This document shows positions 1-28,651 of a stretch of DNA of 28,651 bases, piece by piece (the first letter of the stretch is position 1; each line of letters begins with the position of its first letter). Location: positions 1 to 28,651 of IMG/VR virus record IMGVR_UViG_3300030099_001309, one strand, 5' to 3'. Position numbers and translations under genes: made by a program. Under the pieces are notes generated by a model. It saw nothing but the letters and a program-made list of their open reading frames with translations, made no database searches and had not been told where the DNA came from. The stretch comes from a virus.

Positions 1-8
1 GAGAGTTA
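1..8. repeat. Left copy of the 8-bp terminal repeat
   Basis: The first eight bases, GAGAGTTA, are identical to the last eight of the window. Overlapping the two copies joins two open reading frames in the correct phase into one helix-turn-helix protein. This is what a circular assembly, or a circularly permuted genome with a small assembly overlap, would look like. Confidence 0.8.
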
Positions 9-146
9 TCTGAATATATGTCAATGTCATATCCAACAATGTTATCTAAATTAAAGAAACCTGATAGTCTAAAGATTAGTGAAGCTAGAAGATTATGTGG
101 AATACTTAATTTAGATTTAAACCAGTTACTAACTATAAATAAATAA
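1..146 (+). CDS. Helix-turn-helix regulator, 3' part of a gene split by the window ends
   Basis: This frame (codons from base 3) is open from the window edge to a TAA at 144-146. It encodes the C-terminal part of a small Cro/CI-like HTH protein. Visible features are a recognition-helix stretch (MSYPTMLSKLKKPDSLKI) followed by a helix ending in ILNLDLNQLL, the usual end of an XRE-type domain. Joined to the open frame at 28583-28651 through the 8-bp overlap, it gives a 68-residue protein with a complete domain: an N-terminal helix, the INKRELSEYM helix and the pieces above. The next gene starts two bases after the stop, so this is probably the first gene of the rightward early operon. Its target is unknown. 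The divergent control region just upstream of its start is the natural candidate. It could act as repressor, Cro-like switch or activator. Confidence 0.8.
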   Translation, partial: ELSEYMSMSYPTMLSKLKKPDSLKISEARRLCGILNLDLNQLLTINK

Positions 147-147
147 T

Positions 148-546
148 ATGGAAACAAAGAAAGATATTTTAAATAGATTATTTGTAGAAAATAATTTAAC
201 AAGTGAAGATGTATTTTCGCATCAGCATTATAAAATTATAACAAGAGCGGGTATAGATAAGATACAAGCGAATGTTGATATACAGATAATATATGATGTA
301 ATTAGATGTGAATCTAATTTTGCAGTAGTTAAAGCTAAAGCTAAAATGGGTGACAAACAAATAGAAACATTTGGTAGTGCTTTAAAAGGTGCGAATTATC
401 AAGACGGAAACACCAATACTTGGTATGTTATGGAGATGGCTGAGAAAAGAGCGATGTCTAGGGCGGTTCTTAAACTAGCAGGATTTTACGAGCTTGGAGT
501 ATTTGGAGAAGATGAAAGCGAAAGTTTTAAAAGGAATAATAATTAA
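148..546 (+). CDS. Probable phage recombination/ssDNA-annealing-type protein
   Basis: This 132-residue protein has an N-terminal half with alternating strands (IQANVDIQIIYDV, NFAVVKAKAKM). Its C-terminal half carries WYVMEMAEKRAMSRAVLKLAG followed by an acidic tail. The pattern of a strand-rich half followed by a helix with EMAEKRAxxRAVLKLAG is common in phage proteins encoded beside single-strand binding proteins and thought to take part in recombination or annealing, but I cannot name the family with confidence. The gene starts two bases after the HTH stop and is followed within 15 bp by the SSB-like gene, which supports a role in DNA replication or recombination. There is no nuclease motif and no signal peptide. 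Confidence 0.75.
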   Translation: METKKDILNRLFVENNLTSEDVFSHQHYKIITRAGIDKIQANVDIQIIYDVIRCESNFAVVKAKAKMGDKQIETFGSALKGANYQDGNTNTWYVMEMAEKRAMSRAVLKLAGFYELGVFGEDESESFKRNNN

Positions 547-560
547 TAAATAAAAATGAT

Positions 561-884
561 ATGTATAAAATAAGAGGAAAAATAATAGATATAAAAAATG
601 AAACTATAACCAGTAAAGCAGGTGATCAGTTTGAAAAAATGTATATAACAATAGAAGAAACCAATTCAGGATTTGACCATATACAACAATTTGAAATCTT
701 TGGAAAAGAAACAATTGAAAACATAGAAGGTTCTAAAAAATTAGCACACGGACAATTTGTTAACATTGATTTCTATATTAAGAGTAGAGAATTTAAAGGT
801 AAGTTTTACAATGCTTTAATGGTTAAGGGTATTCACATTGAAGATAGCGTACAGCGAATAAGTGAAGAATCAACACCATTTTAA
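561..884 (+). CDS. SSB-like OB-fold protein (DUF3127 type)
   Basis: This 107-residue protein starts with KIRGKIIDIKNETITSKAG and continues with strands ending in FEIFGKE and a conserved-looking IKSREFKGKFYNAL block. This arrangement matches DUF3127 proteins, small OB-fold proteins typical of Bacteroidota and their phages. The tail is acidic and ends in Pro-Phe, like the C-terminal tip of bacterial SSB that recruits partner proteins. The expected role is binding single-stranded DNA during phage replication. It sits between the recombination-type gene and the replication gene, in the same direction. The family is recognised by pattern only, and DNA binding is inferred. Confidence 0.8.
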   Translation: MYKIRGKIIDIKNETITSKAGDQFEKMYITIEETNSGFDHIQQFEIFGKETIENIEGSKKLAHGQFVNIDFYIKSREFKGKFYNALMVKGIHIEDSVQRISEESTPF

Positions 885-891
885 TTAATCT

Positions 892-958
892 TGGTAGTGC
901 CTATGTTAATATTTTGTTTTGTTAAATAGTTATTAATTTTGTAATATAGGCACTATCA
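892..958. repeat. 17-bp inverted repeat flanking a promoter
   Basis: The left arm TGGTAGTGCCTATGTTA (892-908) and right arm TAATATAGGCACTATCA (942-958) pair over 17 positions, counting two G-T pairs. The loop is 33 bases. The core TAGTGCCTAT/ATAGGCACTA is perfect. The right arm is followed by ATTTTA, only a short T tract. In RNA reading through from the SSB-like gene this would form a strong hairpin and could act as a terminator. As DNA, the arms bracket a promoter and could be a paired operator. Confidence 0.75.
912..941 (+). promoter_or_regulatory. Bacteroidota-type promoter for the replication gene
   Basis: TTTTG at 912-916 is followed after 17 bp by TAATTTTG at 934-941, an exact match to the flavobacterial -7 consensus TAnnTTTG with an acceptable -33 TTG and spacing. 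Transcription would begin near 948, giving a leader of about 27 bases before the ATG at 975. The promoter sits entirely in the loop of the inverted repeat at 892-958. Confidence 0.55.
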
Positions 959-974
959 TTTTAAACTCATCAAT

Positions 975-1559
975 ATGAAAAAAACATACTTCAATCACGA
1001 TTCAAACGCAAGACACGATTATAGAGTAATGAAAATGAGAGCCAAGCTAGGCATGGAATCTTATGGTATTTTTTGGGCTTTATTAGAAATGTTATTTACA
1101 GAAGAAAATAAAATATGTATAGATGATTACGATACATTAGCTTTTGGTCTGCAATGCGATTCTAAAATACTAAAGAAAGTAATAGAAGATTTTGATTTAT
1201 TTGTTATTGAAGATGGTTGTTTTTATTCTAAGCGTTTAAATAAGCAAATAGAAAGTATTAATAGTAAGAGTGCTAAAGCTAAAGAGAATGCTTCTAAAAG
1301 GTGGAATAATGCAAACGCAAAGCAAACGCAAAGCGATAGCAATGCTAGTAGAGTAGAAGTAAAAGTAAATAAGAGTAAAGTAAAGAAAAGTAATTATTAT
1401 AATGATATTTCTTTTCCTGATTATTATGATATTCATTATGCTAAAAGAATAGAACAGGATATAAACAAGACTAAAGAATATCACGAACACTTACGAAGTA
1501 TTGGTTATATACAACAAAGAAACAATTACAACGGTGAAACTAAATGGATTAAAAAATGA
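975..1559 (+). CDS. Replication initiator-like protein (DUF4373/Lin1244-type N terminus)
   Basis: This is a 194-residue protein. Its N terminus, MKKTYFNHDSNARHDYRV followed by KLGMESYGIFWALLEML, is the hallmark of the DUF4373 / Lin1244-Lin1753-like winged-helix domain found in phage replication proteins. It ends near residue 95. A low-complexity Asn/Ala/Gln/Ser stretch follows (residues 105-125), then a basic linker and a Tyr-rich C terminus. The likely role is recognising the phage origin and loading replication proteins. The low-complexity part is encoded by short direct repeats (1311-1333) that might be origin iterons. The gene starts a new unit behind its own promoter and overlaps the next small ORF by ATGA. 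It lacks helicase or primase motifs, so it would depend on host enzymes. Confidence is good for the domain and moderate for initiation. Confidence 0.75.
   Translation: MKKTYFNHDSNARHDYRVMKMRAKLGMESYGIFWALLEMLFTEENKICIDDYDTLAFGLQCDSKILKKVIEDFDLFVIEDGCFYSKRLNKQIESINSKSAKAKENASKRWNNANAKQTQSDSNASRVEVKVNKSKVKKSNYYNDISFPDYYDIHYAKRIEQDINKTKEYHEHLRSIGYIQQRNNYNGETKWIKK
1311..1333. repeat. Tandem direct repeats inside the replication gene, possible origin iterons
   Basis: The 11-bp unit CAAACGCAAAG occurs twice in perfect tandem (1312-1322 and 1323-1333), itself built of GCAAA/GCAAAC sub-units. It is followed by AGTAAA-like repeats (about 1354-1392) and an A+T-rich stretch. Iterons next to an A+T-rich region inside the initiator gene are known from lambda O. 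Here that is only an analogy. Confidence 0.4.
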
Positions 1560-1699
1560 AATACATAATATACATAGATAAAACAGGAGAGGGAAAATAT
1601 CTATATAGTCCGGGGATAATGAATGAGAAGAAGTATAAAAAATGGATAAAAGAAAACCCTAATATTAATATATACAAAGTCGATAAATATGAGGAGTAA
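1556..1699 (+). CDS. Small hypothetical protein (47 aa)
   Basis: The ATG overlaps the preceding stop as ATGA, and the stop overlaps the next start by 11 bp, so the frame is tightly fitted between two genes. The product begins MKYIIYIDKTGEGKY and has a basic middle (KKYKKWIKENP). It shows no membrane segment or known motif. The overlap at both ends, the usual coupling style of this genome, is the main evidence that it is real. No function can be suggested beyond co-expression with replication genes. Confidence 0.6.
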   Translation: MKYIIYIDKTGEGKYLYSPGIMNEKKYKKWIKENPNINIYKVDKYEE

Positions 1700-2039
1700 A
1701 GAATATGAATTACAAAAATCTATTTGTAAATATTTAGATTTACAGAACGTATTATACTGCGGCTCTATGGGTGGCAATTATCAAGCACATATGTCTGTTA
1801 GAATTAGAGCCAAAAAAAGCGGATACAAACGTGGATTTCCTGATTTGTTTATCTATGAACCCAAAGGTAAATGGCACGGTCTAGCAATAGAATTAAAGGT
1901 AGGATATAATAGAGCAACTAAAGAACAGTTATATTGGCGTAATGAGCTAAATAAGCGTGGATATATTTCTGAAATCTGTTACACGCTAGATGAAACAATT
2001 AGTTTAATAGAAACATATATGGGAGGATTTATAAAATGA
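1689..2039 (+). CDS. VRR-NUC domain nuclease
   Basis: This 116-residue protein has the layout of the VRR-NUC fold, a PD-(D/E)xK nuclease common in phages. It has an N-terminal helix with E5/Q9, then KRGFPDLF (residues 48-54) with the catalytic Asp at 52. This is followed by LAIELKVG with E68 and K70, Q80 in a helix, and a final GY (91-92) before the last strand. All expected catalytic residues are visible and the length is that of a stand-alone VRR-NUC protein. The likely role is structure-specific or Holliday-junction-type cleavage during phage replication or recombination. It is translationally coupled to the next gene by ATGA. Confidence 0.85.
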   Translation: MRSKEYELQKSICKYLDLQNVLYCGSMGGNYQAHMSVRIRAKKSGYKRGFPDLFIYEPKGKWHGLAIELKVGYNRATKEQLYWRNELNKRGYISEICYTLDETISLIETYMGGFIK

Positions 2040-2317
2040 AAGTAAAACCAACATTTTTTAACACAAGAACAGAACGATTACATTGGGATTACATTGATAC
2101 TAACAATCACTTGTTTACAATTTTGTTTGATACAGGTGCGGAGTTGTCTTTTATTTTAAGAGATTTGAAAAAAAACAATAATATATTAAATTATATTTAT
2201 AATAAAATGCACAGAAGATTTGATAATGTAGCTGAAATTAATATAAGTAGAATATCTAGTGTAGAATATAATTTATTAAAACAATATAAAGTGCCTTCGG
2301 TGGTCAAAATATGTTAG
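2036..2317 (+). CDS. Hypothetical protein (93 aa)
   Basis: I do not recognise this 93-residue protein. It begins MKVKPTFFNTRTERLHWDY, has a strand-like segment (HLFTILFDTGAELSFIL) and a basic central region with an Asn-rich patch, and ends VPSVVKIC. It overlaps its neighbours at both ends (ATGA at the start, 7 bp at the end), so it is translated with the nuclease and the sigma-like gene. There is no signal peptide or metal site. Confidence 0.65.
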   Translation: MKVKPTFFNTRTERLHWDYIDTNNHLFTILFDTGAELSFILRDLKKNNNILNYIYNKMHRRFDNVAEINISRISSVEYNLLKQYKVPSVVKIC

Positions 2318-2817
2318 ACAAATACTTAATAGAAAACTATCATAAGTTAAAAGATATTGCTTATAACATAACAAGCGGTAAAGATAAAGATGACTTATTT
2401 AGTTTTGTGATTGAGGAATTATATAAATGTGATCAGGAAAGAATAGAGCAAATAATAGAAAAGAAACAAATGACATTTTATGTCGTTAGAGTAATGATGA
2501 ATCAATATCATTCTAAAACAAGTAGATATCATTATAAGTACAGAAAGTATTATGAGTATCACACAACAACAACAATAGAATCTATAACACCTGATAATAT
2601 AATAGAAACTAAAGCAGAAAAGGAATTAGTAGAAAAACGATTAGAATGGGTAGAGGAAAAGCTAAAGGATTTATATTGGTTTGATGCAGAATGTTTTAGA
2701 ATCTATTATAGAGAAGGTTATAGTTTATCTGAAATGGCTAGAGAAACAAGAATTAACAAGAACACATTGCATAAAGCAATTACTAATGTTAAAAACTACC
2801 TAAAAAACGAAAGATGA
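2311..2817 (+). CDS. RNA polymerase sigma factor-like protein
   Basis: This 168-residue protein resembles a reduced sigma-70/ECF factor. Residues 11-75 form helices reminiscent of region 2 (LYKCDQERIEQIIEKK, then a basic YHSKTSRYHYKYRK). After an acidic linker, residues 125-165 form a convincing region 4 helix-turn-helix: ECFRIYYREGYSLSEMA then TRINKNTLHKAITNVKNYLK, with the conserved order of turn and recognition helix. Proteins of this shape are often seen in Bacteroidota phages and are usually annotated as sigma factors or region-4 regulators. An attractive role is directing host polymerase to the non-consensus motif repeated before the structural genes. That is inference. It is coupled to both neighbours by short overlaps. 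Confidence 0.75.
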   Translation: MLDKYLIENYHKLKDIAYNITSGKDKDDLFSFVIEELYKCDQERIEQIIEKKQMTFYVVRVMMNQYHSKTSRYHYKYRKYYEYHTTTTIESITPDNIIETKAEKELVEKRLEWVEEKLKDLYWFDAECFRIYYREGYSLSEMARETRINKNTLHKAITNVKNYLKNER

Positions 2818-3056
2818 AAAAAAGCAGAATAATAAGAGCATTGAAAAGTTATAATAATTCAGATTTAAAAGACAAAAAGATTTGTAAATTTAAAGACGAA
2901 AAAGGAAAGAGTTATTTTTTAGGCGAAGAACAAATGTATATGGAAAAAATAAGAGAAGGTATGAACTTAGTTTTATATAAAGTTTTTGAAATTTTAGATG
3001 ATGACAAGTTAAAAGAAAAAATATTAAAAGCATTTAAAGATGACGAAAAAAAGTAG
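2814..3056 (+). CDS. Hypothetical protein (80 aa)
   Basis: This is an unrecognised, strongly charged 80-residue protein beginning MKKSRIIRALKSYNNSDL and ending in a Lys/Asp-rich helix (KEKILKAFKDDEKK). It starts within the stop of the sigma-like gene (ATGA) and overlaps the next gene by 17 bp. It lacks Cys, a signal peptide and any membrane segment. It may be a small partner of the sigma-like protein, but only position suggests this. Confidence 0.65.
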   Translation: MKKSRIIRALKSYNNSDLKDKKICKFKDEKGKSYFLGEEQMYMEKIREGMNLVLYKVFEILDDDKLKEKILKAFKDDEKK

Positions 3057-3414
3057 GGGTTTAGGAGATACAATAGAGAAAATAACTAAAGCAACAGGAA
3101 TAGATAAGGTTGCTAAAAAAGTGCTTGGTGATGATTGCGGATGTAGTGATAGGCGTGATAAGCTGAATAAACTTTTTCCATATAGTAAGGTAAGACAATT
3201 TACAGAAGATGAATTAAAAATATATGAATCTGTATTACCTAGAATAAAGGAAAGAATAAGCGGTGACGATCAGTCTATAATGGTTAGGCTATATAATAAG
3301 GTGTTTAACGCTAATAAAAAACCTAGTAGCTGTACACCTTGTGTACGTGAAACATTAGCTAAGTTAAAAAAGGTGTATCAAAATAGTTGTAAGTTAGATG
3401 AGGAAACACACTAA
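3040..3414 (+). CDS. Conserved-type hypothetical protein with DCGC motif
   Basis: This 124-residue protein has an N terminus (RGLGDTIEKITKATGIDKVA) and DDCGCSDRRDKLNKLFPY block of a kind recurrent in small proteins of Bacteroidota phages, though I know no function. Four further residues, C98/C101 and the DCGC pair, could form a metal or disulfide site. It lies between the sigma-like and HNH genes and overlaps both. It is probably a cytoplasmic early protein. Confidence 0.7.
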   Translation: MTKKSRGLGDTIEKITKATGIDKVAKKVLGDDCGCSDRRDKLNKLFPYSKVRQFTEDELKIYESVLPRIKERISGDDQSIMVRLYNKVFNANKKPSSCTPCVRETLAKLKKVYQNSCKLDEETH

Positions 3415-3709
3415 GGTTTATTTAGATTTCTTCAATTATGGAGAACAGGATTTTATACCCTGCGAAATGGAATGCGGAGATAAAGCAGTTGACATTCATC
3501 ATTTACAAAGTCGTGGAATGGGTGGTTCAAAGAATAAAGATTATATAGAGAACCTAATGGGACTTTGTAGAGATTGTCATATTAAAGCGGAATCAGACCC
3601 TTCGTTCAATATGTACTGTAGAATAAAGCATTTAGAGAATGTATGCGTACAGGTATATGCTCTAATAGAATTAGATTTAAGATTAAAGGAATATGAAAAT
3701 AGAAAGTAA
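3398..3709 (+). CDS. HNH-type endonuclease
   Basis: This 103-residue protein has a clear HNH/treble-clef signature: C22 and C26 as the first zinc pair, DIHHL with H34/H35, an N at 52 (ENLMGLC), and C57-x2-C60-H61 as the second zinc pair and last catalytic His. Such small enzymes act as recombination or packaging endonucleases in phages. It lies directly before the ParB-methyltransferase gene, with a 17-bp overlap, not beside the terminase. A role in recombination or repair is therefore as likely as one in packaging. It carries no intron or homing-type DNA-binding extension. Confidence 0.85.
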   Translation: MRKHTKVYLDFFNYGEQDFIPCEMECGDKAVDIHHLQSRGMGGSKNKDYIENLMGLCRDCHIKAESDPSFNMYCRIKHLENVCVQVYALIELDLRLKEYENRK

Positions 3710-4772
3710 ATTAGTATTAGATTTAAAACCAGCTACTTATAATCCTAGACAAATAAGTACAAAGCAGTATAAGGATTTAAAGGTATCTATTAAGAAGTTT
3801 GGATTAGTAGACCCTATTATAATTAATAAAGATAATACGGTTATTGGTGGTCATCAAAGATTAAAGATATGTAAAGAACTTAAATACATAGATATTGAAT
3901 GTGTAGTACTAGACCTATCAAAAGAAGAAGAAAGAGAATTAAACATTAGACTGAATAAAAACACAGGTGATTTTGATATGGATATATTAGCTAATGAGTT
4001 TGATATTGATGAACTTGTTGATTGGGGTTTTAAGCATATAGACTTAGATATTAACATTGATAAAATCACAGAAGGAAATACAGAAGATGACCATATACCT
4101 GAAGTAAAAGAAAGCAGAGTTAAACTTGGTGATGTTTGGCAATTAGGTAAGCACAGATTAATGTGTGGAGATAGCACAAAAGAAAGTGATGTTGCAAAGT
4201 TGATGAATGGAGATAAAGCTGACATGGTGTTTACTGATCCACCTTATGGAATGAACGCAGTTAGCAAAAGTGGAGTTTTAAGTAAAAAATATAAAAAAGA
4301 TATAATAGGAGATGATGACACACAAATAGCTGAAAAAAGTTTTAATTTAATTAATGATATTTTTAAGTGTCCTCAAGTTTGGTGGGGTGCTAATTATTAT
4401 GCAAATATTATACCAAACAGTGAAGGGTGGATAGTTTGGGATAAGAACAATGGGCAAAGCGATCAAACAGATTGCGAATTAGCTTATACAAATATAAGAA
4501 GTGTTTGTAGATTATATAAACAAGCAAGTGAAAAAAAGAACAGGGTTCACCCCACACAAAAACCCGTATCTTTGTTTTTATGGGTATTAGAAAGATTTAA
4601 TTTAAAACCCGATATTGTATTAGATGTTTTTTTAGGTAGTGGTTCAACATTAATAGCTTGTGAAAAAACAAATAGAATATGTTATGGAATGGAATTAGAT
4701 ACTAAATACTGTGATGTAATTATAGAAAGATGGGAACAGTTTACTAACCAAAAAGCAAAGAAATGTGGGTAA
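3693..4772 (+). CDS. ParB-like domain fused to adenine/cytosine-N methyltransferase
   Basis: This is a 359-residue protein with two modules. Residues 1-95 form a ParB/Srx-type domain (LKPATYNPRQ, FGLVDPIII, TVIGGHQRLKI). Residues about 135-355 form an amino-methyltransferase, with LGDVWQLGKHRLMCGDS, the catalytic DPPY near 178-181, and the S-adenosylmethionine-binding DVFLGSGSTLIA near 311-322. The order of catalytic motif before cofactor motif places it in the beta group. The substrate is phage or host DNA, modified at adenine N6 or cytosine N4. No cognate restriction enzyme is adjacent, so self-protection against host restriction or a replication/regulatory role is more likely than a restriction-modification system. 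The target sequence cannot be read from the sequence. Confidence 0.88.
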   Translation: MKIESKLVLDLKPATYNPRQISTKQYKDLKVSIKKFGLVDPIIINKDNTVIGGHQRLKICKELKYIDIECVVLDLSKEEERELNIRLNKNTGDFDMDILANEFDIDELVDWGFKHIDLDINIDKITEGNTEDDHIPEVKESRVKLGDVWQLGKHRLMCGDSTKESDVAKLMNGDKADMVFTDPPYGMNAVSKSGVLSKKYKKDIIGDDDTQIAEKSFNLINDIFKCPQVWWGANYYANIIPNSEGWIVWDKNNGQSDQTDCELAYTNIRSVCRLYKQASEKKNRVHPTQKPVSLFLWVLERFNLKPDIVLDVFLGSGSTLIACEKTNRICYGMELDTKYCDVIIERWEQFTNQKAKKCG

Positions 4773-4900
4773 TAAAAATAGATAGCAAAAAGAAAGTAAA
4801 AGAATTTAGAAAGAAAATTAAAGATTTAAATGAAAGAGATTTATTTAAAAATAAGGACAATAATAATGGTGAATATAAGTGTACTAAAAGTAATAGTTAA
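4763..4900 (+). CDS. Small basic hypothetical protein (45 aa)
   Basis: The ATG lies 10 bp inside the end of the methyltransferase gene and the frame stays open to a TAA at 4898-4900, only 30 bp before the small terminase. The product (MWVIKIDSKKKVKEFRKKIK at the start) is Lys-rich and ends in a short Asn/Ser tail. There is no known motif. It fills what would otherwise be a 158-bp gap, which is unusual in this dense genome and supports it being coding. Confidence 0.5.
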   Translation: MWVIKIDSKKKVKEFRKKIKDLNERDLFKNKDNNNGEYKCTKSNS

Positions 4901-4930
4901 ATCTATATATCACCACTTTAAATAATACAA

Positions 4931-5278
4931 ATGGCACAGAATAAAAAAGAGAAATTATTAAAAGCGTTACAAGAAACGCAAGGACTTATTTATCACGCTT
5001 GTAAAAAGGCTGGTAATATAAGCAGAAGTACATACTATCGTTATATGCGAGAAGATGAAGAATTTGCTAAAGCAGTAGAGGATATTAAGGAAGCACAGAT
5101 AGATTATGTAGAAGGACAATTAATAAAGAATATATCTAGCGGTAAAGAAACAAGCATAATCTTTTATCTAAAGTCAAAAGCTAAGGATAGAGGATATGCT
5201 GAGAAGTTAGATATTACTAGTGGTGGCAAACCGCTAACCGAACTTAAAATTGAAGTTATTGATACAGGCAAAGATTAA
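4931..5278 (+). CDS. terS: Terminase small subunit
   Basis: This 115-residue protein begins with a DNA-binding helix-turn-helix (KKEKLLKALQETQGLIYHAC, NISRSTYYRYMREDEEF). It continues with an oligomerisation helix and the segment EGQLIKNISSGKETSIIFYLKSKAKDRGYAEK, which is characteristic of phBC6A51-like small terminases. It recognises the packaging site and recruits the large subunit. It is immediately followed by the large subunit gene, with a 29-bp overlap if the TTG start of the latter is used. The short gap upstream (4901-4930) holds no clear promoter. Confidence 0.85.
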   Translation: MAQNKKEKLLKALQETQGLIYHACKKAGNISRSTYYRYMREDEEFAKAVEDIKEAQIDYVEGQLIKNISSGKETSIIFYLKSKAKDRGYAEKLDITSGGKPLTELKIEVIDTGKD

Positions 5279-6416
5279 AACAACAAATGTATTTCATAAG
5301 GCGTATAGGTCTAGCACACGAATAACTTGTTTACAAGGGGGTACTCGTTCTTCAAAGACCTATTCGCTCTGTCAATTGTTTATTGTTAAATGCTTAGAAG
5401 AAACTGGCAAGATATTTACAATATGCAGAAAGACACTACCAGCACTTAAAGGAACTGCATACCGTGACGTGTTGAATATCCTAAAAGAAATGGATTTATA
5501 TTCAGAATCTAATCATAATAAATCAGAATTATCATATACGCTTAATGGCAATCTAATTGAATTTATTTCTATAGATCAGCCTCAAAAAATTAGGGGTAGA
5601 AAGCGTGATTATCTTTGGCTCAATGAAGCAAATGAATTTGACTTTGAATCGTGGACACAGCTAACCTTAAGAACAACAGATAAAATCTATTTAGATTACA
5701 ACCCTTCAGACCCATATAGTTGGATATATGAAAAGGTAATAACTAGGGATGATTGTACTTTTATAAAATCAACATATCTAGCTAACCCATTTTTAGATGA
5801 AGATACAATAGCAGAGATTGAAAGATTAAAAGACATAGACCCTGATTATTGGCGTGTCTATGGAATGGGTGAAATCGGTTCTATTCAAACAATGATATTT
5901 AGGAACTTTAATTTAGTAGATGATGTGCAAGGACGTTTAATTGGATACGGACTTGATTTTGGATTTACTAATTCACCTACAGCATTAGTAGAAGTAAGGC
6001 AATTAGAGGACAGCTTATATATTAGAGAACTATTATATGAGAAGCGTTTAACTAATACAGACTTAGCTAACAAACTTCGTGAATTTGGTATTGATAGAAC
6101 AACAGAGATAGTTGCTGACTCCGCAGAGCCAAAGAGTATCGAAGAAATATATAGACAAGGATTTAATATAAAACCCGCTAAGAAAGGTGCAGGAATACAT
6201 TTAGGCATTGACATAATGCGTAGATATAAACTGAATGTAACTAAGGATAGCTTAAATGCTATTAAAGAATTTAGAAGCTATAAATGGGCAACAGATAAAA
6301 ATGGTGATGTATTAAATGCACCCGTAAAGATTAACGACCACTTAATTGATGCTACACGTTATTTGTGTTTAAACAAGCTGTCAGTTAATCATAGTGGCAA
6401 GTATTATATATTGTAA
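5250..6416 (+). CDS. terL: Terminase large subunit (ATPase/nuclease)
   Basis: This 388-residue packaging motor subunit has an N-terminal ATPase with Walker A GGTRSSKT (30-37), Walker B-type YLWLNEANE (121-129) and a coupling segment near LRTTDKIYLDYNPSD. The C-terminal RNase H-like nuclease has Asp residues at 236 (YGLDFGFTN), 290 (IVADSAEP) and 367 (DHLIDATRY). It translocates DNA into the prohead and cuts it. The start is odd: the first in-frame Met is residue 81, after Walker A, so initiation must use TTG at 5250 or 5259, or another non-ATG codon, inside the end of the small subunit gene. A conserved candidate promoter motif lies just after the stop. Confidence 0.92.
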   Translation: MKLLIQAKIKTTNVFHKAYRSSTRITCLQGGTRSSKTYSLCQLFIVKCLEETGKIFTICRKTLPALKGTAYRDVLNILKEMDLYSESNHNKSELSYTLNGNLIEFISIDQPQKIRGRKRDYLWLNEANEFDFESWTQLTLRTTDKIYLDYNPSDPYSWIYEKVITRDDCTFIKSTYLANPFLDEDTIAEIERLKDIDPDYWRVYGMGEIGSIQTMIFRNFNLVDDVQGRLIGYGLDFGFTNSPTALVEVRQLEDSLYIRELLYEKRLTNTDLANKLREFGIDRTTEIVADSAEPKSIEEIYRQGFNIKPAKKGAGIHLGIDIMRRYKLNVTKDSLNAIKEFRSYKWATDKNGDVLNAPVKINDHLIDATRYLCLNKLSVNHSGKYYIL

Positions 6417-6429
6417 AAAACGAATTATA

Positions 6430-6446
6430 AACTTTTATATTTATTA
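6430..6446 (+). promoter_or_regulatory. Repeated late-promoter-like motif, copy 1
   Basis: AACTTTTATATTTATTA lies 14 bp after the terminase stop. Its TATATTTAT core (6436-6444) is 5 bp from the tail chaperone ATG. Near-identical blocks precede genes at 15297, 16337 and 18775. The core resembles a -7 element (TAnnTTT). A TTG at 6411 is 22 bp upstream, but the distance of such a TTG varies among the copies. Confidence 0.5.
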
Positions 6447-6449
6447 GTA

Positions 6450-7031
6450 ATGAAAGAGGTTAAATTAACAATACCTACGGAATGGTCAGACATAACAGTT
6501 GAAGTATATCAGAAATATATTAAACTACAGGAAAGCAAAACAGAGGAAGAAAAGCTAGTTGTTAAGAGTTTGGCTTTATTATGTAACACAACAGAAGAAG
6601 TCGTTATGCAAATGGAATATAAAGACCTGTTGGATATAATGAATATTTTAAAAAAGATTCTTGATAAAGAACCAGGCGAGATTACTTTCCAAAAGGTGTT
6701 TAAATTTAAAGGTGAAGAATATGGCTTTGTGCCTAATCTTAGTAAACTGAGTACAGGTGAATATATAGATTTGGAAGCATATTGTAAAGACAATCCAATG
6801 CAAAACCTTCACATTATTATGTCTATTCTATTTAGAAAGGTGGTTAATAAAAGGAATGAAAGATATTCAATTGAACCTTACGACCCTGATCAGTTTAAGG
6901 AAGAATTGTTCAAAGATTGTCCGATGAATGTGGCGTTAGGTGCGCTAGGTTTTTTTTTGACTTTAGGGTTGAACTTGGAGAACGCTTTGCATCGCTCTTT
7001 GGGTCAGCAGGAGAAGAAACAGAAGCTGTAA
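6450..7031 (+). CDS. Tail assembly chaperone, unshifted product (gpG-like)
   Basis: This 193-residue protein starts with a strand-rich N terminus (VKLTIPTEWSDITVEVYQKY). A helical middle (MQMEYKDLLDIMNILKKIL, LSTGEYIDLEAYCKD) and a helical C terminus follow. The architecture and its place upstream of the tail genes match the tail assembly chaperones that hold tape measure protein during tail assembly. Near its end the sequence runs through nine T residues in the phase needed for -1 slippage, and a second frame stays open for another 79 codons. That is the usual G/GT arrangement. The unshifted C terminus is Leu-rich then Gln/Lys-rich. No close family name is recognisable by eye, so the role rests mainly on the frameshift and the position. 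Confidence 0.8.
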   Translation: MKEVKLTIPTEWSDITVEVYQKYIKLQESKTEEEKLVVKSLALLCNTTEEVVMQMEYKDLLDIMNILKKILDKEPGEITFQKVFKFKGEEYGFVPNLSKLSTGEYIDLEAYCKDNPMQNLHIIMSILFRKVVNKRNERYSIEPYDPDQFKEELFKDCPMNVALGALGFFLTLGLNLENALHRSLGQQEKKQKL

Positions 7032-7195
7032 GCATGAACTCTAAATGGGGTTGGTATAATACCTTATATGCTCTTTCAAACAATATCTTGGATATTGAGA
7101 AAATAACAAAACTGCCTATTATGGAAGTGTTAACATACTTAGCATATAGACAGGATTACGGTAATAAACAAAGAAACAATTATGATAACTTTTAG
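6450..7195 (+). CDS. Tail assembly chaperone, predicted -1 frameshift product (gpGT-like)
   Basis: If ribosomes slip back one base at 6950-6959, about 169 residues of the chaperone are followed by a 79-residue extension (FDFRVELGERFASLFG, then MNSKWGWYNTLYALSNN, ending in KQRNNYDNF), giving about 248 residues. The extension frame has no good independent start upstream of the slip site; an internal ATG at 7034 could give a 53-residue protein alone. The 6959-7031 segment is read in both frames and is visibly richer in G+C than its surroundings, consistent with dual coding. The extension would recruit tail tube or tape measure protein. The stop overlaps the next gene by 14 bp. Confidence 0.7.
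6950..6959 (+). promoter_or_regulatory. Slippery sequence for -1 programmed frameshift
   Basis: Nine consecutive T (6950-6958) then G. In the zero frame the codons are GGT TTT TTT TTG, so both canonical heptamers T TTT TTT (6950-6956) and T TTT TTG (6953-6959) are in the right phase. The -1 frame is open for 79 codons afterwards. Confidence 0.75.
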
Positions 7196-7676
7196 ACAAG
7201 TAATAGGATTTTTAGAAACGATAGCTGATAAGCATTATGAAATAAATAGCTTTCATAGTGGTGGGTTAGATGAAGTGGATATTAAGAAGCTAGGAGCAGA
7301 AGACTATGCTATATTATATGCAGACCCTGGAGAAGCTACTATTGATACTGGTGTTATGACCTATTCGTTTAAAATATATGTGATGGATATGGTTAATGAC
7401 CAAATTGAAGGTGATGCACCTAACAATCAACGATTAAATAGAGTAGATACATTTTCTGAAACTCTACAAATACTACACGATGTGATTAACGAATTTAAAC
7501 AATCTATTAATTCTAAGTCTTGGGTAGATAATGAAGTAGTATTAGAAACACCTATAATATGTGAAGCTGTAGTAGGTGAATTTGCTAATGAGTTAATCGG
7601 ATGGTCTGCTGATATATCAGTTGATGTAAACAACCCTAACAATCTTTGTATTGCACCAATAATCGCTAATTCATAG
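7182..7676 (+). CDS. Probable tail terminator/completion protein
   Basis: This 164-residue protein has the pattern of a short N-terminal helix (FRQVIGFLETIADKH), strands containing DYAILYADPG and MTYSFKIYVMDMV, a helix (VDTFSETLQILHDVINEFK), and final strands (ICEAVVGEFANELIGWSADIS). This alpha-beta layout, with FxIYVMDxV and a final GWSxxI strand, is recurrent in neck or tail-terminator proteins of Bacteroidota phages. It would cap the tail or join it to the head. It lies between the tail chaperone and a basic gp10-like gene, the usual place for tail completion functions. The assignment is by fold impression and position. Confidence 0.65.
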   Translation: MITFRQVIGFLETIADKHYEINSFHSGGLDEVDIKKLGAEDYAILYADPGEATIDTGVMTYSFKIYVMDMVNDQIEGDAPNNQRLNRVDTFSETLQILHDVINEFKQSINSKSWVDNEVVLETPIICEAVVGEFANELIGWSADISVDVNNPNNLCIAPIIANS

Positions 7677-7679
7677 TAG

Positions 7680-8249
7680 ATGAAGCTAACTAACACTAAA
7701 AAAGCTGTAAGAAAGTTTGCTATAGGAGTTATTAAAAGTGCTCAAACCAATCTAGTAAAGAGTAAAATGAGAAATAGTGCTTTGATAAAAAATATGCAGT
7801 ATCATATTATACATAAAAAAATGGCTAGGGTGGTAGAATTGGTGGAGTTTACTTTTGGTAATTCAGATGACTATTGGATGTATGTTGATGAAGGGGTAAG
7901 AGGAAAAGGTGGATATAAAGGAAAAGGTGGAAGGGGTAGAGCAAGGGGACAAGGGAGTCCGTTTAGATTTAAAAAGAATAATATAAAAAGAGGCGTAATA
8001 AAGAAATGGATTAAGAGAAAGGGTGTAAGGTTAAGAGGTGCTAAGGGTAAGTTTATAAAGAAAACAGCAAAGAATATAAGAAATGCTGCTTTTGTTATTG
8101 GTAGAGCAATAGCATTAAGAGGACTAACACGAACTCAATTTTTTACTCAAGCATATGAGAAACAATGGAAAATACATATAAATAAAATAACAAACGCTTA
8201 TGCTGAAGATGTAGCAAAAGACGCAGCAGATAAAATGAAAAAAACATAA
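7680..8249 (+). CDS. Basic structural protein, possibly HK97 gp10-like tail completion
   Basis: This 189-residue, very basic protein has an N-terminal helical part, then YWMYVDEGVRGKGGYKGKGG, a Gly/Lys/Arg-rich loop, SPFRFKK, and a Lys/Arg-rich middle. It ends with a helical part (FVIGRAIALRGLTRTQFFTQAYEKQW). The YVDxGxxGKGG motif, the SPFRF motif and the RGLTRTQFFTQAYEK end resemble gp10-like/HK97 tail completion proteins of flavobacterial phages, which sit at the head-tail joint. The loop may contact DNA leaving the head. It is in the tail block, three bases after the preceding stop. Confidence 0.6.
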   Translation: MKLTNTKKAVRKFAIGVIKSAQTNLVKSKMRNSALIKNMQYHIIHKKMARVVELVEFTFGNSDDYWMYVDEGVRGKGGYKGKGGRGRARGQGSPFRFKKNNIKRGVIKKWIKRKGVRLRGAKGKFIKKTAKNIRNAAFVIGRAIALRGLTRTQFFTQAYEKQWKIHINKITNAYAEDVAKDAADKMKKT

Positions 8250-8268
8250 AGATTAAAAAACATAAACA

Positions 8269-9699
8269 ATGGCATTATCATTTGAACAAGAACCAATATC
8301 AGATTCAACAACATCACCTGTTATAACTAACTGGACACCTATTGTCCCTTATGTGTTATATCAGAACGCAAGTATTGCATCTTATTTTTATTATAAGCTA
8401 GTATTAGAGATTAGAATAGACGATGCTTCAGGAACACTTCTAGGTAAAATAAAACAACGTAGAAATGGTTATAGCGTAGATATAGCTGCGAATAAAGCTA
8501 GAGCAATATTTGATTTAAAAGACATTGTTAACAGTCAATTGCAAGATACTAACGCTGACCAAAATGCAACAACTAAAACAATACACAAAGTAGGTACTAA
8601 TTCTGCAACTACACCATTTAGTCAAAACAATAATCAATTCTTAACTATATATGTTAAGGGCTATCAAAACTACTCTACTGCGGCTAACACATCACCTGCT
8701 GATGTTACTTCAGGTTCTGTTAATGATACTAAATTCTATATAGCTGCATCCTTAGATTTAAACACAGCTAGGGGAACTGCTGATTTTCAAGATACTGCTT
8801 TTAGCTCTTATTCTTTAAGTGGTTCTACCTCTTTATTTTTAAGTGATCTACAAGATAGTAGTGCTGATAATATAGGTACTGTAAAAAGAAACTATATTCA
8901 ATCCACAGACTATCACACTATCGGTATGTTAAACGGTGTTAGTGATTTAGCTAGTGATGCTTATTTTATAGGAATACAATATTACGATTCTTCTAATAAT
9001 GTTATTAATTCACCTGGCGGTACAGCTATTGAATATATATCTAACACAAACGCTAATGGTGGTGCAAATCCTGATACTGAAGTTAATACTAATCCTGAAA
9101 GATTAATATACTTTGGATGTGGCGCTGCTAACTTAGAATCACAATCTAGGAACACACAAGCTAGACCGTCTGAATTTGATAATTGGGCGTACTATACTAT
9201 ACGTGCATACGATTCTGATGCAACTACTCCAAAATCTGCTCTTTATTATTTTATAAATCAAGACGGTTCTTGTAAGGGTTATAAGGTTAGAAGATTAGCT
9301 TGGCGTAATAGCTTAGGGTGCTTTGATTATTTTAACTTTAAAAAGAAATCTACTCAAACAATAAATGTAACTAGAAATAACTACAATACACTTTTAGGTA
9401 ATTTCAATAGTGATATGTATAGTTATAATAATTTTAGTAGAGGTAAAAATACTAGAAACACAACTGCTATTGTTAAGGAAGTAATAAACACAGATTGGAT
9501 TACAGAAGAAGATGCTGTATTACTAGAAGGTCTTATAGTTTCAACAAATATACAAATTGTAGAAAACGCAGACACTAACTATACTGTTCCTGTTTTAGTT
9601 ACTGACACTAGTTTTATTAAAAAGACTGTAGCTAATGATAAAATGATTAAATACACTATTAATATAGAATATGCAAACCCTATAAACACTAATTCATAA
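8269..9699 (+). CDS. Tail structural protein, probably distal tail/tail tip
   Basis: This 476-residue, mostly beta-strand protein is rich in Asn, Ser and Thr. It begins LSFEQEPISDSTTSPVITNW followed by VPYVLYQNASIASYFYYKLV, and the C-terminal third carries RRLAWRNSLGCFDYFNF and ITEEDAVLLEGLIVSTN. The LGCFDYFNF segment and final strands are of the kind found in distal tail or adaptor proteins of Bacteroidota phages. The stop (TAA, 9697-9699) overlaps the ATG of the giant tail gene by one base, so the two products are probably partners at the tail tip. There is no enzymatic motif. A tail tube identity is less likely because of its size and a separate tube candidate at 18080. Confidence 0.65.
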   Translation: MALSFEQEPISDSTTSPVITNWTPIVPYVLYQNASIASYFYYKLVLEIRIDDASGTLLGKIKQRRNGYSVDIAANKARAIFDLKDIVNSQLQDTNADQNATTKTIHKVGTNSATTPFSQNNNQFLTIYVKGYQNYSTAANTSPADVTSGSVNDTKFYIAASLDLNTARGTADFQDTAFSSYSLSGSTSLFLSDLQDSSADNIGTVKRNYIQSTDYHTIGMLNGVSDLASDAYFIGIQYYDSSNNVINSPGGTAIEYISNTNANGGANPDTEVNTNPERLIYFGCGAANLESQSRNTQARPSEFDNWAYYTIRAYDSDATTPKSALYYFINQDGSCKGYKVRRLAWRNSLGCFDYFNFKKKSTQTINVTRNNYNTLLGNFNSDMYSYNNFSRGKNTRNTTAIVKEVINTDWITEEDAVLLEGLIVSTNIQIVENADTNYTVPVLVTDTSFIKKTVANDKMIKYTINIEYANPINTNS

Positions 9700-12600
9700 T
9701 GGCTCAAACTAGATTAGTTGCATACAGAAAAGCTACAAGTGCTGCTACAGCAGATACAACTTATGAACTGGATTTACAAGAAAATCCTAGCATAGCTCTT
9801 AACTTTCAATTCTCTGACATTAAAGAACCTGAAACTAGAAAGGGTAGTTATTCTCAAACATTCAAATTACCGTTTACGGATAACAACAATGAGTTTTTTC
9901 AAAATTGGTTTAATGTTAATTTAGAAACATTAGTATTTAGTGCGAGATCTAAATTTGATGCTGTTTTATATGTGGGAACAATACCGCAATTTGAAGGCTT
10001 TATACAATTAAAATCAGTATATCAAAAAGCTCAATTATACGAAATAGTGTTAACTTCTAATACTGCTAATTTGTTCAGCACTATAGGAAATCAAAAACTA
10101 CAAGATGTATTTAAAAATGCAGACGGTAGTTATGACACACAACTGAATCACGTATATAGTTTTACTAGCACTACGAATAATACTTTATATAATTCTTGGA
10201 AGGGAGATAGTAGTGCCTTTGTAAACACATCAGGTGTATCATTAAGAGATACTTCTGTTAATGTTCAAAAGGTGGTATATCCTCTTTCAGTAACGCAGCC
10301 TAATTTTTATTTTAACCCTAATGAAACAGATGCAGACGGTAATAATGTTAAAAGATTTTTGCGTTTAGATGCAGCAGCAATTACTGCTATTAATGACTTT
10401 GAAGTATCATCTGCTCTTAGTGTGCCTTGGTCACAATTCAGACCTGCTGTTCAGTTAAAAACATTAATTAAATTAATTATAGCTAAAGCGGGATTTAGTT
10501 ATACTTCTGATTTTATAGATGGTGATTATTTCGGTAAGCTATTTATGACTACAGGAAATCATTTAGAATTATCAGCAACTCCAACAACTAATAGTAATGC
10601 TAACCCTAGCGGACTTATGGATGTTGGTAATAGTGGTGCTTGGGGTGTAGAAACAACTACATCAACATCTTTGCAATATAGTGAACATATAGTACCTGCG
10701 AATACTTCAACACCTGTTACTAACTTCACCGCTCCTATGGATGCTGATAATCTATGGAATGAAACATATAGCTATTTTACACGTGAAGATATTAATATGA
10801 CACAAATAAGTGTTAAGCACATTGTCGGTGCAGTTAATATAGCTGCTTATGCAGGTAGTGAAGTTGAATTTGAAGTTATCCTAAGACCATTTGACACATC
10901 GACTAACACACCTGAAATTGGCACTTTTCCATATGCTAGTATTCAATCGGCTGTTGCACCTAGTAGTGGGGGTGCTTTAGCTTTTCCTGGATTTTGGGAT
11001 TTTGACTTATCTAATATGCCTACAGGTGCATCTGCTCAAATAGTTGTCATTGTATCTAACTATAAAAGTAGTGGGGGAACAATGACCTTAAGCGTAGGAG
11101 GTGCTACTACTTTTGGAGCGGGTTTATTCAATATACCCTACGGATTACATAGCAATATAAGAATGGATTGGGTTGGGTATAGTACCGATATATATGGTGC
11201 TACAGTAGATGTGCCTTCTTGTATAGACCCTAGCATAACACAAAGAGATTTTCTAAAAGACATAATACAACGATTTAATTTAGTAGTGGCAACTGACCCT
11301 AATGATGCAGCAAACCTAATTATCGAACCATACAACGATTATTTGGATGATGGCGAAACTAAGTATTGGACAGACAAAATAGACACATCTAAAGAGATAA
11401 TTGTAAAAGATACTACACCTCTACAAAAAAAGACAATACATTTAACAGACCAAGAAGATGTTGATTTGTATAATAAAGAATTTAAAGAACGCTATCCTGA
11501 TATTAATGTTTACGGTCATCTAAAGATAGATGAAATAAATAATGATTTTGCTACTGGAGAACTTAAAAATAATTCTATATTCTCACCGTTTATAAATGGA
11601 CAGGTATTTGCAAATGAAAATACACAGCTCGGAACGTATCTTCCTAATTTATCTCCACATTATGAATTTAGCTATGAGGAGAAAGACGGTCAATATGTAA
11701 ATAAAATAAAGAAAACAAAACCTAAACTATTTTATTACAATGGTATTGCTACTACGGTTCTTGACACCGCAGGATCATCTACTTCTTATAATCTACACCG
11801 AGTATATAATAATTCAGGTACAGATACTGTAACTGCATATAACTTTACTTTATATCCTGTATGTAGTCCTTTTGATATTACACCGTCTAGTAACTTATAT
11901 ACACTAACTGCGGCTAACAAGAGTTTATATTGGAACTCATCTCCTCCCCTAGTTGGTTCATTGTCAATATTTAATTATACTAATAGCGTAGGTAGTTGGT
12001 TTAATAATGCTTTATACGGATTGTATTGGAAGCAATATTTAGATAATATATATAGTACAGAAGCTAGGATAATGGAATGTCATCTAAACTTAGATGAAAT
12101 AGATATATTTAATTTTAAATTTAATGATGAGATATTTATTAAAGACACCTACTGGCGTGTTCTTAATATATCCAATTATCAAGTGGGTGGTGATGCTTCA
12201 ACTAAAGTAACCTTATTAAAAGTAGTAGATGAAATAACACAATGCGAAGGATGCGATTATGTGTTAGGTGAAATAGATGGCTCTAACACTCTTGGTAATA
12301 CATTCTTTTTATGGTGTCCTGACACTAACCCAGGTTGCACTCCTGATTTAAGCCCTTCAGATTATTTAGGTTTATATACAAGTCCTGAATGTTGTAATTG
12401 TTCAGGTGGTATTCCTTTCTATTGGGCTACTGCACAAGCATCTAATGGTTTATATCCTTGTTTAGCTAATTCAGGTAGTTTACCTATCCGTATTCAAAGT
12501 ATATTTTCTAGCACTAACATATTATCAGGTGCAGATTTAAAAACTCTTATATATGAAAAAATTGGCGGTTTAAATAGACCGCTTATTAGGGGAGTGGATA

Positions 12601-13199
12601 ATAATAAATACAGCAGACCAATGCTGCCTTTATATGGTGATGATATGGTTATTAAATACACAACTAAAAAAAGAAATATACCGCAACTCAAAGGAGAGTC
12701 ACACAAGATAGTATTATCAGGTAACACATCAGGTAATAATAGGGGTTATGCTTATCCTGAATCAGATGCTTATAATACACCTTTAAAAATACCACAAAAT
12801 ACTAATATGATTATTAGGGTTAAAGGATTAGCTACAGTTGTAGGTGGAACAAGTGCAACTTATATAAAGGGATATACAGAAGGTTTTGCTTATTATACTG
12901 TCTTTAAGGATGTTAATGGAACAGTAACACAACTAGGTACAACAGGCGGTACTTCTGAATTTTCATTAAAAGAAACAGGTGTTGCTACTTGCACATTATA
13001 TATAACAATAGATAATGGTGTATTGCGATTTGGATTAAATGATAGTCAAACGGATACTAAGCGAATATGGCAACTATCCGCAGAAATAGATATTAACAAA
13101 ATAGATAATATGAATATTGGATTTGATGAAAATTGGGCTTTATATCAAAATTCACAAAACATAAAACTACAAAACGGAGATTATTTAATATGGAATTAA
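9699..13199 (+). CDS. Large tail tip/baseplate hub or adhesion protein
   Basis: At 1166 residues this is the largest protein in the genome. The N-terminal part (LDLQENPSIALNFQFSDIKE, SYSQTFKLPFTDNNNEFF, FEGFIQLKSVY) looks like the hub-type domain seen in tail proteins of Bacteroidota phages. The centre has long strand-rich segments, including a viral-adhesion-like jelly of Thr/Asn/Ser strands. Residues about 848-924 are Cys-rich (CEGC, CCNC and several single Cys). The C terminus ends in beta strands (YTVFKDVNGTVTQLG, NIGFDENWAL). It probably forms the hub and contacts the host receptor. Its position before, instead of after, the tape measure gene is atypical. Confidence 0.7.
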   Translation: MAQTRLVAYRKATSAATADTTYELDLQENPSIALNFQFSDIKEPETRKGSYSQTFKLPFTDNNNEFFQNWFNVNLETLVFSARSKFDAVLYVGTIPQFEGFIQLKSVYQKAQLYEIVLTSNTANLFSTIGNQKLQDVFKNADGSYDTQLNHVYSFTSTTNNTLYNSWKGDSSAFVNTSGVSLRDTSVNVQKVVYPLSVTQPNFYFNPNETDADGNNVKRFLRLDAAAITAINDFEVSSALSVPWSQFRPAVQLKTLIKLIIAKAGFSYTSDFIDGDYFGKLFMTTGNHLELSATPTTNSNANPSGLMDVGNSGAWGVETTTSTSLQYSEHIVPANTSTPVTNFTAPMDADNLWNETYSYFTREDINMTQISVKHIVGAVNIAAYAGSEVEFEVILRPFDTSTNTPEIGTFPYASIQSAVAPSSGGALAFPGFWDFDLSNMPTGASAQIVVIVSNYKSSGGTMTLSVGGATTFGAGLFNIPYGLHSNIRMDWVGYSTDIYGATVDVPSCIDPSITQRDFLKDIIQRFNLVVATDPNDAANLIIEPYNDYLDDGETKYWTDKIDTSKEIIVKDTTPLQKKTIHLTDQEDVDLYNKEFKERYPDINVYGHLKIDEINNDFATGELKNNSIFSPFINGQVFANENTQLGTYLPNLSPHYEFSYEEKDGQYVNKIKKTKPKLFYYNGIATTVLDTAGSSTSYNLHRVYNNSGTDTVTAYNFTLYPVCSPFDITPSSNLYTLTAANKSLYWNSSPPLVGSLSIFNYTNSVGSWFNNALYGLYWKQYLDNIYSTEARIMECHLNLDEIDIFNFKFNDEIFIKDTYWRVLNISNYQVGGDASTKVTLLKVVDEITQCEGCDYVLGEIDGSNTLGNTFFLWCPDTNPGCTPDLSPSDYLGLYTSPECCNCSGGIPFYWATAQASNGLYPCLANSGSLPIRIQSIFSSTNILSGADLKTLIYEKIGGLNRPLIRGVDNNKYSRPMLPLYGDDMVIKYTTKKRNIPQLKGESHKIVLSGNTSGNNRGYAYPESDAYNTPLKIPQNTNMIIRVKGLATVVGGTSATYIKGYTEGFAYYTVFKDVNGTVTQLGTTGGTSEFSLKETGVATCTLYITIDNGVLRFGLNDSQTDTKRIWQLSAEIDINKIDNMNIGFDENWALYQNSQNIKLQNGDYLIWN

Positions 13200-13363
13200 A
13201 AAAATATATAGAAGCAACATCAAGACTAATGCCAACATTAATTGATCATATTCAATTAGTGGAATATAAAGATAAGGAATTAGATTTTGTTTATGGTATA
13301 GAAGAATATCACACAAGTTTTAGAAGAATGTTTAAACAATTAATAAGAATAATATGGCGATAA
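13190..13363 (+). CDS. Small hypothetical protein between tail hub and tape measure (57 aa)
   Basis: The chosen ATG at 13190 overlaps the end of the hub gene by 10 bp; an upstream start at 13133 is open but would read 57 bases deeper into the hub gene, so it was rejected. The product MELKKYIEATSRLMPTLIDH has a helical N terminus and a basic, aromatic C terminus (SFRRMFKQLIRIIWR). It overlaps the tape measure start by 10 bp. Genes wedged here often encode tail assembly factors. No motif confirms this. Confidence 0.6.
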   Translation: MELKKYIEATSRLMPTLIDHIQLVEYKDKELDFVYGIEEYHTSFRRMFKQLIRIIWR

Positions 13364-15264
13364 AAAAAATAATAAAGTTACTAGTAGATACAGGAGATGC
13401 TAAAAAAGACCTTGATGATATATCAGACGGAGTTGATAACATAGATGAAGGAACAAAAAAATCCAAACGTGGATTCATTGGATTGACAGGTGGTGTTAAA
13501 ATGCTAAGTGGGGCTTTTAAAGCTATGGGAATAGGGCTTATTATAGCTGCTTTTGTTAAGTTAAAAGACTTGTTTAGTGGAAATATGGAAACCGCTAGAA
13601 AATTTGAAAGAGCAGGGGCTAGAGTTTCAGCAATGTTTGATGTTATTAGAGATAGGTTAGAACCATTATTTGAAAAATTAATGTCAGTATTTACTGACCC
13701 AAAACAAGCTATTAAGGATTTATGGCAAACATTGAAAGAAAATATTGCAAATAGAATAGAGGCATTAATTGATACTTTTAAAGCATTTGGAAAAGTTATT
13801 AAGGGAGTGTTTACATTGGACGTGCAGATGATTAAAGAGGGTGCTAGCGACGCTGCGGATTCATTTGTTCAGTTAGCAACAGGATTAGATGACGTTCAAC
13901 AAGGGGCAATTAAAAACGGTATTAAAAGCGTTACAAAAGAACTGAACGAGGAGGGCGACGCTGCCGACAGATTAACTTTAGCACTACAGAAGGTTAGAGA
14001 TATGGAGCGTGGTATGCTAGGTGTTAGAGCAGAAGCAAATAAAATAATTGCTGAATCTAGGTTATTAGCAGAGGATGACACCAAGAGCAATGAAGAAAGA
14101 CTAGAAGCATTAAAGGCAGCAGTGGCAGAAGAAGAAAGAGTTGCACAGATTGAGATGGATATACAACAGGAAAAAATAGATGCACTACAGGGCTTAATTG
14201 ATTTAGGAAAATCTAGTGAGGAAGATATACAGAAACTAGCAGAAGAAAGAGCTAGACTTACAGAATTACAAACTGCATCAATACTAAGACAAAAAAGGGT
14301 TGCAGCAGAGGTGGGAGTGTTTACAGCTAAAGTAAATACAGATGCAGCTAAAAAAGAACAAGAAAAATTAGATAGAGCAGAAGCATTAATACAAGCACAA
14401 GAAAGGGGGTTAGAGGTAACTGAAGAAATGACTAGCAAGGAGATTAATGCAATGATTAAGACTTTTGATAAAGAACAAGAACTTGAAGCTAAGTCATTAG
14501 ATACGCTAGAATCTTCACTTATGAGCAAGGAAGAATTAGAGTTAAAAGCTTCAGCAGATAAGTTTCAAAAGTTAATTGATTTAGCCAACAAATACGGACA
14601 AGACACAACAGAATTAGAAGAAAGGCTAAGACTGGAACAACAAGCAATACGTGACAAATTTGATGAAGAAGAATTAAAAAAAGAACAAGAGTTACAAGAT
14701 GCTAAGTTTAATGCAGTAAATAGCAACATAGATAAAGTACAGGCGGCACTTAGCTCTTTAGCACAAATTAGGCAAGAACAAATGACTGCAGAACAAAATG
14801 CTTTAGAGAAGCAACTAGAAGATGGCATAATAAGTGAAGAACAGTTTGAAAAGAAAAGTGCAAAAATAGCAGAGGAAGCATTAAAAAGAGAAAAGCGAAA
14901 CGCTAAATTTCAAATTCTAATAGACACAGCACAGGGTATAGCAGCAGCAATTAAGGCAGGAGCAGGTGTTCCGTTTCCTGCAAACTTGGGTGCAATACTT
15001 TCAGGTATAGCAGCAGTTGTTGCAGGTATAGCACAAGCGAAAGCAGTTATGAATAAAGTGCCTGGTGGTGGTGGTGGTGGTGACGTAGATGCTTCAACAG
15101 GTGCTATTGGTGGCATTGGTGCTGGACTTTTGCCAAATATGAATGTCTTAAATCCGCCAACAGGAGATTCAGATATGCAACCTGTTCAAGCATTTGTAGT
15201 AGAAACGGATATATCTAATGCACAAGCACTACAAGAAGAACTTGAAATACAAGCTACTTTGTAA
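13354..15264 (+). CDS. Tape measure protein
   Basis: This is a 636-residue protein. After a short N terminus (LLVDTGDAKKDLDDISDGVD) comes a hydrophobic Gly-rich segment (residues about 48-75, MLSGAFKAMGIGLIIAAFV) typical of tape measures. A long Glu/Lys/Ala/Leu-rich coiled coil runs from about 210 to 520, followed by a second hydrophobic Ala/Gly segment (GIAAAIKAGAGVPFPANLG) and a poly-Gly run encoded by repeated GGT codons (15064-15081). It sets tail length. By the usual rule of about 1.5 angstrom per residue, the tail would be near 95 nm. It is the last gene of the tail block and is followed by a copy of the repeated promoter-like motif. Confidence 0.88.
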   Translation: MAIKKIIKLLVDTGDAKKDLDDISDGVDNIDEGTKKSKRGFIGLTGGVKMLSGAFKAMGIGLIIAAFVKLKDLFSGNMETARKFERAGARVSAMFDVIRDRLEPLFEKLMSVFTDPKQAIKDLWQTLKENIANRIEALIDTFKAFGKVIKGVFTLDVQMIKEGASDAADSFVQLATGLDDVQQGAIKNGIKSVTKELNEEGDAADRLTLALQKVRDMERGMLGVRAEANKIIAESRLLAEDDTKSNEERLEALKAAVAEEERVAQIEMDIQQEKIDALQGLIDLGKSSEEDIQKLAEERARLTELQTASILRQKRVAAEVGVFTAKVNTDAAKKEQEKLDRAEALIQAQERGLEVTEEMTSKEINAMIKTFDKEQELEAKSLDTLESSLMSKEELELKASADKFQKLIDLANKYGQDTTELEERLRLEQQAIRDKFDEEELKKEQELQDAKFNAVNSNIDKVQAALSSLAQIRQEQMTAEQNALEKQLEDGIISEEQFEKKSAKIAEEALKREKRNAKFQILIDTAQGIAAAIKAGAGVPFPANLGAILSGIAAVVAGIAQAKAVMNKVPGGGGGGDVDASTGAIGGIGAGLLPNMNVLNPPTGDSDMQPVQAFVVETDISNAQALQEELEIQATL

Positions 15265-15275
15265 ACAAAAATACA

Positions 15276-15290
15276 AACTTTATATTTATA
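15276..15290 (+). promoter_or_regulatory. Repeated late-promoter-like motif, copy 2
   Basis: AACTTTATATTTATA lies 11 bp after the tape measure stop. The TATATTTAT core (15281-15289) is 7 bp before the protease ATG. TTTG at 15258-15261 is 19 bp upstream, so this copy also fits a flavobacterial -33/-7 promoter. The core-to-ATG distance (16 bp, start to start) is the same as in copy 3. Confidence 0.55.
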
Positions 15291-15296
15291 AGTGTT

Positions 15297-16295
15297 ATGA
15301 GTAAAAAAAGAAAACTAATAGAATTAATCATAGATGAAACTGCAGACCACTTTGGTGTTGACGCAATAAGCGTTGTTAAGTTTCCCGCAATAGAAGAAAA
15401 CTTTGTATTCTTTAATAATGACTTTTTAAGTCTAGCAAAAATAGATGAAGAAAAGAAACAATTAATCGGTGCTATTCTAATACCTGAAAAACGAATACCT
15501 AGATTAGATAAAGATACTAACGAAGAATATGACGTGTTCTTTACTACGGAAACTATTAAACAAGCACAGAAGCTATTTATGCTTAATCTAAATAATAATA
15601 ATCATACATTAGAACACAAAGAACCAATACAAGGTTTAACGGTTGTAGAATCGTGGATAAAAGAGGATAAGAAATACGATAAATCAAATATGTATGGTTT
15701 TAAGAATTTACCTGTTGGAACTTGGTTTGTACAAGTAAGTGCAGAAAACAATCCTGAAATTTGGGAAGCAATAAAGAATAAAGAAGTAAGAGGATTTAGT
15801 ATAGAAGGATATTTCACAGATAAACTAATTGAAGCATCAAGACAAAAGGATATATTAGATGAGGTTTGCTTAGATTGTCCTGATGAGGTTATGATGGGTA
15901 AAATAAAAGATGTCATTTTACAGAATGAATTAAATCCTGTTGGTTCTTTAGACGGTGAGCCTTTATTTAGAAGTAAAGAAGAAGCGGAACTATATGCTGA
16001 AATGTTTAAAGGTTGTCAGGGTTCGCATCCACATAAAGTAGATGGTGTAACATTATATATGCCTTGCGAAGATCATTCGTCAGCTACAATGAAAGAGGAG
16101 TTATATACTAAGAGCGGCAAAAAGAAGTACAAGCGTAAATATAAAATGCTAGAATATGTGGCATTTGCTAAACGTATGGCATTAGCTAAATATCCTTGGA
16201 ATAAATGTATTCGTGATATGATGAAGGAATATGGCTCTAAAGAAACTGCGGAAAAAGTATGTGCTGCTATCAAGAATAGAACAATAAGTTACTAA
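15297..16295 (+). CDS. Prohead protease (XkdF-like)
   Basis: In this 332-residue protein the N-terminal two thirds match the XkdF-type serine protease layout: DAISVVKFPAIEENFVFF, a strand block (LIGAILIPEKRIPR), LEHKEPIQGLTVVESWI with the likely catalytic His near 107, and VRGFSIEGYF with the likely catalytic Ser near 172. Residues about 218-260 hold FKGCQGSHPHKVDGVTLYMP, and the C terminus has KYPWNKCIRDMMKEYG, both frequent extensions in flavobacterial phages. The protease would mature the scaffold and capsid. It starts the head block, directly upstream of scaffold and capsid genes, behind its own motif copy. Confidence 0.8.
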   Translation: MSKKRKLIELIIDETADHFGVDAISVVKFPAIEENFVFFNNDFLSLAKIDEEKKQLIGAILIPEKRIPRLDKDTNEEYDVFFTTETIKQAQKLFMLNLNNNNHTLEHKEPIQGLTVVESWIKEDKKYDKSNMYGFKNLPVGTWFVQVSAENNPEIWEAIKNKEVRGFSIEGYFTDKLIEASRQKDILDEVCLDCPDEVMMGKIKDVILQNELNPVGSLDGEPLFRSKEEAELYAEMFKGCQGSHPHKVDGVTLYMPCEDHSSATMKEELYTKSGKKKYKRKYKMLEYVAFAKRMALAKYPWNKCIRDMMKEYGSKETAEKVCAAIKNRTISY

Positions 16296-16312
16296 AAGAA
16301 ATAAACAATTTT

Positions 16313-16332
16313 AACACCTTTATATTTATTAA
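16313..16332 (+). promoter_or_regulatory. Repeated late-promoter-like motif, copy 3
   Basis: AACACCTTTATATTTATTAA carries the TATATTTAT core at 16321-16329, 7 bp before the scaffold ATG. No TTG lies at the expected -33 distance, which argues that the conserved block itself, not a host -33 element, is what is recognised. The bases just before ATG (TGTT) are the same as in copy 2. Confidence 0.5.
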
Positions 16333-16336
16333 TGTT

Positions 16337-17014
16337 ATGGGAACACTAGAAAAAATTTTAAATATTTTAAAAATGAAAAATGAACCAAAATCTTATAGCG
16401 TGAAATTTTACGCTGAAATGAAATTAGATGACGGTCGTACACTAGCTACAGAAGATGAGCAGTTTATGATTGGGTCTAAAGTATTTGCTATTGGTGATGA
16501 CGGAGAAGCAGAGCCATTAGTTGCAGGTACTTATACAATGGAAAACGGAAACAAAATGACTATCGGAGATTCATCTGAAATCTTAGATTTAGGCGAAGAA
16601 AAAGAAGCTGAGGATGTAGAAGAACCTAAAGAAGAAGAAATGTCAGAAGAATCTAAAGAAGAAGAATTAGCTGAAGAAGCTGATGTTGCTGATTGGGAAG
16701 GTATGGAAAAAAGAATTAAAAATTTAGAAGATGCTGTAGCTGATTTAAAAGCTGATAAAGTAGAAGCATCTTCTGAAGAATTATCTGAAGAAGATTCTAA
16801 AGAAGAAGATTCTAAAACAGAAATGAGCTCTGAGGTTATAGGTGAACTTATGACACAAATAGAAGAACTTAAAGGAAAGATAGTTGAGTTAAGCGGAGAA
16901 CCTGCAACGGAAAGTATTAATTATAATCCTGAAGGAACTCACTTTAATTCTACTATTGATTTAAAGAAACTGTCAACTAAAGAGAGGGCAGCATATTACA
17001 TTAACAATAAATAA
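16337..17014 (+). CDS. Capsid scaffold protein
   Basis: This 225-residue, very acidic protein has a strand-rich N-terminal domain (SVKFYAEMKLDDGRTLATED, EPLVAGTYTMENGNKMTIGD, residues 14-80). Then come a Glu-rich middle (about 85-125), a coiled-coil helix (DWEGMEKRIKNLEDAVADLK), a second acidic stretch and a C terminus of LSTKERAAYYINNK. The acidic helical middle and basic helical end are as expected for a scaffold that templates prohead assembly and is removed by the protease encoded upstream. It lies 10 bp before the capsid gene. The N-terminal domain is typical of scaffolds from Bacteroidota phages. Confidence 0.8.
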   Translation: MGTLEKILNILKMKNEPKSYSVKFYAEMKLDDGRTLATEDEQFMIGSKVFAIGDDGEAEPLVAGTYTMENGNKMTIGDSSEILDLGEEKEAEDVEEPKEEEMSEESKEEELAEEADVADWEGMEKRIKNLEDAVADLKADKVEASSEELSEEDSKEEDSKTEMSSEVIGELMTQIEELKGKIVELSGEPATESINYNPEGTHFNSTIDLKKLSTKERAAYYINNK

Positions 17015-17023
17015 TAATTAAAA

Positions 17024-18016
17024 ATGGCAAATAACAAATACAATTTAAGTAAAGAGTATCAGTTTGATATAACCGTAACTGATAACACCTATGCAGGTAA
17101 ATTAGCATTGCCCTATGTAACGGCTGCAGTTAAAAGTCCTGACACAGTTGCAAAAGGATATGTAAGACAAATAGACGGTTTAAATAGAAAAGCAGTAATA
17201 TCTAACTTAGGAATTTCTGACCCTATTGTTGCTGCTGCTTGTTCGTTTAGCTCCTCAAATGACACATCATTAACTGAGCAAGTTTTAACACTTACTGACC
17301 TAAAAGTAAATGAAGAAATTTGCAGAGGAACAGTATTCCCAACATGGATTGGCGAAAATATGGATAGAAATGGTAACTTACCAGGAACATTTGCAGACTT
17401 CTTATTAGCTTCTGTTGCTGCAAAAGCAGGTGCTCAATTAGAAAACGGTCTTTGGGTTTCAAATACTGCAGGATTGTTCGGTGCAGGTTTCTTATCAAAT
17501 GACGGAGTGTTTGACCAAAATGGTCTTAATGCTTCAGCTTGTGCTGACTTTACACAATCAACATTAAACTCAGGTGCTGCAACTACTAACGCTAATATCG
17601 ATGATGCTTTAGCAACTGTATTTAATGCTGTAGTTGGTTCACATCCTGGATTAATTGACAAACCTGATTTTGGATTCTATATGAACAACAAAATGTACGG
17701 ATTTTACGGACAGTTTTTAACAGCTTCAGGAACTGGGCAAGGTATTAATATGAGAGGTTCAGACCAAGGTATTGAGGGTTTAACATATTTAGGCTACCCC
17801 ATTTTTAGATGCCCTGGTATGCCAGATGATGCTATTGTTGCAACATATAAAGAAAATATGGTATTTGGAACTAACTTAGCAACTGACTGGACAGAAGCTA
17901 GATTAATCCCAACGTATGAATATGATGGTTCTGACAACGTAAGAGTTGTAATGAATTTTGCAGTAGGTGTGCAAACAGCGGTGAAAACTGACGGAGTTGT
18001 TGGTTGCATATTCTAA
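17024..18016 (+). CDS. Major capsid protein
   Basis: This 330-residue protein has the composition of a capsid subunit: balanced, rich in Ala, Gly and Asn, with few charged runs. It starts after the scaffold gene and is followed by a terminator hairpin. Segments such as DLKVNEEICRGTVFPTWIGE, GTFADFLLASVAAKAGAQLE and MRGSDQGIEGLTYLGYPIFR fit HK97-fold capsid proteins of flavobacterial phages. It carries no N-terminal delta domain, consistent with a separate scaffold. The start has the A/T-rich context (AATAATTAAAAATGG) common to highly expressed flavobacterial genes. Identity rests on position, length and composition. Confidence 0.85.
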   Translation: MANNKYNLSKEYQFDITVTDNTYAGKLALPYVTAAVKSPDTVAKGYVRQIDGLNRKAVISNLGISDPIVAAACSFSSSNDTSLTEQVLTLTDLKVNEEICRGTVFPTWIGENMDRNGNLPGTFADFLLASVAAKAGAQLENGLWVSNTAGLFGAGFLSNDGVFDQNGLNASACADFTQSTLNSGAATTNANIDDALATVFNAVVGSHPGLIDKPDFGFYMNNKMYGFYGQFLTASGTGQGINMRGSDQGIEGLTYLGYPIFRCPGMPDDAIVATYKENMVFGTNLATDWTEARLIPTYEYDGSDNVRVVMNFAVGVQTAVKTDGVVGCIF

Positions 18017-18029
18017 AATAACCTTAAAT

Positions 18030-18055
18030 GGGTGGTTGAAATATACCACCCTTTT
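18030..18055 (+). terminator. Terminator after the major capsid gene
   Basis: GGGTGGT (18030-18036) pairs with ACCACCC (18045-18051) around an 8-base loop and is followed by TTTT. It starts 14 bp after the capsid stop. It probably limits transcription into downstream genes, giving excess capsid mRNA. A weaker variant of the repeated motif (AACTTTTAATAAATAA) follows before the next ATG. Confidence 0.75.
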
Positions 18056-18079
18056 ATTAACTTTTAATAAATAATAATT

Positions 18080-18676
18080 ATGGCTTGTAATTTAACAAGA
18101 GGGCGATTAGTAGATTGTAAAGATCAGATAGGTGGTTTGAAAGCTATCTATATTTGTAAAGGATTCAACAACAATATCTCTGCTGTTGCAACTATAAACA
18201 CTACTGAAATGACTACTGCAGGTTTTGCTACTTGGAGTGGACAATCAGGTGGTGCAACTACAGTATTTAAGTATGACTTAGTGCCTAACTTATCTAGTAT
18301 GACAGTTAACATAAATTCTGATAATGCTAATGGTACTACATTCTTTACACAAACACTATCTGTAACACTACAGAAGATAGACCACGACATGACTAATGAA
18401 CTTAGATTAATGGCTTATTCAAGAGCTCAAATCTTTGTACAGGATGAAAACGATAACGTGTTTTTATTAGGTATTGATAATGGTTGCTATGTAACTGGTG
18501 GAACTGTAGTAACTGGTGCTGCTAAGGGAGATATGACAGGATATACTATAGAATATGGTGCAGAAGAAAGAAATGCTTTAATTCAGTTACCTGCAACTGC
18601 AGGTGCTGCAACAGCTAAATATCCGTTTGACGGTTTAACTGATGAATCAGCATTAACTATTACAGTAGGTACTTAA
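18080..18676 (+). CDS. Probable major tail tube protein
   Basis: This 198-residue protein begins MACNLTRGRLVDCKDQIGGL and is beta-rich, with YSRAQIFVQDENDNVFLLGIDNGCYVTGG and a GDMTGYTIEYGAEERNAL end. Strand pairs with a conserved LLGIDNG turn and a GYTxxxxGxE end are typical of tail tube subunits. High copy number is suggested by isolation between two terminators, one on each side, next to the major capsid gene. An alternative is a capsid decoration protein. Both are abundant virion proteins. It is the best tube candidate in the genome because none is evident in the tail block. Confidence 0.7.
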   Translation: MACNLTRGRLVDCKDQIGGLKAIYICKGFNNNISAVATINTTEMTTAGFATWSGQSGGATTVFKYDLVPNLSSMTVNINSDNANGTTFFTQTLSVTLQKIDHDMTNELRLMAYSRAQIFVQDENDNVFLLGIDNGCYVTGGTVVTGAAKGDMTGYTIEYGAEERNALIQLPATAGAATAKYPFDGLTDESALTITVGT

Positions 18677-18700
18677 TCGCTACTCAATATATGAAAAAGA

Positions 18701-18725
18701 AAGGGGTTTAATTACCCCTTTTTTT
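18701..18725 (+). terminator. Strong rho-independent terminator after the tube gene
   Basis: AAGGGGT (18701-18707) pairs with ACCCCTT (18714-18720) around the six-base loop TTAATT, followed by five more T. It lies 25 bp after the stop at 18676 and is the clearest terminator in the window. Together with the hairpin at 18030 it isolates the tube gene. Confidence 0.85.
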
Positions 18726-18747
18726 GTACACTAAAAAACAATAACTT

Positions 18748-18764
18748 AACTTTTATATTTATAA
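18748..18764 (+). promoter_or_regulatory. Repeated late-promoter-like motif, copy 4
   Basis: AACTTTTATATTTATAA differs from copy 1 in only one base. The core TATATTTAT is at 18754-18762, and the ATG follows 12 bp later. It comes directly after a strong terminator, so a fresh start of transcription is needed here; this is the best positional argument that the motif is a promoter. Confidence 0.6.
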
Positions 18765-18774
18765 TAAAGATATT

Positions 18775-18945
18775 ATGGCTTGGAAACTAAAAAAAGAATG
18801 GGAAGGTAAAAGCATTGACAGTTTAAACATACCTTTAGATAATCTAACACAAAAGCAAATAGCAGGACTAAATGAAAGCGTTAGAGATGCTTTATTTGTA
18901 AAAGAACAACCTAAAAAGAAAAACAAATATGATTCAGTTAAGTAG
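18775..18945 (+). CDS. Small structural-region protein (56 aa)
   Basis: The ATG follows motif copy 4 after 12 bp, and the product MAWKLKKEWEGKSIDSLNIP ends in a Lys-rich tail. A compact protein with a short strand pair (WKLKKEWEGKSI), then helices (LTQKQIAGLNESV) is common in this place in Bacteroidota phages, where function is unknown. It is the first gene of a run leading to the portal. The frame overlaps the next gene by 17 bp. It may be a head-tail assembly factor or a minor capsid component. Confidence 0.65.
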   Translation: MAWKLKKEWEGKSIDSLNIPLDNLTQKQIAGLNESVRDALFVKEQPKKKNKYDSVK

Positions 18946-19375
18946 GTCAAATTCTACGACTACAAATAACTTTTATTTAAATCTATTTGATAAAATGACG
19001 AATACTGACTATTCGCCTTTGATTAGTTTAACCAGTCAGTTAACAGGTAAATCAAAAGTGTTTAGACCTTTATCAGTTGACACAACAAATAAAGATAGGT
19101 ATATTAAGCTATCTTTTCAAATTTTAACTTCTTCGGCTTCTGAAGATTTAACAGGTGGTAAGGCTTTTTTAGGTAGTAAAGACTATCCTTTAGGATTTTA
19201 CGATGTAGTAATATATCAAAATAACAATAACACAAATTTAGACCCTGATAATGCAGTTAAAAGAGTATTTACAGGATTAGCTAATTTAAGTGCAACAGAT
19301 GCGGTCAAACCTGTTACATATACAGAATATACAACTAACGATTCTGATACAGAAAGCGTTTACATAACAATATAA
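18929..19375 (+). CDS. Minor structural protein (148 aa)
   Basis: This 148-residue, beta-rich protein begins MIQLSRSNSTTTNNFYLNLF and contains strands such as RYIKLSFQILTSS, YPLGFYDVVIYQN and a Thr-rich C terminus (TYTEYTTNDSDTESVYITI). It looks like a small virion component, perhaps a tail or head fibre attachment protein, with no enzyme motif. It starts inside the preceding small gene and ends two bases before the portal start, so expression is coupled to the portal. Confidence 0.7.
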   Translation: MIQLSRSNSTTTNNFYLNLFDKMTNTDYSPLISLTSQLTGKSKVFRPLSVDTTNKDRYIKLSFQILTSSASEDLTGGKAFLGSKDYPLGFYDVVIYQNNNNTNLDPDNAVKRVFTGLANLSATDAVKPVTYTEYTTNDSDTESVYITI

Positions 19376-19377
19376 TT

Positions 19378-21540
19378 ATGAATTTAAACTTAGTAAAATT
19401 ATCACATTATAATATACCGCATTTGGTTGAAAAATATAATCAAGATTGGGTTAGTTTTGGAGAAGATAACCTTTATCCTAATTATTTGCTAGAGCTATTC
19501 TTAGGTAGTGCAATTAATGGTGCATTAGTTAAGTCAATAGGAGCAATGATTTATGGAGAAGGATTAGCAGCAACAAATGCAGATGATAATACAGATACTA
19601 AAGAATCATTCTTGAGATTAAATGAATTATTACACAATTCTGACGATGATGTGTTAAAAGACTTAGCTTTAGACTTAAAATTGTTCGGTGGTTGTTATGT
19701 TAACGTTATTTGGAGTAGAGATAGAAGCAAAATAGCTAAACTAGCACATATACCTGCTCAATTTATTAGATCAGGTAAAATGATTGACGGTCAGGTAGAT
19801 ACTTATTACTATTCTGCTGATTGGTCAAGATATAAGAAGGGAGAATACAGACCTAGAGCTTATGCTGCCTTTAACACCGAAGATAGAACACAAGCTAGTC
19901 AAATCTTAATGATTAGAGAAAAAAATCCTGCTTTATTTTATGGATTTGCCCCTGATTATATTGCTGCTACAGATTGGATTCAAATGGAATTAGAAATAGC
20001 ACAATTTCACTTATCTAATATAACATCAGGCATGACCCCTTCGATGCACGTCTCCTTTAACAATGGCGTACCCACACAAGAAGAAAGAAGAACTATAGAA
20101 AGACAATTAAATCAAAAATTTGCAGGTAGTGGAAATGCAGGTAAGATACTTATCACATTTAATGACGGTACAGAAACAAAGCCAACAATAGAGCCTATTC
20201 AAATGAATGATGCTCAAAATGCGTGGGTAGAAATGCAGAAAGCAGCCGTTAATAATATATTAGCAGGGCATAGAGTAACATCACCAATCCTATTTGGAAT
20301 ACGAACAGAGGGTGGTGGATTAGGTAACAATGCTGATGAACTTAGAGATGCGTACAGTCTATTTAACAATACAGTTGTTGTTCCCTTCCAAAACGTGCTT
20401 TTAAAGGGATTAGAGAAGATATTCGCTGTTAATGATATAAACCTAGATTTGTACTTTAAATCGCTTAAACCCGCTGATTTCATTGATTTAGATGTTGTTA
20501 AGACACAATCAGAAGAAGACCAAGAAAAAGAAGGTGTAACAAAAGAAGATATACAAGAAGAAAATTTAAAGCACGAATTTAAAGATTTACAAGACATAGA
20601 CACTAAACCTACTAGCGGAATGATTGAAGAAGCTAAAAAGGGTTTAGAATGGCGTAGAGAACACAATAGAGGCGGAACACAGGTTGCTGTTGCTCGTGCC
20701 ACAAACATTAAAAACGGTGATAACCTTAGCTTTGATACTATTAAAAGAATGAATAGCTTTTTTGCTAGACACGAAGTAGATAAAAAAGCTGAAGGTTTTT
20801 ATCCTGGTGAAGAAGGATATCCTAGTGCAGGACGGATTGCGTGGAGTTTATGGGGCGGTGATTCAGGACAATCTTGGGCAGCTAAAAAAGTTAAAGAAAT
20901 AGAAGGTGTTAGAGATGATTTATCAGATGATGAGTTTGATGTATTATTAGAAAATCTAAAGGGTGAAAAAATGGATTTAGATAAGTGGGAGATTGTAGAT
21001 GAACAAGATGAGGGTGCTATAAAAGATTATGAAGAATGGGCAGGTGATTTAATCAGAAAAAAAGAAAACTTTGCAGATGAAATTAAAAGCAAAGAGGATT
21101 TGCCAAGTCAACTAGATAAATCATATTATAGAGTACGTTTTAAATATTACAGAAAAAATAAAAGAGCAAATAAAAAAGGAAATGGTTCAAGAAGATTTTG
21201 CCAAAATATGATGAGATTATCAAACGCAGGTTTTGTATATAGGTTAGAGGATATAGATAAAGCAGGTAGAGAAGGTGTAAACAAGCAATTAGGTCATAAA
21301 GGTAAAGCGTATTCGCTTTGGAAATTTAAAGGAGGAAGGTGGTGCAAACATTCCTGGAGAACGATGCTTTATAGACTAAAAGAAGGAACAGAATTAAAAG
21401 AAGGACAAAGTTTAGATGATGACTATAAAAAAGTAGATAGCATACCTAAAAGCTATAAACCAAGACCAAGAGGTATAGATATTGCAGAGGGTGTAGCAAA
21501 CAAATCAAATGGTTATTATAAATATCCAGGAACAAAATAA
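19378..21540 (+). CDS. Portal protein with long C-terminal extension
   Basis: In this 720-residue protein, residues 1 to about 370 form the portal, with the SHYNIPHLVEKYNQDWVSFG and NLYPNYLLELFLGSAINGAL start typical of Bacteroidota phage portals. It continues through IPAQFIRSGKMIDGQ, and AGHRVTSPILFGIRTEGGGL. Residues about 414-510 hold a separate module (GLEWRREHNRGGTQVAVARA, FFARHEVDKKAEGFYPGEEG, YPSAGRIAWSLWGGDSGQSW). Residues about 583-671 hold a third (YYRVRFKYYRKNKRANKKGN, SRRFCQNMMRLSNAGFVYR, LWKFKGGRWCKHSW). The portal forms the DNA channel. The later modules may replace a separate minor head protein, which is absent here. It lies about 13 kb downstream of the terminase, an unusual distance. 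Confidence 0.88.
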   Translation: MNLNLVKLSHYNIPHLVEKYNQDWVSFGEDNLYPNYLLELFLGSAINGALVKSIGAMIYGEGLAATNADDNTDTKESFLRLNELLHNSDDDVLKDLALDLKLFGGCYVNVIWSRDRSKIAKLAHIPAQFIRSGKMIDGQVDTYYYSADWSRYKKGEYRPRAYAAFNTEDRTQASQILMIREKNPALFYGFAPDYIAATDWIQMELEIAQFHLSNITSGMTPSMHVSFNNGVPTQEERRTIERQLNQKFAGSGNAGKILITFNDGTETKPTIEPIQMNDAQNAWVEMQKAAVNNILAGHRVTSPILFGIRTEGGGLGNNADELRDAYSLFNNTVVVPFQNVLLKGLEKIFAVNDINLDLYFKSLKPADFIDLDVVKTQSEEDQEKEGVTKEDIQEENLKHEFKDLQDIDTKPTSGMIEEAKKGLEWRREHNRGGTQVAVARATNIKNGDNLSFDTIKRMNSFFARHEVDKKAEGFYPGEEGYPSAGRIAWSLWGGDSGQSWAAKKVKEIEGVRDDLSDDEFDVLLENLKGEKMDLDKWEIVDEQDEGAIKDYEEWAGDLIRKKENFADEIKSKEDLPSQLDKSYYRVRFKYYRKNKRANKKGNGSRRFCQNMMRLSNAGFVYRLEDIDKAGREGVNKQLGHKGKAYSLWKFKGGRWCKHSWRTMLYRLKEGTELKEGQSLDDDYKKVDSIPKSYKPRPRGIDIAEGVANKSNGYYKYPGTK

Positions 21541-21548
21541 ATTAAAAT

Positions 21549-22130
21549 ATGGCAATACAACATACATTATATATATCAGCAACTAGAATAAAAAAAGACA
21601 CTGCTTTAGGTGGTTCTGTAGATGACAATATCATTATGCCTTATATACTATTGGCACAAGATATGTTTATTTTACCTGTTCTTGGAACTGATTTAGACGC
21701 TAAACTAAAATCAGATATACAAGGAGGTTCATTAACAGGTGATTATAAAACACTTGTAGAAACATATATACAACCTTCATTAGTGCAATTTGCATTTGCA
21801 GAATTAGCACCATTCCTTAGATTAAGATTCGTTAATAATGCAGTTGTTATTATGACCGCAGGAGAACAGGGAGATAGTGCTAGTTATGAAGATATACAAC
21901 CTTTAATTAACCGAGCAAAAGACGCAGCAGAATTTTATAGAGAAAGATTAATTGATTATTTGCGTTATAATACAAGCTCATTTCCTGAATACACTAGTAA
22001 TACTGGAGCTGATCTTGACCCTCATACAGAAAACTATTTTGCAGGAATAAACTTAGATGTTAACGTACCTAGAAGCAATAGATTAAAGGGCTTTTTACAA
22101 GGTGCAGATATTACTATATATGGCTGTTAA
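21549..22130 (+). CDS. Head-tail connector/head completion protein (DUF6712-like)
   Basis: This is a 193-residue, largely helical protein. It begins LYISATRIKKDTALGGSVDD, followed by a helix (IMPYILLAQDMFILPVLGTD), LVETYIQPSLVQFAFAELAP and a C-terminal helix with AAEFYRERLIDYLRYN. The pattern of two long helices with LGTDL between them, and its place right after the portal, fit head completion proteins of the gp6/DUF6712 type that extend the portal channel. A short ORF starts 11 bp before its stop. Confidence 0.75.
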   Translation: MAIQHTLYISATRIKKDTALGGSVDDNIIMPYILLAQDMFILPVLGTDLDAKLKSDIQGGSLTGDYKTLVETYIQPSLVQFAFAELAPFLRLRFVNNAVVIMTAGEQGDSASYEDIQPLINRAKDAAEFYRERLIDYLRYNTSSFPEYTSNTGADLDPHTENYFAGINLDVNVPRSNRLKGFLQGADITIYGC

Positions 22131-22254
22131 AGAAAGAAGAACATATCCAAGTAGTTTGGAGAACTTTAAAAAGCTAAAAAATTATATTAAAAAATTAAAA
22201 AATGGCAGGACAAAGACTCACATCAAAAACCGCACTCACACAACAGGTAGGTAG
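22120..22254 (+). CDS. Possible small basic protein overlapping its neighbours (44 aa)
   Basis: The ATG at 22120 lies inside the end of the connector gene and the frame runs 53 bp into the next gene. The product starts MAVKERRTYPSSLENFKKLK and is very Lys/Arg-rich. The gap between the connector and the next gene would otherwise be empty for 71 bp, which favours a real gene, but the long overlap downstream weighs against it. Confidence 0.35.
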   Translation: MAVKERRTYPSSLENFKKLKNYIKKLKNGRTKTHIKNRTHTTGR

Positions 22255-22738
22255 TGGCGATTTATTAATGGTCGTAGATTCAAACGATACTACAGGCTCA
22301 GCACAAGGAACTTCGAAGCAAATGGATTTTAAATACCTTTTGCAAACAGATAAGATTTCTGTTAGCAATGCCGAGGTCTTAGATTTAGATGCTAACGAAA
22401 AAGTATTAGTAGGTGCATTGAGTGGTTATATGGTAAATGTTTTTAGTGTTACTGTTTTAACAACTTATGCAGCTTCAACTGAAAGTGCTAGAAAAGCATT
22501 AATTTTTGGATTTGATGATAGTAGTGACACTTATTATTGGGCTGTAATGCCTAGTATGATGGATAGTATTACTTTTGATGGCACTTATGTTGCACAAGCA
22601 AAAGACTCTTTAACATTACCAACATTAAACGCATCAATTCTAAACAAACCCTTTGTTTGTTGGGCGGAAGGTACTGGATTCAATGGTGGTTGGTCAATGG
22701 ATATTTATGTAACTTATTCTTATACAAAAATAATATGA
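22202..22738 (+). CDS. Virion surface/fibre-like protein (178 aa)
   Basis: This 178-residue protein begins MAGQRLTSKTALTQQVGSGD and continues LLMVVDSNDTTGSAQGTSKQ. This N-terminal pattern is typical of phage fibre or head-decoration proteins that anchor to the virion. The remainder is beta-rich (ALIFGFDDSSDTYYWAVMPS, FVCWAEGTGFNGGWSMDIYV). It probably forms a short surface fibre. It is coupled by ATGA to the following secreted-protein gene, at the border between virion and envelope genes. Confidence 0.65.
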   Translation: MAGQRLTSKTALTQQVGSGDLLMVVDSNDTTGSAQGTSKQMDFKYLLQTDKISVSNAEVLDLDANEKVLVGALSGYMVNVFSVTVLTTYAASTESARKALIFGFDDSSDTYYWAVMPSMMDSITFDGTYVAQAKDSLTLPTLNASILNKPFVCWAEGTGFNGGWSMDIYVTYSYTKII

Positions 22739-23745
22739 TTAAATATATATTTTTATTATTGCCCTTATTTGCAATAGCACAAAATGACTTTTTTAAATAT
22801 GCTACGTTTTATACTTCAATGAGTATAAACACAAGCATGGTAGAAGATCAAGATTATATAGCAGTAGATAAGGGTTATTTAGATGTCACAGAAGTTAATC
22901 CCTATGACTACAACTTAACTATAGGGCTAAGAAAAATAGCTAGATTTGATTATGAGTACAAAGTTAAAACGTGGTATTACGGTACTGAAAAAGCTGTTGC
23001 AGACAATGTTACTATTGGTAATAGCGTTGGTTGGGAGTATCTATTTAATTATTCATTTATACGTAATCGTGGTGATAAATTTACTAATTCAGATTTTTGG
23101 TTACGATATTTGGGAGAAAGATGCGTAACAAAAGCACAGATAAAAAATGATGAAAGACGTAATTTAGAATTTTATTCTTTTGACACTAGATTTAGATTAC
23201 AGAAAGGGAACTTTGACTTTACACTAGGTGCAGTTGCTAGACAGCATCCAGTATATCATATATTACCAATACAAGATTTTTGGGTTAGCGGTGAAAACAC
23301 CTTTAATGACTTAGCAGAAGATTTCGGATATTCCACACAATATGTGCAAGGTAATTGGCACTGGTTTAATAACGGTGAATTAATAGCAACTTCAAATGAT
23401 GAGTTTTACAAGCATTATTTCGGTGAAGCTATAGCTGACTATAACCAAGAGCAATTGGATGCGTTAGGAGGCGTTTATGAGCTTTCTGCGGTTGTTGGTG
23501 TTGCTTATTACAAGTACACTAATGAAGCATGGCTACATACTTGGGTTAATTTAATGCCTTTACATTACGGTTTAAGTGAATATAGCCACGAATATAATAA
23601 TGCACCTTTAGATGTTGATGCAGGTATTGTAAGTGGTTGGAGAATAACTAAGCATTTAGGTGTGTTTGTAGAAGGTACATATTTAAACTATTGGGAGAAA
23701 CCAATATATGAATGTAAGCTAGGGTTTAACTATTTAATTTTTTAA
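22735..23745 (+). CDS. Secreted protein, probable outer-membrane beta-barrel
   Basis: The ATG at 22735 overlaps the preceding stop as ATGA and is directly followed by a signal peptide (MIKYIFLLLPLFAIAQ). A longer frame from 22657 would bury the signal and was rejected. The mature protein, about 320 residues, has repeated aromatic-capped strands (NLTIGLRKIARFDYEYKVKT, RRNLEFYSFDTRFRLQKGNF, DFTLGAVARQ, GVFVEGTYLNYW) and ends in a terminal Phe (KLGFNYLIF), as expected for outer-membrane barrels inserted by BAM. A phage gene for such a protein may alter the host surface, exclude other phages or assist lysis. It may also be an inner-surface or periplasmic component. No family was recognised. Confidence 0.8.
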   Translation: MIKYIFLLLPLFAIAQNDFFKYATFYTSMSINTSMVEDQDYIAVDKGYLDVTEVNPYDYNLTIGLRKIARFDYEYKVKTWYYGTEKAVADNVTIGNSVGWEYLFNYSFIRNRGDKFTNSDFWLRYLGERCVTKAQIKNDERRNLEFYSFDTRFRLQKGNFDFTLGAVARQHPVYHILPIQDFWVSGENTFNDLAEDFGYSTQYVQGNWHWFNNGELIATSNDEFYKHYFGEAIADYNQEQLDALGGVYELSAVVGVAYYKYTNEAWLHTWVNLMPLHYGLSEYSHEYNNAPLDVDAGIVSGWRITKHLGVFVEGTYLNYWEKPIYECKLGFNYLIF

Positions 23746-23747
23746 CA

Positions 23748-24518
23748 ATGTATAGAATAATTACTTTATTATTATTTGTTGCATCATTTGGATTTGCACA
23801 AGATTATGATTTTCAAGAACTATGTATAGAATGTGCAGAATCAGAAGGTTATTATTGCGGTGATGACCCGAGTAATTGGACTCAATATGCACCTAATGGA
23901 TGCGTTATAAATCAATGGTTAAATGATGGATGGTTAGATTGTGTAGATGGGTCGGACGAGAACGGGGCAGTGCCGACCTCTCCATTAGACTGTGCTCCAC
24001 CAATACCTGAATGTGATACTGTATTTATTGAAATACCTTTTATAGAATGGATATATGACACGGTTGAAGTAGAAGTACCGTTTTATATATACGAAACAAT
24101 TATACAATTAGACACAATAATAGAAACAGAATATATTACACAAATAGTAATAGATACCGTAGAGATAGAAACATTAGTACCTGAATATATATATATAACT
24201 GACACTGTAATGGTATATGAAGATATATTGGATACTTTATATGTAGATGTGATTGAAGAAGTAGAAGTGATTGTGTTTGATACAATAATAGAAACACAAT
24301 ATGTTGAGATTCTAGTTACTGATACTGTTATAGAATATGTGGAAATAATAAACACAGAATATATAGACTGCGACACTGGAATGCCTTGTAATTCAGCAAT
24401 TCAAGAAGTAGTGGATAAATCAAAAAATACTGGTTTAATTTACAACCTTAAAGGACAGGCGATTAAGGTTCGTGAAGGTCTATACATTGAAAATGGTAAA
24501 ATAAAATATAAATTATAA
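23748..24518 (+). CDS. Secreted LDLa-like protein with DT repeats and T9SS-like C terminus
   Basis: This 256-residue protein has a signal peptide at residues 1-17 (LLLFVASFGFAQ). Residues 26-71 are Cys-rich (C26, C29, C37, C52, C65) and end in GWLDCVDGSDE, the calcium-binding signature of LDL-receptor class A modules. From 90 to 207, eight DTV/DTI/DTL units recur every 10-18 residues, each followed by strand residues, resembling stalk linkers in secreted Bacteroidota proteins. The end (IYNLKGQAIKVREGLYIENG, then KIKYKL) looks like the short C-terminal sorting tail of type IX secretion cargo. It could be exported to the cell surface by the host. It lies between a probable outer-membrane protein and a holin-like gene. 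Function is unknown. Confidence 0.8.
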   Translation: MYRIITLLLFVASFGFAQDYDFQELCIECAESEGYYCGDDPSNWTQYAPNGCVINQWLNDGWLDCVDGSDENGAVPTSPLDCAPPIPECDTVFIEIPFIEWIYDTVEVEVPFYIYETIIQLDTIIETEYITQIVIDTVEIETLVPEYIYITDTVMVYEDILDTLYVDVIEEVEVIVFDTIIETQYVEILVTDTVIEYVEIINTEYIDCDTGMPCNSAIQEVVDKSKNTGLIYNLKGQAIKVREGLYIENGKIKYKL

Positions 24519-24520
24519 TT

Positions 24521-24757
24521 ATGGAAATATTTAAAAACGATAACATTTGGAATGAAAAAGCAATAATAGGATTTGTTGCTTTTATAATAATGTGTATAAT
24601 AATGATAGCTGATCTACTGACAGGGTGGATAGGAAAAGACTTAGTAATAAATGAATTTGTTTACGATTCTTTTGTATGGGTTGTTTTAGGTTGTTTTGGA
24701 ATTAGTGGAGTAGAAAAGTTTAGTAAAAGTAACTGTAAAGATTGCCCTAAAAAATGA
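24521..24757 (+). CDS. Small two-TM membrane protein, holin-like
   Basis: This 78-residue protein has two hydrophobic segments (about 15-33, IIGFVAFIIMCIIMIADLL, and about 48-63, VYDSFVWVVLGCFGIS) and a charged tail with two Cys (NCKDCPKK). Small two-TM proteins beside an endolysin are often holins or holin regulators. A second, 3-TM candidate holin is encoded at 25915, so this one might be an antiholin or work in the same complex. It overlaps the next gene by ATGA. Confidence 0.7.
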   Translation: MEIFKNDNIWNEKAIIGFVAFIIMCIIMIADLLTGWIGKDLVINEFVYDSFVWVVLGCFGISGVEKFSKSNCKDCPKK

Positions 24758-25035
24758 AAGAACTTTCCGAAGAATCCAAATTTGAAGTAAGCCTAAAAAC
24801 GTTAGGTGGAATAGCAGTATTAATAGCTACATTAGTCGGTATGTGGTTCACACTACAAGCTGATATTGAAGAAGCTAAACTTCTTCCTGAGCCACCGCCA
24901 CCTGAAGTTACTAAAATGGAGTTTGATATGAAGGATAAAATGATACGTCAAACTATAATGACAACACAAGAGGATGTTCAAGAAATAAAGGAAGATATGA
25001 AGTATCTTAGGAATAAACTAGACGAAATGCAATGA
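24754..25035 (+). CDS. Single-TM coiled-coil protein, possible inner-membrane lysis component
   Basis: This 93-residue protein has a short cytoplasmic N terminus, one hydrophobic segment (about 16-33, LGGIAVLIATLVGMWFTL), a Pro-rich hinge (LPEPPPPEV) and a charged helix to the C terminus (TTQEDVQEIKEDMKYLRNKL). One TM followed by a periplasmic coiled coil is the shape of an i-spanin. No lipoprotein o-spanin is recognised, so the assignment is tentative. It sits in the lysis cassette with ATGA overlaps on both sides. Confidence 0.65.
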   Translation: MKELSEESKFEVSLKTLGGIAVLIATLVGMWFTLQADIEEAKLLPEPPPPEVTKMEFDMKDKMIRQTIMTTQEDVQEIKEDMKYLRNKLDEMQ

Positions 25036-25421
25036 ATATAAGCACGTTTCTATATATACTAATGATGTTGTTATTCTTTTTTGTTGGAATAGCTAGTGGA
25101 CAAGAATTTTTAACAGAAGCTAATTTTAACGATAAAACAGCTAAGGATATTGTAGCGGTGGAATTTTGGGTTGATTGGAACAGCAATAATCAATTTAACG
25201 AATTAGAAGAATTAAAAGACTGTCAAGCATATAGAGTAGATATAGCACGTTTTCCTAGTTTACAAAACAAATATGAAGTAGCTTCAATTCCTGTTATTAT
25301 TATATTTGAAAGCGGAGAAGAAAAACAACGCTTTTTGCCTAATATAATGTTTGAATTAGATGCAACAAAAAAGGATATACAAAAGAGTATAGACCAATTG
25401 ATGATAGCTAAATTTAATTAA
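25032..25421 (+). CDS. Secreted thioredoxin-fold protein lacking the active-site cysteines
   Basis: This 129-residue protein has a signal or anchor segment (residues 5-22, TFLYILMMLLFFFVGIAS). The rest follows the thioredoxin plan: VAVEFWVDWNSNN at 41-53, where thioredoxins have WCxxC; YRVDIARFPSLQNKYEVASI at 67-86, corresponding to the strand and helix after the active site; cis-Pro at 87 (SIPVIIIFESGE); and a final helix. Both active-site Cys are replaced, so redox activity is unlikely and a binding role is more plausible. There is one remaining Cys at 64. It lies directly upstream of the endolysin. It may assist envelope maturation or regulate the lysis enzyme; both are inference. Confidence 0.75.
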   Translation: MNISTFLYILMMLLFFFVGIASGQEFLTEANFNDKTAKDIVAVEFWVDWNSNNQFNELEELKDCQAYRVDIARFPSLQNKYEVASIPVIIIFESGEEKQRFLPNIMFELDATKKDIQKSIDQLMIAKFN

Positions 25422-25918
25422 TGAGATTAACTAAGAATTTTACATTATCAGAACTCACAAAATCTAATACAGCATTAAGATTAGGTATAGATAACACACC
25501 AACGAAAGAAGGTATAATAAAATTGAGACTGTATGCCACGGAAATTCTACAACCCCTCCGTGATGTTCTTGGGGCTATCCGAATAACAAGTGGCTACAGG
25601 TCTCCACAGCTTTCAGAAGCAATTGGTTCATCATCTAATTCACAGCATTGCAGATATGAAGCGTGTGATATGCAATTTGTTAAACGTGGTAAAATGGACA
25701 ATCTTAAAATATATAATGCTCTTATAGATTTAGATTTAGATTACGACCAATGTATATTAGAATTTGGTGATAGCACAGCTAATAAAGACCCACGCTATCC
25801 TGCTTGGATTCACCTTAGCTGGAAAATAACTGACAACAGAAGGCAAACATTAGTGGCATATAAAGATGATAATAACAAAACTAAATACAGACCTTTAATT
25901 GAATATAAATCATTATGA
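25421..25918 (+). CDS. Endolysin, M15-family peptidase
   Basis: This 165-residue protein matches peptidase M15 (D-Ala-D-Ala carboxypeptidase or L-Ala-D-Glu-type endolysins). Its N-terminal helix is NFTLSELTKSNTALRLGIDN, then ITSGYRSPQLSEAIGSSSNS, with zinc ligands H76 and D83 (SQHCRYEACDMQF) and H131 (WIHLSW). It has no signal peptide, so it needs the holin to reach peptidoglycan. It cleaves the peptide stems of peptidoglycan. It overlaps the preceding stop by one base and the holin start by ATGA. The length is normal for a stand-alone catalytic domain with no cell-wall-binding module. Confidence 0.88.
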   Translation: MRLTKNFTLSELTKSNTALRLGIDNTPTKEGIIKLRLYATEILQPLRDVLGAIRITSGYRSPQLSEAIGSSSNSQHCRYEACDMQFVKRGKMDNLKIYNALIDLDLDYDQCILEFGDSTANKDPRYPAWIHLSWKITDNRRQTLVAYKDDNNKTKYRPLIEYKSL

Positions 25919-26298
25919 GTATTATAGGAAAAATATTAGGTGGAGATGTATTAAAGAATGTTAATATGATTGTTGATAACGTTATAACCACTGATGCCGA
26001 GAAGAAGGAATTAAAGATTAAATTTAAAGAAGTTTTAGCTAAAGCAGAAAGCAACGCACAAGAACAAGTTACTAGGCGTTGGGAAGCGGATGCAAAAGCA
26101 GGATGGTTACCTGCTAACATACGCCCCTTAACTTTAGCATTTTTAACTATGATATTTGTAATAATATCATTTTTTGATGGCAATGTAGGAGGATTCAGTA
26201 TGAACCCAATATACGCACCAATTTATACCAATCTTTTAATGGTAATATATGGTTCTTATTTTGCGGGTAGAACGATTGAAAAAATTAAAAAAGCATAA
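25915..26298 (+). CDS. Holin, 3-TM family
   Basis: This 127-residue protein has an N-terminal cytoplasmic helical region with a charged stretch (TTDAEKKELKIKFKEVLAKA, TRRWEADAKAGWLPANIRP). This is followed by a TM segment (LTLAFLTMIFVIISFF) and a second one near the C terminus (IYTNLLMVIYGSYFAGRTIE). The WLPANIRPL motif and the YFAGRTIEK end fit the GTA-type 3-TM holin family. It would permeabilise the inner membrane and release the endolysin. It directly follows the endolysin. Its stop region also contains the putative start of the phosphoesterase, where the expected ATGA overlap is ATAA. Confidence 0.8.
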   Translation: MSIIGKILGGDVLKNVNMIVDNVITTDAEKKELKIKFKEVLAKAESNAQEQVTRRWEADAKAGWLPANIRPLTLAFLTMIFVIISFFDGNVGGFSMNPIYAPIYTNLLMVIYGSYFAGRTIEKIKKA

Positions 26299-27032
26299 AG
26301 CAATTAAAAGAATATAGACTTAGACTAACAAAGTCAGAGCATGACTTAGTAAAAGAATTACGCCAATCCGAAGGCAACTCATTAAATAACGTTCTTGTTA
26401 TTGGTGATTTACACGAACCATTCTCATTAGATGAATACTTAGAATTTTGCATATCCAAATATGATGACTTTGATTGTAATGAAGTGGTCTTTATTGGTGA
26501 TGTTATAGATAATCATTATGCTAGTTATCACGAAACTAACGCAGACGGAATGGGCGGTGCAGATGAATTAGAATATGCAATACAAAGAATAGCACGTTGG
26601 TATAAAGCATTTCCTAAAGCAACAGTAATTATCGGGAATCATGATCGTATGGTTATGCGTAAAGCACAAACAAGCTCAATACCTAGTAAGTGGATTAAGA
26701 GCTATAAGGAAGTTTTAGAAGTGCCTGGTTGGAACTTTGTTGAACGCTATGTAAAAGACGGTGTGCAATTCTGTCACGGTGAAGGTGGAACAGCAAGAAC
26801 TAAATGCAGAGCAGATATGATGAACACAGTACAAGGACACTTACACACACAAGCATATTGTGAGCATTATGTAGGTCAAAACTTTAGGGTTTTTGGAATG
26901 CAAGTTGGTTGCGGAATTAATCACGAAACCTATGCAATGGCTTATGCTAAGTATGGAAAGAAACCAGCTATAGGTGCTGGTGTCATTTTGAATAATGGAA
27001 AATTACCTATAAATTTGTTAATGGAGTTATAA
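26295..27032 (+). CDS. Calcineurin-like metallophosphoesterase with no standard start codon
   Basis: All metal-binding motifs of the family are present in order: GDLH (37-40), GDVID (68-72), GNHD (114-117), an HG in FCHGEGG, and GHLH near 182. The frame is open from 26289, but no ATG, GTG or TTG occurs until GTG at 26484, which would remove the first two ligands. The natural start is ATA at 26295, where it would overlap the holin stop as ATAA, exactly as ATGA does at other joins of this cassette. Alternatively, the protein could be joined to the holin by slippage on six A (26287-26292). Translated from 26295 it would be 245 residues. The substrate is unknown; phage enzymes of this kind hydrolyse nucleotides, phosphodiesters or RNA ends. 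Confidence 0.75.
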   Translation: MKQLKEYRLRLTKSEHDLVKELRQSEGNSLNNVLVIGDLHEPFSLDEYLEFCISKYDDFDCNEVVFIGDVIDNHYASYHETNADGMGGADELEYAIQRIARWYKAFPKATVIIGNHDRMVMRKAQTSSIPSKWIKSYKEVLEVPGWNFVERYVKDGVQFCHGEGGTARTKCRADMMNTVQGHLHTQAYCEHYVGQNFRVFGMQVGCGINHETYAMAYAKYGKKPAIGAGVILNNGKLPINLLMEL

Positions 27033-27046
27033 CTAAACTATAATAT

Positions 27047-27181
27047 ATGGGAAAGCATATTTACAGTGAGGATTTAAAACTAGGAGCATATTATACTTAT
27101 GATAAAAACAATAAAAAAGTATATGATATTAAAAGTATGCGAGTAGAGTTTAAAGAATTAATAAAGAAATTGAAAAAATAG
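27047..27181 (+). CDS. Small hypothetical protein (44 aa)
   Basis: An ATG at 27047, 14 bp after the phosphoesterase stop, opens a 44-residue frame beginning MGKHIYSEDLKLGAYYTYDK and ending in a Lys-rich helix (FKELIKKLKK). Its position in the phosphoesterase unit and the intact frame suggest a real gene. The stop TAG lies at the edge of the convergent hairpin region. Function unknown. Confidence 0.6.
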   Translation: MGKHIYSEDLKLGAYYTYDKNNKKVYDIKSMRVEFKELIKKLKK

Positions 27182-27247
27182 ATAGCACCTGTAAGCAGGT
27201 TTTAATTCGTCACCAATCTGCAGTGAGTTTAATGCGGGTGCTATTCT
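27173..27247. terminator. Structured convergent region, probably a bidirectional terminator
   Basis: ATAGCACC (27182-27189) pairs with GGTGCTAT (27237-27244). For leftward transcripts the stem is followed by CTATTTTTTC, an apparent U-run (27173-27178 on this strand are six A). Inside, ACCTG/CAGGT (27187-27200) forms a hairpin followed by TTTAATT for rightward transcripts, and GCAG/CTGC (27195-27198 and 27218-27221) may pair. The short and long stems share bases, so they exclude each other. It lies between rightward and leftward units. Confidence 0.6.
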
Positions 27248-27252
27248 ATTGT

Positions 27253-27540
27253 CTAATTAATCCATTCTTCGTATTCTTCAGGACTCCCATAATCAAACAA
27301 CGGTATGCTATATTCCTTAACGTGAGCGTACTTCATTTCACCGTTACTTTTAGTATAGCGTGTTTCTACTTTTATATTTTCAGAATGTATATCTATTCCT
27401 GCTCTGCGTAAGTCCCTTATAACACCCTGCAAATCCATTATTCCTAATTCAATCATTGCTTTGCGTGTTGTTAAATCGCCTTGTGTTCTTAGGTAGTCAT
27501 AAACAATCTGTTTATGCGTACCTGGTTTAAATTCATTCAT
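27253..27540 (-). CDS. Winged-helix/HTH protein of phage type
   Basis: This is a 95-residue protein, last gene of the leftward unit. It begins MNEFKPGTHKQIVYDYLRTQ and continues GDLTTRKAMIELGIMDLQGV, a pattern of helix, turn and recognition helix with a following wing (RRAGIDIHSENIKVETRYTK). Small winged-helix proteins of this kind (HTH_39-like) are widespread in phages. The likely role is binding DNA, perhaps its own control region or the host chromosome. The gene ends shortly before the convergent terminator region. Confidence 0.8.
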   Translation of the reverse strand: MNEFKPGTHKQIVYDYLRTQGDLTTRKAMIELGIMDLQGVIRDLRRAGIDIHSENIKVETRYTKSNGEMKYAHVKEYSIPLFDYGSPEEYEEWIN

Positions 27541-27545
27541 AGTAT

Positions 27546-27785
27546 TTAGTTAAATAAGTTTTTGTAAAAATCTTCCGTTTCTTTGTCGTGAACGCCAATG
27601 ACTTTAAAGGTGCTATCATCTTTATATAATTCAGCTAGTAATATGTCTAGTTGTTTCTTAGTACCTTTAAATTGTATTGCTCCGTAACAGTACTTTACAT
27701 CTGATGCTTCAACGCCTGTCAATCCTGGCACATCCGCCATTATGTTAAAGTCACCTTTTCCTAAAATTTTATAATCTTGTATCAT
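27546..27785 (-). CDS. Hypothetical protein (79 aa), leftward unit
   Basis: This 79-residue protein begins MIQDYKILGKGDFNIMADVP and contains YCYGAIQFKGTKKQLDILLA. The balance of strands and one helix suggests a small folded domain. It overlaps the upstream gene by ATGA and is followed 5 bp later by the winged-helix gene. No motif is recognised. As a co-expressed small early gene it may act on host functions, but the sequence does not show which. Confidence 0.7.
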   Translation of the reverse strand: MIQDYKILGKGDFNIMADVPGLTGVEASDVKYCYGAIQFKGTKKQLDILLAELYKDDSTFKVIGVHDKETEDFYKNLFN

Positions 27786-28000
27786 ATCTCTATTGGTTTA
27801 CAATGTTCTAAGCAATCAGAACATATATCGGTTAATACTATGTTAGCAGAACAGCAATTAGATACAATTTCTTTCTTCTCAAATATCCAAGTAAAATCTA
27901 GTCTACCGTTTACTAATTTATATTCAGGATTATTAGCTTCAAATAATACTGCTCTTTCCATTCCTTGTGGAGTAGTTGTGTCTATATACTTAATGTTCAT
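27782..28000 (-). CDS. Small Cys-rich protein (72 aa), possible zinc site
   Basis: This 72-residue protein begins MNIKYIDTTTPQGMERAVLF and ends with NCCSANIVLTDICSDCLEHC. The last third holds two possible metal-binding pairs: the CC pair and the C-x2-C-x3-C arrangement near residues 59-66. That is suggestive of a small zinc-binding domain. It overlaps its neighbours by ATGA on both sides. No family is recognised. Confidence 0.65.
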   Translation of the reverse strand: MNIKYIDTTTPQGMERAVLFEANNPEYKLVNGRLDFTWIFEKKEIVSNCCSANIVLTDICSDCLEHCKPIEI

Positions 28001-28209
28001 ATTAGTTTATTTAAGATGTTAGTAATTGATTGTAATTTATCTTTTTGAACCTTTAAAGCGTCACTATACATATTAACCTCAGATACATTGCTGCAACCGT
28101 TTAGTCTTTCTGTATAATACTTAATACGTTCTTGTGTACTAATTCTTGATTCTATTAAAGAGAACTCTAGTGTTACTCTTTCTCCGTTTTGTAAATTTAA
28201 TGTTTTCAT
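27997..28209 (-). CDS. Hypothetical coiled-coil-like protein (70 aa)
   Basis: This 70-residue protein begins MKTLNLQNGERVTLEFSLIE and has a long helical C terminus (YYTERLNGCSNVSEVNMYSD, then ALKVQKDKLQSITNILNKLI). Fifteen bases around its start (AACTATGAAAACATT) are identical to those at the start of the next upstream gene. It is expected to be translated with its neighbours. Function unknown. Confidence 0.7.
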   Translation of the reverse strand: MKTLNLQNGERVTLEFSLIESRISTQERIKYYTERLNGCSNVSEVNMYSDALKVQKDKLQSITNILNKLI

Positions 28210-28223
28210 AGTTATATATATTT

Positions 28224-28406
28224 TTATTTAATTTCACACACATCAGATTCATAATGATCTGTATTCATTTGTTCTAATTCTTGATATCCTAATTCTTCAT
28301 CATAATATCCGCTATTTAGTTGTTCTTCTACTTCTTGTAGACTGTTGCCCTTTACTACTATATGTGTAGTATATGTTCTTGTTTGTGTTATTTCGAATGT
28401 TTTCAT
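28224..28406 (-). CDS. First gene of the leftward unit (60 aa, hypothetical)
   Basis: This 60-residue protein begins MKTFEITQTRTYTTHIVVKG and has an acidic C terminus (GYYDEELGYQELEQMNTDHY). The layout of two strands, a helix (SLQEVEEQLNSG) and an acidic tail resembles small phage proteins with a MKxFxIxxxRxYxxxIxVxAxS pattern. It starts about 15 bases downstream of the predicted transcription start of the leftward promoter. Function unknown. Confidence 0.7.
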   Translation of the reverse strand: MKTFEITQTRTYTTHIVVKGNSLQEVEEQLNSGYYDEELGYQELEQMNTDHYESDVCEIK

Positions 28407-28427
28407 AGTTTAATTGTTTTGTTTACA

Positions 28428-28456
28428 CAAATATATAAAATAATTTTAATAACCAA
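28428..28456 (-). promoter_or_regulatory. Leftward Bacteroidota-type promoter
   Basis: Reading leftward, TTG (28456-28454) is followed after 18 bp by TATATTTG (28435-28428), an exact match to the TAnnTTTG consensus. Transcription would start near 28421, leaving about 15 bases before the ATG at 28406. It is the best consensus match found in the control region. Confidence 0.65.
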
Positions 28457-28485
28457 TACATATAATATAAAAAAAACTTTATAAG

Positions 28486-28510
28486 TTATTAACATTTTAA
28501 TTGTTAATAA
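28486..28510. promoter_or_regulatory. Palindromic site, candidate operator
   Basis: TTATTAACA (28486-28494) and TGTTAATAA (28502-28510) form perfect 9-bp arms around a 7-bp spacer. The site lies between the leftward and rightward promoters. It is a plausible binding site for the HTH regulator, though the surrounding A+T richness makes chance palindromes more likely. Confidence 0.45.
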
Positions 28511-28522
28511 GTATTAAATTAA

Positions 28523-28557
28523 TTTGTTTGGATATTAAAAAACATTTATTATTATTG
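28523..28557 (+). promoter_or_regulatory. Rightward promoter for the HTH gene
   Basis: TTTG at 28527-28530 (a second TTTG is at 28523-28526) is followed after 19 bp by TATTATTG at 28550-28557, one base from TAnnTTTG. Transcription would start near 28564, about 19 bases before the ATG at 28583. Confidence 0.5.
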
Positions 28558-28582
28558 TGGTATAATTTAAAAATATATAATT

Positions 28583-28651
28583 ATGAACGATGAATTAAGA
28601 GAAGTAATAAGATATGCGATGTACAGGTGTGAGATAAACAAAAGAGAGTTA
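28583..28651 (+). CDS. Helix-turn-helix regulator, 5' part of the gene split by the window ends
   Basis: An ATG at 28583 opens 23 codons (MNDELREVIRYAMYRCEINK, then REL) to the window end with no stop. The last eight bases equal the first eight of the window, and the phase is continuous, so the gene resumes at base 9 and ends at 146. The N-terminal part supplies the first helix and the start of the second helix of an XRE-type domain. The gene is divergent from the leftward unit and is preceded by a candidate promoter and palindrome. It may control one or both promoters. Confidence 0.8.
   Translation, partial: MNDELREVIRYAMYRCEINKREL
28644..28651. repeat. Right copy of the 8-bp terminal repeat
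   Basis: GAGAGTTA at the end of the window equals bases 1-8. The overlap joins one coding frame without changing phase, which supports a circular map of about 28,643 bp. Confidence 0.8.

Follow-up and report, generated by a model that had tools for sequence, protein, structure and literature searches.

The window, by which we mean the whole stretch of DNA analysed, is a 28,651-base IMG/VR record carrying phage structural genes and then lysis genes (Table 1). Its reading frame of 23748–24518 is confirmed as real and encodes a protein built, in order, from a signal peptide, a Cys module, a stalk of variable length, a Cys pair and a tail of 42–44 residues. A first IMG/VR scan returned 30 relatives, far above chance, and a profile made from the alignment of these 30 sequences confirmed LDLa-like relatives on at least 262 IMG/VR contigs, all of them metagenomic and many incomplete. 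The layout is constant throughout the family: the 99 distinct full-length proteins span 148–310 residues, with all parts conserved and the stalk alone varying much. The signal peptide, the Cys-rich module with DCVDGSDE and the IYNLKGQ...GLYIENGK end named in the original prediction are all found in this frame, as are the DTV/DTI/DTL units, exactly eight of them, a ninth DT being part of CDTG. The signal peptide reads MYRIITLLLFVASFGFA followed by Q (by inspection), its FAQ/NAQ/FGQ-type ending is kept across the alignment of 30 relatives, and the mature N-terminus is probably Gln18 or Asp19.

Table 1. Features of the cassette and its neighbours in the window.
Feature	Position	Strand	Remarks
Outer-membrane beta-barrel partner, 336 aa, signal peptide, ends in Phe	22735..23745	+	model with ~12 strands
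LDLa-like head / DT-stalk / T9SS-like tail protein	23748..24518	+	256 aa
Sec signal peptide, residues 1–18	23748..23801	+	by inspection; N-terminal helix in model
Cys-rich head, residues 26–82	23823..23993	+	PF00057 E 7e-4; profile matches to LDLa-bearing PDB entries
Putative calcium-cage part, W57–E71	23916..23960	+	D60, D64, D70 and E71 in 99/99
DT stalk, residues 89–206	24012..24365	+	free of Lys, Arg and His; length differs widely between relatives
Invariant Cys pair C208/C214 (CDTGMPC)	24369..24389	+	alignment of 30 relatives
T9SS-like short C-terminal signal, residues 217–256	24396..24515	+	pattern from PMC11969387
Small hydrophobic protein, two apparent membrane helices, holin-like, facultative	24521..24757	+	61/110 loci; helices by inspection
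Inner-membrane protein with a single apparent membrane helix, a Pro-rich linker and a periplasmic part resembling a coiled coil	24754..25035	+	103/110 loci
Exported thioredoxin-fold protein, catalytic CxxC replaced by NxxN	25032..25421	+	PF00085 over cut-off; 100/110 loci
M15 peptidase endolysin (neighbour)	25421..25918	+	phrog_894, PF08291
Holin (neighbour)	25915..26298	+	phrog_3427

What the original prediction missed is that this gene belongs to a conserved envelope cassette of several genes. The product of the upstream gene was modelled with a pTM of 0.66 and its best structural matches are outer-membrane barrels. This gene is present at 109 of the 110 loci with an LDLa-like gene, the single exception being cut off, and at nearly all of 79 barrel loci the LDLa-like gene lies ~6 nt downstream of it; in four of them another gene intervenes and one ends too early to judge. 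Profiles for PorP/SprF and PorV gave zero matches at E 1 to the barrel in seven records, a Pfam search of 40 barrels returned no barrel family, and PorV is absent among the barrel fold matches shown, which are a subset of all matches. For an OMPLA-like or autotransporter function there is resemblance in fold but no catalytic motif was seen, and we do not claim one. In Flavobacterium johnsoniae, type B T9SS cargo is encoded beside its PorP/SprF barrel shuttle (PMC12618676), and here too the gene of a predicted secreted surface protein adjoins a barrel gene. However, the phage genes differ from those pairs in that the barrel has no PorP/SprF match, the signals in sister cassettes (below) are of type A and the genes are phage-borne. 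Since the barrel matches neither PorP/SprF nor PorV, the likeness is one of arrangement and not of membership.

Further downstream, the inner-membrane coiled-coil protein has an i-spanin-like topology and at least 563 relatives in IMG/VR, where the thioredoxin-fold protein has at least 489. NxxN takes the place of CxxC in all 80 distinct copies of the latter and the cis-Pro region is kept in 79 of them, so that it looks like a conserved redox-dead thioredoxin with both catalytic cysteines exchanged for asparagine. Some loci carry additional genes. A GH16 glycoside hydrolase gene is found between the barrel and LDLa-like genes in some phages (L062, 9274–9981; in L187 straight after the barrel), and a Staphylococcal-nuclease-like gene lies in or beside the cassette in L053 (10977–11339, PF00565), L062 (13014–13430) and L347 (6617–7072). 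In L182 and L183 the first gene following the barrel encodes an apparent lipoprotein of 63 aa that has DT motifs of its own, a possible o-spanin-like partner. In L034, small basic proteins with MAFKMKG-like starts (9521–9970, 10771–11046 and 11799–12548) are interleaved with the cassette; two proteins of this type were checked and gave no family match.

The head resembles the calcium site of LDLa modules by sequence and is not a canonical LDLa. The family profile matched 42 PDB sequences, LDLa-bearing judging by their names, and PF00057 matches 24 of the 30 aligned family members (best E 4e-4). In the window protein this match covers residues 51–72, half of the profile, with 20.1 bits, which is below the curated cut-off of 24.1 bits. 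The W-x-x-D-G-x-x-D-C-x-D-x-x-D-E cage of LDLa is recognisable, an aromatic residue precedes the second Cys as in LDLa, and the four putative acidic calcium ligands are invariant in all 99 proteins. Canonical LDLa modules contain six cysteines, paired 1–3, 2–5 and 4–6. We take C29, C37, C52, C65 and C82 to be Cys1, 2, 3, 5 and 6, while Cys4 is absent from 99/99 proteins, its place (Asn59 in the window protein) being taken by Asn in 98 and by Gly in one, so the canonical disulfide set is not found here. Unlike LDLa, the head also has an extra invariant cysteine, C26, N-terminal to Cys1, and 14 residues between Cys2 and Cys3; we predict that C26 could pair with C82, and that the other disulfides would be C29–C52 and C37–C65. 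Fold matches of the template-free head model are mostly LDLa modules, with Foldseek E values of 0.3 or above and Z of at most 3.3 for a module of only ~40 residues. The LDLa assignment of the original prediction therefore survives in part: the acidic cage is invariant and the sequence and fold matches are nearly all LDLa, but with Cys4 lost throughout and PF00057 under its cut-off the head must be described as non-canonical.

Over the 99 distinct proteins the length of the stalk ranges from 17 to 177 residues, with head and tail constant, which gives it the appearance of a spacer that varies in length. Not one Lys, Arg or His was found among the 9,141 stalk residues counted, the charge averages about −23 for every 100 residues and a stalk can contain as many as 12 DT units. 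The DT-to-DT units are of even length in 214 of 240 distinct cases; a simple hydrophobic alternation was not supported, as the lag-2 autocorrelation is negative. In the structural model most of the stalk has pLDDT below 30.

The C-terminal tail fits the published pattern of short T9SS signals. Such signals measure 40–51 residues and are cleaved in front of a small residue that is followed by Ile; motif B contains Tyr and Gly, motif D reads GxYI, motif E is basic, and a sheet of three strands is predicted, in some cases together with a helix (PMC11969387). Our tail, which from A217 to the C-terminus comprises 40 residues, shows a candidate cleavage site NS/AI, motif B at Y232..G236, motif D (GxYI) at 244–247 and a basic motif E, and it is modelled as a helix (218–228) and three strands with pLDDT ~80; motifs B and D are present in 99/99 proteins. 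The small-Ile site, Tyr..Gly, GxYI, basic end and three strands are thus all shared with the described signals of Prevotella intermedia (PMC11969387). Unlike those, the tail belongs to a marine phage protein whose export is predicted, and the candidate site is ~12 residues from motif B as compared to 6–11. TIGR04183, the type of profile that the original prediction had proposed for comparison, did not match the LDLa-like tail, nor did the other NCBIfam models or PF18962. Among 177,635 PDB sequences the tail profile had few matches; the best lies at the C-terminus of an arabinanase that is secreted (4kca, E 0.034), and another, at the C-terminus of 7jvi (E 1), is likewise a tail of this type, neither match being significant alone. 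Searches of phages and plasmids with the tail alone and with a generic T9SS consensus found no matches, so we used the tails of phage cargo as a stand-in for host-side T9SS tails. Against the canonical T9SS tails of such cargo the LDLa tail beats 200/200 column permutations (E 0.002), and against five short tails from sister cassettes, where the head is unrelated, it scores higher still and again beats 200/200 permutations (E 8e-6). The idea of a T9SS-like tail thus gains from the short-signal pattern, the profile likeness to real T9SS tails and the canonical cargo of relatives, while the TIGR04183 result speaks against it.

These sister cassettes lack the LDLa-like gene but keep the core of barrel, coiled-coil and thioredoxin-fold genes; 63 of the 80 coiled-coil loci have all three and no LDLa-like gene. 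TIGR04183 scores over its curated cut-off in 37 of 50 records without LDLa, mostly in reading frames of ~670–1,180 residues, and in none of the 49 LDLa records; since the LDLa group corresponds to a single clade, independence is overstated by the Fisher value (2e-16) for this comparison. In 29 of 38 sister cases no more than 60 nt separate the end of the T9SS domain from the start of the barrel gene downstream. All four sister cargo proteins tested score above the PF18962 cut-off, and these four bear GDG-type motifs and GCTDxxxxNYxPxAxxDxxSC repeats. Long arrays of the same repeat are seen in T9SS cargo of 700–1,140 residues in L290 (1497–4922), L327 (1930–4914) and L303 (2730–4898), and the head of some such cargo looks LNR-like (GDGFCDDG...DAGDC), with no Pfam match. 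At five further loci the thioredoxin-fold gene is followed, at the cassette's end or close to it, by a gene for one more secreted protein whose head differs and whose short T9SS-like tail was picked up with the profile of the LDLa tail or by inspection: L291 (6634–7176), L334 (889–1434), L299 (642–1181), L269 (6324–6833) and L279 (2389–2997), some with heads of the DTYGDGWNGA type. In the barrel tree a single clade (one change, support 100/94) unites the LDLa-paired barrels; the short-tail cargo falls within its sister clade, and the canonical cargo goes with a deep clade. As the barrel clades match the cargo, barrel type and cargo type go together, and the single LDLa clade means that cargo replacement may have been one event. 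Taken with the position of the cargo next to the barrel, the 37/50 versus 0/49 distribution indicates that the LDLa-like protein probably replaces the T9SS cargo of the sister cassettes. Earlier reports describe T9SS cargo encoded by phages, namely by Cryophage (PMC7468147) and by BACON-bearing gut phages (PMC6949934). As in those phages, the products carry a host T9SS signal and the cargo differs among related phages; in contrast to those single cargo genes, cargo here is tied to a cassette of barrel, inner-membrane and thioredoxin-fold genes, and the LDLa tail is short.

The cassette is found in phages of the window type (~29 kb), next to the M15 endolysin and holin, and in larger ones, including an 89 kb record with a terminase nearest to crAss-like phages. 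It is thus common to crAss-like and unrelated phages, and it is frequent in marine phage contigs. From the terminase relatives (Bacteroides, Parabacteroides, Flavobacterium and Cellulophaga), together with the T9SS signals and the style of the signal peptides, we infer a Bacteroidota host, and the carriers are probably marine phages of Bacteroidota. The LDLa-like protein, its barrel and two distant barrels found no tblastn match among isolate phages (50,697 records). Pattern scans of sequenced-genome contigs for LDLa and barrel gave zero confirmed relatives, with confirmation done via the window protein, so that distant ones could be missed.

What is the role of this cassette then? Its features suggest that the infected cell displays the LDLa-like protein on its surface. 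Sec would take the protein into the periplasm and the 40-residue tail, acting as a short T9SS signal, would carry it over the host outer membrane, where the tail would probably be cut off after PCNS. The head, presumably held together by its calcium site, would then be presented on the stalk, which is longer in some phages than in others. The neighbouring barrel may serve as a dedicated outer-membrane partner, either shuttle or anchor, in contact with the tail, and the coiled-coil and NxxN thioredoxin-fold proteins would complete an envelope-spanning cassette. Since the cassette sits among late genes, near those for lysis, it probably acts late. The surface would in this way be covered or remodelled so as to block binding of other phages or of the phage's own post-lysis progeny, and masking of the surface late in infection appears to be the most likely purpose. 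We lean slightly towards this reading as a whole, that is, a Sec/T9SS-exported surface cargo partnered by a barrel in an envelope-spanning cassette for late surface masking. Against it stand the failure of TIGR04183 and PF18962 to match the tail, the lack of a PorP/SprF or PorV match for the barrel, and the endolysin and holin neighbours, which fit lysis. A bolder version, possible but in our opinion rather doubtful, is that the cassette represents a phage-owned T9SS branch, in which the barrel would be a new shuttle family that recognises the short tail and would receive its cargo with help from the coiled-coil and NxxN proteins, so that calcium-dependent receptor-like proteins are put on the host surface before lysis.

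The endolysin and holin neighbours, with the i-spanin-like coiled-coil protein, make a lysis module the main rival, unlikely though we consider it to be. The coiled-coil protein, the stalked LDLa-like protein and the barrel would bridge the periplasm and, once the endolysin has done its work, disrupt the outer membrane in place of spanins, with stalk length reflecting the width of the envelope. Not only do an M15 endolysin and a holin lie beside the cassette in the window, and an amidase in L327, but 66 of 79 LDLa loci have in the fetched flank an M15/amidase relative, DUF5675 or a protein like that at 7340–7948 in L290 (the last two of unknown function). A survey found that Bacteroidetes phages use unimolecular spanins only (PMC12596118), so that spanins of two parts would be unexpected in these phages, which we count in favour of such a module. 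The arrangement is indeed reminiscent of spanins in having a coiled-coil inner-membrane partner and an outer-membrane partner near lysis genes. However, neither the LDLa-like protein nor the barrel of the window has a lipobox (by inspection), its cassette has no lipoprotein partner, and spanins include neither a barrel nor T9SS-like cargo. The tail resembles a T9SS signal, the 700–1,170-residue T9SS cargo of sister cassettes is ill-suited to a spanin, stalks of 17 residues could hardly bridge the periplasm, and some cassettes are found among structural genes.

The strict pairing of barrel and LDLa-like genes, the confinement of LDLa-paired barrels to one clade and the failure of T9SS profiles to match the tail would also agree with a simple accessory of the barrel, such as a plug or assembly factor, whose tail binds the barrel from inside without any T9SS. 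Yet true T9SS signals adjoin the same barrel family in the sister cassettes and the tail matches the short-signal pattern, and we judge this explanation to be quite improbable. A virion component, for example a fibre or decoration protein, might be expected from genes in or beside the structural region, and phage tails commonly have stalked, repeat-bearing proteins. The signal peptide conserved in all members and the constant outer-membrane barrel partner disfavour such a role, and there is no PHROG structural match, so we see very little chance of it.

Phages that remodel the host surface are known mainly from Proteobacteria. If the late display of T9SS cargo is confirmed for the phages described here, type IX secretion would be a routine late function for phages, served by a new barrel family that is paired with T9SS cargo, and the LDLa tail would offer a minimal 40-residue signal for probing how T9SS cargo is recognised.
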